The position numbers and the translations under genes were made by a program. Shown one piece after another: positions 1 to 64,000 of a DNA stretch of 64,000 nt. The stretch is from Seonamhaeicola algicola. Its GTDB lineage: Bacteria; Bacteroidota; Bacteroidia; Flavobacteriales; Flavobacteriaceae. The stretch lies in contig NZ_VOSC01000025.1 of assembly GCF_007997385.1 (NCBI RefSeq), forward strand, positions 310,292 to 374,291. The letters run 5' to 3'. Numbering within the stretch: the stretch's first letter is position 1; the number at the start of each line of letters is the position of its first letter. The notes below the pieces were generated by a model. That model did no database searches. It was not told the origin of the DNA and saw only the letters and a program-made list of their open reading frames with translations.

Positions 1-415
1 CTCAAATAGTGTTGCTTATAAAGACTTTGCACATTCTCCAAGTAAAGTAGAAGCAACCACAAAAGCGGTAAAAGAACAGTATGAAAATAGAACCTTAGTG
101 GCTTGTTTAGAATTGCATACCTACAGCAGTTTAAATGCCGAGTTTTTAAAGGAATACAAAGGCACATTAAATGCTGCCGATGTTGCAGTTGTATTTTATT
201 CACCTCATGCCGTTGAAATTAAAAAACTTGATGCCGTTTCACATGAACAAATAGCTGATGCTTTTCAACGAGAGGATTTAATAATTTACACAAACCCTGA
301 TGATTTTAAAAACTATCTGTTCTCTCAAAAATTTGATAATAAAGCCTTATTATTAATGAGTAGCGGTAATTATGGCGGCTTGGATTTTGATGCCATTAAA
401 GGATTGATAGAGTAG
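1..415 (+). CDS. mpl: UDP-N-acetylmuramate tripeptide ligase (Mpl), C-terminal part only
   Basis: The gene is cut by the left edge. The open frame enters at base 2 and gives 137 residues before a TAG stop. Its start reads YKDFAHSPSKVEATTKAV, which matches the Mur-ligase C-terminal domain around the conserved DDFAHHP-type motif. CLELHTYSSLNAEFLKEY and the AADVAVVFYSPHA stretch further on fit Mpl/MurC. Mpl re-attaches the L-Ala-D-Glu-mDAP tripeptide to UDP-MurNAc during peptidoglycan recycling in the cytoplasm. A GTG at 98 is internal and is not the start. MurC itself is the main alternative, because the ATP-binding and substrate domains lie outside the window. The gene converges on the next gene with a 7-bp gap. 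Confidence 0.8.
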   Translation, partial: SNSVAYKDFAHSPSKVEATTKAVKEQYENRTLVACLELHTYSSLNAEFLKEYKGTLNAADVAVVFYSPHAVEIKKLDAVSHEQIADAFQREDLIIYTNPDDFKNYLFSQKFDNKALLLMSSGNYGGLDFDAIKGLIE

Positions 416-422
416 TAGATAT

Positions 423-1139
423 TTATGCTGTTTCAAAAACAGGGACAATATTTTCAAGTTTAGCAAAACTTAAAGAAAATCCGTTATCTCTTATATCGTC
501 TAATAGCCATTTTCCTTCGTTATATTCCATAATCCAAATTTTGGTTTCATCATCAAAACCTCTTTTGCCTTCAACAATTTTTCTAGTTTGTTTGTTAATT
601 AAATAATCTTCAATATTTGCGGTTATGCTAAAAGCAATTTTAGAACCTTCAAAATTTTTACTATCAGATATCTCAAGGTATAAAGGCTTAACGTTTTTAA
701 TACGTTCTAATTTGCAAATGTTTTTAAGGTTTTCGCTTTTCCATCGGTCTAAATGAATTAGTTGTTGGTTTTGCCAATACCAATGGTTAACATAGTTAGA
801 TACTTCACTCATGTCCTCTTTATCCCAAGCTATATGTACTCTACTAAACACATTAGAAACATTTTTTTGAATGTTTAACCACATAAAGTCTTTGTTAATT
901 CTGCCAAGTTTAGCTAACTGTTTTTTTGCTTTTCTAACAGCAATAAATTCAATAGTTTTTATATAAAATATTAGAGGAAGTAAAATTATTGCCAGAAGAG
1001 ACATTATTAATTTACCCCACCAAGTTTTAAATAGTGCTTTGGCTACAGTGCCTCCTGGACCTGCATAAACAGGGTCAATAAATAAAAAAAGTATGAAAAA
1101 TATACTTAAAATTAATGTGATTTTTTGCTGTTGTTTCAT
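423..1139 (-). CDS. Tim44-like domain membrane protein
   Basis: About 238 residues. A hydrophobic signal or anchor segment (LILSIFFILFLFIDPVYA) is followed by a glycine-containing stretch and a second membrane segment (LIMSLLAIILLPLIFYI). A soluble domain follows with the look of Tim44/MBA1-type domains (conserved WLNIQ..V..VF.R...AW, late W.L.DI). Bacterial members are of unknown role; the domain in mitochondria supports protein import and membrane insertion. I chose the ATG at 1139 (MKQQQK) over the ATG at 1154, because it sits directly before the lysine-rich signal start; either is possible. The gene stands alone on this strand, downstream of the DUF1569 gene with a 48-bp gap. Confidence 0.65.
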   Translation of the reverse strand: MKQQQKITLILSIFFILFLFIDPVYAGPGGTVAKALFKTWWGKLIMSLLAIILLPLIFYIKTIEFIAVRKAKKQLAKLGRINKDFMWLNIQKNVSNVFSRVHIAWDKEDMSEVSNYVNHWYWQNQQLIHLDRWKSENLKNICKLERIKNVKPLYLEISDSKNFEGSKIAFSITANIEDYLINKQTRKIVEGKRGFDDETKIWIMEYNEGKWLLDDIRDNGFSLSFAKLENIVPVFETA

Positions 1140-1187
1140 GTTTTTTAGTAGCAATTTTAGTGTCTTTAGTTTATTTTAATAGGGTGG

Positions 1188-1640
1188 TTAAACTCCAAAT
1201 TGTTTAAAGTGGTGATCTAGGTGTTTATATTGAGCTTTTCCCCATTGGTCTGCAGTAAAACTTCCAAAAATAGGATGCTTCTTTTTTGGTTCAAAATAAC
1301 CTTTTGAGCTACTCATTTTTTCAATTTTTTCATTCAGAATGTTTTTTTCAGTATCAAAATCTTTTTGGCCAGCAATAACAAACTCATTAGCGGTTGGTAA
1401 GCCCTGTTTCCAAGGTTTATCATTATATAAACTGGGCGCTACCATTTTCATCATTAATCCTACTAAAAAGTTAGGTTTTTTTATTGTTATTTCATCAAGG
1501 GCTAAAGCTATAGGTCTTTGGCAATGCACAAGCATTTGGTTAACATTCATTTTACCCCATTTTGCTTGAGATTTTGGTGATAATTTATTCAGCCTATTAA
1601 GTATTTCAGCTTTTGCTTCTTTTTCAAATAAAGATTTCAT
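1188..1640 (-). CDS. DUF1569 family protein (DinB-like fold)
   Basis: 150 residues. WGKMNVNQMLVHCQRPIALAL near the N-terminus and HPIFGSFTADQWGKAQYKHLDHHFKQFG at the C-terminus are the two signature regions of DUF1569 proteins, relatives of the DinB/YfiT metal-binding four-helix bundle. The histidines in those blocks (VHCQ and HLDHH) are the likely metal ligands. The biochemical role is unknown; some relatives are thiol-dependent transferases, but nothing here shows that. The gene is divergent from radC, with a 53-bp spacer serving both starts. The length is normal for the family. Confidence 0.75.
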   Translation of the reverse strand: MKSLFEKEAKAEILNRLNKLSPKSQAKWGKMNVNQMLVHCQRPIALALDEITIKKPNFLVGLMMKMVAPSLYNDKPWKQGLPTANEFVIAGQKDFDTEKNILNEKIEKMSSSKGYFEPKKKHPIFGSFTADQWGKAQYKHLDHHFKQFGV

Positions 1641-1693
1641 GGGTAAGTTAATTTATTATTGCAGCAGTAATTTACAATAATTATCTTTATCAA

Positions 1694-2392
1694 ATGCAAG
1701 AAAAAAGCACATCGTTTTCAATAAAAAATTGGTCACAAGATGATCAGCCCCGTGAAAAGTTACTCTACAAAGGAAAAACAGCGTTAAGTGATGCCGAATT
1801 AGTGGCTATTTTAATTGGCTCAGGGAATAGAAACGAGAGTGCTGTAGCACTTTGCAAACGTATTTTAGCTAGTGTTGACAATAATTTAAGTGAACTTGGT
1901 AAATTATCTATTAAGCAACTCATGGCATTTAAAGGTATTGGTGAAGCTAAAGCTATAACTATTGCCGCAGCTTTAGAGTTGGGAAGAAGAAGGCGAGGTG
2001 AAGAAGCACTGCAGAAAAAACAAATAACTTCAAGTATCTCAGTTTTTGAGCTCATGCAACCCATAATTGGTGAGCTGCAGCATGAAGAGTTTTGGATTAT
2101 CTATTTAAATAATTCAAATAAAGTTTTACAAAAAAATCAGTTAAGTAAAGGCGGTATAACAGGTACTTTGGTTGATGTACGTTTGGTATTTAAACAAGCT
2201 TTAGAGCTAGGTGCTACTGCTTTAATTTTGGTACATAATCATCCATCAGGAACTTTAAAACCAAGTGAAGCCGATAAACAAATTACTAACAAACTTAAAA
2301 TTGCAGCACAAAGTTTAGATATTAAAGTGTTAGATCACTTAATTATTACTGAAAAAGCCTATTTTAGTTTTGCCGATGAAGCTATTCTATAG
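1694..2392 (+). CDS. radC: RadC family JAB/MPN domain protein
   Basis: 232 residues, full length for RadC. The N-terminal half carries a helix-hairpin-helix region (FKGIGEAKAITIAAALELGRR, about residues 79-100). The C-terminal half is the JAB/MPN metallo-domain: HNHPSG with H181 and H183, followed by S191 and D194, forms the JAMM motif with an upstream glutamate at 131-132. RadC was once linked to DNA repair, but its biochemical activity is not settled. The ATG follows a TATCTTTA promoter-like element by only a few bases, so the message may be nearly leaderless; this is inference. Other flavobacterial genomes also keep RadC outside mobile elements, so it does not mark an island here. Confidence 0.9.
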   Translation: MQEKSTSFSIKNWSQDDQPREKLLYKGKTALSDAELVAILIGSGNRNESAVALCKRILASVDNNLSELGKLSIKQLMAFKGIGEAKAITIAAALELGRRRRGEEALQKKQITSSISVFELMQPIIGELQHEEFWIIYLNNSNKVLQKNQLSKGGITGTLVDVRLVFKQALELGATALILVHNHPSGTLKPSEADKQITNKLKIAAQSLDIKVLDHLIITEKAYFSFADEAIL

Positions 2393-2418
2393 GTATTCAA
2401 ATAAATTTTAAAGTTGTA

Positions 2419-3720
2419 ATGTTATTAGTTTATACACATAAAATATCACCCAGAGTTAAGTATGCTTTTAAGCATGTTTGTACGCGTGTTTTAGGTATAG
2501 ATGTAGATTTTACAACAACTATTGAAAAATTTATAGCGCATGATAGCCTAAAAATGTCATATACCAAACAACAGTTAGGAAATGAGTTTTTTATAAAAAG
2601 TCATGAAATAATGTTTGAGCAAGGGTTGTCTGATATCAGTATAAACGTGCATGAATGGGAAAACACCAAATGCTTTTTTTATACAGGTGAAAAAAGCGCT
2701 ATCCCTTTTGATATATTTTCGGCCGCATTTTACCTGCTTTCTCGTTATGAAGAGTATTTGCCACATGTAAAAGATGAATACGGCCGCTTTACAGCAACAC
2801 AAAGTTTAGCGTATAAACACGGTTTTTTACACCAACCTGTTGTAGATATTTGGGCATATAAATTTAAAGCAGCATTACAGCAACAGTTTCCAGATTTTGA
2901 ATTCCCAAATAGAACATATAGTATAAAACCCATTATTGATGTACCCTGTGCTTATAATTACAAACTAAAGGGCATTGTACGCACAATGGGCGGCGTTGTT
3001 AAAGATGTGCTCAGATTTAGGTTTAAAAGTTTATACTTAAGGTTTGCAGTGCTTTTAGGCTTAAAGCATGACCCATATGACGCGTTTAAGTATATAATAA
3101 ACAGACAAAAATCTAGCAATTATAAATTTTTGTTTTTCTTTTTAATTGGCGATTATTCTACTTTTGATAAAGGTATAAATCCGAATAAAAAAAACTTTAT
3201 ATCGTTAATTAAACATGTTGCCGATTATTGCAATGTAGGGCTTAAAGTATCTTATTTTGCTATTGATGATGTTGAAATTCTTAAAAAAGAAAAAAACAGA
3301 ATGGAGTCTATAGTAAACATGACCTTGCAAGCCTCAAGGCATTCATTTTCTAGATTAAATCTGCCTGAATCTTACAGGAATTTAGTGGATTTAGAAATTA
3401 ATGAAGATTATAGTATGGGTTATGTAAATCATGCCGGTTTCAGGGCAGGTTCATGCACACCTTTTCTATTTTATGATTTAGATTATGAGGTGCAAACACC
3501 TTTAATGATTCACCCGTACCATATTATGGATTTTGTGCTGTTGCAAAACCGTTCATTGTTAGATAAAAAACAAACACTTTACAAAATTATTAACCAAGTT
3601 AAGCAAGTAAATGGACAGTTTGTGCCTGTTTTTCATAATTACACCTTTTCTGATGTTTACAGATGGAAAGGATTTAAAGAACTATTTAATATAATAATAG
3701 AATCTGCTCAAAATGACTGA
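2419..3720 (+). CDS. Polysaccharide deacetylase-like family protein
   Basis: 433 residues without a signal peptide. The C-terminal half (FLIGDYSTFDKGINP..., then HSFSRLNLPESYRNLVDLEI and GFRAGSCTPFLFYDL) resembles the Bacteroidota group annotated as polysaccharide deacetylases with an extra N-terminal domain (DUF7033 type). H347-type and FRAG motifs correspond to the NodB-fold motif 2 and 3 regions, but a clear TFDD metal motif is replaced by IGDYSTFDK. Catalytic activity is therefore uncertain. The last 8 bases overlap the next gene, so the two are translationally coupled. The group is common in this phylum and is suspected to act on cell-surface glycans. Confidence 0.65.
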   Translation: MLLVYTHKISPRVKYAFKHVCTRVLGIDVDFTTTIEKFIAHDSLKMSYTKQQLGNEFFIKSHEIMFEQGLSDISINVHEWENTKCFFYTGEKSAIPFDIFSAAFYLLSRYEEYLPHVKDEYGRFTATQSLAYKHGFLHQPVVDIWAYKFKAALQQQFPDFEFPNRTYSIKPIIDVPCAYNYKLKGIVRTMGGVVKDVLRFRFKSLYLRFAVLLGLKHDPYDAFKYIINRQKSSNYKFLFFFLIGDYSTFDKGINPNKKNFISLIKHVADYCNVGLKVSYFAIDDVEILKKEKNRMESIVNMTLQASRHSFSRLNLPESYRNLVDLEINEDYSMGYVNHAGFRAGSCTPFLFYDLDYEVQTPLMIHPYHIMDFVLLQNRSLLDKKQTLYKIINQVKQVNGQFVPVFHNYTFSDVYRWKGFKELFNIIIESAQND

Positions 3721-4399
3721 AAATATAACTGATGTTTTTTTTGATTTAGACCATACGCTATGGGATTTTGATAAAAACTCTGCACTTACCTTCAATAAAA
3801 TATTCACACTAAATAATATTGATATTAATGTTGATGAGTTTTTGAAAGCTTACGAGCCTATAAACCTTAACTATTGGAAACTATATCGTGAAGAAAAAAT
3901 AGATAAAGAATCATTACGTTTTGGCAGACTACATGATGCTTTTTCAGCGTTAAGTAAAAATGTTGAAAAAGACCTTATTTTAAAACTATCCAACGATTAT
4001 ATTACACATTTATCAAGCTATAATTATTTGCTAGATAATGCCATAAATGTTTTAAATTACCTAAAAAACCAGTATAAATTACATATTATAACAAATGGGT
4101 TTGATGAGGTTCAGCATAAAAAATTAACAAAATCTAATATTTTACATTACTTCAAAACCGTAACAAATTCTGAAATGGTAGGCGTTAAAAAACCAAATCC
4201 TAAAATATTCAATTTTGCTTTAAATAAAGCGCAAGTTAATCCTGAAAATAGTATTATGATAGGAGATAGTTATGAAGCCGATATTATAGGCGCTCAAAAT
4301 ATAGGTATGCATGTAATTTACTTAAAAGTGAATAATACACCTTACGTTAATGGCGTTAAAACAATAGATAATTTACTTCAGTTAAAAAAATATTTATAA
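3713..4399 (+). CDS. yjjG: YjjG-family HAD nucleotidase
   Basis: 228 residues. HAD motif I is FFDLDHTLWDF (D11, D13). Motif II is IITNGF, and motif III is VGVKKPNPKIF followed by MIGDSYEADIIGA, giving the full HAD phosphatase catalytic set. The DLDHTLWDF signature and length match the YjjG group, which dephosphorylates noncanonical pyrimidine nucleotides and cleans the dNTP pool in the cytoplasm. The start overlaps the end of the upstream deacetylase-like gene by 8 bases. A broader HAD hydrolase specificity cannot be excluded from sequence alone. Confidence 0.85.
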   Translation: MTENITDVFFDLDHTLWDFDKNSALTFNKIFTLNNIDINVDEFLKAYEPINLNYWKLYREEKIDKESLRFGRLHDAFSALSKNVEKDLILKLSNDYITHLSSYNYLLDNAINVLNYLKNQYKLHIITNGFDEVQHKKLTKSNILHYFKTVTNSEMVGVKKPNPKIFNFALNKAQVNPENSIMIGDSYEADIIGAQNIGMHVIYLKVNNTPYVNGVKTIDNLLQLKKYL

Positions 4400-4442
4400 T
4401 AAAACGTATATTTACAATTACCACTAATAATAAAATATTACA

Positions 4443-5300
4443 ATGAAATTTAAGTTTATATCAATACTAGTTACATGTTTACTTTTTACATCAGTTTATG
4501 CGCAACAAAATTTGAATAATTATAAATATATAATTGTACCTAATAAGTTTGATTTTTTAAAAGAAAAAAACCAATATCAACTAAATGGTTTAGCGCAATT
4601 TTTATTTAATAAATACGGTTTTACCGCCATTATGGAAGGTGAAGAATATCCAGATGATTTAAAATTTAATCGTTGCTTAGGTTTACGTTCAGATGTTTTA
4701 AAAGATTCAGGTATGTTTAAAACGAAGTTGCAAGTTGAATTAAAAGATTGTAATGATAGAGTAGTGTACACATCGCCTGTTGGAGAAAGTAGAGAAAAAG
4801 AATATGACAAAGCTTATAACTTAGCTTTAAGAGCTGCTTTTAATCATATTGCAAACTTAAATTACACGTATAAACCAAGTGAGGCAATTACATCAATTTC
4901 TACAGTAGCAAAAGCACAACCACAAAATTCTTCTGAAAAAAATGAAGTATCAAAAGAAATAGAAGCTTTAAAAGCTGAAATAGAAAGCTTAAAAACTTCA
5001 AAAAAACAAGTAGCAGAAGTTAATACGCCCACTCAAACACCAACAGAAACACCAAAAGTTACAACAAAAGTAGAGCAACAACCAACCAGTAATGTTTTAT
5101 ATGCACAAGCTATTGAAAATGGCTTTCAGTTAGTTGATAGCTCACCTAAAGTAGTTTATAAAATTAAGGCCACAGGTTTAAATAATGTGTATTTAGTTGA
5201 AAACACATCGGCTATTTTATACAAAAAAGAAAGCGTTTGGGTTTTAGAGTATTACCAAAATAGCCAGTTAAAACAGGAAACACTTAACATTAAATTTTAA
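4443..5300 (+). CDS. Secreted protein of unknown function with coiled-coil and Pro/Thr-rich linker
   Basis: 285 residues. A signal peptide (FKFISILVTCLLFTSVYAQ) precedes a globular domain at about residues 20-140 (YKYIIVPNKFDFLKEKNQYQ, then a CNDRVVYTSP segment). That domain resembles uncharacterised Bacteroidota periplasmic proteins. A short coiled-coil (SKEIEALKAEIESLKTSKKQ, about 175-195) and a Thr/Pro/Gln-rich linker follow, then a C-terminal domain ending in an LVENTSAILYKKESVWVLEY module. I do not recognise a named family. The gene is in the same direction as yjjG, 43 bp behind it, and converges on rarA with 4 bp between stops. Confidence 0.7.
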   Translation: MKFKFISILVTCLLFTSVYAQQNLNNYKYIIVPNKFDFLKEKNQYQLNGLAQFLFNKYGFTAIMEGEEYPDDLKFNRCLGLRSDVLKDSGMFKTKLQVELKDCNDRVVYTSPVGESREKEYDKAYNLALRAAFNHIANLNYTYKPSEAITSISTVAKAQPQNSSEKNEVSKEIEALKAEIESLKTSKKQVAEVNTPTQTPTETPKVTTKVEQQPTSNVLYAQAIENGFQLVDSSPKVVYKIKATGLNNVYLVENTSAILYKKESVWVLEYYQNSQLKQETLNIKF

Positions 5301-5304
5301 TTTT

Positions 5305-6585
5305 TTAATAATTGTATTTGTCTTTCCAGCGTTGTTTTAAAAATTCACGGTGCGCGTTTTCGCGTGCATTATTTCCGGGTTTATAAAATGTAGTGTTTTT
5401 TATTTCATTTGGTAAAAATTCTTGTTCGGCAAAATTGTTTTCGTAATTATGTGCGTATTTGTAGTTTTCGCCATAACCAAGTTCTTTCATAAGTTTTGTT
5501 GGGGCATTTCTAATAGTTAAAGGCACACTTAAATCACCAGTTTCGCGTACTTTTTGTTGCGCTTCGTTTATAGCCATATACGCTGCGTTACTTTTAGGTG
5601 AGCAAGCTAAATATGTGGCGCATTGACTTAAAATAATACGAGATTCAGGAAACCCAATAGTTGAAACCGCTTGAAACGTGTTATTAGCAATAACCAAAGC
5701 CGTAGGGTTGGCATTACCTATATCTTCACTAGCCGAAATTAGCAAACGGCGTGCAATAAACTTTATATCTTCGCCGCCTTCAATCATTCTAGCTAGCCAA
5801 TACACAGCGCCATTGGGATCACTACCTCTAATAGACTTAATAAAAGCCGAAATAATATCATAATGCTGCTCACCAGTTTTATCGTAGCGTACGGTGTTAT
5901 TTTGTACCTTATCAAGCACAACAGCATCAGTAATTACAATTTTTTTATCGTCTTCAAAGGTGCTTACAATAAGTTCAAAAACATTTAAAAGTTTGCGTCC
6001 GTCACCTCCAGAAAGTCTCAAAAGCGCAGCAGTTTCCTTTAATGTAATATTTTTTTTAGCTAAAAATTCATCATGTTTAATAGCGCGGTTAAGTAGCGTT
6101 TCTAAATCTTTCTTTTCAAAAGCATTTAAAATATATACTTGACAGCGCGATAGTAGTGCAGAAATAACCTCAAAACTTGGGTTTTCAGTAGTAGCGCCAA
6201 TTAGTGTAACCCAACCTTTTTCAACAGCTTGTAATAATGAATCTTGTTGCGATTTGCTAAACCTATGAATTTCATCAATAAACAAAATAGGGTTTTTAGT
6301 AGTAAAAAGCCCACCACTTTGTTTCGCCTTTTCAATAACCTCTCTAACCTCTTTAACACCAGAACTTATGGCACTTAAAGTATAAAAAGGTCTGCCAGAT
6401 TGTGTAGCAATAATATTAGCAAGTGTTGTTTTGCCAGTACCAGGTGGCCCCCAAAAAATCATAGACGGAATTAAACCATGCTCTAAACTCTTAGTTAAAG
6501 CACCGTTTTCACCAACCAAATGCTTTTGGCTTACATAATCTTGCAGTTTTTTAGGACGTAATCTCTCAGCTAAAGGTTCATTCAT
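5305..6585 (-). CDS. rarA: Replication-associated recombination protein A (AAA+ ATPase)
   Basis: 426 residues, normal for RarA/MgsA. The Walker A motif GPPGTGKTT starts at residue 46 and Walker B is ILFIDEIHRF. The sensor region (IGATTENPSFEV) and arginine-finger region (LLSRCQVY) follow. The C-terminal half has the MgsA-type domain (GSDPNGAVYWLARMIEGGED and an HxYEN-type late block). The protein is a tetrameric ATPase that acts at stalled replication forks. It is convergent with the upstream secreted gene. A flavobacterial interspersed element follows its start on the far side (6616-6701). Confidence 0.93.
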   Translation of the reverse strand: MNEPLAERLRPKKLQDYVSQKHLVGENGALTKSLEHGLIPSMIFWGPPGTGKTTLANIIATQSGRPFYTLSAISSGVKEVREVIEKAKQSGGLFTTKNPILFIDEIHRFSKSQQDSLLQAVEKGWVTLIGATTENPSFEVISALLSRCQVYILNAFEKKDLETLLNRAIKHDEFLAKKNITLKETAALLRLSGGDGRKLLNVFELIVSTFEDDKKIVITDAVVLDKVQNNTVRYDKTGEQHYDIISAFIKSIRGSDPNGAVYWLARMIEGGEDIKFIARRLLISASEDIGNANPTALVIANNTFQAVSTIGFPESRIILSQCATYLACSPKSNAAYMAINEAQQKVRETGDLSVPLTIRNAPTKLMKELGYGENYKYAHNYENNFAEQEFLPNEIKNTTFYKPGNNARENAHREFLKQRWKDKYNY

Positions 6586-6615
6586 ACAGTAAAATTAATC
6601 TATTTTTTTGTTTTA

Positions 6616-6701
6616 GCGTGCCCCAAATGCATTTGGGTCGGGCTTTCCGCTAAATCTTTTTTTCGTGCCTCAAAAAAGGATACCGCTGCAATCCCTCACG
6701 C
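6616..6701. repeat. GC-rich interspersed palindromic element
   Basis: An 86-bp block in AT-rich surroundings, bounded by GCGTG (6616) and CACGC (ends 6701). It contains the perfect 16-bp palindrome CCCAAATGCATTTGGG (6622-6637), then a GGCTTTCCGC segment and an ACCGCTGCAATCCC segment. I recall very similar sequences scattered in intergenic DNA of many Flavobacteriaceae genomes, so I call it a dispersed REP-like repeat; that recollection needs a search. It lies between the divergent starts of rarA and the rhomboid gene. Confidence 0.6.
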
Positions 6702-6761
6702 AGGTATCTGCCAAAATAACATCTTTATCATAATTGGTTTACTATTTGCTATTTTAGTAGT

Positions 6762-7484
6762 ATGAGCAGCAAGCACTTTAAATTTAGTACAGGCGTAATA
6801 GCATATCCAATATTTTTTGTATTAATAATATGGTCTGTTATGTCTTTTGAAGTGCAATTTCATGCAAATTTCAATAAATATGGTATTTATCCTTTAACCC
6901 TAAAAGGCTTACGGGGTGTTGTATTTAGTCCATTTATTCATGGCAGTATAGCGCACTTATACCATAATACTGTGCCGCTTTTTGTATTAACAATGGCCTT
7001 GTTTTATTTCTACAGGCCAATAGCATGGAAAGTTTTACTATACGGTATTTTACTATCAGGCTTTTTAACTTGGTGCATTGGCAGACCATCATACCATATT
7101 GGCGCTAGCGGACTTATTTATGTGCTTGTAAGTTTTACATTTTTCAAAGGAATTTTTGCAAAACATTACCGTTTAATAGCGCTTAGCTTATTGGTGGTGT
7201 TTTTATATGGCAGTATGGTTTGGTATGTAATGCCTATAAAAGAAGGTGTCTCTTGGGAAGGGCATTTATCGGGTTTAATAACAGGTTTGTTGTTTGCTAT
7301 GTTTTTTAAGAATAATATAGCAAAACCTAAAAAGTACGATTGGGAAAAGGATGATTATAATGAAAACGATGATCCTTTTTTAAAGCATTTTGATGAAAAT
7401 GGTAACTTTATTGAAACTAAACCACCAGAAGAAACTCAAGAAAATGCAACAATAAATTACATTTATAAAGAGGAAAATAAATAA
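6762..7484 (+). CDS. Rhomboid family intramembrane serine protease
   Basis: 240 residues with six predicted membrane segments. The rhomboid fingerprint is present: HLYHN in helix 2 (residues 65-69), GASG with catalytic S116 in helix 4, and EGHLSG with catalytic H168 in helix 6. Rhomboids cut substrate proteins within or near their membrane segments. The C-terminal tail after about residue 190 is charged and cytoplasmic (KPKKYDWEKDDYNENDD). Natural substrates cannot be read from the sequence. The next gene, rlmB, is convergent with a 17-bp gap. Confidence 0.9.
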   Translation: MSSKHFKFSTGVIAYPIFFVLIIWSVMSFEVQFHANFNKYGIYPLTLKGLRGVVFSPFIHGSIAHLYHNTVPLFVLTMALFYFYRPIAWKVLLYGILLSGFLTWCIGRPSYHIGASGLIYVLVSFTFFKGIFAKHYRLIALSLLVVFLYGSMVWYVMPIKEGVSWEGHLSGLITGLLFAMFFKNNIAKPKKYDWEKDDYNENDDPFLKHFDENGNFIETKPPEETQENATINYIYKEENK

Positions 7485-7501
7485 TATTAAAAATACAATT
7501 A

Positions 7502-8248
7502 TTAATTGCTAATAGAAATTCTTTGTCTAACAGCTTCGTATAAAAATGCACCACAAGCTACAGATACGTTTAATGATTCAATATCACCCAATAACGGTAG
7601 TTTTGCTTTTTCATCTACAACTTTTAATGTAGACGGATTTATACCTCTATCCTCAGAACCCATAATGATAGCACATGGCTCTTTAAATGATATATCATAC
7701 AGTGAATTTTCTGTTTTTTCAGTTGCAGCAATTACTTTAATACCCGACGCTTGCATGTAAAAAACGGCATCTTTAATATGGTCAACTTTACATAAAGGTA
7801 TTTTAAAAACAGCTCCTGCACTTGTTTTAATAGTATCACCATTTACAGGTGCTCCGCCTTTTTTCTGGAAAATAATACCGTTTACTCCTGTACATTCAGC
7901 AGTTCTAATTATAGCACCAAAATTTCTAACATCACTAAGCTGATCTAAAAGTAAAAATAACGGTGTTTTACCGGCTTCAATAGTGTTTAAAACCAAATCT
8001 TCAATATTAAAAAAATCAACAGGTGAAATGTTTGCAACTGCACCTTGATGATTTTTTTTTGTGAGCCTATTTAATTTTTCAATAGGTACATAAGCCATGT
8101 TGATGCTTTGCTTTCTAATAAGAGTTTCTAATTCAGAATATAAATCACCTTTTAATCCTTTTTGTAAGAAAACTTTATCTATTGTTTTATCAGCGTTTAT
8201 GGCTTCAATAATGGCTCTTATACCGAATATTTGTGTTTGGTTTTGCAT
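7502..8248 (-). CDS. rlmB: 23S rRNA 2'-O-ribose methyltransferase RlmB (SpoU/TrmH family)
   Basis: 248 residues. The N-terminal SpoU substrate-binding domain starts with IFGIRAIIEAINADKTIDKV. The C-terminal SPOUT knot carries the three family motifs: LDQLSDVRNFGAIIRTAE (motif 1), IIMGSEDRGI (motif 2) and LPLLGDIESLNVSVACGAFLYEA (motif 3). This pattern and length fit RlmB, which methylates G2251 of 23S rRNA (E. coli numbering) in the peptidyl-transferase loop. A related TrmH enzyme with another rRNA or tRNA target is the only realistic alternative. It is separated from the SusD gene by a hairpin terminator belonging to the SusCD unit. Confidence 0.88.
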   Translation of the reverse strand: MQNQTQIFGIRAIIEAINADKTIDKVFLQKGLKGDLYSELETLIRKQSINMAYVPIEKLNRLTKKNHQGAVANISPVDFFNIEDLVLNTIEAGKTPLFLLLDQLSDVRNFGAIIRTAECTGVNGIIFQKKGGAPVNGDTIKTSAGAVFKIPLCKVDHIKDAVFYMQASGIKVIAATEKTENSLYDISFKEPCAIIMGSEDRGINPSTLKVVDEKAKLPLLGDIESLNVSVACGAFLYEAVRQRISISN

Positions 8249-8258
8249 GGGGTAAAGG

Positions 8259-8294
8259 TAAAAAAAAACCAGAGAAATTATTTTCTCTGGTTTA
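8259..8294 (-). terminator. Intrinsic terminator of the first SusC/SusD unit
   Basis: On the minus strand, AACCAGAGAAA (8282-8292) pairs with TTTCTCTGGTT (8267-8277) across a 4-base loop and is followed by a run of eight Ts (8259-8266). It lies 29 bp beyond the SusD stop, so it ends this transcript before the rlmB gene. Confidence 0.8.
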
Positions 8295-8322
8295 ATTTAA
8301 AAATTAATATAATTAAAGTGGC

Positions 8323-9807
8323 TTAGTTTGAAGCATCAACCTCTCTAATAGGAATTTGATAAATCATTTTTTCATCTAAAGCAGGGATAACTAAATCTGC
8401 ACCAGGCATTACTAAGTTCTCTCTACCATCTTTTCTATCTAATCCAACACCTAATCTAGCCATATCAAAAGAAGCAACACCGTCACCCCATAATTCTATG
8501 CGTCTGTACATTAGAATTTCATCAATTAAATCTTGACCAGTTTTAGTAGATAATGTATAGTTTTCATCTCTAACAGAATTCAAATCGAAAAGTACTTGTT
8601 GCGCTTCAGTATCTTTGTTCTGTCTAGCCAAAGCTTCAGCTTTTGTAAGATAGAACTCTGTATTTCTTAAATAAATGTAATCACCAATAAAAACTCCAGG
8701 ACCTGGTTGTGCTATAAATTTTAAACTAGTGTATTTAGGGGTTATGTTATAGTGCCCCCAAGTACCAGGTACTAAAATTACACCAGGGTCGTATTGCTGG
8801 TCTGCAAACCAACCTTTTCTAAGATCAGTGTCAGGTATCATGTCATAAAGGTTTGAATTTACAGTTTTAAAATGATTCCAACCACTGTAACCATCGTTTA
8901 TTTGGCTTACATGAGAGAAGAAAGACTGATAAACTTCACTTGTTGCTTCAGTTACTTCAGCACCCCAGATAACTTCTGATAATGCAAGCTCATCAAAACC
9001 GTGCATAACATCACTTTCTATACTACCAACAGACATAGCAATATCTGCATATTTTTCTGCTTCAGTCCAGTTTTCATAAGTTAAATGATAACGCGCTAAA
9101 TATGCGGCAACTACACTTGCATCAACTTCTTCTTTTGATTCTCTTGCGTAGTTTTCCAAACCATTATAAGCTATTGTTAAATCATCTAAGATAAGTTGTT
9201 TTACTTCCCCTACTGTAGATTTAGGTTGGCCAACAAAATCACCAAAATCTATAGGAATAGCTTCTGTATCATCACTAGCTTTTGTGTGTTGATAAATTCT
9301 TAACAAATAGAAGTATGCTATTGCTCTATAAGTGTGTGATTTGTATTTGAATATTAATGTTTCTTCAGGTGAACCTTCTGGTATTGTATTAATAATTCCA
9401 TTTGCATTATTTATAACTTTATAGAAGAACTCCCACATGAAGTCATTGTCATTTGATGTAAGGATGATATTATCATAATTGTTGAAAGCACCAAACCAAG
9501 TGTTTCTACTCATATCCATATCATTACTTCTTAAATCCATTCCTAGATCAACTGCTTTTATACCGAATTCATCAGTAACAGCTTCACCATCTCTTAGGTA
9601 TGATAGTATTGCCCCATCAAGTGCTTGTAAGCCAACTGTACCACCGGCAGCATTGTTAGCTTCAGCATGAGAAGAAGTTAGGTATCTTTCTTCTTCAAAA
9701 TCTCTGTCAAAATCAGCACACGAAACGAAAAGTGTTAATGTGATGATGTAAGCAAAGCATCTGCTAAAATTCAATTTTATAAATTTATTTTCTTTCATCT
9801 TTTTCAT
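8323..9807 (-). CDS. SusD/RagB family nutrient-binding outer membrane lipoprotein
   Basis: 494 residues. The lipoprotein signal ends in LTLFVSCADF, with the lipidated Cys about residue 30. TPR-like SusD features follow: AIAYFYLLRIYQ, the W..A..YA.-type helix near residue 240, the NTEFYLTKAEALAR block and a C-terminal YRRIELWGDGVASFDMARL segment. SusD proteins lid the SusC barrel and bind glycan or peptide fragments at the cell surface. The start is 5 bp after the SusC stop. A second in-frame ATG (MKENKF, 9798) is possible. The ligand cannot be read from the sequence, and no carbohydrate-active enzyme lies next to the pair. Confidence 0.9.
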   Translation of the reverse strand: MKKMKENKFIKLNFSRCFAYIITLTLFVSCADFDRDFEEERYLTSSHAEANNAAGGTVGLQALDGAILSYLRDGEAVTDEFGIKAVDLGMDLRSNDMDMSRNTWFGAFNNYDNIILTSNDNDFMWEFFYKVINNANGIINTIPEGSPEETLIFKYKSHTYRAIAYFYLLRIYQHTKASDDTEAIPIDFGDFVGQPKSTVGEVKQLILDDLTIAYNGLENYARESKEEVDASVVAAYLARYHLTYENWTEAEKYADIAMSVGSIESDVMHGFDELALSEVIWGAEVTEATSEVYQSFFSHVSQINDGYSGWNHFKTVNSNLYDMIPDTDLRKGWFADQQYDPGVILVPGTWGHYNITPKYTSLKFIAQPGPGVFIGDYIYLRNTEFYLTKAEALARQNKDTEAQQVLFDLNSVRDENYTLSTKTGQDLIDEILMYRRIELWGDGVASFDMARLGVGLDRKDGRENLVMPGADLVIPALDEKMIYQIPIREVDASN

Positions 9808-9812
9808 TTTTT

Positions 9813-12800
9813 TTAATTAAGATTTATATTGACACCAAAAGCAATAGTTCTGTTGGCTCCATACTCAGCAGAAGAAGATCCAACTGAGTTTAGACGTGGG
9901 TCATAACCTTGTCTAGCTCTATATAACAAAAATGCGTTATTAACTGTTCCGTAAAATCTAACATTTTCAATGTGGTATTTTTTCAAGGCTTCGGTTTGTA
10001 ATGTATATCCGAAGTTTATGTTATTTAAACTTAAATAACTTAGGTCTACAAGCCACATATCAGAAATTCTGTATTGATCAGGACTTAAAGGATCAACCCT
10101 TGGTAAGCTAGCTGTTGGGTTATCTACAGTCCAAGTTTTATTGTAATCAGCAAAGTTAGTTACATTTTGTGTGGCTCCTAATAATCCAAAATATTCGTTA
10201 TCAATACCATATCCACCAACTTGGTAGGCGAATTGTAAACCAAGAGAGAAATTACCTAAGGTTATGTTAGTGCCAAAACCACCTGTAATATCAGGAATAG
10301 CGGTTTTATCTAAAAACGTTCTTCCGTTGCTTACAGCATCAGCGTAATCTTCAGTTATAATTCTTTCTCCTGTAGTTTCATCAGTAGTGTAGTACTGAGC
10401 ATTACCATTATCAGCATTTACACCGGCAGATTGAACCATGAAATAATCATAAATACTTCTACCTACAACTCTACGGAAATTACCTGATTGGATCGAATCT
10501 CTCGGTAATTCTGTAATTTCATTTTTAAGAGTAGAAACGTTAGCATTAAAAGTAACGTTAAATTTTTCTTTTTTAACAGCATTCCATGAAACTTCAGCTT
10601 CAAAACCACTGTTTACCATAGAACCAAAATTTTCAGGTCTAGAGGCTTGTCCTGTAGATAACTGTAATGGATTGTTGAATAATAAATCTTCAGACTTTTT
10701 TCTGTAGTAGCCTAGAGATAAATTAAGACTATTGAATAAGCTCATTTCATAAGCTATATCAAGACTTGCTGCCTTTTCCCAAGTAATCTCTTTACTTCCT
10801 AAGCTATATAGCGTTTGTGTTAACTGCCCATTATTTTCTCCAATTGAATATTGGTTTTCATAGGCAACTAAGTTTCTTGTAGTTGTTCCTTCATAAAAAA
10901 TTCTATCATTACCTGTTGTACCGTAGTTTAGTGCTAACTTAGCATAATTGATAGTTGATGAATTACTTAAGAAATCCTCGTTGCTAATTATCCAAGAGGC
11001 ACCTGCAGACCAAAATGTACCCCAACGAGCATCTGGATGGAAAACAGAAGAAGCATCATGTCTTGCTGTTAAATTTGCATAGTAAGTATTGTCTAAACCA
11101 TAAATAAATCTTGAGAAATAACCTTCTGTAGTATAGTTTGTATTATAATTACTTGCTGAAGCGTATACAGAAGTATTATCTAAAATAGGGCTGAAATTCC
11201 CTATGATGTTTCTTTTAGAAAGTGAGAGTGTAGTGAAGTTTTCTTCGTAGGTTTCATGACCTAAAAGCACATCAAAACTATGAATTCCAAATTCTTTATT
11301 CCATGTTAATAATTGCTGATTAGTAAAGGCAGAAAAATTATCTCTATTGTTGGTTAATAAACCATTGTTAGCCTCAGCGAAAGCACCAGCTCCAGGTTTT
11401 GTGAAATCAGTACCTTTATCAATTTCAGTCAAGTAGTTCATTACATATTGAAATTTAAATCCAAAAGGTAAATCTACTTGAGCTCTTAATGCTGCATTGA
11501 AATTGTCTCTGTCATTGGTTTCTTCAGTATTTTCAATAACGGCAAGTGGGTGTTCACCCGGTGCATAGTTTCTTGGACCCCTACTTGTACCGTTAGCAAA
11601 GTTTTGTGGCTGACCAAAATCATAAGCATAGCCATTTGGGTTGTTGGGATTTAATATATGATTCCAGTTTTCATCATATTGATATACAGGATAAATTGGT
11701 GCAATTCTTCTGTTCCAGAAAAATGCATTTGCAAAGTTTGTTGTTGGCACGCCAGCAGCATCAACTGTACTAGGCACAGCTTGACTTTTAGATTTTGCGT
11801 AGGCAACATCTCCAGATAAAGTGATAATTTCAGCAATATTTGTTGCATTTACTTTTAATCTAGTTGTGTGTCTTTTAAAGTTACTTCTTACAGTGTATCC
11901 ATTATTTTCTTCAGTTCCTAAAGAAAAGTAATAGTCAATGTTTTCAGAACCTCCTGATATATTTAAATTAGTAGAACTAAAAGAAGCATTATCTCTAAAT
12001 AGAGCATCTTCCCATCTATCGTTAACTAATAAATTTGCAGAAGTATTTAGTCTTCCAGTTGTAGGGTCAATTAAAACATTATCTGCAACATCGTATAAGT
12101 TGTAACCCAACCTATCAATTAAATTATCTGAAGCAAATTGTCTAGCTTGTTCAATAGTTATAGGTGTACCTGCTTCGTTTTGACGATAAAATTCTGAGTT
12201 AGTTAATACACTATGGTACGCTTCATAAAATTCTTGTGGCGATTCAGTAATATTATATTCTTTGGTTGCTCTTTGAGTTAAACCGTACCTAGTATCAAAG
12301 CTGATTTTAGGTTTTCTATTCTTTTTACCAGTTTTTGTTGTAATTAATAAAACACCATTAGATGCTTTGTTTCCATATAACGATGTAGAAGAAGCATCTT
12401 TCAAAACTGTAGTTGATTCAATATCTTGAGGGTTAATACTACTTAAACTACCTGAGTAAGGAACTCCATCAAGAACAATAAGAGGAGCGCTATCAGCATT
12501 AATAGAGCCAAAACCTCTAATTCTAATTAAAGGATCTGAACCTGGTTGACCATTAGCTTGAATAACTCTAAGTCCTGATACTAAGCCTTCTAAGCTTTTT
12601 ACAGGGTTTGAAAATGTTGCATTTTCAATTTGATCAGATTTAATTACACTAACAGAACCTGTAATTGATTCTCTTTTTTGTGTACCATAAGCAACAACAA
12701 CAACTTCTTCTAATGCTGCTGCATCTTCACTCATTACTATATTAATTGTGTTTGAAGCTCCAACAGTTACTTCTTTGGTAATATAGCCTACAAAACTATA

Positions 12801-13016
12801 GACCAATGTGGCACCTTGGCTAGCTGTTATGGTATATTTACCATCAAAATCTGTTGAGGTTCCTGATGTTGACCCTTTTACTAATACTGTAGTTCCTGGC
12901 AACGGTAATCCGCTTTCATCACTAACAACACCAGAAATTTTTTTGTCTTGAGCAAAAGAGATTTGCACAACAAACGCTAGGAATAGCATTAAAATTCCTT
13001 TAAACTTTGTTTTCAT
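9813..13016 (-). CDS. SusC/RagA family TonB-linked outer membrane transporter (copy 1)
   Basis: 1067 residues. A signal peptide (GILMLFLAFVVQISFAQ) is followed by a carboxypeptidase-regulatory-like domain (ISGVVSDESGLPLPGTTVLV). Then come the LEEVVVVAYGTQKRESITGSV boundary typical of SusC, a TonB plug (VLDGVPYSGS, then TVLKDASSTSLYGNKASNGVLLI) and a large C-terminal barrel. It imports ligands captured by its SusD partner, driven by TonB. It closely resembles the second copy at 14799-17981 through the first 130 residues, and its promoter matches that copy too. The start ATG sits 28 bp from the -7 element. Confidence 0.93.
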   Translation of the reverse strand: MKTKFKGILMLFLAFVVQISFAQDKKISGVVSDESGLPLPGTTVLVKGSTSGTSTDFDGKYTITASQGATLVYSFVGYITKEVTVGASNTINIVMSEDAAALEEVVVVAYGTQKRESITGSVSVIKSDQIENATFSNPVKSLEGLVSGLRVIQANGQPGSDPLIRIRGFGSINADSAPLIVLDGVPYSGSLSSINPQDIESTTVLKDASSTSLYGNKASNGVLLITTKTGKKNRKPKISFDTRYGLTQRATKEYNITESPQEFYEAYHSVLTNSEFYRQNEAGTPITIEQARQFASDNLIDRLGYNLYDVADNVLIDPTTGRLNTSANLLVNDRWEDALFRDNASFSSTNLNISGGSENIDYYFSLGTEENNGYTVRSNFKRHTTRLKVNATNIAEIITLSGDVAYAKSKSQAVPSTVDAAGVPTTNFANAFFWNRRIAPIYPVYQYDENWNHILNPNNPNGYAYDFGQPQNFANGTSRGPRNYAPGEHPLAVIENTEETNDRDNFNAALRAQVDLPFGFKFQYVMNYLTEIDKGTDFTKPGAGAFAEANNGLLTNNRDNFSAFTNQQLLTWNKEFGIHSFDVLLGHETYEENFTTLSLSKRNIIGNFSPILDNTSVYASASNYNTNYTTEGYFSRFIYGLDNTYYANLTARHDASSVFHPDARWGTFWSAGASWIISNEDFLSNSSTINYAKLALNYGTTGNDRIFYEGTTTRNLVAYENQYSIGENNGQLTQTLYSLGSKEITWEKAASLDIAYEMSLFNSLNLSLGYYRKKSEDLLFNNPLQLSTGQASRPENFGSMVNSGFEAEVSWNAVKKEKFNVTFNANVSTLKNEITELPRDSIQSGNFRRVVGRSIYDYFMVQSAGVNADNGNAQYYTTDETTGERIITEDYADAVSNGRTFLDKTAIPDITGGFGTNITLGNFSLGLQFAYQVGGYGIDNEYFGLLGATQNVTNFADYNKTWTVDNPTASLPRVDPLSPDQYRISDMWLVDLSYLSLNNINFGYTLQTEALKKYHIENVRFYGTVNNAFLLYRARQGYDPRLNSVGSSSAEYGANRTIAFGVNINLN

Positions 13017-13044
13017 ATTTATAATTATTTGAATTAGTCAACTC

Positions 13045-13076
13045 CAAAAATCATAATAAAATGTTAATAAAACAAT
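13045..13076 (-). promoter_or_regulatory. Housekeeping-type promoter of SusC/SusD unit 1
   Basis: On the minus strand, a -33 element TTG (13073-13075) and a -7 element GATTTTTG (13045-13052) are 20 bp apart. This is close to the Bacteroidota TTTG/TAnnTTTG consensus. The spacer and downstream leader (TTGACTAATTCAAATAATTA) match the promoter of the second SusC gene almost base for base. Confidence 0.7.
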
Positions 13077-13255
13077 AAATTTGACTTAAAACTTTCTAAT
13101 TTGTGTTAAAATATGTGTGTTTTATAAAATTTGTTGATTTAAATTAGATATTGATAAATGATTGTACGTTTAATCATTATTTTTCAATGTTAATGTAAGT
13201 TTTGGTTTTTAAGCCTCATTTTAGATAGCTAAGATTTGTAGTGATAATCTAATAT

Positions 13256-13285
13256 AATAAAAAAACCACCCTTTAAGGGTGGTTT
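13256..13285 (-). terminator. Intrinsic terminator of the second SusC/SusD unit
   Basis: AAACCACCCTT (minus strand, 13275-13285) pairs with AAGGGTGGTTT (13263-13273), followed by a T-rich run across 13256-13262. It lies 31 bp past the second SusD stop and upstream of the promoter of copy 1, so the two units are separate transcripts. Confidence 0.8.
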
Positions 13286-13316
13286 ATATTCTACTCTATT
13301 TTAATTAGAGTTTAAA

Positions 13317-14792
13317 TTATGGATTTTGATCACCAACGTTTATGTTAGGGTTAGAATTGATTTCTCCTTGTGGTATTTGCATTTTAAAGAAATCACCTCC
13401 AACAGGAATATCTATTGCTCCAAAACTTCTATGGTTAGAGCCTTCTCCAGTTCTATCTAATGGTTTCTTTAATCTTTTTAAATCAAACCAAGAAACGCCT
13501 TCTCCCCACAATTCAATTCTTCTTTGTAAATATATTTCTTCAACTAAATCCATGCCTGTATTTGTTGATTTTGTATAGCCAGGATCTCTGTTGCTAACTA
13601 ATTCAAACAAAACATCAGCAGCAGTGGCGTCTCCTAATCTAGCTTTCGCTTCTGCCTCAATTAGGTACATTTCAGCAGATCTCATATATGAATAATCTCC
13701 TTCAAATGACCCGCCAGCATCAATAAACTTTACGTTAGCATATCCAATGTAACCTTCTTCAGCAGGAAAATCAGGGTTTCCATCTACAGGGTCAATCCAT
13801 GCAGCTTTACGTAAGTCAGTATCAGGAATTTGATCATATAGTCTAGCGTCAATCATTTTAAAACCAAAACCAAAACCTACACCACCATAGCCGTCAGCAG
13901 TACTGTCAAAGTGAGAAAAGAAAGAAATAAAAGTAGTAGAAGTAAGATTGTCTATGTCAGCTCCCCACATCCATTCTACATTGTTTATATCATCAAACCC
14001 ATCAGTAGCGTAATTTTCTCCAGGCATTAAAGTATATGATGATCTAGCAGCAGCAGCGTTATCTGCAGCTAATTGCCAATTGCCAGTTTCTAAATAAACA
14101 TTTGCAAGAAAACCTTCTACAACATTCTTGTCTATCTCTTGTTTGTTAGCTCTAGAGTATCCGTCTAAAAGAGTTTTTGCTAGCTCTAAATCAGGGATGA
14201 TTTGGTCATAAACATCTTGAACTGTTCCTCTACTTTTTCCTGAAAAATCAACACGATCTGGAATTGGTACACCAGGTGAATTTTCATTACCTATGTAAGT
14301 ATCTGAATAAACACGGACTAAGTTAAATAAAGAAAATGATTTTATAGCTAAAGCTTGACCAAGTAATGCGTCTTCACTTGCTGTTCTAAATTCTTTATCT
14401 TGCAAGCCATTAATAACAATATTTGCATCAGCGATAGCAGTATAATATGTATTCCAAACTATATTGGTTCTAGAACTTGTTTGTTGTCTTCCATTGTAGT
14501 TATACAAAAATATATACCAGTTGAAATTATTTAAAACAATGTCTTGACCCATCATATCTGTAATGGCCATAATACCTTTTTGACCATAATCTACATCTAC
14601 TCGAGCTGGATTACCAACTCCAAAAGACCTTAAGTTGGCGTATATACCTCTTAAAATAGCTTCGTTAGCCGCAGGTGTACTTGCTACCTGTTCATCCGAA
14701 ATAGAATTTGCAGGTTCAGTATCTAAGAAATCTTCTTCACAAGAGAAAAGACCTCCTAGTAATATAATAAATAAAAATTTAAATTTTTTCAT
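13317..14792 (-). CDS. SusD/RagB family nutrient-binding outer membrane lipoprotein (copy 2)
   Basis: 491 residues. The lipobox is LLGGLFSCEEDFLDTEP, with Cys about residue 18. The SusD core includes the IKSFSLFNLVRVYSDTY helix, the GNWQLAADNAAAA helix, YSYMRSAEMYLIEAEAKAR and IYLQRRIELWGEGVSWFDLKRL near the end. It acts with the SusC partner at 14799-17981, whose stop is 6 bp before this start. It differs clearly from copy 1, so the pairs probably take up different ligands; which ones cannot be told here. Confidence 0.9.
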   Translation of the reverse strand: MKKFKFLFIILLGGLFSCEEDFLDTEPANSISDEQVASTPAANEAILRGIYANLRSFGVGNPARVDVDYGQKGIMAITDMMGQDIVLNNFNWYIFLYNYNGRQQTSSRTNIVWNTYYTAIADANIVINGLQDKEFRTASEDALLGQALAIKSFSLFNLVRVYSDTYIGNENSPGVPIPDRVDFSGKSRGTVQDVYDQIIPDLELAKTLLDGYSRANKQEIDKNVVEGFLANVYLETGNWQLAADNAAAARSSYTLMPGENYATDGFDDINNVEWMWGADIDNLTSTTFISFFSHFDSTADGYGGVGFGFGFKMIDARLYDQIPDTDLRKAAWIDPVDGNPDFPAEEGYIGYANVKFIDAGGSFEGDYSYMRSAEMYLIEAEAKARLGDATAADVLFELVSNRDPGYTKSTNTGMDLVEEIYLQRRIELWGEGVSWFDLKRLKKPLDRTGEGSNHRSFGAIDIPVGGDFFKMQIPQGEINSNPNINVGDQNP

Positions 14793-14798
14793 AGTTTT

Positions 14799-17700
14799 TT
14801 AGAAATTAAGAGTTAAACCTAAAGAAGTAGTTCTAGATAAACCAAACTCATTAACGGCATTACCCGTAATACTTAATCTAGGATCGTAGCCTTTTCTGGC
14901 TTTTGACCATAAGTGTAAGTTATTGCCTGTAGCATATATTTTTGCTCCAGTTATACCTAATCGGTCTAATAACCTACTGTTAAAGTTGTAAGTTAAAGTT
15001 ACATTTTGAAGGTTTAAATATGATGCATCAACAAGGAAAAATGAAGATGTTCCAGCTTGGTTAACATCACTAATATCTAACCTTGGTATTGATGCTGTAG
15101 GGTTTTCTGGTGTCCAAGATTTAAATACATCATTATGAAAATTATCACCAGCAGATGTTGTTCCTAATAAGTTTTGGTAGACACCGTCATAACCATAGCC
15201 TCCAATTTGATAAGAAAAATTAATTCCTAATGAAAAGTTTTTATATCTAAAGTTTGTAGAGAAACCTCCGTATAAATCAGGGATAGCAGATTTGCCAACA
15301 AAATATTCAGTAGCATTAACTCTGTCATTAGTAGTTTCTCTTTCTCCTGTAGGCTCTCCGTTTTCAATAACATCGGTATACCATAATCCGTCTCCGTTAG
15401 TTTCATCTACTCCTGCAAACTCTCTAATAAAGTAATCATATCTTGATTGACCTTCTTTAAGTCTAAATAATCCATCATCAATGAACTCTTCTGGTAAAGA
15501 TGTAATTTCATTTTTATAATGAGTACCATTTAGTGATAAGAACCACTGAAAGTCCTCTGTTGAAATTATATCACCTGATAATGAAACTTCAAAACCTTTG
15601 TTTTCCATGTCTCCAACGTTAGCAGGTTTTGTTCCTACACCATCACTTTGGGCTAATGGTTCAAAGAATAATAAATCTTCAACTTCTCTAACAAAGTATT
15701 CTCCGTTAAAAGTCAATCTATTATTAAATAATGAAAACTCTATACCGGCGTTTATGTTTGTTGATGTTTCCCAAACTAAATCTTTGTTTCCTAGTTGGAA
15801 GAAAGTTATTCCAGGAATGTTACCACCAGCATTAATTATATCAGATTGGTTTGTATAAGCGTAATAGTTACGATTATCATTGTCTCCAACAATTGTTCTA
15901 GTGTCTTCATAAAGAATAGCATCATTACCTTGTTGACCATAACTAGCTTTTAAACGTAAGCTATTTAACCAAGAAACATTGAAAAAATCTTCTTTGTGAA
16001 CAGACCAAGCACCACCTAAACCGTAAAAATTTCCCCATCGGTTGTCAGGGTGGAAAACTGATGAGCCATCTCTTCTAAAACTTGCGTTTAAGAAATATTT
16101 ATCGTCAAAATCATATGTTAACCTCGATAAATAACCTTCAACAGTATAGTCTTTTTGATAACCCGTTAAAAATTGAATATTAGTACCATTATTTAATACT
16201 GGTAAACCTGTAAGTACAGTTTCTGTAACTTGACCAGCTAAAAGCCTAAAGTTGTAATCATTGCTTTCATGCCCTACTAAAACAGATAAGCTATGTTTTC
16301 CTAAATCTTTATTCCAGTTTAATAATTGCTGGTGTGCAACGGTTATGCCTCTGTTAGATCTGGTTGTTATTCTTCCGTTAAAAGAAAGAGCATCACCACC
16401 TTCAGGAGTTGCATATCTTGTTATGTTGGCTAGTGTTAAATCAGCAGAAACATTGTAAGTGAATTCAAAATCTCTTAAAAATTTTGCAGAAACACTAAAT
16501 CTACCAGAAAGGTTGTCAGAGATATTATCATTAACATCTAAGATACTTGTACCAACAGGATTTGAATTTGATTTAAAACTGGGTCTTGTGCCAACAGAAC
16601 CCCCTGTACCTAATCCAAAATCAAATATTCTTTTTCCATTTGAATCAAGTATGTAGTTGCCATTAGCATCTCTACTATATACAGGATAAATAGGGGCTGT
16701 TCCTCGTGCCCAACCTGCTATATTACTAACACTATTAGAGCCAAAACCTCCTAGAGGGTTGTCTGCAACAGTATTTGAGTAATTAATACCTGCACTAAAC
16801 TTTAACCAATCTTTTGCTTGATATTCAGAACTTAGTCTGGCAGTTATTCTTTCAAACCCAGAATTAACTATTATACCTTCATCATCAAGATGACCTAATG
16901 ATAAGAATGTGCTTAGTTTTTCATTTCTGTAACGTAAACTTAGATAGTTTTCGTGTCTAACCCCTGTTCTATAAGACTCATCTAACCAGCTATCCTGATA
17001 TAATAAATTAGCAGAAGGGTTTAGTCTTCCTGTGAGAGGATCTATTATTTGATCTTCAGAAACATTAAAACTATTGTAACCAAGAGGGAAATCTGGGTTT
17101 GAAACAATATTTGCAGCAGCTGTTTGTGCAGCATCAGCGGCAGTAGCACCTCCATTAATTAAGTCTAACCTAGTTCTATCAAAAACTGCTTCATAATAAC
17201 GACCGGAATCGGTAATAATATCATATTCAGGTACAGCTCTGTAATTAAAACCTACTTTAGTGTCTAATGTAACTTCTAATTTTTCAGAAGCGCCTTTTTT
17301 TGTTGTTATGATTATAACACCATTAGCACCTCTACTTCCATATAATGCGTTTGCAGATGCATCTTTCAGGAAAGTCATAGATTCAATATCTTGGGGGTTG
17401 ATTGCATTTAGGTTTCCATTGAAAACAATACCATCAACAACATATAAAGGGGCGCTAGAAGAGTTAATAGAGCCAATACCTCTAAAACGAACAGTTGGGT
17501 CAGCACCAGGAGCACCAGATTGATTAATTATTTGTACACCAGAAACCTGCCCTACAAGACCTTGCACTACAGATGCTGATGGGACATTGCTTAACTCTTC
17601 AGTTTTTAGAGTTGTTACTGATCCCGTAATTTCTTCTTTCTTTTGTGTACCATAGGCAACAACTACAACCTCTTCTAAAGAAGCAGCATCCTCTTTCATG

Positions 17701-17981
17701 GTTACGTTTAACGTACTTGAACTACCTACGGTAGCTTCTTTAGTAGTGTAACCAACAAAACTAAACACAAGAACGGCTCCTTGTTTTGCTTTAATTGAGT
17801 ATTTACCATCAAAATCAGATGATGTACCAGATGTGGTACCTTTAACTAAGACAGTTGTTCCTGGTAGCGGTAGGCCAGATTCATCTGTTACCGTTCCTGA
17901 AATTGTCTTTTCTTGCGCAAATGATATATGCACAACAAACGCTAGTATTAGCGTTAAAATTCCACTAAACTTTGTTTTCAT
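14799..17981 (-). CDS. SusC/RagA family TonB-linked outer membrane transporter (copy 2)
   Basis: About 1060 residues. A signal peptide (GILTLILAFVVHISFAQ) is followed by the carboxypeptidase-regulatory-like domain (ISGTVTDESGLPLPGTTVLV), the LEEVVVVAYGTQKKEEITGSV junction, a plug (YVVDGIVFNG, then MTFLKDASANALYGSRGANGVIII) and an outer-membrane barrel. I start it at the ATG at 17981, because this matches the start of copy 1. The alternative TTG at 18011 overlaps the -7 promoter element, so it cannot be transcribed as a start. It forms a surface nutrient-import pair with the SusD protein encoded directly after it. Confidence 0.93.
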   Translation of the reverse strand: MKTKFSGILTLILAFVVHISFAQEKTISGTVTDESGLPLPGTTVLVKGTTSGTSSDFDGKYSIKAKQGAVLVFSFVGYTTKEATVGSSSTLNVTMKEDAASLEEVVVVAYGTQKKEEITGSVTTLKTEELSNVPSASVVQGLVGQVSGVQIINQSGAPGADPTVRFRGIGSINSSSAPLYVVDGIVFNGNLNAINPQDIESMTFLKDASANALYGSRGANGVIIITTKKGASEKLEVTLDTKVGFNYRAVPEYDIITDSGRYYEAVFDRTRLDLINGGATAADAAQTAAANIVSNPDFPLGYNSFNVSEDQIIDPLTGRLNPSANLLYQDSWLDESYRTGVRHENYLSLRYRNEKLSTFLSLGHLDDEGIIVNSGFERITARLSSEYQAKDWLKFSAGINYSNTVADNPLGGFGSNSVSNIAGWARGTAPIYPVYSRDANGNYILDSNGKRIFDFGLGTGGSVGTRPSFKSNSNPVGTSILDVNDNISDNLSGRFSVSAKFLRDFEFTYNVSADLTLANITRYATPEGGDALSFNGRITTRSNRGITVAHQQLLNWNKDLGKHSLSVLVGHESNDYNFRLLAGQVTETVLTGLPVLNNGTNIQFLTGYQKDYTVEGYLSRLTYDFDDKYFLNASFRRDGSSVFHPDNRWGNFYGLGGAWSVHKEDFFNVSWLNSLRLKASYGQQGNDAILYEDTRTIVGDNDNRNYYAYTNQSDIINAGGNIPGITFFQLGNKDLVWETSTNINAGIEFSLFNNRLTFNGEYFVREVEDLLFFEPLAQSDGVGTKPANVGDMENKGFEVSLSGDIISTEDFQWFLSLNGTHYKNEITSLPEEFIDDGLFRLKEGQSRYDYFIREFAGVDETNGDGLWYTDVIENGEPTGERETTNDRVNATEYFVGKSAIPDLYGGFSTNFRYKNFSLGINFSYQIGGYGYDGVYQNLLGTTSAGDNFHNDVFKSWTPENPTASIPRLDISDVNQAGTSSFFLVDASYLNLQNVTLTYNFNSRLLDRLGITGAKIYATGNNLHLWSKARKGYDPRLSITGNAVNEFGLSRTTSLGLTLNF

Positions 17982-18008
17982 TTTATAATTATTTGAATTA
18001 GTCAATGT

Positions 18009-18040
18009 CAAAAATCAAAATAAAAAGTTAATAAAACAAT
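18009..18040 (-). promoter_or_regulatory. Housekeeping-type promoter of SusC/SusD unit 2
   Basis: On the minus strand, TTG (18037-18039) and GATTTTTG (18009-18016) are separated by 20 bp, exactly as upstream of copy 1. The region from the -33 element to the start codon is conserved between the two copies, including GACTAATTCAAATAATTATA just before ATG. Confidence 0.7.
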
Positions 18041-18128
18041 AAATAATGGTTAAAACTTGTGTTTTACGGGTAAATTTTAACAAATAATAAAGAAATAGTT
18101 TCAATTTTTTGCATTGCGTTTTTTTTGG

Positions 18129-19808
18129 CTAAAAAATTGTAGTTAAGCTAATGTGTACTTTTGAGTTGGAAAATTTAAACTGCTGTCCTTCACTTTTTCC
18201 GTTGGCATAATTAAGTTTGAATAAACCAGATTTGGTAAAAATACCGAACCCGAAACCATAACCAAAAAGTTTTTCATTTACATTAATTATTTCATTTTCA
18301 TAATAACCAGCATCAATTACAGAGTGTATGTAAATGTTACTATTTAGTTTTAGTCTGTACTCTGTATTCATAACGCCAAAAAGTGTTGCGTAAAGACTGT
18401 TTTCTTCAAAGCCTCTTATGGAGTTTATGCCTCCAAATCTTAGTAATTCATTTTCAAAAAAAGACCTCGAATTTATTACAGCTCCGCTTAATTTAAAATA
18501 TAAACTATTTTTTTTATTTAGGTTGAAAATTTTAAAGGTGTTAATTGCTTGTGAACTTTGTTTTGTAGTGTTGTTTTTTTGTTTGCGTTCACCAAAATTG
18601 CTTTCTATGTAAAATAATGTGTTTACAGGAAATAGAATGTCGTTGTTTTGTGGTTTTGAGTATTGGTAACCTATTGTGAAATAGTTTTTCTTATAATCAA
18701 AAAAAGCTGTTTGCGTGTTGTTTAGAAGATTGCTTGATGTTTCGTTAATAATACCGGAGTAAAATTTTTGTTCAGGATTTATTTGGTAATGTAATTTAGC
18801 ACATTGTATGGCGGTAGTGAATGTTGAGTCTTTTTTAAAAATATTTAAACCTAAATCTAAACCAACAGGAGATTTGAATATGTATGGCAATGATAGGTTG
18901 GCATTAAATGTTTTTTGGTCGTTTTCATCACTTTTGTAAAGTAGCTTAAATGACTCGCCAAAATTTAAGTTGTTAACAAGGTTTAGGTTTAAGTAGCCAT
19001 CAAATTCAATTTTATTGGTGTCTTCATTACTGCCAAATCCTAAAAAACCATCAAAAGCATTGCTTTGTTTTTTGTTTATATAGAGGTAGAGTGTTGTTGA
19101 GTCTTTTGTGAATAAAACTTCAGGAGTTTTAATTTCAGATGCAAATGATAAAGATTGTAACGCGCGTATTTGTTTTTTTATTTTATTCAAATTAAAGGTT
19201 TGTTTAGGTTTAATTTTTAAATAATATTTTAAAAATGACTTTGGGAATTTTTCATAACCTTTAACTACTATATTATTAATGGTTCTTTTTTTTGAGGTAT
19301 CATCAATAACTAAATATGCTGTTACTGTTTTTTTATCTTTAATTTTAAAATTGTCTAGTTTAAGTTTTATAAAAGGAAATCCTTTATTCCCTATGTTTTC
19401 GTTTAGTTCATTTAAAGTAGATTCTGTTTTTGAAAATTTTAAAGTAAAAGGGTTTGGGTGTTTATCTCTAAGTATATCTTTTAAAAGGTCTTTTTTTGTG
19501 TTATAAAACACTTCTAAATATTCATATAAATTGTTCAGGTTTATTTTGCAGATAAATGAGCTGTCATTAATTTTTTTAATGTTTTCAGCGTAGCTTTCTA
19601 AATACCCTTTTTTATAAAGCGTTTGTAATGATGTGTTGATTTCGTTTTCTAGCGAAACTAAATCTTTATGTTTTTTTTGATAGTTTAATGAGTCAATGCT
19701 TAGTGTTTCAACTTCTGAAGCACCATAAATTTTCAAATTTAAATTTTGACCAAACGCGCAAAAAAAGCAGCAGGATAATAACAGGGAAAGAAAAATATAT
19801 TTCTTCAC
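18129..19808 (-). CDS. Omp85 (BamA/TamA) family outer membrane protein
   Basis: 559 residues, GTG start. A signal peptide (YIFLSLLLSCCFFCAFGQ) is followed by POTRA-like repeats: NNIVVKGYEKFPKSFLKYYLKIKPKQTFNL is a typical POTRA sequence near residue 190. A C-terminal barrel follows. RFGGINSIRGFEENS carries the conserved loop-6 RGF motif of the Omp85 superfamily, near residue 470. The protein is short compared with BamA (about 800 residues or more in this phylum), so it is more likely a TamA-like or accessory member than the essential BamA. An ATG just upstream is out of frame with an early stop, so GTG is the only clear start. It is oriented with the SusCD units but separated by their promoter. 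Confidence 0.8.
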   Translation of the reverse strand: MKKYIFLSLLLSCCFFCAFGQNLNLKIYGASEVETLSIDSLNYQKKHKDLVSLENEINTSLQTLYKKGYLESYAENIKKINDSSFICKINLNNLYEYLEVFYNTKKDLLKDILRDKHPNPFTLKFSKTESTLNELNENIGNKGFPFIKLKLDNFKIKDKKTVTAYLVIDDTSKKRTINNIVVKGYEKFPKSFLKYYLKIKPKQTFNLNKIKKQIRALQSLSFASEIKTPEVLFTKDSTTLYLYINKKQSNAFDGFLGFGSNEDTNKIEFDGYLNLNLVNNLNFGESFKLLYKSDENDQKTFNANLSLPYIFKSPVGLDLGLNIFKKDSTFTTAIQCAKLHYQINPEQKFYSGIINETSSNLLNNTQTAFFDYKKNYFTIGYQYSKPQNNDILFPVNTLFYIESNFGERKQKNNTTKQSSQAINTFKIFNLNKKNSLYFKLSGAVINSRSFFENELLRFGGINSIRGFEENSLYATLFGVMNTEYRLKLNSNIYIHSVIDAGYYENEIINVNEKLFGYGFGFGIFTKSGLFKLNYANGKSEGQQFKFSNSKVHISLTTIF

Positions 19809-20006
19809 AGTAGTTTTTTCATGTTTTGTTATGTAAAACTAACGTAAAAATAATTAGTAACAATATATAATGTTATTGTAGGCATTTTAATGATTAGGTT
19901 GTATTATTCATGTTATTTAAAGTGTGGTTTTAATGTTTTTATTAGTTTTTAATTTGCTTTAGAAAAATAAATATTTCTATCTACTTTGAAAATTAATGAA
20001 TTAGGG

Positions 20007-20037
20007 TTTGAATTGTTAAATATAATTTCTACCTTTG
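20007..20037 (+). promoter_or_regulatory. Promoter of the str/S10 ribosomal operon
   Basis: TTTG (20007-20010), a 19-bp spacer, then TACCTTTG (20030-20037) match the Bacteroidota TTTG/TAnnTTTG consensus exactly. The predicted start of transcription is just after, about 40 bp before rpsL. Confidence 0.85.
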
Positions 20038-20041
20038 CAGC

Positions 20042-20055
20042 CCTCTAAGAAGAGG
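20042..20055 (+). promoter_or_regulatory. Small hairpin at the 5' end of the rpsL leader
   Basis: CCTCT (20042-20046), loop AAGA, AGAGG (20051-20055), directly at the predicted transcript start. It may stabilise the message or help regulation; this is inference from position. Confidence 0.4.
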
Positions 20056-20080
20056 ATTTTAAATTTATATAAGAATTTAT

Positions 20081-20455
20081 ATGCCAACAATTTCACAATT
20101 AGTAAGAACAGGAAGAGCCAAAATAACCAAGAAGAGTAAATCGGCTGCTTTAGATTCTTGTCCACAAAGACGTGGTGTATGTACTCGTGTTTATACAACA
20201 ACGCCTAAAAAACCTAACTCAGCAATGCGTAAGGTAGCAAGGGTTCGTTTAACAAACGGTAACGAGGTAAATGCATACATTGGTGGAGAAGGGCACAATC
20301 TACAAGAGCACTCGATAGTATTGGTTAGAGGTGGAAGGGTAAAAGATTTACCAGGAGTTAGATATCACATTGTGCGTGGTGCTTTAGACACAGCAGGTGT
20401 TAACGGTAGAACGCAACGTAGATCTAAGTATGGTGCTAAACGCCCTAAAAAGTAA
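20081..20455 (+). CDS. rpsL: 30S ribosomal protein S12
   Basis: 124 residues, complete. [21 protein letters not shown] and [17 protein letters not shown] are the universal S12 decoding-site loops. The lysines at positions 43 and in RVKDLPG are the wild-type, streptomycin-sensitive residues. S12 sits at the A-site on the small subunit and affects decoding accuracy. It is the first gene of the translation cluster, directly behind the promoter at 20007-20037, and is followed by rpsG after 20 bp. Confidence 0.98.
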
Positions 20456-20475
20456 TTAAACTTTAACAAGAAGAC

Positions 20476-20952
20476 ATGAGAAAAAGACAAGCTAAAAAGA
20501 GACCTCTTTTACCAGACCCAAGATTTAATGATCAGTTGGTAACACGTTTTGTGAATAACTTAATGTGGGACGGTAAAAAGTCTGTAGCGTTCAGAGTATT
20601 CTACGATGCAATTGATATTGTAGATGCTAAAAAAACAGATGATGAAAAATCTGCTTTAGAAATCTGGAAAGATGCCCTATCAAACGTTATGCCTCACGTA
20701 GAAGTGCGTAGTCGTCGTGTTGGTGGTGCTACATTCCAAATTCCTATGCAAATTCGTCCAGATAGAAAAATTTCTACAGCAATGAAATGGTTAATTGGTT
20801 ATGCTCGTAAACGTAATGAGAAATCAATGGCTCAAAGATTAGCTTCAGAAATTTTAGCTGCTTCAAAAGAAGAAGGTGCTGCGGTTAAGAAAAGAGTTGA
20901 TACCCATAAAATGGCAGAAGCAAATAAAGCATTCTCACACTTTAGATTTTAA
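20476..20952 (+). CDS. rpsG: 30S ribosomal protein S7
   Basis: 158 residues. The start [27 protein letters not shown], with [24 protein letters not shown] in the middle, is diagnostic. S7 nucleates assembly of the 30S head by binding 16S rRNA and lies near the mRNA exit channel and E-site. In E. coli it also represses its own operon; the 20-bp gap from rpsL holds no obvious structure here. fusA follows after 5 bp. Confidence 0.98.
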
Positions 20953-20957
20953 AAATA

Positions 20958-23084
20958 ATGGCTAGAGATTTAAAATACACAAGAAACATTGGTATTGCTG
21001 CTCATATTGACGCAGGTAAAACAACAACTACAGAGCGTATACTTTATTATACAGGTGTATCTCACAAAATTGGAGAAGTACATGATGGTGCTGCTACTAT
21101 GGACTGGATGGAGCAAGAGCAAGAAAGAGGTATTACAATTACTTCTGCTGCTACAACTTGTACTTGGCAGTTTCCATTAGAAAATGCACAACCAACTCCT
21201 GAAACTAAAGGATATCATTTTAATATTATTGATACTCCTGGTCACGTAGATTTTACGGTTGAAGTAAACCGTTCTTTACGTGTATTAGATGGTTTAGTGT
21301 TCTTGTTTTCAGCAGTTGATGGTGTTGAGCCACAGTCTGAAACTAACTGGCGTTTAGCAGATAATTATAAAGTTCCTAGAATTGGTTTCGTTAATAAAAT
21401 GGACCGTCAAGGATCTAACTTTTTAGCTGTTTGCCAACAGGTAAAAGATATGTTAAAATCTAACGCTGTGCCAATCGTATTAAATATTGGTGATGAAGCA
21501 GATTTTAAAGGTATTGTAGATTTAGTTAAAAACCGTGCTATTGTATGGCATGATGAAACTCAAGGAGCTACTTTTGACGTAGTTGAAATACCAGATGATT
21601 TAAAAGAAGAAGCTAGAAAATACAGGGCTTTACTTATTGAAGAAGTAGCAACGTATGATGAGAATCTTTTAGAAAAATTCATGGAAGATGAAGATTCTAT
21701 TACAGAAGAAGAGGTGCACGCTGCACTTAGAGCTGCTGTAATGGATATGGCTATTATACCAATGGTATGTGGTTCTTCATTCAAAAATAAAGGAGTACAG
21801 TTTTTATTAGACGCTGTATGTCGTTATTTACCATCTCCGTTAGATAGAGATAATATTGTAGGTACAAACCCTAATACTGAAAAAGAAGAAGTTCGTAAGC
21901 CAGATGCTAGCGAGCCTTTTTCAGCACTTGCATTTAAAATTGCTACAGATCCTTTCGTAGGGCGTTTAGCTTTCTTTAGAGCGTATTCAGGTCGTTTAGA
22001 TGCAGGTTCATATGTGTTAAATAATCGTTCTGGTAAAAAAGAGCGTATTTCACGTATTTACCAAATGCACTCAAATAAACAAAATGCTATTGATTTTATA
22101 GAAGCAGGAGACATTGGTGCTGCTGTAGGATTTAAAGATATTAAAACAGGTGATACATTATCTGATGAGAAATCACCAATTATCTTAGAATCTATGGATT
22201 TCCCAGATCCAGTAATTGGTATTGCTGTTGAGCCAAAAACAAAGGCTGATGTAGATAAATTAGGTATTGCATTAGGTAAATTAGCTGAAGAAGATCCTAC
22301 ATTTACAGTTAGAACAGATGAGGCTTCAGGTCAAACAATTATTTCTGGTATGGGTGAGCTTCACTTAGATATTATTGTAGATCGTTTAAAGCGTGAGTTT
22401 AAAGTTGAAGTAAACCAAGGTCAACCTCAAGTAGAGTATAAAGAAGCTATTACACAACGTGCTGAACACAGAGAAGTTTACAAAAAACAATCTGGTGGAC
22501 GTGGTAAATTCGCAGATATTGTATTTACAGTGGAGCCTGCAGAAGAAGGTAAACAGGGTCTTGAATTTATTTCAGAAATTAAAGGTGGTAACGTTCCTAA
22601 AGAATTTATCCCTTCAATTGAGAAAGGATTCAAAATGGCTATGACTAATGGTCCATTAGCTGGTTATGAAGTTGATGCTTTAAAAGTGACTTTAACTGAT
22701 GGTTCTTACCATGATGTGGATTCGGATCAATTATCATTCGAGTTAGCTGCGAAATTAGGTTTTAAAGCAGCATCAAAAGCAGCAAAAGCTGTAATTATGG
22801 AACCAATTATGAAACTTGAAGTTATTACTCCTGAAGAAAACATGGGTGATATAGTAGGTGACTTAAACCGTCGTCGTGGTCAAGTAAATGATATGGGTGA
22901 TAGAGCTGGTGCTAAAGTTGTAAAAGCAAGTGTACCATTATCTGAAATGTTCGGATATGTTACATCATTACGTACATTATCATCAGGTAGAGCAACCTCT
23001 ACAATGGAATTTTCACACTATGCTGAAACTCCTTCAAACATTTCTGAAGAAGTAATTAAAGCAGCTAAAGGCGTTGAAGCTTAA
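20958..23084 (+). CDS. fusA: Elongation factor G
   Basis: 708 residues. The G domain has [19 protein letters not shown] (G1), RGITITSAA (G2), DTPGHVDF (G3) and NKMDR (G4). Domains II-V follow, with the [18 protein letters not shown] stretch in domain III and the [22 protein letters not shown] end in domain V. EF-G moves tRNA and mRNA through the ribosome after each peptide bond and helps recycle ribosomes. Many Bacteroidota encode more than one EF-G; this copy sits in the str operon and is the housekeeping candidate. tuf does not follow it. Confidence 0.98.
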
Positions 23085-23096
23085 ATCTAAAAGAAA

Positions 23097-23402
23097 ATGA
23101 GTCAAAAAATCAGAATAAAATTAAAATCTTACGATCACAATTTAGTAGATAAATCTGCTGATAAGATTGTAAAAACAGTAAAAAGTACTGGAGCTGTTGT
23201 AACGGGACCAATTCCATTACCAACTCACAAAAAGATTTTTACTGTATTACGTTCTCCACACGTAAACAAGAAATCAAGAGAACAGTTTCAATTATCTTCT
23301 TATAAAAGATTATTAGATATCTACTCTTCGTCATCAAAAACTATTGATGCGTTAATGAAGCTTGAATTACCAAGTGGTGTTGAAGTAGAGATTAAAGTAT
23401 AG
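23097..23402 (+). CDS. rpsJ: 30S ribosomal protein S10
   Basis: 101 residues. [21 protein letters not shown] at the N-terminus and [28 protein letters not shown] in the middle identify S10 (NusE). It is a 30S head protein and, free of the ribosome, part of NusB/NusE antitermination complexes. It closes the tight rpsL-rpsG-fusA-rpsJ run. The next gene, rplC, starts only after a 141-bp structured gap, which may separate two control units. Confidence 0.97.
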
Positions 23403-23407
23403 TTTTC

Positions 23408-23457
23408 ATTATCGCGAAAGCGGTAATCTAACATGTCCCACCGATGCGGTCGCGGGA
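23408..23457 (+). promoter_or_regulatory. Two upstream hairpins of the rplC leader
   Basis: ATTATCGC (23408-23415) pairs with GCGGTAAT (23420-23427) across a GAAA tetraloop, with one G-U pair. Next, TCCCACCG (23436-23443) folds on CGGT (23447-23450) and GGGA (23454-23457). GTCCC at 23435-23439 could alternatively pair with GGGAC at 23479-23483, inside the downstream switch. Confidence 0.6.
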
Positions 23458-23465
23458 AAAACGGA

Positions 23466-23511
23466 AAAATACATTTCAGGGACGAAACGTATTTTGTCCC
23501 TGATTTTTTTT
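23466..23511 (+). promoter_or_regulatory. Candidate rplC attenuator or H-type pseudoknot
   Basis: Stem 1 pairs AAAATACATTTC (23466-23477) with GAAACGTATTTT (23484-23495), with one A-C mismatch, and has the hexaloop AGGGAC (23478-23483). That loop is exactly complementary to GTCCCT (23496-23501), the next six bases. The competing terminator hairpin is TCAGGGAC (23476-23483) with GTCCCTGA (23496-23503), followed by eight Ts. Terminator and stem 1 overlap, so they either alternate or form a pseudoknot. The location ahead of rplC-rplD recalls the E. coli S10 leader that L4 controls; that function is inferred. Confidence 0.6.
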
Positions 23512-23543
23512 AAATAAGTAATAAATAAATTAATAATTAAATT

Positions 23544-24161
23544 ATGTCTGGGTTAATTGGAAAAAAAATCGGTATGACCAGCATCTTTGATGAAAACGGG
23601 AAAAACATTCCTTGTACAGTAATTGAAGCAGGTCCATGTATCGTTACCCAAGTCAGAACTGAAGAAGTTGACGGTTATGAGGCTGTGCAACTTGGTTTCG
23701 ATGACGCGACAGAAAAAAGTGCTACAAAAGCAGACTTAGGTCATGCTAAAAAGGCAGGTACTTCTGTAAAACGCAAAGTTGTTGAATTCAAAGGTTTTGA
23801 TGCGGAGTACAAATTAGGTGATGCTATCAATGTAGATTTATTCAACGAAGGTGAGTTTGTTGATATATCTGGTACATCAAAAGGTAAAGGGTTTCAAGGT
23901 GTTGTAAAACGTCATGGTTTTGGCGGTGTTGGTCAATCAACTCACGGTCAACATAACCGTTTAAGAGCTCCTGGTTCTATTGGTGCTGCATCTTATCCTG
24001 CAAGAGTATTCAAAGGCATGAAAATGGCCGGAAGAATGGGTGGAGAAAAAGTAAAAGTACAAAACTTAAAAGTGTTAAAAGTTGTTCCTGAAAAGAACTT
24101 ACTTGTTGTAAAAGGATGTGTTCCTGGTCACAAAAACGCTTATGTAATCATTGAGAAGTAA
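23544..24161 (+). CDS. rplC: 50S ribosomal protein L3
   Basis: 205 residues. [18 protein letters not shown] at the start and [29 protein letters not shown] in the middle are L3 signatures; the Gln in this loop is the usual site of methylation in species that have PrmB. L3 binds the 3' end of 23S rRNA near the peptidyl-transferase centre and is an early assembly protein. It follows the structured leader at 23408-23511. Its stop overlaps the start of rplD by one base (TAATG). Confidence 0.98.
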
Positions 24162-24790
24162 TGAAAGTAGCAGTTTTAGATATAAACGGAAAAGACACAG
24201 GTAGAACAGCAGAGCTTTCTAAGGATGTGTTTGCTATTGAGCCAAATGATCATGCTGTATATTTAGACGTTAAGCAATACTTAGCTAACCAACGTCAAGG
24301 TACTCACAAATCTAAAGAAAGAAGTGAGATTGCTGGAAGTACACGTAAGATAAAAAAGCAAAAAGGAACTGGTACAGCCAGAGCTGGTAGTATAAAATCT
24401 GGAGTTTTTAAAGGTGGTGGTCGCATGTTCGGTCCAAGACCAAGAAACTACAGTTTTAAATTAAATAAAAACTTAAAGCGTTTAGCACGTAAATCTGCAT
24501 TAAGTATTAAAGCCAATGAGAAAGCTATAACAGTTTTAGAAGACTTCAATTTTGAAGCTCCAAAAACTAAAAACTTTACAGCTGTTTTAAAGGCATTAAG
24601 CTTAGAAAACAAAAAATCATTGTTTGTGTTGGGTGGGTCAAATAATAACGTATATTTGTCATCGCGTAATTTAAAAGGTTCTGAAGTTATAACTAATTCA
24701 GAATTAAGCACTTATAAGATTTTAAATGCAAATCAAATTGTGCTTTTGGAAGGCGCTTTAGAAGGAATTGAATCTAACTTAAGTAAATAA
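24161..24790 (+). CDS. rplD: 50S ribosomal protein L4
   Basis: 209 residues. The body reads [35 protein letters not shown], the conserved L4 internal loop that enters the exit tunnel, followed by [17 protein letters not shown]. In E. coli L4 also regulates its own operon by causing termination and blocking translation at the S10 leader. If that holds here, the target would be the switch at 23466-23511; this is inference. Start and stop of rplC and rplD share one base, so translation is coupled. Confidence 0.98.
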
Positions 24791-24797
24791 GAAACAA

Positions 24798-25088
24798 ATG
24801 AGTATCTTAATTAAACCTATAATCACAGAAAAAGCGACTGCTGATAGCGAGTTAAGAAACTGCTATACATTCGCAGTGAATACAAAGGCGAACAAGGTGG
24901 AAATAAAAAAAGCTGTAGAGGCTACTTATGGTGTTTCTGTTGAAAAAGTTCGTACTATAAATGTCCGTCCAGATAGAAGAACCCGTTATACAAAAACAGG
25001 TATTCAACATGGTAAAACAAATGCTGTTAAGAAAGCAATTGTACAACTGGCGGAAGGTGAAATGATTGATTTATACGCTAATATGTAA
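24798..25088 (+). CDS. rplW: 50S ribosomal protein L23
   Basis: 96 residues. The start SILIKPIITEKATADSELRNCYTFAVNTKANKVEIKKAVEATYGV is characteristic of L23, including the IxKPxxTEK motif. L23 lines the tunnel exit and is the docking site for trigger factor and the signal recognition particle, so it partners with the Ffh protein encoded at 57448. It lies 7 bp after rplD. Confidence 0.97.
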   Translation: MSILIKPIITEKATADSELRNCYTFAVNTKANKVEIKKAVEATYGVSVEKVRTINVRPDRRTRYTKTGIQHGKTNAVKKAIVQLAEGEMIDLYANM

Positions 25089-25098
25089 TTAGACAACA

Positions 25099-25926
25099 AT
25101 GTCAGTAAGAAAATTAAAACCAATCACACCAGGACAGCGATTTAGAGTGGTAAATGGATTTGACGCCATTACTACTGATAAGCCGGAGAAAAGTTTATTA
25201 GCTCCGAAAAAACGTACTGGTGGTAGAAACAGTCAAGGAAAAATGACCATGCGCTACAAAGGTGGAGGTCATAAGAAAAAGTATCGTATCATTGATTTTA
25301 AACGTAACAAAGTAGGTGTGCCTGCTGAAGTTAAAACTATAGAATACGATCCAAACAGATCCGCTTTTATTGCTTTATTGAACTATCAAGATGGTGAGAA
25401 AAGATATATTATTGCTCAAAATGGTTTGCAAGTTGGGCAAAACGTAGTGTCTGGTAATGAAGGTATAGCACCTGAAATAGGAAATGCAATGCCATTAAGC
25501 CAAATTCCTTTAGGTACTATTATTTCATGTGTAGAGTTACGTCCAGGTCAAGGTGCAGTTATGGCACGTAGTGCTGGAGCTTTTGCTCAATTAATGGCAA
25601 GAGATGGTAAGTTTGCAACTATTAAGTTACCTTCAGGTGAAACACGCTTAATATTAACTACTTGTATGGCTACAATAGGTGTTGTTTCTAACTCAGATCA
25701 TCAATTGTTAGTATCTGGTAAAGCAGGTAGAACAAGATGGTTAGGTAGAAGACCAAGAACAAGACCAGTAGTAATGAACCCAATTGATCACCCAATGGGT
25801 GGTGGAGAAGGTCGTGCCTCAGGTGGTCACCCACGTTCTAGAAACGGTGTTCCTGCAAAAGGATTTAGAACACGTTCTAAAACAAAATCTAGTAATAAAT
25901 ATATTGTAGAACGTAGAAAGAAATAA
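25099..25926 (+). CDS. rplB: 50S ribosomal protein L2
   Basis: 275 residues. The start [17 protein letters not shown], the middle [26 protein letters not shown] and the end [29 protein letters not shown] are diagnostic. The His in [13 protein letters not shown] is the conserved residue near the peptidyl-transferase centre. L2 bridges the subunits and is required for their association. It sits 10 bp after rplW and 3 bp before rpsS. Confidence 0.98.
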
Positions 25927-25929
25927 GAC

Positions 25930-26208
25930 ATGGCAAGATCATTAAAAAAAGGACCTTACGTTCATTATAAATTAGAAAGAAAAGTAGCTGCAAACGTTGA
26001 AGCTAACAAAAAAACAGTAATCAAAACTTGGTCTAGAGCCAGTATGATTACACCAGATTTTGTAGGTCAAACAATAGCAGTACACAACGGCCGCCAATTT
26101 GTACCTGTTTATGTGACAGAAAACATGGTAGGTCATAAATTAGGAGAATTTTCACCAACACGTTCATTCCGTGGACATGCAGGTGCTAAAAACAAAGGTA
26201 AAAAGTAG
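25930..26208 (+). CDS. rpsS: 30S ribosomal protein S19
   Basis: 92 residues. [19 protein letters not shown] at the start, [48 protein letters not shown]-type body, [11 protein letters not shown] end. S19 forms the head of the 30S subunit with S13 and contacts the A-site tRNA region. Only 3 bp separate it from rplB and 6 bp from rplV, so all are on one message. Confidence 0.97.
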
Positions 26209-26214
26209 TAAGCT

Positions 26215-26622
26215 ATGGGAAGTCGTAAAAAACAAATGGCAGACGCTATTAAGGAGCAAAAAAAGCAAGTTGCTTTTGCTAAACTTAATAATTGTCCTAC
26301 ATCACCAAGAAAAATGCGTTTAGTAGCTGATTTAGTAAGAGGTGAAAGCGTTGAAAAAGCACTTAATATCTTAAAGTTTAGCCAAAAGGAAGCATCAAAC
26401 CGTTTAGAAAAGTTATTACTTTCTGCTATTGCTAACTGGCAAGCTAAAAATGAAGATGCAGATGTTGAGTCGGCTGAATTATTTGTACAAGAAATTAGAG
26501 TTGATGGCGGATCTATGTTAAAAAGATTACGTCCAGCTCCTCAAGGTCGTGCACACAGAATTAGAAAACGTTCTAACCACGTAACATTAGTGGTTGGTTC
26601 TAACAATAACACACAAAGCTAA
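26215..26622 (+). CDS. rplV: 50S ribosomal protein L22
   Basis: 135 residues. [27 protein letters not shown] and the [25 protein letters not shown] end are L22 signatures; the last part is the hairpin that narrows the exit tunnel, where macrolide-resistance changes occur. The N-terminus is some 20 residues longer than in E. coli, a normal feature in this phylum ([15 protein letters not shown]). It is followed by rpsC after 9 bp. Confidence 0.97.
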
Positions 26623-26631
26623 GATAGAGAT

Positions 26632-27351
26632 ATGGGACAAAAAACAAATCCAATCGGGAATCGCTTAGGAATTATCAGAGGATGGGAATCTAACTGGTAT
26701 GGAGGAAATGATTATGGAGATAAATTAGCCGAAGACGATAAGATTAGAAAATACGTTCACGCACGTTTATCTAAAGCTAGTGTGAGTAGAGTAATTATTG
26801 AAAGAACTCTTAAGCTTGTAACCGTTACTATCACTACGGCTCGCCCAGGTATCATTATTGGTAAAGGCGGTCAAGAGGTAGACAAGTTAAAAGAAGAGCT
26901 TAAAAAAATTACCGGAAAAGAAGTTCAGATTAACATCTTTGAAATTAAAAGACCTGAACTTGATGCGTTCTTAGTAGCTTCAAGTATTGCAAGACAAATT
27001 GAAAACCGTATTTCATACCGTCGTGCAATCAAAATGGCTATTGCTGCTACTATGCGTATGAATGCTGAAGGAATAAAAATTCAAATTAGTGGGCGTTTAA
27101 ACGGAGCTGAGATGGCACGTAGCGAACACTATAAAGAAGGTCGTATTCCTTTATCAACATTTAGAGCCGATATTGACTATGCTTTAGTTGAAGCACACAC
27201 TACTTATGGTAGATTAGGTGTTAAAGTATGGATAATGAAAGGTGAAGTATATGGTAAAAGAGAGCTTTCTCCGCTTGTTGGATTATCTAAGAAGCAAGGA
27301 AAAGGTGGCGGTAGAGGTAATAATAACAAAAACCCTCGTCGTAGAAAGTAA
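26632..27351 (+). CDS. rpsC: 30S ribosomal protein S3
   Basis: 239 residues. The start [20 protein letters not shown] and the type-2 KH domain with [18 protein letters not shown] identify S3. [28 protein letters not shown] lies in the C-terminal domain. S3 lines the mRNA entry channel with S4 and S5 and takes part in mRNA unwinding. The basic tail ([17 protein letters not shown]) is typical for flavobacteria. rplP follows after 19 bp. Confidence 0.97.
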
Positions 27352-27370
27352 TTTTTTAAAGTAAAGAAAC

Positions 27371-27790
27371 ATGTTACAGCCTAAAAGAACAAAATTTCGT
27401 AAGCAACAAAAAGGACGTATGAAAGGTCTGTCTCAAAGAGGACACCAACTTTCAAACGGAACTTTTGGAATAAAAGCATTAGATGCAACGTTTATTACAG
27501 CTCGTCAAATAGAAGCTGCGCGTATTGCTGCTACCCGTTACATGAAAAGAGAAGGGCAGTTATGGATTAAAATATTTCCAGACAAGCCTATCACTAAAAA
27601 GCCTCTTGAAGTACGTATGGGTAAAGGTAAAGGTGCAGTAGAACTATATGTAGCTGTTGTAAAACCAGGACGCGTAATGTTTGAAGTTGGTGGTGTGCCT
27701 TTAGAAGTAGCTAAAGAAGCATTACGTTTAGCAGCTCAAAAATTACCAGTAAAAACTAAGTTTTTAATTGCTCGCGATTACGAAGCATAA
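27371..27790 (+). CDS. rplP: 50S ribosomal protein L16
   Basis: 139 residues. [24 protein letters not shown] starts it, and [29 protein letters not shown] and [23 protein letters not shown] follow. The Arg in the MGKGKGA region and nearby segments contact the A-site tRNA. L16 is a late assembly protein of the central protuberance region. The gene is 13 bp ahead of the correct rpmC start. Confidence 0.97.
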
Positions 27791-27803
27791 TTTATTTGAT
27801 ATT

Positions 27804-27995
27804 ATGAAACAATCAGAAATTAAAGAATTATCTACAGCTGAGTTACAAGAAAAACTTGGTGAGACAAAAAAAAGTTATTCAGACCTTAAACTGGCTCATG
27901 CAATATCTCCTTTAGAAAATCCAATTCAATTACGTTCTGTAAGAAGAACCGTAGCTAGAATTGCAACCGAATTAACTAAAAGAGAATTACAATAA
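27804..27995 (+). CDS. rpmC: 50S ribosomal protein L29
   Basis: 63 residues: MKQSEIKELSTAELQEKLGETKKSYSDLKLAHA... with the conserved S/NP-x-R-R tail (RSVRRTVARIATEL). The correct start is the ATG at 27804. A longer frame from 27768 would overlap rplP and add unrelated residues. L29 is a small coiled-coil-like protein beside L23 at the tunnel exit and helps dock trigger factor. rpsQ follows after 12 bp. Confidence 0.95.
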   Translation: MKQSEIKELSTAELQEKLGETKKSYSDLKLAHAISPLENPIQLRSVRRTVARIATELTKRELQ

Positions 27996-28007
27996 TTCTG
28001 CTGAAAG

Positions 28008-28265
28008 ATGGAAACAAGAAATTTAAGAAAAGAACGTATAGGAGTTGTTACAAGTAACAAAATGCAGAAATCAATTGTGGTTTCTGAGGTGAAAAAAGTA
28101 AAACACCCTATGTATGGAAAATTCGTATTAAAAACGAAGAAGTACGTTGCACACGATGAAAAAAACGACTGCAACGAAGGTGATACAGTAAGGATTATGG
28201 AAACACGTCCTTTAAGTAAATCTAAGTGTTGGAGATTAGTTGAAATAATTGAAAGAGCTAAGTAA
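28008..28265 (+). CDS. rpsQ: 30S ribosomal protein S17
   Basis: 85 residues. [33 protein letters not shown] and [31 protein letters not shown] are the standard S17 blocks of this OB-fold protein. It is a primary 16S rRNA-binding protein in the body of the 30S subunit. It is 2 bp ahead of rplN, implying coupled translation. Confidence 0.97.
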
Positions 28266-28267
28266 TT

Positions 28268-28636
28268 ATGGTACAACAAGAATCAAGATTAAAAGTAGCT
28301 GATAACACAGGAGCTAAAGAAGTTTTAGTAATTCGTGTTTTAGGAGGTACAAAAAGAAGATATGCTTCTGTTGGAGACAAAATAGTTGTATCTGTAAAAG
28401 ATGCTACACCTAACGGAAACGTTAAGAAAAAAGCAGTTTCTACAGCAGTAGTTGTTCGTACCGTAAAGGAAGTAAGAAGACCAGACGGATCTTATATTAG
28501 ATTTGACGATAACGCTTGCGTTTTATTAAACCCACAAGGTGAAATGAGAGGTACACGTGTATTTGGTCCTGTTGCAAGAGAACTTCGTGATAAGCAATTC
28601 ATGAAGATTGTATCATTAGCACCAGAGGTGCTTTAA
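28268..28636 (+). CDS. rplN: 50S ribosomal protein L14
   Basis: 122 residues. [45 protein letters not shown] is the L14 signature, followed by [29 protein letters not shown]14 forms an inter-subunit bridge with 16S rRNA helix 14, and is the docking site for the RsfS silencing factor in many bacteria. The message continues into rplX after 12 bp. Confidence 0.98.
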
Positions 28637-28648
28637 TACATTATTAAA

Positions 28649-28960
28649 ATGACAAAGCTTAAAATAAAATCAGGAGATACTGTAAAAGTAATTGCCGGAG
28701 ACCACAAAGGAGCTGAAGGTAAAGTACAAAAGGTATTAATAGATAAGAATAAAGCAATCGTTGAGGGGGTAAATATGGTTAAGAAACACACTAAGCCAAG
28801 TGCACAAAACCCTCAAGGAGGCATTGTAGAAAAAGAAGCGCCAATTCATATTTCTAACTTATCATTGTTAACTTCAAAAGGAGAAACAACAAGAGTAGGT
28901 TACAGAATGGAAGGCGATAAGAAAGTGAGATTTTCAGTAAAATCTAATGAAGTAATATAG
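28649..28960 (+). CDS. rplX: 50S ribosomal protein L24
   Basis: 103 residues. A KOW motif spans [66 protein letters not shown]-type sequence, identifying L24. It is one of the two assembly-initiator proteins of the 50S subunit and lies near the tunnel exit. rplE follows after 2 bp. Confidence 0.97.
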
Positions 28961-28962
28961 TT

Positions 28963-29514
28963 ATGGCATATTCACCAAGACTTAAAGAAGAGTATAAAAG
29001 CAGAGTAATTGCTGCTCTTACAGAAGAATTTGGATATCAAAACGTAATGCAAGTTCCTAAACTAGAAAAGATAGTAATATCAAAAGGTGTAGGTGCTGCA
29101 GTTGCTGATAAAAAGTTAATTGACTACGCGTTAGAAGAATTAACTACCATTTCAGGACAAAAAGCAATAGCAACAATGTCTAAAAAAGATGTTGCGTCGT
29201 TTAAATTACGTAAAGGTATGCCAATTGGAGCTAAAGTTACTTTACGTGGCGAAAGAATGTATGAGTTCTTAGATAGATTAGTAACATCTGCATTACCACG
29301 TGTAAGAGATTTTAACGGAATTAAAGCTACAGGTTTTGACGGAAGAGGTAATTACAACTTAGGAATTACTGAGCAAATCATATTCCCAGAAATAAATATT
29401 GACAAAGTGAATAAAATTTCTGGTATGGATATTACATTTGTAACTTCTGCTGAAACTGATAAAGAAGCAAAATCATTATTAACTGAATTAGGGTTACCTT
29501 TTAAAAAGAACTAA
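28963..29514 (+). CDS. rplE: 50S ribosomal protein L5
   Basis: 183 residues. [30 protein letters not shown] and [22 protein letters not shown] match L5, with a [18 protein letters not shown] block later. L5 binds 5S rRNA together with L18 in the central protuberance and contacts P-site tRNA and S13. It is followed by rpsN after 3 bp. Confidence 0.97.
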
Positions 29515-29517
29515 GAT

Positions 29518-29787
29518 ATGGCTAAAGAATCAATGAAAGCCCGTGAGGTAAAAAGAGCTAAAACAGTAGCTAAATATGCAGCTAAACGTAAAGCTTTAAA
29601 AGAAGCTGGTGATTATGAAGCATTACAAAAGTTACCAAAAAACGCTTCTCCTATTCGTCAGCATAATAGATGTAAACTAACAGGAAGACCTAAAGGGTAT
29701 ATGAGAACTTTTGGTATATCTCGTGTAACATTTAGAGAAATGGCTAATCAAGGCTTAATTCCTGGAGTAAAGAAAGCTAGTTGGTAA
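29518..29787 (+). CDS. rpsN: 30S ribosomal protein S14, zinc-free form
   Basis: 89 residues, the long form. The conserved block [21 protein letters not shown] carries only one Cys, so the CxxC zinc ribbon of the short form is absent. S14 belongs to the 30S head near the A-site. The gene ends the tightly packed S10/spc stretch; the next 71 bp before rpsH hold a hairpin. Confidence 0.96.
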
Positions 29788-29804
29788 TATTATTTATATA
29801 ATCA

Positions 29805-29842
29805 GATTTAAGGTTCAGTTACCAACACTGAAAACCAAAATC
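29805..29842 (+). promoter_or_regulatory. Hairpin leader before rpsH
   Basis: Nested pairs GATTT (29805-29809) with AAATC (29838-29842), GG with CC (29812-29813 and 29835-29836), and TTCAGT (29814-29819) with ACTGAA (29827-29832). The terminal loop is TACCAAC. In E. coli, S8 represses the spc operon by binding a helix that mimics its rRNA site; a similar role for this helix is inferred from position only. Confidence 0.5.
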
Positions 29843-29858
29843 GCAAAATCAATTAATT

Positions 29859-30257
29859 ATGTATACAGATCCAATTGCGGATTATTTAACAAGAATTAGA
29901 AACGCAGTGCGTGCTAACCACAGAGTGGTTGAGATTCCTGCATCTAATTTAAAGAAAGACATAACTAAAATATTATTCGAACAAGGGTATATTTTAAGTT
30001 ATAAATTTGATGATTCTACTACACAGGGTACCATTAAAATTGCACTTAAATACAATAGTGTAACTAAAGAACCTGTTATCAAGAAAATTCAAAGAATAAG
30101 TAAACCAGGTTTACGTAAGTATGCTGGTGCTAAAGAATTACCTAGAATACTTAACGGTCTTGGTATTGCTATAGTTTCTACTTCTCACGGAGTAATGACT
30201 GGTAAGCAAGCTAAAAGAGACAATGTAGGTGGTGAGGTATTATGTTATGTTTACTAA
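29859..30257 (+). CDS. rpsH: 30S ribosomal protein S8
   Basis: 132 residues. DPIADYLTRIRNAVRANHRVVEIPASNLKKDITKILFEQGY at the start and GIAIVSTSHGVMTGKQAKRDNVGGEVLCYVY at the end are diagnostic for S8. It is a primary 16S rRNA-binding protein of the central domain. It lies 71 bp after rpsN, the only gap above 21 bp between rplC and secY, and that gap folds into a hairpin. Confidence 0.98.
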   Translation: MYTDPIADYLTRIRNAVRANHRVVEIPASNLKKDITKILFEQGYILSYKFDDSTTQGTIKIALKYNSVTKEPVIKKIQRISKPGLRKYAGAKELPRILNGLGIAIVSTSHGVMTGKQAKRDNVGGEVLCYVY

Positions 30258-30278
30258 TCTATAAAAAGGAAGAAAGCA

Positions 30279-30821
30279 ATGAGTAGAGTAGGAAATAACC
30301 CAGTATCAATTCCAGAAGGAGTTACTGTAGAAGTAAAAGATAACGTAATTACTGTAAAAGGTAAATTAGGAGAGTTAACACAAGAGTTTGATACAGTTGA
30401 TATCAAAGTTGAAGAAGGAAATGTACAAGTTTCTCGTTCAACAGATGCTAAAGCACACAAGGCAAAACATGGTCTTTATAGAGCTTTAGTAAACAACATG
30501 ATTGAAGGTGTATCTAAAGGATTTACAAAAGAACTAGAGCTTGTTGGTGTAGGTTACAGAGCAAGTAATCAAGGACAAAAACTTGATTTAGCTTTAGGTT
30601 TTTCACACAATATTATTTTAGATTTAGCTCCTGAAGTTAAAGTTGAAACAGTAAGTGAAAAAGGTAAAAACCCAATAGTGAAATTAACTTCTCATGACAA
30701 ACAACTTGTTGGCCAAGTAGCTGCAAAAATTCGTGGTTTCAGAAAACCAGAACCTTACAAAGGTAAAGGTATCAAGTTTGTTGGTGAAGTAATAAGAAGA
30801 AAAGCAGGTAAATCAGCTTAA
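30279..30821 (+). CDS. rplF: 50S ribosomal protein L6
   Basis: 180 residues. SRVGNNPVSIPEGVTVEVKDNVITVKGKLGEL at the N-terminus and the KGKGIKFVGEVIRRKAGKSA end are L6 signatures; the GVGYRA motif lies in the second repeat. L6 sits near the sarcin-ricin loop where the translational GTPases bind. rplR follows after 10 bp. Confidence 0.97.
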   Translation: MSRVGNNPVSIPEGVTVEVKDNVITVKGKLGELTQEFDTVDIKVEEGNVQVSRSTDAKAHKAKHGLYRALVNNMIEGVSKGFTKELELVGVGYRASNQGQKLDLALGFSHNIILDLAPEVKVETVSEKGKNPIVKLTSHDKQLVGQVAAKIRGFRKPEPYKGKGIKFVGEVIRRKAGKSA

Positions 30822-30831
30822 TAAGTAAGTT

Positions 30832-31188
30832 ATGGCATTAACAAAGAACGAAAGAAGGTTAAGAATAAAAAACAGAATTCGTAAGGTAGTTTCTGGTACA
30901 GAAGCAAAACCTAGATTAGCTGTTTTTAGAAGTAATAAAGAAATTTACGCTCAAATTATAGATGACGTTTCTGGTAAAACTATTAGCGCTGCATCTTCTA
31001 GAGATAAAGACATTGATACCGCAAAAGCAAATAAAACTGAAGCAGCTAAACTAGTTGGTAAAGCTGTTGCTGAAAAAGCTTTAAAAGCAGGTATTGAAAC
31101 TATTGCTTTTGATAGAGGCGGATATTTATATCACGGAAGAATTAAATCATTAGCAGAAGGAGCTAGAGAAGCTGGACTAAAATTTTAA
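30832..31188 (+). CDS. rplR: 50S ribosomal protein L18
   Basis: 118 residues. [38 protein letters not shown] and the [27 protein letters not shown] end are characteristic of L18, which binds 5S rRNA with L5 in the central protuberance. It is followed by rpsE after 6 bp. Confidence 0.97.
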
Positions 31189-31194
31189 GAAATT

Positions 31195-31719
31195 ATGTAT
31201 CAAAAATATAAAAGTGCAGAATTAGTAAAACCAGGTGGATTAGATCTAAAAGATCGTTTAGTTGGTGTACAAAGAGTTACAAAAGTAACTAAAGGTGGTA
31301 GAGCATTTGGTTTTTCAGCTATTGTTGTAGTTGGTGATGAAGCTGGTGTTGTAGGTCAAGGTTTAGGTAAATCTAAAGATGTAGCTAGTGCAATTGCAAA
31401 AGCTGTAGAAGATGCTAAGAAAAACCTTGTACGTATTCCAATTAGAAAAGGTACGTTACCACATGAGCAGAAAGGTAAATTTGGTGGAGCTAGAGTAAAC
31501 ATAATACCAGCTGCTCCTGGTACAGGAGTAATAGCCGGTGGTGCTGTTAGAACCGTTTTAGAGGCTGTTGGTGTGCATGATGTATTATCAAAATCTCAAG
31601 GTTCATCTAACCCTCATAATGTGGTAAAAGCTACATTTGACGCTTTATTACAATTAAGAGACGCCAATACTATTGCTAAAGATAGAGGTATTTCACTTGA
31701 AAAAGTTTTTAACGCTTAA
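31195..31719 (+). CDS. rpsE: 30S ribosomal protein S5
   Basis: 174 residues. [50 protein letters not shown] is the S5 double-stranded RNA-binding domain. [53 protein letters not shown] follows. S5 lines the mRNA entrance and affects accuracy. The spectinomycin loop residues (VTKGGRAF) look standard. rpmD follows after 11 bp. Confidence 0.97.
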
Positions 31720-31730
31720 TAACATTAATA

Positions 31731-31910
31731 ATGGGAAAAATTAAAGTAACAAAGGTTAAAAGCGCTATCAATCGTACGCAAAGACAAAAAAGAACTTTAG
31801 AAGCTCTTGGTCTTAAAAGAATTGGACAAGTTAAAGAACACGAAGCAACACCAAATATTCTTGGGATGATTGCTAAAGTTTCACATTTAGTTTCTGTTGA
31901 AGAAGCTTAA
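31731..31910 (+). CDS. rpmD: 50S ribosomal protein L30
   Basis: 59 residues, too short for many gene finders. The translation MGKIKVTKVKSAINRTQRQK, then TLEALGLKRIGQVKEHEATP, is typical of L30, ending in VSVEEA. L30 is a small surface protein of the 50S subunit. It lies 11 bp after rpsE and 17 bp before rplO, the usual position in the spc operon. Confidence 0.95.
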   Translation: MGKIKVTKVKSAINRTQRQKRTLEALGLKRIGQVKEHEATPNILGMIAKVSHLVSVEEA

Positions 31911-31927
31911 ATAATACAAAACTGAAA

Positions 31928-32380
31928 ATGGATTTAAGTAATTTAAAACCTGCAGAAGGTTCAGTAAAAAATCAAGGAAAAAGAGTAGGACGCGGACAAG
32001 GTTCTGGTAAAGGTGGTACTGCTACACGTGGTCACAAAGGAGCAAAATCTCGTTCAGGTTACTCTAAGAAACTAGGGTTTGAAGGTGGTCAAATGCCGCT
32101 TCAAAGACGTGTTCCTAAATTTGGTTTTAAAAATATCAACCGTGTAGAGTACCAAGGTATTAACCTAGATACATTACAACAATTGGTTGATGATAAAAAA
32201 ATTAGTGATACTGTAGATTTTGATATCATCTTATCTAACAATTTAGCTGGAAAAAATGATCTAGTTAAAATTTTAGGTAGAGGAGAATTAAAAGCTAAAT
32301 TAAAAGTATCTGCTCATAAATTTACTGCCTCGGCTAAAGCTGCTATTGAAGCTGCTGGAGGAGAAGCTGTAACATTATAA
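31928..32380 (+). CDS. rplO: 50S ribosomal protein L15
   Basis: 150 residues. LSNLKPAEGSVKNQGKRVGRGQGSGKGGTATRGHKGAKSRSG and FEGGQMPLQRRVPKFGF are the L15 N-terminal signature that inserts into 23S rRNA. The C-terminal globular part ends in KAAIEAAGGEAVTL. L15 is a late assembly protein. It is 15 bp before secY, as in most bacteria. Confidence 0.97.
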   Translation: MDLSNLKPAEGSVKNQGKRVGRGQGSGKGGTATRGHKGAKSRSGYSKKLGFEGGQMPLQRRVPKFGFKNINRVEYQGINLDTLQQLVDDKKISDTVDFDIILSNNLAGKNDLVKILGRGELKAKLKVSAHKFTASAKAAIEAAGGEAVTL

Positions 32381-32395
32381 GACCCACTATAACGT

Positions 32396-33742
32396 ATGAA
32401 ATTTATAGAATCAATAAAAAATGTTTGGAAAATTGAAGAACTAAGAAACAGAATAGTGGTAACACTAGGTTTGTTATTAGTTTATCGTTTTGGTACGCAA
32501 GTTACATTACCAGGTATTGATGCTGAACAATTACAAAATTTAGCTGATAATACAGATTCTGGTATCTTGGGAATTCTTAGTGCATTTACTGGTGGTGCTT
32601 TGTCAAGAGCATCAGTATTTGCTTTAGGTATCATGCCTTACATTTCTGCTTCTATTGTTGTACAATTAATGGGTATTGCAATTCCTTATTTACAAAAACT
32701 TCAAAAAGAAGGTGCAAGCGGCCAAAAGAAAATAACACAAATTACACGTTGGTTAACCATCGCCATTTGTTTATTTCAATCGCCTGCATACTTAGCTAGT
32801 TTACCAAGTTTAGGTGTACCACAAAGTGCATTTTTATTAGGTACAGGCCCTTTATTCTATTTTTCATCAATTAGTATTTTAGTTACAGGGTGTATCTTTG
32901 CCATGTGGTTAGGTGAAAAGATTACAGATAAAGGGATTGGTAATGGTATTTCATTATTAATTATGGTAGGTATTATTGCTACGTTACCACAATCTTTTGT
33001 TCAAAATGCAGCAACAAGAATGGAAGGTAACAATGTAATGCTTATTCTTTTTGAACTTGTAATATGGTTTGTTATCATATTAGCATCTATAATGCTTGTA
33101 ATGGCAGTTAGAAAAATAGCTGTTCAATACGCAAGAAGAACTGCTTCTGGTGGTTATGAAAAAGCTGCAGCAGGAGGATCTAGACAATACATACCTTTAA
33201 AATTAAATGCATCAGGTGTAATGCCAATTATATTTGCACAAGCTATTATGTTTGTTCCGGGTTTAATTGGAGGGTCTTCATTTATGAAAGACACAACGGC
33301 AGGTGCATGGTTACAAACAAATTTTTCAGATATTTTTGGTTTTTGGTATAATTTAGTATTTGCTTTATTAATAATTATATTTACTTATTTTTATACAGCA
33401 ATTACAGTACCAACCAATAAAATGGCTGACGATTTAAAACGTAGCGGTGGTTTTATTCCAGGTATTCGTCCAGGATCAGATACTGCAGAGTATTTAGATA
33501 AAATAATGTCTCAAATTACATTGCCAGGTTCTATATTTTTAGCACTAATAGCTATATTTCCAGCTTTTATTGTTAAGCTAATGGATGTACAACAAGGTTG
33601 GGCATTATTTTTTGGTGGTACATCATTACTAATTATGGTAGGTGTTGCAATTGATACTATGCAGCAAGTTAATTCGTACTTGTTGAATAGGCATTATGAT
33701 GGCTTGATGAAAACTGGTAAAAACAGAAAAGCAGTAGCATAA
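32396..33742 (+). CDS. secY: Preprotein translocase subunit SecY
   Basis: 448 residues with ten predicted membrane helices. Helix 2 starts ASVFALGIMPYISASIVVQLM; KEGASGQKKITQITRW and GIGNGISLLIMVGI follow, and the cytosolic loop with the conserved Arg before RPGSDTAEYLDKI is present. SecY is the channel of the Sec translocon; it passes proteins across, or into, the inner membrane with SecE, SecG and SecA. It ends the tight spc run. The following 96 bp are hairpin-prone, and map and adk are not present here. Confidence 0.98.
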   Translation: MKFIESIKNVWKIEELRNRIVVTLGLLLVYRFGTQVTLPGIDAEQLQNLADNTDSGILGILSAFTGGALSRASVFALGIMPYISASIVVQLMGIAIPYLQKLQKEGASGQKKITQITRWLTIAICLFQSPAYLASLPSLGVPQSAFLLGTGPLFYFSSISILVTGCIFAMWLGEKITDKGIGNGISLLIMVGIIATLPQSFVQNAATRMEGNNVMLILFELVIWFVIILASIMLVMAVRKIAVQYARRTASGGYEKAAAGGSRQYIPLKLNASGVMPIIFAQAIMFVPGLIGGSSFMKDTTAGAWLQTNFSDIFGFWYNLVFALLIIIFTYFYTAITVPTNKMADDLKRSGGFIPGIRPGSDTAEYLDKIMSQITLPGSIFLALIAIFPAFIVKLMDVQQGWALFFGGTSLLIMVGVAIDTMQQVNSYLLNRHYDGLMKTGKNRKAVA

Positions 33743-33838
33743 ATTAGAGTATAGAAAGTTAGTGGTTAGTATTTATAAAATGTTTTATAAAAATATAGTT
33801 ATAACAAAATAAAACTAACAACAACTAAAAACTAAAAT
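33743..33838 (+). repeat. Hairpin-prone spacer between secY and infA
   Basis: TTTATAAAA-TG-TTTTATAAA gives a perfect inner stem. The flanks (TTAGTGGTTAGT on the left; ACTAACAACAACTAA on the right) are imperfect inverted copies. The left arm is similar to the left arm of the repeat at 34281, so this looks like a degenerate relative of the spacer family at 34281-34841. Confidence 0.5.
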
Positions 33839-34054
33839 ATGGCAAAACAAGCAGCAATAGAGCAAGACGGAACAATTATAGAGGCATTATCAAACGCCAT
33901 GTTTCGTGTTGAGTTAGAAAATGGTCACATTGTGACAGCTCACATTTCTGGTAAAATGCGTATGCATTATATTAAATTATTACCAGGTGATAAAGTAAAA
34001 TTAGAAATGAGTCCTTACGATTTAACAAAGGCTCGTATAACTTATAGATATTAA
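33839..34054 (+). CDS. infA: Translation initiation factor IF-1
   Basis: 71 residues, an OB-fold (S1-like) protein: [64 protein letters not shown]-type layout is standard. IF-1 binds the A-site of the 30S subunit and helps IF-2 and IF-3 select the start codon. It lies between two hairpin-prone spacers of 96 and 94 bp. Confidence 0.97.
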
Positions 34055-34065
34055 TTATATCAAGT

Positions 34066-34147
34066 TATAAAGTAATAAAGTTAAAAGTTGCAAAGTAGAG
34101 TTGTTCAACTTTTAAACTTTGAACTTTAAACTTTTAAACTATATAAA
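34066..34147 (+). repeat. Hairpin-prone spacer between infA and rpmJ
   Basis: The left half (AAGTTAAAAGTTGCAAAGT) and right half (AACTTTTAAACTTTGAACTT) are imperfect inverted repeats around a GTTGTTCAAC centre. It is built from AAGTT/AACTT-type words, unlike the coding DNA around it. Confidence 0.6.
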
Positions 34148-34148
34148 G

Positions 34149-34265
34149 ATGAAAGTAAGAGCATCAGTAAAGAAAAGAAGCGCAGACTGTAAAATAGTGC
34201 GTAGAAAAGGAAGACTTTACGTTATTAACAAAAAGAACCCTAGGTTTAAACAAAGACAAGGTTAA
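34149..34265 (+). CDS. rpmJ: 50S ribosomal protein L36, zinc-free form
   Basis: 38 residues: [20 protein letters not shown], then [18 protein letters not shown]. Basic, short and with the standard MKVR start and KQRQG end. Only one of the four zinc ligands (Cys-Cys-Cys-His) remains, so this is the C-minus, zinc-free form. L36 sits on 23S rRNA near L16. It is too short for the usual gene-length cutoff and is placed between two spacer hairpins. Confidence 0.95.
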
Positions 34266-34280
34266 ATTAGAAACGAGTCA

Positions 34281-34366
34281 TTAGTTTTTTAGTGGTTAGA
34301 ATGAATCTGTTTGAAATAGAAATGTTTAGGATTCTAACAACTAAAAGCTAACGCTAGAAACTAAAA
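34281..34366 (+). repeat. Spacer repeat, copy 1 (rpmJ-rpsM)
   Basis: Left arm 34281-34302 (TTAGTTTTTTAGTGGTTAGA...) pairs with the right arm ATTCTAACAACTAAAAGCTA (from 34331) to give a stem of about 20 bp around a 28-base loop. The region 34302-34366 is repeated nearly exactly at 34776-34841: one substitution (CTGT/CTGC) and one inserted base (ACGCT/ACAGCT). Confidence 0.8.
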
Positions 34367-34369
34367 AAT

Positions 34370-34738
34370 ATGGCAAGAATTGCAGGTGTAGACATACCAA
34401 AACAAAAAAGAGGAGTAATTGCTTTAACATATATCTACGGAGTAGGTAAAAGTAGAGCAGCAGAAATTTTAGCTACAGCTAAAGTAGATGAAAACATTAA
34501 AGTTCAAGATTGGAATGATGACCAAATTAGTGGTATTCGTGAAGCTATTTCAGCGTTTACTATTGAAGGTGAATTACGTTCTGAAACACAATTAAACATT
34601 AAACGTTTAATGGATATAGGTTGTTTTAGAGGTATTCGTCATAGAGCTGGTTTACCATTAAGAGGGCAACGTACCAAAAACAACTCTAGAACTAGAAAAG
34701 GTAGAAGAAAAACTGTTGCTAACAAGAAAAAAGCATAA
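34370..34738 (+). CDS. rpsM: 30S ribosomal protein S13
   Basis: 122 residues. [33 protein letters not shown] and the [33 protein letters not shown] end are diagnostic. S13 spans the head of the 30S subunit, contacts P-site tRNA and makes bridges to L5 and L31. It stands between two near-identical spacer repeats (34302 and 34776 copies). Confidence 0.98.
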
Positions 34739-34753
34739 TTAATAAGATATTAG

Positions 34754-34841
34754 TCATTAGTATTTAGACGTTAGATGAATCTGCTTGAAATAGAAATGTT
34801 TAGGATTCTAACAACTAAAAGCTAACAGCTAGAAACTAAAA
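34754..34841 (+). repeat. Spacer repeat, copy 2 (rpsM-rpsK)
   Basis: 34776-34841 matches 34302-34366 at all but two positions. The right arm (ATTCTAACAACTAAAAGCTA) and loop are conserved. The left arm (CATTAGTATTTAGACGTTAG) has diverged and pairs less perfectly than copy 1. Confidence 0.8.
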
Positions 34842-34845
34842 GAAT

Positions 34846-35229
34846 ATGGCAAAAACAAGTACAAAAAAACGTAAAGTTATTGTAGAGTCTATAGGCGAAG
34901 CTCATATTACAGCTTCTTTCAATAACATTATAATTTCACTTACCAACAAAAAGGGCGATGTAATTTCATGGTCATCAGCTGGTAAAATGGGATTTAGAGG
35001 TTCTAAGAAAAACACACCTTATGCTGCTCAATTAGCTGCAGAAGATGCTGCTGGTGTTGCAAAAGAAGCAGGGTTGAAAAAGGTAAAAGTGTATGTAAAA
35101 GGACCTGGTAATGGTAGAGAATCTGCTATACGTTCAATACACAATGCAGGTATTGAAGTTTCAGAAATAATTGATGTTACACCACTACCACACAACGGAT
35201 GTAGACCTCCTAAGCGCAGAAGAGTCTAA
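34846..35229 (+). CDS. rpsK: 30S ribosomal protein S11
   Basis: 127 residues. [52 protein letters not shown] and [18 protein letters not shown] are S11 signatures; the NG before CRPPKRRRV is the site isomerised to isoAsp in some bacteria. S11 forms the platform at the E-site with S7 and S18. It is the last gene before a strong hairpin terminator and a fresh promoter. Confidence 0.98.
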
Positions 35230-35277
35230 TTAAAATTTAGATGAAGAATTAAATTTTTTAATTCAAAAATCATAAAT

Positions 35278-35319
35278 AAAAATTAATATCATCTGATTAT
35301 CAGATGATATTAATTTTTT
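35278..35319 (+). terminator. Strong hairpin terminator after rpsK
   Basis: AATTAATATCATCTGA (35281-35296) pairs with TCAGATGATATTAATT (35300-35315) around a TTA loop. With flanking A and T runs the stem reaches about 19 bp, and TTTT follows. It is perfectly symmetric, so it could act in either direction. It separates rpsM-rpsK from rpsD-rpoA-rplQ. Confidence 0.75.
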
Positions 35320-35322
35320 ATG

Positions 35323-35330
35323 TACATTTG
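35323..35330 (+). promoter_or_regulatory. -7 promoter element ahead of rpsD
   Basis: TACATTTG is a perfect match to the Bacteroidota -7 consensus TAnnTTTG. The -33 region would fall inside the 3' arm of the terminator and is not a consensus match. The resulting leader is about 95 nt to rpsD. Confidence 0.6.
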
Positions 35331-35359
35331 CAAACTGAAAAATAATAACAAGTATCAAC

Positions 35360-35416
35360 AAGAGATCATACGGTTATCGAAGGATAAGATTAAGACCTTA
35401 ATTCATAACCACTCTT
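35360..35416 (+). promoter_or_regulatory. Structured leader of rpsD (candidate S4-type autoregulation site)
   Basis: Three nested stems: AAGAG (35360-35364) with CTCTT (35412-35416), GGTTAT (35372-35377) with ATAACC (35405-35410), and AAGG (35380-35383) with CCTT (35396-35399). A 7-base bulge lies opposite a single base between the outer two. The structure ends 14 bases before the rpsD ATG. In E. coli and Bacillus S4 controls its own message; the same here is an inference. Confidence 0.55.
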
Positions 35417-35430
35417 AAAAACAATTTAAA

Positions 35431-36036
35431 ATGGCAAGATATACTGGTCCTAAAACTAAAATAGCTAGAAAATTTGGTGAAGCTATTTTTGGAGAAGATA
35501 AATCTTTTGAAAAAAGAAATTACCCTCCAGGTCAACACGGAAACAACAGACGCCGTGGGAAAAAATCTGAATACGCTATTCAATTAGCTGAAAAACAAAA
35601 AGCTAAATATACTTACGGTATTTTAGAGCGTCAATTTAGAGGTTTATTTAAAAAAGCAAGAGCTTCTCAAGGAATTACAGGTGAAGTTTTATTACAATTA
35701 TGTGAGTCTAGGTTAGACAACGTTGTTTACCGTATGGGTATTTCACCATCAAGAAGTGGTGCAAGACAATTAGTGTCTCACAGACATATAACTGTAAATG
35801 GAAACCTAGTTAACATTCCTTCTTACCAATTAAAAGCTGGTGATGTTGTTGCAGTAAGAGAAAAATCGAAATCTTTAGAAGTTATATCAAATTCTTTATC
35901 TAATTCATCTCAAGTTTATGAGTGGATTACTTGGAATAACGATACTAAACAAGGAACTTATGTAGCTGTTCCTGCTAGAATTCAAATACCTGAGAATATC
36001 AACGAGCAATTCATCGTCGAATTATACTCTAAATAA
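35431..36036 (+). CDS. rpsD: 30S ribosomal protein S4, zinc-free form
   Basis: 201 residues. [36 protein letters not shown] at the start lacks the N-terminal Cys set of zinc-binding S4, so it is the C-minus form. The S4 RNA-binding domain [47 protein letters not shown] is present. S4 is an assembly initiator of the 30S subunit and a known autoregulator of the alpha operon. It has its own leader and promoter here. Confidence 0.97.
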
Positions 36037-36049
36037 TAAATTAACAACA

Positions 36050-36108
36050 TTGGTGTTTGGCCAAAGGGTTTATTTGTTCTTCTTCAAACTTATAAACCGC
36101 GCAACCAA
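36050..36108 (+). promoter_or_regulatory. Structured leader of rpoA
   Basis: TTGGT (36050-36054) pairs with ACCAA (36104-36108) and GGTTTAT (36067-36073) with ATAAACC (36092-36098); a TTG/CAA extension is possible inside. It fills the 101-bp gap between rpsD and rpoA and may tune rpoA against ribosomal proteins; role inferred. Confidence 0.45.
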
Positions 36109-36137
36109 ATAACAATTAAAACGAAGAAACAAACAAT

Positions 36138-37130
36138 ATGGCAGTATTTAATTTTCAGAAGCCCGACAAAGTAATCATGATTGATTCAACAGATTTTGAA
36201 GGGAAATTCGAATTTCGTCCTTTAGAACCTGGTTACGGATTAACAGTAGGTAATGCACTTAGAAGAGTGTTGCTATCTTCATTAGAAGGCTATGCAATAA
36301 CTTCAGTAAGAATTGAAGGTGTAGACCACGAGTTTTCTGCAATTGCGGGTGTGGTTGAAGATGTTACAGAAATCATTTTAAATTTAAAACAAGTACGTTT
36401 TAAAAGACAAATTGATGATATTGATAACGAGTCTGTTTCAATTTCAATCTCTGGTCAAGAAAGAATTACAGCTGGCGATTTCCAGAAATTTATTTCTGGT
36501 TTTCAAGTGTTAAACACAGAGTTAGTAATTTGTAATTTAGATCCTAAAGTTAACTTAAACCTTGAAATTACTATTGAAAAAGGTAGAGGTTATGTGCCTG
36601 CAGAAGAAAACAAAAAAGCTGCAGCACCAGTAGGAACTATTTTTACAGATTCTGTTTACACACCTATAAAAAACGTTAAGTATAGTATTGAAAACTATCG
36701 TGTAGAACAAAAAACTGATTATGAGAAATTAGTTTTTGAAATTATTACTGATGGTTCAATTACACCACAAGATGCTTTAACTGAAGCCGCTAAAACGTTA
36801 ATTCACCACTTCATGTTATTCTCAGATGAGCGTATAACTTTAGAGGCTGATGAAATTGCACAAACTGAAACATATGATGAAGAATCATTACACATGCGCC
36901 AGTTACTTAAAACTAAGTTAATTGATATGGATTTATCAGTTCGTGCACTTAACTGTTTAAAAGCTGCTGAAGTTGATACTTTAGGTGACTTAGTATCATT
37001 TAATAAAAACGACTTAATGAAGTTTAGAAATTTTGGTAAAAAATCATTAACTGAGCTAGAAGAACTAGTGAATGTTAAAGGTTTGAATTTCGGAATGGAT
37101 TTAAGCAAATATAAATTAGATAAAGACTAA
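36138..37130 (+). CDS. rpoA: RNA polymerase alpha subunit
   Basis: 330 residues. The N-terminal dimer domain carries [40 protein letters not shown] and the [21 protein letters not shown] assembly block. An acidic/polar linker precedes the C-terminal domain with [45 protein letters not shown], which binds UP elements and regulators. The full length is standard. It sits between the structured leaders of itself and of rplQ. Confidence 0.98.
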
Positions 37131-37156
37131 TTTTAGTCATAATTATTAATCATATT

Positions 37157-37187
37157 TTGCTCCCACAGAAATGTGGTTTGGAAGCAA
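37157..37187 (+). promoter_or_regulatory. Hairpin leader before rplQ
   Basis: TTGCT (37157-37161) pairs with AGCAA (37183-37187), and CCACA (37163-37167) with TGTGG (37172-37176) across a GAAA tetraloop. A GTG within this hairpin (37173) opens a longer frame that should be rejected as a start. Confidence 0.5.
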
Positions 37188-37205
37188 GATGATAAAACAA
37201 ATGTC

Positions 37206-37679
37206 ATGAGACACGGAAAAAAAATTAATCACTTAGGTAGAAAAACTGCCCACAGAAAAGCAATGTTAGCTAATATGGCTTGTTCTTTAATTGAGCACAA
37301 ACGTATTAATACTACTGTTGCTAAAGCAAAAGCTTTAAAGCAATTTGTTGAACCTTTAGTAACAAAATCTAAAGAAGATACAACACATAACAGACGTCTT
37401 GTTTTTGCTAAATTAAGACAAAAAGAAGCTGTTACAGAATTGTTTAGAGAAGTAGCTGTAAAAGTTGGAGACAGACCAGGTGGTTATACAAGAATCATTA
37501 AGTTAGGAAACCGTTTAGGTGATAACGCTGATATGGCCATGATTGAGCTTGTAGATTACAACGAAATTTATAATGCTGATAAGCCTAAAAAGAAATCTAC
37601 CAGAAGAAGTAGAAGAGGTAGTGCTAAACCAGCTGCAGCTCCTGTAGAAAATACAGTAACTAACGAAGAGGAAGAATAA
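37206..37679 (+). CDS. rplQ: 50S ribosomal protein L17
   Basis: 157 residues from the ATG at 37206. [37 protein letters not shown] and [30 protein letters not shown] are the L17 signatures. The C-terminal extension ([32 protein letters not shown]) is a flavobacterial add-on of about 35 residues, with a basic then an acidic part. L17 lies near the tunnel exit. A terminator at 37703 ends this transcript. Confidence 0.97.
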
Positions 37680-37702
37680 ATGTTAATAAGCATTTAATAT
37701 AT

Positions 37703-37738
37703 AAAGGATAAACTATTTTTAGTTTATCCTTTTTTTTT
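37703..37738 (+). terminator. Intrinsic terminator after rplQ
   Basis: AAAGGATAAACT (37703-37714) pairs with AGTTTATCCTTT (37721-37732) across a 6-base loop, followed by TTTTTT up to 37738. It ends the translation cluster and precedes carA. Confidence 0.9.
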
Positions 37739-37804
37739 GAATTTTTGTAAAACTTTTTAATGTGCAACTAAACAAGCAAAGGCACATAAAACAACAGTAA
37801 TTAA

Positions 37805-38908
37805 ATGAAATATCAAAAAAAACAAGATGCCGTAGTTCTTTTAGCTGATGGCACAATTTTTTACGGTAAAGCAGTAGGAAACAAACAAGGTACAGCCTTT
37901 GGTGAAGTTTGTTTTAATACCGGTATGACAGGTTACCAAGAAATTTTTACCGATCCTTCGTACTATGGCCAATTAATGGTTGCTACAAATGCACATATTG
38001 GTAACTACGGTACAAATGCTGATGAAGTAGAATCTGATTCTATTAAAATTGCAGGTCTTATTGTGAAAAACTTCAGTTATGAATATTCACGTGATGCCGC
38101 AGATGATTCATTAGAAAACTTTCTTGAAAAAAATAATCTTTTAGCCATTTCTGATGTTGATACAAGAGCGCTTGTAAGCTATATTAGAGAAAACGGAGCA
38201 ATGAATGCGGTTATAAGTACTGATGTTGATAATATTGAAGGACTTAAAAAACAACTAGCCGATGTGCCAAACATGAACGGTTTAGAGCTAGCATCAAAAG
38301 TATCAACAAAAGAGCCTTATTTCTTTGGCGATGAAAATGCAACCTATAAAGTTGCGGCACTTGATATAGGAATTAAAAAGAATATATTAAGAAATATAGC
38401 TAGTAGAGATTGCTATATAAAAGTATTTCCGTACAACTCTAAGTTTGAAGATTTAGAAGCTTTCAATCCTGATGGATATTTCTTATCAAATGGTCCTGGT
38501 GACCCAGAACCTCTAGTTGAAGCCCAAGAAGTAGCAAAAGAAATTATAAAACGTAATTTACCATTATTTGGTATTTGTTTAGGGCACCAAGTAATAGCAT
38601 TAGCAAACGGTGTTTCAACTTACAAAATGCATAACGGACATAGAGGTATTAATCACCCTGTTAAAAACTTAAAAACAGGTAAAGGTGAAATAACATCACA
38701 AAATCACGGTTTTGCTGTAAATAGAGAAGAAGCTGAAGCTAATACAGATTTAGAAGTTACACACGTACATTTAAATGATAATACTGTAGCAGGAATAGCT
38801 ATGAAAAACAAAAATGTATTTTCAGTACAATATCATCCAGAGGCAAGCCCTGGGCCACATGATTCATCATATTTATTTGATCAATTTATTGAAAATATAA
38901 AAAAATAA
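37805..38908 (+). CDS. carA: Carbamoyl-phosphate synthase small subunit
   Basis: 367 residues. The N-terminal CarA domain starts DAVVLLADGTIFYGKAVG, with the FGEVCFNTGMTGYQEIFTDPSYYGQ signature. The class I glutamine amidotransferase domain has the nucleophile in LFGICLGHQVIALANG and the His-Glu pair in SVQYHPEASPGPHDS. CarA supplies ammonia from glutamine to CarB, which is not in this window, for arginine and pyrimidine synthesis. The gene stands on its own between two terminators. Confidence 0.96.
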   Translation: MKYQKKQDAVVLLADGTIFYGKAVGNKQGTAFGEVCFNTGMTGYQEIFTDPSYYGQLMVATNAHIGNYGTNADEVESDSIKIAGLIVKNFSYEYSRDAADDSLENFLEKNNLLAISDVDTRALVSYIRENGAMNAVISTDVDNIEGLKKQLADVPNMNGLELASKVSTKEPYFFGDENATYKVAALDIGIKKNILRNIASRDCYIKVFPYNSKFEDLEAFNPDGYFLSNGPGDPEPLVEAQEVAKEIIKRNLPLFGICLGHQVIALANGVSTYKMHNGHRGINHPVKNLKTGKGEITSQNHGFAVNREEAEANTDLEVTHVHLNDNTVAGIAMKNKNVFSVQYHPEASPGPHDSSYLFDQFIENIKK

Positions 38909-38915
38909 AAAATTT

Positions 38916-38959
38916 AATATAAGCCTTATAAACCACTGTTTTTAAGGCTTATATTTTAC
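38916..38959 (+). terminator. Terminator after carA
   Basis: AATATAAGCCTT (38916-38927) pairs with AAGGCTTATATT (38944-38955) across a 16-base loop, preceded by A-rich and followed by T-rich sequence. It closes the carA transcript. Confidence 0.8.
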
Positions 38960-39052
38960 TAAAACGTTATAGCGGTGTTTTTAAAAAAATATTATAAAAC
39001 ATCTCCAAAAAAACAAGATTTAACCTTAAATTTGAAGTATAAATTAAAGTAA

Positions 39053-40360
<1,308 letters not shown>

Positions 40361-40387
40361 TAATACTTAGTTTTATAATTAATACTT

Positions 40388-40422
40388 AAAAAGCGATTAT
40401 TTTTAATAATCGCTTTTTTTTT
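40388..40422 (+). terminator. Terminator after eno
   Basis: AAAAAGCGATTAT (40388-40400) pairs with ATAATCGCTTTTT (40406-40418) around TTTTA, followed by four more Ts. A textbook intrinsic terminator. Confidence 0.92.
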
Positions 40423-40538
40423 GCTATCAATTTTATCAATATTTTAATTTAGTAAACCTATGGTTAAAGTACTTTAAAAATCCTTAGATATTTTGTAAAT
40501 TAGCGCTCCGCTTAAACAAAATAAATTTACTTAAACTT

Positions 40539-41825
40539 ATGGCAAATAACGCAACCATAGAAATAGATGGTAAAAAATATGAATTTCCTCTAATAGAAGG
40601 AACTGAAAAAGAAGTTGCAATAGATATTAAAAGCCTAAGAGCAGCAACAAATGGTCTAATAACTTTAGACTCTGGCTATAAAAATACAGGGTCTTGTGAA
40701 AGTGCCATTACTTTTTTAGATGGTGAAAAAGGTATATTACGTTACCGAGGATATTCAATTGAAGAATTAGCTGAAAAAGCAGATTTCTTAGAGGTAGCTT
40801 ATTTGTTAATTTTTGGTGAATTACCAACTTCAGACCAATTGAACAAGTTTCATACAGATATTATGAACAATTCAATGGTTGATGAAGACGTTCATAAAAT
40901 TTTAGATGCATTCCCTAAAAATGCACACCCAATGGGGGTTTTAACTTCTTTAACTAGTGGTTTAATAGCATTCAACCCTTCATCAGTAAACGTAGATTCT
41001 GAAGAAGAAATGTACAGAGCTATAGTTAAAATACTAGGGCAATTTCCAGTATTAGTTGCATGGGTAATGCGTAAAAAGAAAGGTTTACCATTAAACTACG
41101 GTTCTAAAAAACTTGGCTACGTTGATAACATGATGAAAATGATGTTTGAAGTACCCATTGAAGAATATAAAATGAACCACATTGTTAGAGATGCATTAGA
41201 TAAATTATTAATCTTACACGCAGATCATGAACAAAACTGTTCAACCTCAACAGTAAGAATTGTAGGATCATCGCATGCTGGTTTATTTGCATCATTATCT
41301 GCGGGTATTTCGGCGCTTTGGGGGCCACTTCACGGTGGTGCTAACCAAGCAGTGTTAGAAATGTTAGAGGCTATTAAAGCTGATGGCGGAGACACTAAAA
41401 AATACATGGCTAAAGCTAAAGACAAGTCTGATCCTTTCCGTTTAATGGGGTTTGGGCATAGAGTTTATAAAAACTTTGATCCTAGAGCCAGAATTATTAA
41501 GGTAGCGGCTGATGAAGTTTTAAATGATTTAGGTATTAAAGACCCAATTTTAGATATAGCTAAAGGTTTAGAAAAAGAAGCTTTAGAAGACCAATACTTT
41601 GTTGATAGAAAATTATATCCAAACGTAGATTTCTATTCAGGTATTATTTACCGTGCAATGGGTATACCTGTTGAAATGTTTACAGTAATGTTTGCATTAG
41701 GCCGTTTACCAGGTTGGATTGCCCAATGGAGAGAAATGCGTTTACGTAAAGAACCAATAGGAAGACCAAGACAGCTTTATATTGGTGAAACTGAAAGAAA
41801 ATTCAAGGCAATTTCAGATAGATAA
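40539..41825 (+). CDS. gltA: Citrate synthase
   Basis: 428 residues, the type II (hexameric, bacterial) length. The N-terminal beta-domain (IEIDGKKYEFPLIEGTEKEV) is typical of this group. The catalytic His lie in GSSHAGLFASLSAGISALWGPLHGGANQ and FGHRVYKNFDPRA, and the catalytic Asp in PNVDFYSGIIYRAMG. It joins oxaloacetate and acetyl-CoA at the entry to the TCA cycle. A weak -7 element TAAATTAG lies at 40496-40503. A terminator follows at 41851. Confidence 0.97.
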   Translation: MANNATIEIDGKKYEFPLIEGTEKEVAIDIKSLRAATNGLITLDSGYKNTGSCESAITFLDGEKGILRYRGYSIEELAEKADFLEVAYLLIFGELPTSDQLNKFHTDIMNNSMVDEDVHKILDAFPKNAHPMGVLTSLTSGLIAFNPSSVNVDSEEEMYRAIVKILGQFPVLVAWVMRKKKGLPLNYGSKKLGYVDNMMKMMFEVPIEEYKMNHIVRDALDKLLILHADHEQNCSTSTVRIVGSSHAGLFASLSAGISALWGPLHGGANQAVLEMLEAIKADGGDTKKYMAKAKDKSDPFRLMGFGHRVYKNFDPRARIIKVAADEVLNDLGIKDPILDIAKGLEKEALEDQYFVDRKLYPNVDFYSGIIYRAMGIPVEMFTVMFALGRLPGWIAQWREMRLRKEPIGRPRQLYIGETERKFKAISDR

Positions 41826-41850
41826 TACATTGCTATTTTAAATAATTGTT

Positions 41851-41882
41851 AAGCTTTGCGGTTTTTCCGTGAAGCTTTTTTT
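41851..41882 (+). terminator. Terminator after gltA
   Basis: AAGCTTTGCGG (41851-41861) pairs with CCGTGAAGCTT (41867-41877), including two G-U pairs, around TTTTT and followed by five more Ts. Confidence 0.88.
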
Positions 41883-41960
41883 GTATAAATACTTATTTTT
41901 AAGAATTATTCAAAAATTACTTTTTTATCACTAGCTTTGAAACTTTAAAATTAAAACGAA

Positions 41961-42872
41961 GTGAAGTTAAATATTCAAAATGAAACCTCTAGGTTAAGAG
42001 CCGTTATTTTGGGTACAGCTGAAAGTTGTGGTCCAACACCTAAAGTTGAAGATTGTTATGACCCTAAAAGTGTTGAACACGTTTTAGCAGGTACCTACCC
42101 AAAAGAAGAAGATATGATTTTTGAAATGGATTCTGTAGCCAAGGTGCTAGAAAAGTACGATGTTACAGTTTACAGACCCGATGTTTTAAAAAATTGTAAT
42201 CAAATTTTTTCTAGAGATATTGCTTTTGTAATTGACAATAAAATTATTAGAGCAAATATATTGCCTGACAGAGATAAAGAAATTGAAGCTATTAGGTATG
42301 TTTGGAATAAAATTGATGAAAGCGATAGAATTATTTTACCCGAAGAATGCCATGTTGAAGGTGGCGATGTAATGCCATGGAACGACTACATTTTTATTGG
42401 AACGTACACAGGTAAAGACTACCCAGATATTATTACAGCTAGAACTAATATACAAGCGGTAAATGCCATTAAAACATTATTTCCGCATAAAAAAGTTAAA
42501 GCTTTTGAGCTTAGAAAATCTAATACCAATGCCAAAGAAAATGCATTGCATCTAGATTGTTGTTTTCAACCAATTGGAAAAAATAAAGCTATAATTCATA
42601 AAAACGGATTTTTAGTTGAAAGTGAATATGAATGGTTGGTTAATTTCTTTGGAAAAGAAAACGTATTTGAAATTACAAAAGATGAAATGTACCAAATGTA
42701 CAGTAACGTGTTTTCAATTTCTGAAGATGTTATAATTTCTGAAAAAAACTTCACACGATTAAATAATTGGTTAAGAACACAAGGCTTTACTGTTGAAGAA
42801 GTACCGTATGCAGAAATAAGTAAGCAAGAAGGCCTGCTACGTTGTACAACAATGCCATTAATTAGAGATTAA
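41961..42872 (+). CDS. Dimethylargininase/amidinotransferase-family hydrolase
   Basis: 303 residues with a GTG start at 41961, the first in-frame start after the gltA terminator. The five-bladed guanidino-modifying fold is marked by HVEGGDVMPWNDYIFIG (the GGD substrate loop), a His in ENALHLDCCFQPIG, and the C-terminal nucleophile C295 in GLLRCTTMPL. Family members hydrolyse or transfer amidino groups of arginine, methylarginines or agmatine. It lies 1 bp ahead of a second family member and is probably co-translated with it. The exact substrate is open. Confidence 0.8.
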   Translation: MKLNIQNETSRLRAVILGTAESCGPTPKVEDCYDPKSVEHVLAGTYPKEEDMIFEMDSVAKVLEKYDVTVYRPDVLKNCNQIFSRDIAFVIDNKIIRANILPDRDKEIEAIRYVWNKIDESDRIILPEECHVEGGDVMPWNDYIFIGTYTGKDYPDIITARTNIQAVNAIKTLFPHKKVKAFELRKSNTNAKENALHLDCCFQPIGKNKAIIHKNGFLVESEYEWLVNFFGKENVFEITKDEMYQMYSNVFSISEDVIISEKNFTRLNNWLRTQGFTVEEVPYAEISKQEGLLRCTTMPLIRD

Positions 42873-42873
42873 A

Positions 42874-43809
42874 ATGCAACAAACTACAAATACAATATTA
42901 ATGATTCGCCCTATAAATTTTAGGATGAATGAACAAACAGCAGTTAATAATTACTACCAAAAAGTAGTTGATAATTTACTACCAGCTACCGTTAATAAGA
43001 AAGCACAAGATGAATTTGATGCTTATGTTGAAAAACTAAAAGCACATGGTGTTGATGTTGTTGTTGTATCAGATACAGATGATTTTGATACACCAGACTC
43101 TATTTTTCCTAATAATTGGATTTCTTTTCATGAAAACGGAACAGTTGCATTATACCCAATGTTTGCTGTTAATAGAAGACATGAGCGAAGAGAAGATATT
43201 TTAAACATCTTAGAGACAAACGGATTTGTGATTGAAAATATAGTAGATTATACATCAGCAGAAGATGAAAATGTTTTTTTAGAAGGTACTGGCAGTATTC
43301 TTTTAGATAGAGAAAATCAAATAGCCTATTGTGCATTATCAGCCCGAGCAGATGAAAGTCTGTTTATTGAGTTTTGTGAAGATTTTGAATATACACCGGT
43401 TGTATTTACAGCTAATCAAACGGTAAACGGAAAACGTAAAGCTATATATCATACAAATGTTATGATGTGTTTAGCTGAAACTTTTGCTGTTATTTGTTTA
43501 GATGCTATTGATGATAAAAAAGAGCGTAAACAAATTGTGAAGCATTTGCAACAAACCAATAAAGAGGTTATTGCCATAACCGAAGCGCAAGTAAATAATT
43601 TTGCTGGTAATATGCTGCAAGTAAAAGGAGAAAACAATCAGCTTTATTTGGTTATGAGTCAAGCTGCTTATAATAGTTTAACACCAAATCAAATTAAGCA
43701 AATTGAAAAGCATTGCCCTATAATTTCAAGTTCGTTAGATACTATTGAAGCTTGTGGTGGCGGTAGTGCGCGTTGTATGATGGCCGAAGTGTTTTTACCT
43801 AAAGCTTAA
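42874..43809 (+). CDS. ctlX: CtlX-like amidinotransferase-fold hydrolase
   Basis: 311 residues. ILMIRPINFRMNEQTAVNNYYQ starts it. The IFPNNWISFHENGTVALYPM segment, the ENVFLEGTGSILLDRENQIAYCALS substrate region, YHTNVMMCLAETFAVICLD (catalytic His) and the end ACGGGSARCMMAEVF with nucleophile C301 fit the CtlX group of citrulline-hydrolysing enzymes. CtlX is known from Francisella as needed for citrulline use. Together with the preceding gene it forms a small guanidino or citrulline unit. Citrulline activity here is inferred from family resemblance. Confidence 0.75.
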   Translation: MQQTTNTILMIRPINFRMNEQTAVNNYYQKVVDNLLPATVNKKAQDEFDAYVEKLKAHGVDVVVVSDTDDFDTPDSIFPNNWISFHENGTVALYPMFAVNRRHERREDILNILETNGFVIENIVDYTSAEDENVFLEGTGSILLDRENQIAYCALSARADESLFIEFCEDFEYTPVVFTANQTVNGKRKAIYHTNVMMCLAETFAVICLDAIDDKKERKQIVKHLQQTNKEVIAITEAQVNNFAGNMLQVKGENNQLYLVMSQAAYNSLTPNQIKQIEKHCPIISSSLDTIEACGGGSARCMMAEVFLPKA

Positions 43810-43843
43810 TAATTAAGTGTAAATTTCAATTAACAACACAAGG

Positions 43844-44464
43844 TTATTTTAATTTATCAAAAACATAAGCGCCTTTGGTAGCACCCCAAACGTGATTTCC
43901 TAAAGAGTCAAAACCTCGATCCCAAGATAATACACGTTCTGAAGTAATTTCAACCTTACTAGTAGCAAAACTGGCACCTCTAAGTGAACTTTCACAAGAT
44001 TTAAAAATGGTTGAACCTTTAAAATGTTTATTGCCTAGGCGTTTTAAAATAACTTCGCAACCTTGTTTTAAGGCAATATCTTGTGGTGTTATAGAGTCAA
44101 AAACTTTAGGTGTTTTCCATTTGCCAATCCATAAAGAATCAGTTTTTAAAGTATAAATAGCCGATTTGAATGTGCTGTCTGTATCTCTTGTAACTTCGTA
44201 AATACGCTGCCTGTATGGTTTATTTTGCATGCTGTTTAAAGCTTGTTCTACATACAGGTAATTTCCTTTATCTTCCCAAATTGGGTACATATGAAGTGAA
44301 ATGTTGTAATATGTTGAGTCTGCTTTTGCTTGTGCTTCAGAATTAAATGATCCTTGCATTAAAGCAAATAATTCGTCAAGTTCTTTATCAGTTTTTGGAG
44401 TTTCAGTTTTTTGTTTGCAAGCAGCAATAGCTACAATAAGTAGCAGTAAGAAAATTTTTTTCAA
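43844..44464 (-). CDS. CpeT/CpcT-like lipoprotein
   Basis: 206 residues. A lipoprotein signal with LLIVAIAACKQ is followed by ELFALMQGSFNSEAQAKADSTYYNISLHMYPIW and ALNSMQNKPYRQRIYEV, the signature blocks of the CpeT/CpcT fold. In cyanobacteria the family attaches bilins to phycobiliproteins; there is no sign of phycobilins here, so the protein presumably keeps the fold but not that role. Homologues occur in many flavobacteria. It is convergent with ctlX and 19 bp downstream of the histidine kinase gene on the same strand. Confidence 0.8.
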   Translation of the reverse strand: MKKIFLLLLIVAIAACKQKTETPKTDKELDELFALMQGSFNSEAQAKADSTYYNISLHMYPIWEDKGNYLYVEQALNSMQNKPYRQRIYEVTRDTDSTFKSAIYTLKTDSLWIGKWKTPKVFDSITPQDIALKQGCEVILKRLGNKHFKGSTIFKSCESSLRGASFATSKVEITSERVLSWDRGFDSLGNHVWGATKGAYVFDKLK

Positions 44465-44483
44465 AATACGTATGTTAAGTTAT

Positions 44484-46550
44484 TTAACTTGGTTTAGATT
44501 TTGGTAACTGTACATAAAATGTACTGCCTACATTTACCGTACTTTCAACCCAAATTTTACCGTGGTTAAGCTCAACCAATTCTTTACAAATTGAAAGGCC
44601 TAAACCAGTACCTTTTTCGTTACTAGTTCCCATGGTAGTAAATGACGTATTTTTAAATAACTTTTCCAAATTTTCTTTAGAAATACCAATGCCCGTATCG
44701 GCAATACTTATAATACAACTACCGTTACTAATGTGGTTTGAAATGGTAATTGTATCGCCTTTTTTAGAGAATTTTATAGCATTAGCTAAAAGATTTTGTA
44801 CCACAATTTCAAACATGCTTCTATCAGCATAAGCAAAATCACGTAAGGAATGATCAACTAAATTTATGCCTTTACTTTCAACGCGTTGTTCAATTAATTT
44901 AATTTTATCTTCAAAAACTTCTTGAACATCAAATAAACTTGGTTTAGGTTCTAAAGACTGCATTTGAGATTTAGACCAGTTTAGTAAATTGAAAAGTAAT
45001 AATGATGCATTGTTTGCATTTTCACTAAGTTCTGGAATTAAGTTGTCAAATTCTTCTCTTGATAATGAGCCATCTTTTAGTAGCTCAATAAACCCGTTAA
45101 TAGATGATAGAGAATCTTTCAAGTCATGTGATACTATTGAAAACAACTTGTCTTTTACATTGTTTACATTTTCAAGATGTTTAGTTTGTTCTAAAAATGC
45201 TTGGTTTTGTAATTCAATTTTAATGTTTTTTTCCTCTAATTCTTGGGTGTATTTTATGTTACTATTTCGTTTTAAATAAATTAAAACTAAAAAGGTTGTA
45301 ACAATTGCTAAAGCTGCAAGCAAGCCGTAAAAAATAAGTTTAAACTTATCTAATTGCGTATCTTCATTATAAACAGGTGTACTGTTATTAATGCTTTGGT
45401 TATTAGTGTTTTTGGTTTCAGGTTTTTTTAAATCTGTAACAACAGCCAAATCATTTTTAGTAGATGCAGCGTTTTCTAAAGCAGCAATTTTTTCTTGGTC
45501 TAAGGTTTGTTTTAAATCATAATATTCTCTTTGCCAAACAAATGCTTTATCAAACTTTTTTCTAATAGAATCTAAAGACTTTCTTAGTTTATAATGTTTT
45601 AATAATTCTTGTTTATTATCTAAATCAATAGCAAGTTCACGTGCTTCTAGTAATTGTTTTTCAGCTACAACTAACCTATCTTGCTGAATGTTTAAATTAG
45701 CAAGGTTGTTTAAGGTGATTAATAAATTAGCTTTATCATTGGTGCGTTTTGTAACATTATAACCTCTAACTAAGTATAATGTTGCTTTTGAGTAATCATT
45801 AAATTTCAAATATTCGCCACCAAGTTTTGGGTAAATTTCGGCTCTTGCAGAATCTGTTTTAATACGTTTTAGTATCTTTTCATAATAGTTAATAGCTTTT
45901 CTGTGTTCCTTTTTTTGTGAATACAATTCTGCTAAATTACTGTATGATACATTTGCACCTTTTTCATCCTTTAATTGTTCTTGTAAAGCAAGCGTTTTTT
46001 CGTAGTAAGTAACGGCTTCATCAAAATTATTATTTTTAATGTAAGCAGAAGCAAGGTTGTTGTAAGCTATTTTTAAATGGAAAGGAGCATTATTAGCTTC
46101 AAGCGGTTTTAAGGCAGCTAAGGTGTATTGTAACCCTTTGTTGTAGTTACCACGTTTTATTTCAATACTACCAATACTGTTGTTAACTTTAGCAATGTGC
46201 AGTGTGTCATTTAAATTGTAAAAAAGTTCTTTGGCTTTTTTGTAACCGCTTAAGGCGTTTATATAATCGTCTTTTTGTGCATAAATTAATGCTTTGTAAA
46301 AAGTTATTTGTGCAATGCCTTTTTCGTAATTTATATCGCTAGATAAGCGCTCACTTTGTACAATATATTTAAGCGCTCTGTCATACTCTCCTATTTGGTA
46401 CAGTGATTTTATTAAGTTTAAAGAAGTATCTACTTTTAATGAATCTTGGTTTTGGTAAGCTAGTTGTATGGTGAGGCTATCTATGTCATTGGTTTGGCTG
46501 TAACCAATGCACACAAATAAAAATATTAGTAAAGTAAAAATTCTCCTCAT
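44484..46550 (-). CDS. TPR-containing sensor histidine kinase
   Basis: About 688 residues from MRRIF (46550; an upstream ATG at 46571 is less likely). A signal peptide (FTLLIFLFVCIGYSQ) leads to 6-7 TPR repeats in the periplasm, a transmembrane helix (LIFYGLLAALAIVTTFLVLIYLK), a coiled-coil and a HisKA-type helix with the H-box VSHDLKDSLSSING. The ATPase domain has N-box NLLANAIKFSKKGD, G1 DTGIGI, and G2 NEKGTGLGL. No response regulator lies next to it, so it is an orphan kinase. It is followed by the CpeT-like gene. Confidence 0.88.
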   Translation of the reverse strand: MRRIFTLLIFLFVCIGYSQTNDIDSLTIQLAYQNQDSLKVDTSLNLIKSLYQIGEYDRALKYIVQSERLSSDINYEKGIAQITFYKALIYAQKDDYINALSGYKKAKELFYNLNDTLHIAKVNNSIGSIEIKRGNYNKGLQYTLAALKPLEANNAPFHLKIAYNNLASAYIKNNNFDEAVTYYEKTLALQEQLKDEKGANVSYSNLAELYSQKKEHRKAINYYEKILKRIKTDSARAEIYPKLGGEYLKFNDYSKATLYLVRGYNVTKRTNDKANLLITLNNLANLNIQQDRLVVAEKQLLEARELAIDLDNKQELLKHYKLRKSLDSIRKKFDKAFVWQREYYDLKQTLDQEKIAALENAASTKNDLAVVTDLKKPETKNTNNQSINNSTPVYNEDTQLDKFKLIFYGLLAALAIVTTFLVLIYLKRNSNIKYTQELEEKNIKIELQNQAFLEQTKHLENVNNVKDKLFSIVSHDLKDSLSSINGFIELLKDGSLSREEFDNLIPELSENANNASLLLFNLLNWSKSQMQSLEPKPSLFDVQEVFEDKIKLIEQRVESKGINLVDHSLRDFAYADRSMFEIVVQNLLANAIKFSKKGDTITISNHISNGSCIISIADTGIGISKENLEKLFKNTSFTTMGTSNEKGTGLGLSICKELVELNHGKIWVESTVNVGSTFYVQLPKSKPS

Positions 46551-46860
46551 AAAACGTTTAAAATTGAACACAATAAACCAACCACAAAAGAAGTCTTATT
46601 TTGAGGGAAAATTAAGAATACTTTATAAAATAGTGATAGTAGTATGTGTTACCAACAATGTACAAGTAAAAATACTTGCAACTTATAATAGCTTTTTACA
46701 GAAACAAAAATTGAAAAATCAACCTTTAAAATCTAATTTTTAAGTTTTAATACCAATAAATCAGTTAAAATGACGTGGAAAAAATCGCGAAAAAATCGAC
46801 GAATAGATAAACGGTAAAAAACATAGAAAAAATACACTTTTATCGATGAAATACATTGTC

Positions 46861-46906
46861 AAACACCCTAATAAACAAGGCATTTGCCTAGTTTATTAGG
46901 GTGTTT
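46861..46906. repeat. Long near-perfect inverted repeat (hairpin)
   Basis: AAACACCCTAATAAAC (46861-46876) and GTTTATTAGGGTGTTT (46891-46906) are exact inverted copies, with a second inner stem AGGC/GCCT inside. There is only a weak T tract on either side, so it is not a clear terminator. It lies between divergent genes, upstream of the argS promoter. Confidence 0.85.
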
Positions 46907-47004
46907 AATTTGTAGTATAATTACTATATAAACCGATGTTTTTTTCTTAAAACAATAAGTTGTAATTGAAACATTTTTTATTCACCAAGGTTTTATAAAA
47001 GTTT

Positions 47005-47012
47005 TATCTTTG
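47005..47012 (+). promoter_or_regulatory. -7 promoter element of argS
   Basis: TATCTTTG matches TAnnTTTG exactly. The -33 region is a T-rich stretch without a clean TTTG. The predicted transcript starts about 15 bases before the argS ATG. Confidence 0.6.
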
Positions 47013-47033
47013 CCACCTAAAAAAGTACAGTAA

Positions 47034-48821
47034 ATGAATTTACAAGAAACCTTATTTAACCAAGTAAAGCAAGCCGTTTTAGCATCATATAACGTAGAAA
47101 TTGAAACTGTAGAGTTTCAGGCAACCCGTAAAGAGTTTGCAGGTGATATAACAGTAGTAGTTTTTCCTATGTTAAAATTTGTAAAAGGTAACCCAGTTCA
47201 AATTGGCGAAACTATTGGTGCTTATTTAGTTGATAATGTAGAGGATGTTAAAGCTTTTAATGTGGTTAAAGGGTTTTTAAATATTGAAATTAGTGATTCA
47301 TTTTACCTAAATTTTTTCAATGACATAAAAAACAATACAACTTACGGTTTTGTACAATCTAAAGCTAATAACAAAGCTGTAATGGTAGAGTATTCTTCGC
47401 CTAACACCAATAAACCATTGCATTTAGGCCATATTAGAAATAACCTTTTGGGTTATAGTGTTGCTGAAATTTTGAAGGCTAGCGGACAAAAAGTGTACAA
47501 AACGCAAATAATTAATGATAGGGGTATTCATATATGTAAAAGTATGTTGGCTTGGAAACGTTTTGGAAATGGTGAAACACCCAAAACTACAGGTTTAAAA
47601 GGAGATAAGTTAGTAGGTAACTATTACGTAAAGTTTGACCAAGAATATAAAAAAGAAATAGAGGCTTTAATTGCCAATGGTAAAAGTGAGGAAGATGCTA
47701 AAAAAAATGCACCTATTTTATTAGAAGCCCAAGAAATGCTACGTAAATGGGAAGCTGGTGATGCCGAAGTAGTTGCGCTGTGGGAAACAATGAATGGTTG
47801 GGTTTACAATGGTTTTAACCAAACTTATAAAAATTTAGGGGTAGATTTTGATACGCTTTATTACGAAAGTAACACCTATTTGTTAGGAAAAGAATTTGTA
47901 GCCGAAGGTTTAAAAACTAGCGTGTTTTATAAAAAAGAAGATGGCTCAGTTTGGTGCGATTTAACTGAAGACGGGCTTGATGAGAAAATTGTGCAACGTG
48001 CCGATGGAACTGCCGTTTACATGACACAAGATATTGGTACAGCTATTCAGCGTGTAAAAGATTTTCCTGATGTTACAGGCATGGTTTACACAGTAGGTAA
48101 CGAGCAAGATTACCACTTTCAGGTGTTATTTTTAATACTTAAGAAATTAGGATTTGATTGGGCTGAAAATTTATACCACTTAAGTTACGGCATGGTAGAT
48201 TTACCTAGCGGAAAAATGAAAAGCCGTGAAGGAACTGTTGTTGATGCCGATGATTTAATAGTTGAAATGGCTTCAACTGCCGAAGAGATTTCGAAAGAAT
48301 TAGGAAAACTTGAAGGCTACTCTGAAGAAGAAAAACAAGCGCTTTACAAAACCATTGGTTTAGGTGCACTTAAATATTATATTTTAAAAGTAGATCCTAA
48401 AAAACGTATTTTATTTGATCCTAAAGAATCAATTGATTTTCAAGGAAATACAGGGCCTTTTATTCAGTATACTTACGCAAGAATACAGTCTATATTAAGA
48501 AAAGCAAATGTGAATGATAGTGATGTTTTAAATACTTCAGAAGAGTTTTCATTACATGCTAAAGAAAAGGAGCTTTTAAAGCAAATACAGCAATTTCCAG
48601 AGGTAATTCAAAACGCAGCTGAGCAGCATAGTCCTGCAATAATTGCTAATTATACTTATGATTTAGTTAAAGAGTTCAATTCATTTTACCAAAACGTATC
48701 TATTTTAGGAGCCGACAATGAGGTTGAAAAAACGTTTAGAGTTCAGCTCTCAAAAACTGTAGCTAATACCATAAAAAATGCATTTAGTGTTTTGGGTATT
48801 AACGTGCCAGAAAGAATGTAA
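47034..48821 (+). CDS. argS: Arginine-tRNA ligase
   Basis: 595 residues. The class I signature HLGH in SSPNTNKPLHLGHIRNNLLG (residues 130-133) and the KMSKS counterpart GKMKSREGTVVDADDL are present. The N-terminal domain starts LFNQVKQAVLASYNVEIETV and the C-terminal anticodon-binding DALR domain ends in NTIKNAFSVLGINVPERM. It charges tRNA-Arg in the cytoplasm. The gene is separated from the divergent histidine kinase by a 462-bp spacer and ends at a terminator shared with the GH2 gene. Confidence 0.97.
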   Translation: MNLQETLFNQVKQAVLASYNVEIETVEFQATRKEFAGDITVVVFPMLKFVKGNPVQIGETIGAYLVDNVEDVKAFNVVKGFLNIEISDSFYLNFFNDIKNNTTYGFVQSKANNKAVMVEYSSPNTNKPLHLGHIRNNLLGYSVAEILKASGQKVYKTQIINDRGIHICKSMLAWKRFGNGETPKTTGLKGDKLVGNYYVKFDQEYKKEIEALIANGKSEEDAKKNAPILLEAQEMLRKWEAGDAEVVALWETMNGWVYNGFNQTYKNLGVDFDTLYYESNTYLLGKEFVAEGLKTSVFYKKEDGSVWCDLTEDGLDEKIVQRADGTAVYMTQDIGTAIQRVKDFPDVTGMVYTVGNEQDYHFQVLFLILKKLGFDWAENLYHLSYGMVDLPSGKMKSREGTVVDADDLIVEMASTAEEISKELGKLEGYSEEEKQALYKTIGLGALKYYILKVDPKKRILFDPKESIDFQGNTGPFIQYTYARIQSILRKANVNDSDVLNTSEEFSLHAKEKELLKQIQQFPEVIQNAAEQHSPAIIANYTYDLVKEFNSFYQNVSILGADNEVEKTFRVQLSKTVANTIKNAFSVLGINVPERM

Positions 48822-48840
48822 AAGCACAATAAGTTATAAA

Positions 48841-48867
48841 AAAACCAGAGTTATAACTCTGGTTTTT
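48841..48867. terminator. Bidirectional terminator between argS and the GH2 gene
   Basis: AAAACCAGAGTTA (48841-48853) and TAACTCTGGTTTT (48854-48866) form a perfect palindrome with A-runs on one side and T-runs on the other. It can stop transcription from both convergent genes. Confidence 0.88.
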
Positions 48868-48887
48868 TTATTTCATATAATTGTAAT

Positions 48888-51422
48888 TTATTCCATACTA
48901 ATATTAACTGTATCACTTGAACAGTTATTGGCACTTGCTGTTATTTCAACATTGCCCACTTTATCTTTTGCTTGAATTATTAATAAAATTTTACCATTAT
49001 GGGTTGTGCCTCTGTTTGATTGAAATTTCTCTACACTATTTTTCCATCCACTATCTACACCTAGTAATTTAGCTTCACCATTTATTGTGAATGTAATTTT
49101 TTTATCATCACTTTTTACTGGATTTCCATTATCATCAAATAATTCGGCTACAATATGTACAACATCATTGTTATTTGCTTTAATAGTTTTGGTGTCATAA
49201 GTAAGTTTAATTTTTGAAGCTTTTTTTGCAGTTATTAGCTGGGTTTCTATACTTTGCCCATTTTTTGTGCCTTTTGCAGTTAAAGTGCCTTCTTCATAAG
49301 GAATAGCCCATTTATAAATATTTCCAACGGTTTCGGTTAGTTTTTGTTTGCCAAGAGATTTCTTGTTTAAGAAAAGTTCAATATCATCACAATTTGAATA
49401 AATTTCGGTAACAACGGTTTCTCCGTCATTGTAATTCCAGTGTTCATTTACATCTTGCCAACGCCATAAATAGTGTTTCCAACCGTCTTTTTTCTTTTCT
49501 ATGAGTGCGTCTTTTTCAATTTTGTATAATGATTTATCTAAAGTTTGTGTAGCCATGTGTATCATAGGTTCATTTGTCCATAATGATTTCATCATAAAAT
49601 AAGAACCTTTTGGGAAACTAGCTGTATTTAACATGCCAGATGGTTGTACTCTTGTTGGCCACTCTTGCCTTATTTCTCCCATATAATCGGCACCCGTCCA
49701 TAAAAATGTACCAGCAATAAAAGGGCGCTCCATTATGGCTTTCCATTCATGGTATTGGGCAACATTTTCGGTGCCCATAATTGGTAAATTGGGGTAGTTT
49801 TTGTGTCCATAATCGTAAATAACCCTTCTGTAACTATAACCAATAATATCTAAAGCATCGGCGTAACCAGACTCGTAGCTAGACGAAGGTAAAATACAGT
49901 TGGCTATTACGGGGCGTGTGGTATCAATTTCTTTAGTCCATTTTGATAGTTTTTGTGCAGTTTTACCAATATCATATTTACCTCTGGGTAATGTTTTCAT
50001 GAGGTGTTTAATTTGATCTATTGAGTGTGGTGGTTCAGACCAAAAATAATTTCCTTGCCAAGTCATTTTGTCAAAAAATCCTGTTGAGGCTGCATTTCTT
50101 GGGTACGTCCATTCTATTTCGTTACCTATACTCCATTGAATAATAGAAGGGTGGTTACGGTGACTAAGCATAACGTTGGTTAAATCTTTTTTTGCCCACT
50201 CTTGAAAGTGTTCGCCATAACCTCGCGTAATATAGTCTGTGCTTTTTTCTTCCCATTTATTATATCTTTTGTCTTTTGGGTTATCCCATTCATCAAAAAA
50301 TTCATCTTGCATAAGCATACCCATTTCGTCACAAACTTCAAGCAAAACTTTTGAAGCGGGATTGTGCGAGCTTCTAATAGCATTACAGCCTCCGTCTTTT
50401 AGTATTTGTAGCCTGCGTTTCCATACGCCTTTTGGTACTGCAGTGCCAACTAAACCAACGTCATGATGTAAACAAACACCTTTAATTTTTATGTTTTCGC
50501 CATTTAAAAAGAAACCCTTATTAGCATCAAACTTTATGCTTCTTATACCAAAACGTGTTTTATGAGTATTAATAATAGTGTTATTTTTTTTTAGTGTGGT
50601 AACAGCTGTATATAAATTAGGTGTATTAATATCCCATAGTTTTGGTGTGTTTATTTCAACTTCTTGAGAAATGCTTTTGCTATTGTTTTGGGTTACTGTT
50701 ATGGTGTTTGTTGTGTTTGTAACTTGGTTTTTAGCTTCATCAAAAAATGTGGTAGTAACTTCAATGGTTTCATCTGTTTTAAAAGCATTTTCAATAGTTA
50801 CTTGTATATTTACGGTTGCTTTTTCTTTAGTAACTTTTGGAGTTGTTATAAAAGTGCCCCAAACCGGTATGTGTAGTTTTTTATTGGTTATTAAAGAAAC
50901 GTCTCTGTAAATACCCGCGCCTGTGTACCAGCGGCTATCAGCATACCTAGAGTGGTCTATTTTAACGGCTAGAACATTGTTTTTACCATTTTTGTTTAAA
51001 TATTTAGAAATTTCAAAATAAAATGGAGAATATCCGTAAGGGTGGAAACCTAATTTATGCCCATTTATAAAAATTGTAGAATTGTTGTAAACGCCGTCAA
51101 AAAGTACATAAACTAACTCGTCATTAGAAATTTGTTTATTGAAAGTTTTGGTATAATAGCCATAGCCTTCGCTTTTAATATAACCCGTTGCCCAAGCGTC
51201 TTTTCCTAATGATTTATCAAATTCCCCTTCAATAACCCAATCGTGGGGTAAGTTTACTGTTTTATATTGGTTATCTTTAATAGCACTGAAGTCAACTTCT
51301 TTTTCGCTTAAAAAAAACTTCCAATTTAAATTAAAGTTTTCACTAGGTGTTTTAGTTTCGTTTTTACTACACGCTAGAAGTAGTATAGATAGCATGTAAA
51401 TAATTAGATGTTTGTTGTTCAT
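48888..51422 (-). CDS. Glycoside hydrolase family 2 beta-galactosidase-like lipoprotein
   Basis: 844 residues. The lipobox is [11 protein letters not shown]. The GH2 sugar-binding domain ([24 protein letters not shown], then [13 protein letters not shown]) is followed by an Ig-like domain and the TIM barrel. WSIGNEIEW holds the catalytic acid/base Glu and [13 protein letters not shown] the likely nucleophile Glu. A DUF4982-like segment near residue 640 ([17 protein letters not shown]) and a C-terminal Ig-like domain complete it. The group includes beta-galactosidases; the exact substrate is open. It lies 120 bp downstream of the TonB receptor gene in the same direction. Confidence 0.88.
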
Positions 51423-51447
51423 GTTTGTTTAGTTTAAGCATCAAATA

Positions 51448-51486
51448 TCTATAAGTATTATAAAAAATATTTATAATACTTATAGA
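51448..51486. repeat. Perfect AT-rich inverted repeat between the receptor and GH2 genes
   Basis: CTATAAGTATTATAAA (51449-51464) and TTTATAATACTTATAG (51470-51485) are exact inverted copies around AAATA, extended by one T-A pair. It lies in the 120-bp gap upstream of the GH2 gene, so it may be an operator or a weak terminator. Confidence 0.75.
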
Positions 51487-51542
51487 ATAAAACTTAACAA
51501 TAAATGTAAAAGCACAAATTTAACTTTAATAAAGCTATACAG

Positions 51543-53858
51543 TTAAAAATACACCCTAAAACTTACGTTTGGTGTAATGCCTAAAGATTCGTTTTCAATG
51601 GTATTAATATTACCGTCATTGTCACGTGTGTGGTATGTGTTTATTATGTTTTTTCTGTTTAAAATATTCCAAACAGAGGTGCCAATGGAGGCATAGGTAG
51701 TTCTTGAAAGATTAAATTTATAAGTTGCAGAGCAATCTGTTCTTAAATAATCTTTTAAGTTGCTATTATTTGGGCTTTTGTACACTATTGCGTTGCTTTG
51801 GTTTTGGGTTTCTGCAGGTTGCGTTGTGGGTTTTCCTGAGTTCCAGTTTACGCCCAAAGCCAATTTAAAATCATTAAAAGTATATGTGCCAGCAAACGTT
51901 ATGGCGTGCCTAATATTTGTGTTGTTAGGGAATTTTTTACCGTTATTTAAGTTTGAAAAGATATAATTATTATCACTAAATGAGTACGAAACCCATGTGC
52001 TAACTACATCATTAAATTGTTTGTTTAATAAAATATCAATGCCTTTAATTTCATAACTACCGGTGTCATTTACAAATTGATATTGGTTTTGAAAACCCTG
52101 ACTACGGGTTGTAATGCCATTAACCTTTTTTATATAAGTTTCGGCACTTGCCATAAAACCATTTTTTTTAAAATGAATACCAACCGATGCTTGTTTACTT
52201 TTTAAAACAGGAATATTAGTGTTGTTTGAAAGTACCCAACGGCGTTTTTCAATGCCTAAAAAATCATTTTGTAAATCTATAATTTGTGATGTGGTTTGAC
52301 TTTTATATTCGCCTAAAATTTCAAACCTAAAGTTATTTAAAAACCGTTGGCTAAAACTTAAACGCGGTTCAGCAAATAACATGCTAAATTTTTTAATATA
52401 ATTTAAACGTGTGCCAAATATTAGTTTGGTGTTTGCGCCGTATGATAATAAATTAGTTTCGGCATATACAGCATGGCTTCTTATAACTTCTTTTATATAA
52501 CTTCTAAAATTAGGGTTGTTTACATCTTCTAAATTACTAATGCCAACCTCGGTAAATTGGTAGCCACCATTAATTTTTAATTGGTTATTATGTGTGTAGT
52601 TTATATCAATTTTTGCAGCACCATCATATACTTCATTTTCTTGTACTAAGCGTTGGTTGTTTAAAATATCGTGGTTGGTGGCATCTAAATCATAGTTTGA
52701 AACATATATTAAAGCGGTTGTTTGTAGTTGGCTATTCCAGTCTTTTATATATGTTATACCTGCAGCCGTATTTTGCTGCCATAGCTTGCTGTTTAATACT
52801 TCGGGCCTGTTGTTTATGGTAGATTGTTCTTCATAATTCAACCTATTATTAACGTTTAAAGCATGAAAGCGAAGCTTATCTGTTTTTGAAATATCAAATA
52901 AGAATTTAGCCGAAATATCATAAAAATAAAATGATTCGTTTTGCGAAATGGTATTGGCGCCTTTGTTATTATTTGTAAAATCTGAATCTTGAAAAATACG
53001 CTTAAAATACTGATTGTAAGTACTGGTTTCAATAATATCGGTAACAGAACGACGTGTTGAAAGTTGTAATTCGGTATTTTTTGAAAGCGGAATTTTTGCA
53101 AAAATATCGGCATTTATAAAATTAACACCAGCACCAGTTTTAAACTCATTATCAATAGTATTGGGTAATTGCATGTCTATAACACTAGAAATACCATCGC
53201 CATACTTGGCACTTGACCCATTTTTATAGATGTTTATTTTTTTTGTTATATGCGGATTAAATGCGGAAATAAGTCCGAAAAAGTGCCCAGATTGATACAT
53301 TTTTATACCATCCCAAAGTATTAAGTTTTGGTCGTGTGTGCCGCCTCTAACATTTATATTTGATACGGTTTCATCTGTACTTAAAATACCCGGAAGCGCT
53401 TGTATAGTTTGTAAAACATCGGGTTCAATTAAACCAGGTAGAATACCAAAAGCTTCAGGTTTTATAGTAACAGTGCCGTCATTTAATTTTGTTAAACCAG
53501 TGGTAAGATAATTGCTTATTATAACTTCATCTAAATTTTGAACTCTAAAACTAGAGCGCTTTTTTTTTGCAGGTTTTATAACAATAAATCTATTGTTTAA
53601 AAGTTCAAAATTTAAATGCGTTTCTTTTTCAAGTGTATTTAAAGCATCTTTTAAGGTTGCATTGTTATTGGGTAATTTGGCTTGTTTGTTTAGTATTGTT
53701 TTATCAGCGTAAGAAAAACTAATGTTATATTTTTTTTCTAATGTGTTTAAAATTGCAGAAAGCGGTTGTTTTTCTTTTTGAATGTTTTGTGCTTTTAAGA
53801 TAAAAACATTTAAAAAAAACAAGAAAAAAGTAAGTGATAATAGCTGTTTACTGCGCAC
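51543..53858 (-). CDS. TonB-dependent outer membrane receptor with STN domain
   Basis: 771 residues. A signal peptide (LLSLTFFLFFLNVFILKAQ) precedes an STN (secretin/TonB N-terminal) domain (SAILNTLEKKYNISFSYADK, FELLNNRFIVIKPAK). A plug (IQALPGILSTDETVSNINVRGGTHDQNLILWDGIKM) and a beta barrel follow. An STN domain marks receptors that signal through an anti-sigma factor such as FecR. It overlaps the end of fecR by 11 bases, so the two are coupled. The ligand cannot be read from the sequence; siderophores and glycans are both known for this class. It is not a SusC: no carboxypeptidase-regulatory domain and no SusD follows. Confidence 0.9.
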   Translation of the reverse strand: MRSKQLLSLTFFLFFLNVFILKAQNIQKEKQPLSAILNTLEKKYNISFSYADKTILNKQAKLPNNNATLKDALNTLEKETHLNFELLNNRFIVIKPAKKKRSSFRVQNLDEVIISNYLTTGLTKLNDGTVTIKPEAFGILPGLIEPDVLQTIQALPGILSTDETVSNINVRGGTHDQNLILWDGIKMYQSGHFFGLISAFNPHITKKINIYKNGSSAKYGDGISSVIDMQLPNTIDNEFKTGAGVNFINADIFAKIPLSKNTELQLSTRRSVTDIIETSTYNQYFKRIFQDSDFTNNNKGANTISQNESFYFYDISAKFLFDISKTDKLRFHALNVNNRLNYEEQSTINNRPEVLNSKLWQQNTAAGITYIKDWNSQLQTTALIYVSNYDLDATNHDILNNQRLVQENEVYDGAAKIDINYTHNNQLKINGGYQFTEVGISNLEDVNNPNFRSYIKEVIRSHAVYAETNLLSYGANTKLIFGTRLNYIKKFSMLFAEPRLSFSQRFLNNFRFEILGEYKSQTTSQIIDLQNDFLGIEKRRWVLSNNTNIPVLKSKQASVGIHFKKNGFMASAETYIKKVNGITTRSQGFQNQYQFVNDTGSYEIKGIDILLNKQFNDVVSTWVSYSFSDNNYIFSNLNNGKKFPNNTNIRHAITFAGTYTFNDFKLALGVNWNSGKPTTQPAETQNQSNAIVYKSPNNSNLKDYLRTDCSATYKFNLSRTTYASIGTSVWNILNRKNIINTYHTRDNDGNINTIENESLGITPNVSFRVYF

Positions 53859-54747
53859 GCTTTAAAGTTATATTACCGTTATTATTGCTGTATGTTAATT
53901 GTAAAGGTAATGTAATAGATTTTAAAGCTACATCAATGTTGTTGTGTGTAAAACTGCCCGTAAAAAGCTCTGCAGAATTTACGCCAACAAGGGTAATATT
54001 AACATTATATTGCCTTTCAAACTCAGCAATAACTTGTTTGTATGGTAAACTTTTAAACTTACTTTCATTATTTAACCACGAAGGTGTTGTGTTACTTTCT
54101 TTTTGTTTAGCAATTTTTTTCCCATCAATAATTAAAAAACTGTCGCCAGGTTTTAATTTAGTTTCAATAGAATTAAAAGTAACACCAACTAACCCTTCGT
54201 AGCATATAACTTCAAAATAATTAGCTCTTTGTTTTACGTTAAATTGGGTGCCGTAAACAGTTACGGTGCCGGCTTCAGTTTTTACATTAAATGAAGCGCC
54301 TTTGGCCACTTTAAAAAAAGCTTCGCCTTGTAATTTAACTTCACGATTATTTTTCCATTTGCTTTTATTGTACACTAAAACAGATTTGGCATTTAAAAAC
54401 ACATTAGAAGCATCGGGCAATGCAACTTCGGTTTTTTGTGCCATATTAGTTGTAATAGTTGTGTTTAGTGTAGTTGTGTAATAATAAAGCCCAAAACAAA
54501 TGGTAATAATTGCGGCAGCGCGCATAAATGGTTTTATCCAGTTTTTTTGCGACTTTTTAGTTGTTTTTATGGTGTTAAGTACATTGTTTAATGCTTGTTT
54601 GTCATCAAAATTAGGAGCTTTAAAGGCTTTAATGTTAGTGTTTAATTGTATTAAATCATTATAGTCTTCAAGTTTTTTAAATGCTTGAAGTTCCTGATCA
54701 TTCAAATCATTATTTAACCATTTTAATATTAAAGCTTCTCTGTCCAT
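53848..54747 (-). CDS. fecR: FecR-type anti-sigma factor
   Basis: About 299 residues. A cytoplasmic N-terminal anti-sigma region (REALILKWLNNDLNDQELQAF) leads to a membrane helix (AAAIITICFGLYYYTTTL) and the periplasmic FecR domain (TEVALPDASNVFLNAKSVLVYN, GEAFFKVAKGASFNVKTEAG, GTQFNVKQRANYFEVICYEG). A DUF4974 C-terminal domain follows (VIAEFERQYNVNITL). It holds the sigma factor until the receptor signals. I chose the ATG at 54747, because the TTG at 54762 lies within the proposed ECF -10 element. Its own promoter precedes it, 94 bp after the sigma gene. Confidence 0.9.
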   Translation of the reverse strand: MDREALILKWLNNDLNDQELQAFKKLEDYNDLIQLNTNIKAFKAPNFDDKQALNNVLNTIKTTKKSQKNWIKPFMRAAAIITICFGLYYYTTTLNTTITTNMAQKTEVALPDASNVFLNAKSVLVYNKSKWKNNREVKLQGEAFFKVAKGASFNVKTEAGTVTVYGTQFNVKQRANYFEVICYEGLVGVTFNSIETKLKPGDSFLIIDGKKIAKQKESNTTPSWLNNESKFKSLPYKQVIAEFERQYNVNITLVGVNSAELFTGSFTHNNIDVALKSITLPLQLTYSNNNGNITLKRAQ

Positions 54748-54762
54748 TTTCTCTGTATTCAA

Positions 54763-54796
54763 TTATAAAACAAGTTACTTTTATTTTTTCCTACCC
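54763..54796 (-). promoter_or_regulatory. Candidate ECF-sigma promoter of fecR
   Basis: On the minus strand GGGTAGGA (54789-54796), 15 bp, TTGTTTTATAA (54763-54773). The same two words with the same spacing lie upstream of the divergent lipoprotein gene at 55465-55498. The words do not match the housekeeping consensus. Confidence 0.6.
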
Positions 54797-54856
54797 TTGT
54801 ATTTGTTTTTTTTCTAAGATTTAAATTTTTTAGTTTTTTGCTTACTAAAACTATCA

Positions 54857-55375
54857 CTACAACTCTTTAATGTCTTTTCGTAATTTTTCCAAAGCACCAT
54901 AAATACGTTTTTCTACCGCTTTTGTTGAAATACCTAGTATTTCGGCAATTTCTTTAAAACGCTTTCCTTCAATACGGTTCATTAAAAATGCAACGCGTTG
55001 TGGTTCGGTTAAGTTAGCCAAAGCCCTTTGTAATTTTTTATTGTATTCGTTTTCTTGCATTAAAAATTCAGGGCTTTCATTGGTGCTAAGCTTGGGTTTT
55101 GCTATTTGTTGGTGCTTTAAAACAACCTTTTGGTGTGCAACCTCATTGAGCATTAGGTTGTTAGCAGTGGTAAACAAAAAGCTTTTAGCTTTGTCTGGTG
55201 TTACTTTGCTGCAATTTTCCCAAAGTTTAACAAATGCCTCTTGGGTTTTGTCTTTTGGGTTTAAAAAATTGCCAAACTTATAGTATAGAAAATTGTGTAA
55301 ATCTGTGGCGTGTTTTTTAAAAATAGACGAAAAAATACGCTCTTCACAAATATTATCGCGTAGTTGTTTGCTCAT
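54857..55375 (-). CDS. RNA polymerase ECF sigma factor (FecI type)
   Basis: About 172 residues from the ATG at 55375 (a GTG at 55396 is the alternative). Region 2 runs IFSSIFKKHATDLHNFLYYKFGNFLNPKDKTQEAFVKLWENC. Region 4 is LTEPQRVAFLMNRIEGKRFKEIAEILGISTKAVEKRIYGALEKLRKDI, with the helix-turn-helix for the -35 element. There is no anti-sigma on the same transcript in front of it; fecR follows, and the TonB receptor follows fecR. The gene is divergent from the acidic lipoprotein gene, with 156 bp between the starts I chose. Confidence 0.92.
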   Translation of the reverse strand: MSKQLRDNICEERIFSSIFKKHATDLHNFLYYKFGNFLNPKDKTQEAFVKLWENCSKVTPDKAKSFLFTTANNLMLNEVAHQKVVLKHQQIAKPKLSTNESPEFLMQENEYNKKLQRALANLTEPQRVAFLMNRIEGKRFKEIAEILGISTKAVEKRIYGALEKLRKDIKEL

Positions 55376-55464
55376 TTTAAGTTTAGTTAATGCCACTAAA
55401 ATAAAGGTTTTAGCACTTTGTTTCAGGGTTTAAAATTAATTTTTTTGATTTTTTTTAACAAAAA

Positions 55465-55498
55465 GGGTAGGAGTTTTTAAACTTAAATTGTTTTATAA
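55465..55498 (+). promoter_or_regulatory. Candidate ECF-sigma promoter of the acidic lipoprotein gene
   Basis: GGGTAGGA (55465-55472), 15 bp, TTGTTTTATAA (55488-55498), identical in both words and spacing to the site upstream of fecR. The predicted transcript starts just before the frame, which supports the ATG at 55532 rather than the one at 55508. Confidence 0.6.
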
Positions 55499-55531
55499 CC
55501 AAAAGCTATGTGTAACCCAAAATTAAATACT

Positions 55532-57283
55532 ATGAAAACTAAATGGAGAATTTTACTAATGCTACCTTTTTTTGCCCTAATGTTATTTACAGCATGCCAA
55601 GAAGAAGTAGTTGAAATTACAGAACCATCAGAATCTGAGGCCTTAGTTGCTGAGGCAGAATTAACAGCCTTTGTTAGTGCTACCGCTAAAATGGATGGCT
55701 CTAAAGATAATATTATAGACCAAGCAAGCTGTATATCAGTTAAATTGCCACTTACGGTTATTGTAAACGGTTTAGAAATTATTGTAGATTCTGAAGAAGA
55801 TTTTGATGTCATTGAAGCCATTTTTGATGAATTTGATGATGATGAAGATAATTTAGATATGATTTTTCCAATTACAGTAATTAATGCTGAACATGAAGAA
55901 ATTACCGTTAACAATGAAGATGAACTTGAAGCTTATGTTGAAGCCTGTGCTGGCGAAAACGAAGAGGATGATGATATTGAATGTATAGATTTTAACTATC
56001 CAATATCATTCTCAATTTTTAATGCCGATTTTCAAATAATTGACACCATTCAAATTGAAAACGATAAGCAATTGTTTCGTTTCATGAAACGCATAAAAAA
56101 CAAAGAAGTAATTGCAAGTATTAATTACCCTGTAAGCTTAGTATTAGCCGATGGTACTCAAATTGAGGTTAACAATAATCAAGAACTTCACAATACAATT
56201 AAAGACGCTAAAAATGCTTGCGATGAAGATGATGATAATGACCATAATGATGACGATTTTACTAAAGAACGTTTAGATGAATACCTAAAAAAATGCCCAT
56301 GGTTAGTTAAAGAATTTAAAAGAGATAACCAAGATAATACTGAAGGCTTCTTTGAGTATGCAATTAATTTTAAGGAAGATGGTGTAGTAATAATGAGAGA
56401 CAGAGAAGGCGATATTTTAACAGGAAATTGGGAAACCAGAATTACCGATAGAGGAGCCAAAATAAAAATGACTTTTGAAAACTTAGCAGACTTTACACTA
56501 GATTGGTATGTGTATGAAATTGAAGAAGGTAAAGTTAAAATTTATCAAGAAGGCGGTAACCGTATTATTTTAAAACGTAATTGTGATGTTGTTATTGAAC
56601 ACACAAAAGAACGTGTAGAAAACTACCTAAAAGAATGTTTGTGGCGTATTACAAAAATTAATGTAGAAGGAACTGATAATGATAAGCAATACATTGGAAC
56701 GCCTTTAAAATTTTACGATGATAATGTAGTTAAAATTAGAGTTGACGGACAATTAATTGAAGGCACTTATGAAGTAATAGTAAGAAATGCTGGTATAGGG
56801 TTAGAAATTAATTTAGAGGGCAGGCCAAATTTAAAATTACAATGGTTAATAACATTTCTTTCTGAAAACTTAATAAAACTTGAAAATGTAAATAACCAAA
56901 TGGTTTTAGCTAGACATTGCCCAGAGCAAGACCAAGATATAAACTACATTTTAGATGTATTAGTTTCTAGTGAATGGAAAGTTGCAAACTACACAGATAT
57001 GGGGGCAGATGAAACTCAAAACTACGCAGCATATGTAATTGGGTTTAATGAAAACGGAAAAGTATTTGCAGAAGGCAATGGCAACAACTTCTACGGCTCA
57101 TGGTTATCATACAGAAACGAAGGATTGTTTTTAGGTTTAAACTTTAAAACACAAGATGAACCTTTTAGTGAATTTACACACCGTTGGAAAATTAAAGAAA
57201 TATCACCTAACAGAGTAGAGTTAAAAGACTATTCATCTACAGGCGAAATAGAGCGTATTCTGGTACTAGAAAGCACACAATAA
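55532..57283 (+). CDS. Large acidic lipoprotein with internal repeats, function unknown
   Basis: About 583 residues from the ATG at 55532. A lipobox (LMLFTACQEE) places it on a membrane. Two N-terminal repeats of about 80 residues follow (LPLTVIVNGLEIIVDSEEDF with FPITVINAEHEEITVNNEDEL, and NYPISFSIFNADFQIIDTI with NYPVSLVLADGTQIEVNNNQ). Acidic runs lie between them (DEDDDNDHNDDD). Three tandem lipocalin-like repeats come next, each with a WxVxxF/W start and a C-terminal ILxRxC or ILVLES end. I do not recognise a named family. The upstream motif shared with fecR suggests control by the neighbouring sigma factor. Confidence 0.8.
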   Translation: MKTKWRILLMLPFFALMLFTACQEEVVEITEPSESEALVAEAELTAFVSATAKMDGSKDNIIDQASCISVKLPLTVIVNGLEIIVDSEEDFDVIEAIFDEFDDDEDNLDMIFPITVINAEHEEITVNNEDELEAYVEACAGENEEDDDIECIDFNYPISFSIFNADFQIIDTIQIENDKQLFRFMKRIKNKEVIASINYPVSLVLADGTQIEVNNNQELHNTIKDAKNACDEDDDNDHNDDDFTKERLDEYLKKCPWLVKEFKRDNQDNTEGFFEYAINFKEDGVVIMRDREGDILTGNWETRITDRGAKIKMTFENLADFTLDWYVYEIEEGKVKIYQEGGNRIILKRNCDVVIEHTKERVENYLKECLWRITKINVEGTDNDKQYIGTPLKFYDDNVVKIRVDGQLIEGTYEVIVRNAGIGLEINLEGRPNLKLQWLITFLSENLIKLENVNNQMVLARHCPEQDQDINYILDVLVSSEWKVANYTDMGADETQNYAAYVIGFNENGKVFAEGNGNNFYGSWLSYRNEGLFLGLNFKTQDEPFSEFTHRWKIKEISPNRVELKDYSSTGEIERILVLESTQ

Positions 57284-57340
57284 TTAAAAATAGAAACTTG
57301 GATTTTCGGTTTTTAGGTTAATTAGCTAAGTTTCCTATTA

Positions 57341-57369
57341 AAAGGCTGTCAATATTGGCAGCCTTTTTT
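57341..57369 (+). terminator. Terminator after the acidic lipoprotein gene
   Basis: AAAGGCTGTCAA (57341-57352) pairs with TTGGCAGCCTTT (57355-57366), with one G-U pair, followed by a T run. It separates this unit from ffh. Confidence 0.88.
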
Positions 57370-57414
57370 ATGTATTTTACAAAAAACAAACTTTATAAAT
57401 ACAGGGCAATTCAC

Positions 57415-57422
57415 TAAATTTG
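57415..57422 (+). promoter_or_regulatory. -7 promoter element of ffh
   Basis: TAAATTTG matches TAnnTTTG. A CTTTA about 20 bp upstream could serve as the -33 element. It lies 25 bp before the ffh start. Confidence 0.55.
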
Positions 57423-57447
57423 CAATTCTTAAAATTTAAAGAAAATT

Positions 57448-58776
57448 ATGTTTAATAATTTAAGTGATAAATTAGATAAAGCTTTACACGTATTAAAGGG
57501 GCACGGAAGTATAACCGAAGTAAATGTTGCTGAAACCCTAAAAGAAGTAAGACGCGCTTTATTAGATGCCGATGTTAACTTTAAAATAGCCAAAGATTTT
57601 ACCAACAAGGTAAAAGAAAAAGCACTTGGGCAAGATGTATTAACTACATTACAACCAGGGCAATTAATGGTTAAAATTGTAAAAGATGAGTTAACACAAC
57701 TTATGGGTGGTGATGCAGCAGGTATTAATTTATCAGCTACACCAAGCGTAATTTTAATGTCTGGTTTACAGGGTTCTGGTAAAACTACCTTTTCGGGTAA
57801 ACTAGCAAACTATCTTAAAAATAAAAAAACTAAAAAACCGTTATTAGTAGCTTGTGATGTGTATCGTCCTGCAGCAATAGATCAGTTACATGTTGTTGGA
57901 GATCAAATAGGTGTTGAGGTTTTTAGCGATAGAGGAAATAATGATCCTGTAGCAATTTCGCAAGCAGCAATAGCACATGCAAAATCTAACGGGCATAATG
58001 TAGTCATTATTGATACCGCAGGTCGTTTAGCCGTTGATGAAGCTATGATGACTGAAATATCAAACATTCATAAAGCCATCCAGCCACAAGAAACCTTGTT
58101 TGTGGTAGATTCTATGACGGGGCAAGATGCCGTTAACACAGCAAAAGCATTTAATGATGTATTAAATTTTGATGGTGTTATACTTACCAAATTAGATGGT
58201 GATACACGTGGTGGTGCAGCAATTTCAATTAAATCTGTTGTAAATAAACCCATTAAATTTATTGGTACAGGTGAAAAAATGGAAGCTATTGATGTGTTCC
58301 ATCCTTCACGTATGGCCGATAGAATATTAGGCATGGGAGATGTTGTGTCTCTTGTTGAAAGAGCTCAAGAACAGTTTGATGAAGAAGAAGCAAGAAAACT
58401 TCAAAAGAAAATTGCAAAAAACAAGTTTGGCTTTGATGATTTCTTAAAACAAATTCAGCAAATAAAGAAAATGGGTAACATGAAAGACCTTATTGGTATG
58501 ATACCTGGCGCTGGAAAAATGATGAAAGATGTAGATATTGATGACGATGCTTTTAAAAGTATTGAAGCTATTATCCACTCAATGACGCCAAAAGAAAGAG
58601 AAAACCCATCAATAATTAATGCAAGTAGAAAAAAACGCATAGGTAAAGGCTCAGGGACTTCAGTACAAGAGGTAAACCAATTGTTAAAACAATTTAACCA
58701 AATGAGTAAAATGATGAAAATGATGCAAGGTGGTGGTGGCCGTAAAATGATGCAAATGATGCAAAACATGCGTTAA
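57448..58776 (+). CDS. ffh: Signal recognition particle protein Ffh
   Basis: 442 residues. The N domain (MFNNLSDKLDKALHVLKGHGSITEVNV) precedes the G domain: GLQGSGKTT near residue 106, DVYRPAAIDQL, DTAGRLAVDE and TKLDGDTRGGAAISI. The C-terminal M domain is methionine-rich (MSKMMKMMQGGGGRKMMQMM) and binds the SRP RNA and signal peptides. With FtsY it carries nascent membrane proteins to SecY. The SRP RNA gene is not visible near it. folD follows on the same strand after 106 bp. Confidence 0.97.
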   Translation: MFNNLSDKLDKALHVLKGHGSITEVNVAETLKEVRRALLDADVNFKIAKDFTNKVKEKALGQDVLTTLQPGQLMVKIVKDELTQLMGGDAAGINLSATPSVILMSGLQGSGKTTFSGKLANYLKNKKTKKPLLVACDVYRPAAIDQLHVVGDQIGVEVFSDRGNNDPVAISQAAIAHAKSNGHNVVIIDTAGRLAVDEAMMTEISNIHKAIQPQETLFVVDSMTGQDAVNTAKAFNDVLNFDGVILTKLDGDTRGGAAISIKSVVNKPIKFIGTGEKMEAIDVFHPSRMADRILGMGDVVSLVERAQEQFDEEEARKLQKKIAKNKFGFDDFLKQIQQIKKMGNMKDLIGMIPGAGKMMKDVDIDDDAFKSIEAIIHSMTPKERENPSIINASRKKRIGKGSGTSVQEVNQLLKQFNQMSKMMKMMQGGGGRKMMQMMQNMR

Positions 58777-58803
58777 TCTTGTTAAAAGTTAAAAGTTAAA
58801 AGT

Positions 58804-58830
58804 GTCATGCTGAGCGCAGTTGTGGCATCT
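58804..58830. repeat. Dispersed GTCATGCTGAGC-type repeat
   Basis: GTCATGCTGAGCGCAGTTGT...GGCATCT lies between ffh and folD. The GTCATGCTGA...GCATCT frame recurs in intergenic DNA of many Bacteroidota genomes; I rely on memory for that, so it needs a search. Three AAAGTTA-type words lie just upstream. Confidence 0.5.
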
Positions 58831-58882
58831 TAAAAAATAAAAAATAAAACTTGGCGTCTTTTACGCCTTTGCTAGAAAAACT

Positions 58883-59758
58883 ATGACAATTTTAGACGGT
58901 AAAAAAGTTAGTAACGATATTAAAGAAGAAATAGCAGAACACGTAGCTGCTATGGTAACAAAAGGTGAAAAAGTACCTCATTTAGCCGCCATATTAGTTG
59001 GTAGTGATGGTGCAAGTATGACCTATGTAAATGCAAAAGTAAAAGCCTGCCAAAAAATAGGTTTTAATTCTACGCTAATTGAATTACCCGAATATACTTC
59101 AGAAGAAGAATTGTTAGAAAAAATACACGAGTTAAACAACAACAATGATATTGATGGTTTTATAGTACAGTTGCCATTGCCAGAACAAATAGATGAGCAA
59201 AAAGTGCTAATGGCTATAGACCCTGATAAAGATGTAGATGGTTTTCACCCAACAAATGTAGGCCGAATGGCTTTAGATTTACCAACTTTTTTACCAGCAA
59301 CACCATACGGAATTATGGAGTTATTGGAGCGTTACCAAGTTGAAACATCAGGTAAAAATGTTGTGGTTATGGGGCGTAGCCATATTGTAGGACGCCCAAT
59401 GAGTATTTTAATGAGCCAGAAACGTAAAGCAGGCGACGCTACAGTTACAGTAGTTCATAGTCGTTCAAAAAACTTAAAAGAAATTACTTTAGCTGCCGAT
59501 ATTATTGTGGCTGCCATAGGTATATCAGAGTTTTTAACCGGCGATATGGTTAAAGAAGATGTTGTGGTTATTGATGTTGGTATTACGCGTGTACCAGACC
59601 AAACCAAAAAAAATGGTTACCGTTTAGCAGGCGATGTTCATTTTGAAAGCGTAAGTAAAAAGGCAAGCTATATTACACCAGTTCCTGGTGGTGTTGGCCC
59701 AATGACTATTGCTATGCTTTTAAAAAATACGCTTTTAGCAAGAGAAAGAAAGGCCTAA
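58883..59758 (+). CDS. folD: Methylenetetrahydrofolate dehydrogenase/cyclohydrolase FolD
   Basis: 291 residues. [28 protein letters not shown] with the catalytic Lys in the YVxxK motif, [36 protein letters not shown] (NADP-binding) and [19 protein letters not shown] give all FolD blocks. It converts 5,10-methylene-THF to 10-formyl-THF in one-carbon metabolism. A GGCGT-CTTTT-ACGCC hairpin lies about 18 bp before the start at 58853-58867, and may affect initiation. Confidence 0.97.
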
Positions 59759-59825
59759 TTGTTAAAATAAGGAAAGTGTATTTGTTTTTATAATAGGTTT
59801 TTTAGTAAAGCTTAATAAATAATAT

Positions 59826-60560
59826 TTACTTTTTCCAATTTAAAAATACGTTTAAAAAATGTTCTTTTTTACGAGTAGATACGGGTATTTTTTTGCCATT
59901 TTTTAAATAAATAATACCAGATTTATCATATTTATCTATAAATTTTAAGTTAACCATAAAAGATTGGTGCGGTCTTATAAACGAAGCTAATGTTAAGCGT
60001 TCTTCAAATTCTTTTAATGTTTTTGAAACTAAATATCTTTTTTCATTACTACAATGAAAAGTAGTGTAGCCTTTATCAGATTCGCAAAACAAAAGATCAT
60101 TTAAATCAATAACTTGAAAACTATCTTGTAGTGATAAAATTAATTTAGAATCTTCATCATTCCATATATCTTTTACAGTTTTTATTTGTTGTTTCTGTTT
60201 AGCTGTAGGTATAGCTGTAACTTTTTTTACAGCAGTTTCAAGTTCTTCTAAATCTACAGGTTTTAAAATGTAATCAACAGCTCCAATTTTTATAGCTTTT
60301 AAAGCATATTCTTCATAAGCAGTAATAAATATAATTTTAAAATCTAGATGCTCTGTTTGTTCTAAAAAATCAAAGGCATTACCATCTGTTAGGTTAATAT
60401 CTAAAAAAATTAATTCTGGTTTACAGCTATTTGTTACAATTACAGCATCTTTAACAGATTCACATTCGCCAATTACGTCAACTTTGGTGTCTATTAATTG
60501 TAATAAATTAAGTAAACCTTGCCTTATGTATGATTTATCTTCTACTATTAGTGCTTTCAT
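59826..60560 (-). CDS. LytTR-type response regulator
   Basis: 244 residues. The receiver domain has MKALIVEDKSYIRQGLLNLL at the start and the phosphoacceptor D54 in IFLDINLTDG; the switch Thr/Lys lie in IFITAYEEYALKAIKIGAVDYILKPVDL. The C-terminal LytTR DNA-binding domain reads LLFCESDKGYTTFHCSNEKRYLVSKTLKEFE. Its partner kinase gene lies upstream with only 4 bp between. Targets are not visible in the window. Confidence 0.93.
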   Translation of the reverse strand: MKALIVEDKSYIRQGLLNLLQLIDTKVDVIGECESVKDAVIVTNSCKPELIFLDINLTDGNAFDFLEQTEHLDFKIIFITAYEEYALKAIKIGAVDYILKPVDLEELETAVKKVTAIPTAKQKQQIKTVKDIWNDEDSKLILSLQDSFQVIDLNDLLFCESDKGYTTFHCSNEKRYLVSKTLKEFEERLTLASFIRPHQSFMVNLKFIDKYDKSGIIYLKNGKKIPVSTRKKEHFLNVFLNWKK

Positions 60561-60564
60561 TAAT

Positions 60565-62730
60565 TTAAATTATTATGTAAGGAATTTCAAGTGTAACTAG
60601 AGTGCCTTGTTTTCCATAAATTTGTTTGTCTTCAATCTTTACAGAACCAGGTATCTTTAAATCTTTTGAAAGTATTTTAATACGTTCTGAAGTTATAGTT
60701 GTAGATAATGATTTTTTGTGCTTTGCTTTACTGTAGCGTTGGTAGTTAACACCAACACCATTATCACAAATAGTACAAATTAATTTTTTATTTAAATATC
60801 TTAAGCGAATATCTATTTTTTTGTTTTCTTTTTGATTAATAAAAGCATGTTCTACGGCATTTTCTACAAAGGGTTGAATGAGCATTGGTGGTACTTCAAA
60901 TAATTTTGTATTTACAGTGTTTTCAACTGTAATAGTACATTTATACGCTTCATTTTCTAGATTTTGAAGTGTTAAATAATCTTGAACAGCTCTTAATTCT
61001 TGAGTTAATGAAACTGTTTTGTCTCTTGAGTTTTCTAGGGTTAGCCTAAGTAATTTTGAAAATTTTGATAGATAATGAATTGATTTTTTTTCTTCTTTAT
61101 TTAAAATCATGCCCTGTAATACTGAAAGCGAATTGAAAATAAAATGAGGTGTCATTTGAGAGCGTAATAACTTTTGTTCCATGACTACATTTTGAGTTTT
61201 AGATTTTACATTCTTTAATTTTTGGGCAAAAATAATAGAGCCTAGTATAATAGAGATTAACAGTATTCCAATAATGGCCCATAAATAGTGCCGTTTAGAT
61301 TTTTCTAAATTTTGAGAAGTAGTTTGTACTGTTTTTTTTAATTGTAATTCTTTAATACTAGCAGAATCTAGTGCTTGCTTATATTTATACTCGTACTCTA
61401 ATTGGGTAATTTTTTCAATGTTTTCTTTATTAAAAAGACTATCGTTTAATTTTTTATACTCTATATGGCTAACTAAAGATTTTTTATAGTTTCCTGTTTC
61501 TTTGTAGATATTAAAAAGTAGTTTTTCTGTATCTCTTTGTATATCTGTTAATTTTAATTTATTGGCTATTTTTTGGCACTTTAAACCAAAAATTAAAGCC
61601 TTATTAAATTGCTTTTTTTTAAAATAAATTTTTCCTAAACCTAGATAAGATCCGCATAACCCGCGCTTATTTTCAATTTCAATGTTTATATTTTTTGCAT
61701 TCTCAAAATAAGAATTAGCTTTATGTAGCTCATTTAGTTCAAAATAGATTTCGCCTATTTTGTTTAAAGTTTCGGCTTCATCTGATCTGTTGTGTTTTTT
61801 TATGTATACATTCAAAGCGGCAGTAAAATACTCAAGTGATTTCTCATATTCCTTTTTGTATTTATAAGATTCTCCTAGGTTGTGAGAAATTGATCCGTAA
61901 TTATCATGGTTAGGTTCATTTAAGGCTTTTTTATGAAATGAAATAGCTTTGTCATAATCTTGTATACGTATATAAATATTACCTATTGATATTAGGGCGT
62001 CACTTATATTTTTTGGTTCTCTAAATTTCTTAGCATTTTCTAGTGCCTGGTTTAAATATTTTAGTGCCAAAGGATGATTACCTTGGTGGCTGTACATATT
62101 GCCTATAGAGGTTAAACATTCCTGAAAAATCTTATGATTACCATTTTTATCACTTATTAATAAAGCCTTGTTGTAATAAGAAATACATTCATCAAATTTG
62201 CCAATTTTATAATAGTAATACCCAATATAATATAAATCTTCTTCAACTTTTTCATTTCCAATACGTTCTCTATATTTTACACGCTGTTTCCTATAATGTA
62301 TGGCATTATTAAAATTACCTTGGTTATTGCTAAAAATACTTAAATTCCTATAAGAATTTATAACTTGTTGATGCATGTTTATTTCATTAAACAATGAAAT
62401 AGCTTCTTTGTAATACGTATCTCCAAATTGGTAATTTGAATTCCTGCTAATAATTAAACCTTTGTAAAATAAACTGATAGCTATACCTTTTTTAAATTTT
62501 ACTTCTTTTGAAATGGTTTCAGCTTCATCTAGAAATTTTATATTTTCCTGAAAATCATTTTTATAATTATTTTCAACTATTTTTAGGAGAAGATTAACTC
62601 TTAATGTATCTTTTTTGTGCTGTAATTTCAACTCATTTTTTAAACTATCAATTTTTTTGGTCTGAGCAAAAACGTACGTGTTACATAAAATGAGGATTAG
62701 CATCACTAGATGTATGTGGAATGTTTTCAT
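60565..62730 (-). CDS. TPR sensor histidine kinase of the LytS/YehU type
   Basis: About 721 residues from the ATG at 62730. A signal peptide (FHIHLVMLILILCNTYVFAQ) is followed by some ten TPR units (for example ECLTSIGNMYSHQGNHPLAL and NHKIFQECLTSIG), a membrane helix (YLWAIIGILLISIILGSIIFA) and the His-kinase domain with the H-box RSQMTPHFIFNSLSVLQGM. An ATPase domain follows with EVPPMLIQPFVENAVEHA (N-box) and CDNGVGV (G-box). The TPRs probably sense peptides or proteins in the periplasm. It pairs with the response regulator downstream. Confidence 0.92.
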   Translation of the reverse strand: MKTFHIHLVMLILILCNTYVFAQTKKIDSLKNELKLQHKKDTLRVNLLLKIVENNYKNDFQENIKFLDEAETISKEVKFKKGIAISLFYKGLIISRNSNYQFGDTYYKEAISLFNEINMHQQVINSYRNLSIFSNNQGNFNNAIHYRKQRVKYRERIGNEKVEEDLYYIGYYYYKIGKFDECISYYNKALLISDKNGNHKIFQECLTSIGNMYSHQGNHPLALKYLNQALENAKKFREPKNISDALISIGNIYIRIQDYDKAISFHKKALNEPNHDNYGSISHNLGESYKYKKEYEKSLEYFTAALNVYIKKHNRSDEAETLNKIGEIYFELNELHKANSYFENAKNINIEIENKRGLCGSYLGLGKIYFKKKQFNKALIFGLKCQKIANKLKLTDIQRDTEKLLFNIYKETGNYKKSLVSHIEYKKLNDSLFNKENIEKITQLEYEYKYKQALDSASIKELQLKKTVQTTSQNLEKSKRHYLWAIIGILLISIILGSIIFAQKLKNVKSKTQNVVMEQKLLRSQMTPHFIFNSLSVLQGMILNKEEKKSIHYLSKFSKLLRLTLENSRDKTVSLTQELRAVQDYLTLQNLENEAYKCTITVENTVNTKLFEVPPMLIQPFVENAVEHAFINQKENKKIDIRLRYLNKKLICTICDNGVGVNYQRYSKAKHKKSLSTTITSERIKILSKDLKIPGSVKIEDKQIYGKQGTLVTLEIPYIII

Positions 62731-62861
62731 TTTACTAATAAACAATTTAATTTTGATAGTAAATAAAATAATTAGAGCTCTATATTCTCGGTCATTATAA
62801 AAATTAACCGCAAACTTTTTTAAAAGTATGCGGTTAGTTAATAATTAGATGTTGCGTTATG

Positions 62862-64000
62862 CTACTTTACAAATTTTTTAGCAATTCTACCTTCATTAAA
62901 TTGTAACTCTAAAATATAAATACCATTTGATAATGTTTCTGTTGAAATAAAGGTTGCCTTACCTTGAGTAATTTTTGCGCCAGTTATATTGTAGATAGAA
63001 TACTTTTTTAAAGTTAAACCATTATCTGATGTTATTTCTAAACCATTATCTTTTGTAATTACTTTAATTTGGTTATTAAGCTCAAATTGTGAAGCACTTA
63101 ATGTGTTAACAGAGTTAAAACCAGTCCATAATGCTCCAGGGTTTGTAACGTAAGCACCTTCCGTTCCTGAAGGTATATGTAGGTTAACACTACTTCGTGA
63201 TAGATTGAATGTATCTGAATTAGGGTTACTGCTTGTACTTATGGTAGGGGGCACTATGCCTTCACAATAAACATCTGTTATAATATCTCCCATTCCTCCA
63301 AAAGCAATAACTCCAATATTGGTAACACTTTCAGGTATAGTTATTGTTGTTAAACCTGTAAAACGAAATGCATAATCGCCTATAACAGAAACATTATTTC
63401 CTAATGTTATATTTGTCATATTTTGGTTTTGTGCAAAAGCACCATTATTAATAGTAGTTACATTGTTTGGTATAGTAACTGAAGCTAAATTGTTAATAAA
63501 GAAAGCTTTTTCGCCAATATTTGTAAGAGTACTGGGCAAGGTCACATCTGTTAGTCCTTTGTTTTCAAAAGCTTGGGTTCCTATTTCAATAACGCTATAG
63601 GTTATTAAACCATTTGGAATTGTAGTAGGAATATTTACTACGGTTCCGCCAGTAGTATTGTAATCTATTACTTTTACAGTGCTATTAGCAGCCGAAATAA
63701 CTTCGTATGTAATATAATTATAAACATAAGTATCTCCTGTATTTAAATTTTCTGTTACGGTATTAAAACCTGTCCACAGAGCACCAGAGTTTGTAACATA
63801 AGCTCCCGTTGTACTTGTTGGTATGTATAAGTCTATGTTGCTTCTGTTTCCTCCTACAGCAAATGAATCGCTATTACTTGCTGCGGTTGTTATTGTTGGA
63901 GGTGCTGTAGCCAATGAGGTAACTGTTGTTAAGGGGTTTCCTCTAAAAGCACCAATACCTATGCTGTTAACATTTTCAGGTATGGTAATACCTTGTAATT
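62862..64000 (-). CDS. BspA-like leucine-rich repeat surface protein with T9SS tail, N-terminus missing
   Basis: The gene is cut by the right edge; about 379 residues are visible. BspA-like repeats follow each other (LTDVTLPSTLTNIGEKAFFI, NLASVTIPNNVTTINNGAFA, NMTNITLGNNVSVIGDYAF). A module with YIPTSTTGAYVTNSGALWTGF occurs twice (near the visible start and again before the tail). The C-terminus has a type A T9SS sorting domain (SIYNITGAKITQGK, LSNGIYILELQFNEGRIAKKFVK), so it is exported through the type IX pathway and held at, or shed from, the cell surface. Binding targets are unknown. An internal TTG at 63914 is not the start. Confidence 0.85.
   Translation of the reverse strand, partial: LQGITIPENVNSIGIGAFRGNPLTTVTSLATAPPTITTAASNSDSFAVGGNRSNIDLYIPTSTTGAYVTNSGALWTGFNTVTENLNTGDTYVYNYITYEVISAANSTVKVIDYNTTGGTVVNIPTTIPNGLITYSVIEIGTQAFENKGLTDVTLPSTLTNIGEKAFFINNLASVTIPNNVTTINNGAFAQNQNMTNITLGNNVSVIGDYAFRFTGLTTITIPESVTNIGVIAFGGMGDIITDVYCEGIVPPTISTSSNPNSDTFNLSRSSVNLHIPSGTEGAYVTNPGALWTGFNSVNTLSASQFELNNQIKVITKDNGLEITSDNGLTLKKYSIYNITGAKITQGKATFISTETLSNGIYILELQFNEGRIAKKFVK

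Follow-up and report, generated by a model that had tools for sequence, protein, structure and literature searches.

In Bacteroidota, ECF sigma factors rank among the major signalling switches, and to our knowledge the target promoters of most of them are not known. The same gap is stated for the seven ECF sigma factors of Flavobacterium psychrophilum in the portion of the transcript map used here (PMC9723704). The stretch of Seonamhaeicola algicola DNA analysed here (64,000 nucleotides of contig NZ_VOSC01000025.1, hereafter the window) poses the question in a compact form, as a sigma factor gene lies between two copies of one bipartite motif, one directed at a fecR gene and the other at a divergent gene for an acidic lipoprotein. 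Are these motifs the promoters of the sigma factor, and how far does its regulon reach?

The sigma gene (54857..55378, minus strand) encodes 173 aa from its ATG and matches Pfam Sigma70_r2 at 37.4 bits and Sigma70_r4_2 at 57.4 bits (cut-offs 24 and 25.7). A protein of about 170-190 aa that combines regions 2 and 4 of sigma-70 is the signature of ECF (group IV) factors. Beside it, on the same strand, lies the gene of a FecR-type anti-sigma factor (53848..54747, ATG at 54747), with the Pfam families FecR and FecR_C above cut-off (PF04773, 66.9 bits; PF16344, 43.5 bits). The 3' end of fecR is overlapped by a same-strand gene for a TonB-dependent receptor (51543..53858, start approximate), whose N-terminal region is FecR_C/STN-like: Plug (37.9 bits) and FecR_C (37.7 bits) are above cut-off, and STN scores 26.9 bits, under its cut-off of 28.4; the predicted promoter site precedes fecR. 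The divergent gene (55532..57283, plus strand, ATG at 55532) encodes an acidic lipoprotein of 583 aa with a lipobox-like LFTAC, recognised by eye, and without a match to any Pfam or NCBIfam family. Its AlphaFold2 model, built from 25 sequences (pLDDT 75.7, pTM 0.52), has a beta-rich C-terminal part, and Foldseek returned weak matches, the best to a DUF4822 protein (E 9.1e-9, TMt 0.33) and another to 5byp (E 1.2e-3, TMt 0.58 across one domain). The receptor gene is followed directly, on its own strand, by a gene for a glycoside hydrolase-like lipoprotein, recognised by eye (48888-51422, minus strand), which may or may not be a member of the receptor operon; no SusD, the receptor partner expected in PUL-type ECF/FecR/SusCD systems, was recognised by eye in the list of open reading frames for 48000-64000. 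Further away, a repeat protein (62862-63998, minus strand) has a C-terminus that by eye resembles a type IX secretion sorting signal. An Rfam search of 47000-60000 gave no match.

The motif, GGGTAGGA-N15-TTGTTTTATAA, is present in two copies with 0 mismatches, at 54763-54796 on the minus strand and at 55465-55498 on the plus strand, just as the earlier note had described it: the words and their spacing are identical and the spacers differ. Each spacer opens with a short A/T run (AAAAAT, GTTTTT). The first copy lies between the sigma gene and fecR and is oriented toward fecR, with the predicted -35 word GGGTAGGA at 54796-54789 and the predicted -10 word TTGTTTTATAA at 54773-54763; the second is oriented toward the lipoprotein gene, with its -35 word at 55465-55472 and its -10 word at 55488-55498. 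No other match at up to 3 mismatches was found in the window, and shuffled versions of the window gave a mean of 0.04 matches, with 0 of 100 shuffles containing two. Across the whole genome (3,705,852 bases), the full pattern with as many as 3 mismatches allowed matched 6 times (twice perfectly, four times at 3 mismatches) and its reversed control 3 times, so that at up to 2 mismatches the window pair are its sole copies. Shuffles and whole-genome count together rule out a chance origin of the pair. The shorter core GGTAGG-N17-TGTTNTAT occurs twice at 0 mismatches, once at 1 and 118 times at 2; the last class is mostly background, because the reversed core gave 81 matches in total. With a spacer one base longer there were 0 exact matches and 5 at 1 mismatch, the latter number being the same in the reversed control. 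A housekeeping promoter was likewise rejected, in agreement with the note: PMC9723704 gives TAnnTTTG as the flavobacterial consensus, and neither word conforms to it.

We then turned to the orthologous loci. Reference genomes searched with the sigma protein as query returned 411 relatives, and the best 80 of the 411 (74-88% identity) were taken. Tblastn detected fecR in 77 of these 80 loci, the receptor in 77 and the lipoprotein in 63, some of the lipoprotein matches being weak (29-38% identity). The three loci without a fecR match are short loci, and 12 of the 17 without a lipoprotein match belong to Psychroserpens; in Psychroserpens loci (e.g., L099, L102, L105 and L108) the lipoprotein-side promoter is kept in the absence of a tblastn relative of the window lipoprotein. 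Of the loci with an aligned fecR start, all 77 carry a GTAGG-N17-TGT(T/C) site no more than 150 nt from it, 73 of them with a TGT-to-ATG distance of 23-25 nt; of those with an aligned lipoprotein start, all 50 carry a site no more than 250 nt from that start, 42 of them at 41-47 nt. Both sites thus preserve orientation, spacing and distance to two start codons. The corresponding distances in the window (25 nt for fecR, 43 nt for the lipoprotein) match the medians of the relatives (24 and 44). This agreement favours ATG 54747 as the start of fecR and ATG 55532 as that of the lipoprotein gene. An extra gene is inserted between the sigma gene and fecR in 8 of the 80 loci, where the site remains beside fecR. 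By eye, the inserted gene differs among these eight (L041, L043, L049, L051, L061, L070, L074 and L094), and the interval is perhaps an insertion hot spot.

The same genome carries a second set outside the window (contig C29, about 395-402 kb) with a lipoprotein, sigma, fecR and receptor gene in the same arrangement, its sigma factor being 47.5% and its FecR 42% identical to those of the window. The two promoters of this paralogue carry a matched pair of their own, GTAGGG-N16-TGTCTTA, unlike that of the window. This motif has 3 exact copies in the genome, all within its own cluster, and 5 more at 1 mismatch, compared with a single match at up to 1 mismatch for its reversed control. The third exact copy precedes a gene for a secreted His-rich protein (2507-2965 of locus L182). 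Among 30 loci with His-rich homologues, from other genomes and this one, the upstream words are GTAGGG/TGTC in 15, GTAGGG/TGTT in 3, GTAGGA/TGTT in 1 and GTAGGT/TGTT in 1, with none found in 7 and 3 not readable; in one genome (G155) the His-rich homologue stands behind a window-type GTAGGA/TGTT promoter, as if the sigma factor had been exchanged. A 1-mismatch copy of the paralogue motif (C29, 397732-397760, minus strand) lies 80 bp 5' of the paralogue lipoprotein promoter on the same strand, and the two are perhaps tandem promoters.

We extended the comparison to 142 loci (the best 80, 60 more distant ones at 51-64% identity, the paralogue and the window) and, with 54 further sigma loci, to 196, all picked as best sigma matches and not at random. 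With a gap of 16 after the 7-base word, 137 of the lipoprotein-side and 131 of the fecR-side regions of the 196 loci contain GTAGG-N17-TGT(T/C), and with any other gap from 12 to 20 the GTAGG pattern is found in at most 3 regions; the looser GTAG-gap-TGT has wrong-gap matches in up to 29 of 142 fecR-side regions versus 98 at the right gap. In an alignment of the window sigma with solved ECF sigma factors, the residues of interest are 60, 153, 156, 157 and 160. Residues 156-157 align with the VRSRI/VKTRI positions of the solved factors and, together with the loop around residue 60, presumably correspond to promoter-base contacts of E. coli sigma-E.

Over the 196 loci the -35 word follows the lineage of the sigma factor (GTAGG, TCAGGA or TTGGGA). 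Where residue 157 is lysine, GTAGG occurs at both promoters in 124 of 156 loci, at one in 19 and at neither in 13, and TC(A/G)GGA occurs in none of the 156. Tyrosine at this position goes with TC(A/G)GGA at both promoters in 28 of 35 loci and on at least one side in all 35, and histidine with T(T/C)GGGA on one or both sides in 4 of 4 (this pattern has a one-sided match in 4 of the 35 tyrosine loci too, through the word TCGGGA, which satisfies both descriptions). GTAGG is found in 0 of the 39 loci with Y or H at 157, that is, in none of either class. The 37 such loci in the 142-locus set include 29 with the same other word at both promoters (TC(A/G)GGA in 27, T(T/C)GGGA in 2) and 8 with the word on one side. 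Three loci have words of their own at both promoters, GGGTAA (L218), TGTGGA (L212) and GTAGTA (L262), with the -35 word one base closer to TGTT in L212 and L262; they are the only K157 loci of the 142-locus set without GTAGG, and among the sigma factors listed two of them are the only ones without E156 and the third is the only one with S153. At the -10 end, 9 sigma factors carry D60. Eight of them have a site, with TGTC at one or both promoters in every case. Among the 117 K157 sigma factors with TGTT at both sites D60 is absent, and one TGTC sigma factor (L280) has V instead of D at position 60.

From the 142 loci we fixed a rule, before the promoters of the 54 further loci were read: Y157 predicts TCAGGA, H157 predicts TTGGGA, and K157 predicts GTAGG, ending in GGG with S160 and otherwise in GGA. 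It forecast GGA for 36 loci, GGG for 16 and TCAGGA for 2. TCAGGA was seen at both sites in one locus and on the fecR side in the other (L301, whose other side reads TGAGGA); GGG was seen on at least one side in 10 of its 16 loci, the other 6 having no element and none having GGA; and the 36 GGA forecasts yielded GGA at both sites in 3, mixed ends in 2, GGG on one or both sides in 27 and no element in 4. For K157, the GTAGG forecast was thus borne out at one or both promoters in 42 of 52 loci, and the Y157 forecast in 2 of 2; 7 of the 10 K157 loci without a GTAGG element are at 46% identity or below. The 'otherwise GGA' part of the rule failed, with GGA at both sites in 3 of 36. A form drawn up post hoc (GGA with Y160, GGG with H160 or S160) describes the 129 loci with both sites as follows: Y160 goes with GGA in 67, mixed ends in 20 and GGG in 3, and H or S at 160 goes with GGG in 39 of 39. 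On a sigma tree computed without the recognition-helix columns, the -35 class changes 2 times and residue 157 changes 2 times, so the agreement between word and residue is an agreement of clades; for residue 160, an independent-pairs test had too few pairs.

We conclude that the two motifs are very probably promoters used by the ECF sigma factor whose gene they flank; this factor would drive fecR together with the receptor gene on one side and the divergent lipoprotein gene on the other. The earlier note had read the locus in this way, and the conserved placement of the sites, the paralogue's possession of its own pair and the lineage-linked word all argue for it. The pair could also be a two-half-site operator for a transcription factor common to both genes. 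Activator boxes may be bipartite, directional sites as well; we nevertheless consider an operator improbable, given that the site occupies a promoter position, with TGT 23-25 nt 5' of the fecR ATG in 73 of 77 loci and one main spacing, and that the words vary with the lineage and with residues of the adjoining sigma factor. We give next to no credence to the idea that the two sites are functionless leftovers of an intergenic duplication: the words are identical and close together, but the spacers do not match as the words do, and in many genera both sites persist, each at a constant distance from its own gene.

A larger, though still minor, share of probability goes to an overlapping network in which several co-resident ECF sigma factors read these words, so that the regulon is not private. 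Sigma-70 region 4 is matched 30 times in this genome, 25 of these over the cut-off, the paralogue word differs just partly from that of the window (GTAGGG/TGTC versus GTAGGA/TGTT), and partially overlapping ECF regulons have been suggested for F. psychrophilum in the consulted portion of PMC9723704. Against such overlap, each word has few copies in this genome, and among the 28 genomes with at least two systems classed on at least one side (a comparison that leaves out 5 genomes whose second system is unclassed), 27 have systems that differ in words or -10 bases, the exception being G131, which overlaps on one side. We put at about even the further proposal that the duplicated lipoprotein-sigma-fecR-receptor cassettes are insulated systems, each with a private word at both promoters that is set by a few sigma residues and with the anti-sigma factor, not the sigma factor, in the loop; matched words of their own would insulate co-resident paralogues from one another. 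In such insulated systems, residue 157 would set the -35 word (GTAGG with K, TCAGGA with Y, TTGGGA with H), with residues 153 and 156 also taking part, residue 160 would set its end (mostly GGA with Y, GGG with H or S) and residue 60 would set the -10 word. These residue-to-base assignments are offered as hypotheses, and they lead to the prediction that promoter choice tracks residue 157 or 60.

On the promoter reading, region 4 of the sigma factor would recognise the -35 word GGTAGGA and region 2 the -10 word TTGTTTTAT. By analogy with the FecI/FecR/FecA model, the TonB-dependent receptor would sense a surface signal and the FecR-type anti-sigma factor would then release the sigma factor, which, once freed, would transcribe fecR with the receptor gene as well as the divergent lipoprotein gene. 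Since the fecR site lies between the sigma gene and fecR, the predicted targets are the anti-sigma/receptor genes and the lipoprotein gene, to the exclusion of the sigma gene itself. Because the fecR promoter is downstream of the sigma gene, the response would raise the inhibitor and the receptor and leave the sigma factor as it is, a self-limiting loop. Autoregulation of the sigma gene was considered and rejected: a site pointing at it was seen in just 2 of the 196 loci, one of them the in-genome paralogue (L182), and neither has the typical word.

How far the motif reaches was examined in 299 genomes of the family, 99 of which have a site at up to 2 mismatches and 208 a sigma homologue at E of 1e-30 or below. 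Site counts total 164, and the reversed pattern gave about 34 by hand count. Among the 150 sites listed, 74 have a homologous sigma gene no more than 2 kb away, where a rough estimate would expect about 0.07. These 74 fall into two configurations exclusively: 44 sit upstream, on the strand opposite the sigma gene, and 30 downstream, on its own strand. This placement speaks for the promoter reading. A site at up to 2 mismatches is near 29 of the 46 listed sigma homologues at 75% identity or above and near 19 of the 41 at 65-74%, from which it follows that the full pattern is stricter than the part conserved in relatives.

The other 76 of the 150 listed sites, which tell against the promoter reading, are away from the sigma homologues compared. 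We inspected 36 loci holding a site (16 returned automatically and 20 chosen mainly by few mismatches), of which 4 are near a sigma gene and 32 are left. In 17 of the 32, the site is outside long frames and a reading frame begins within 100 nt; 16 of these 17 frames have a signal-peptide- or lipoprotein-like N-terminus, in a by-eye count with no matched control, and the exception is phosphoenolpyruvate carboxykinase-like. In 6 of the 32 the site is within a long frame. To judge by the N-termini encoded behind the sites, additional surface-protein genes of other genomes are probably under the control of this motif too, or of a closely similar one. In three loci (L191, L198 and L205, sites near 1500), window-type sites lie 22-76 nt 5' of lipoprotein genes that by eye are DUF4382-like, and these sites are away from every sigma homologue compared.

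In this genome, the regulon probably consists of these two transcripts alone. The small closed regulon that the earlier note envisaged thus fits S. algicola; in other genomes the motif also stands before further lipoprotein or secreted-protein genes. A possible third target of the window sigma is a core site with 1 mismatch on another contig of this genome (C32, 20396-20426, minus strand), 5' of a conserved micro-ORF. This element, seen also in other loci (L154, L360-L368), resembles an ECF promoter with a -35 word that is mostly CTAGG or CTGGG (GGTAGGA in L366) and a TGTTATATAA-like -10, and it is followed by a leader with an invariant ACGCAACC block and then a micro-ORF for 28 hydrophobic aa. 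It has matches in all 6 other genomes of the genus that were searched and clear ones in two further genomes; Rfam gave no match in 4 such loci.

Signalling by FecI/FecR/FecA is already well known, as the portion of PMC9249621 used here sets out. Like those systems of Escherichia coli and pseudomonads, the window clusters an ECF sigma factor, a FecR-type anti-sigma factor and a TonB receptor with a signalling-like N-terminus. Unlike them, it has a predicted promoter between sigma and fecR, which would make the anti-sigma factor itself a target, and a second predicted target in the divergent lipoprotein without a named family. The FecI equivalog NF041727 scores 52.7 bits against the window sigma, with a cut-off of 260. 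In NCBIfam, the window sigma and the paralogous one score highest with TIGR02985 (Sig70_bacteroi1, a Bacteroidetes sigma-70 subfamily), at 106.8 and 126.1 bits respectively, both under its cut-off of 126.4. In Bacteroides thetaiotaomicron, a second promoter type with -10/-30 elements has been mapped, according to the consulted portion of PMC7366714, and a later study put the corresponding motif 2 forward as an ECF element and noted TGTT near -10 at two promoters assigned to SigW-1, although the SigW-1 motif was not significant by that study's own test (PMC12596196, in excerpt). Our pair resembles motif 2 in an architecture apart from the housekeeping promoter and in TGTT near -10; a GGTAGGA -35 word and a fecR/lipoprotein pairing were not encountered in the excerpted description of motif 2. 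Another comparison is with SM6 of F. psychrophilum, a promoter class of Flavobacteriaceae that has a short -10 box and is attributed to ECF sigma factors; its box is CGT, in place of the TGTT seen here, and the genes behind it include those of secretion systems. It is the one ECF-type motif in the excerpted transcript map, whose authors allow that other ECF-controlled starts may await discovery (PMC9723704). In the literature searched, with most subscription journals outside the search, we found no description of this promoter pair.

Because each sigma gene is flanked by two promoters with the same word, the targets become readable by comparison, and the comparison reads out private promoter words for a whole group of sigma factors. 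Paralogues that share a genome but not a word amount to a natural experiment on the divergence of sigma-promoter specificity that follows duplication, and the matched but different words of the relatives suggest how such regulators avoid cross-talk. If the cassettes are indeed insulated systems, the promoters of uncharacterised ECF sigma factors of this family in Flavobacteriaceae would be readable from nothing more than the sigma sequence.
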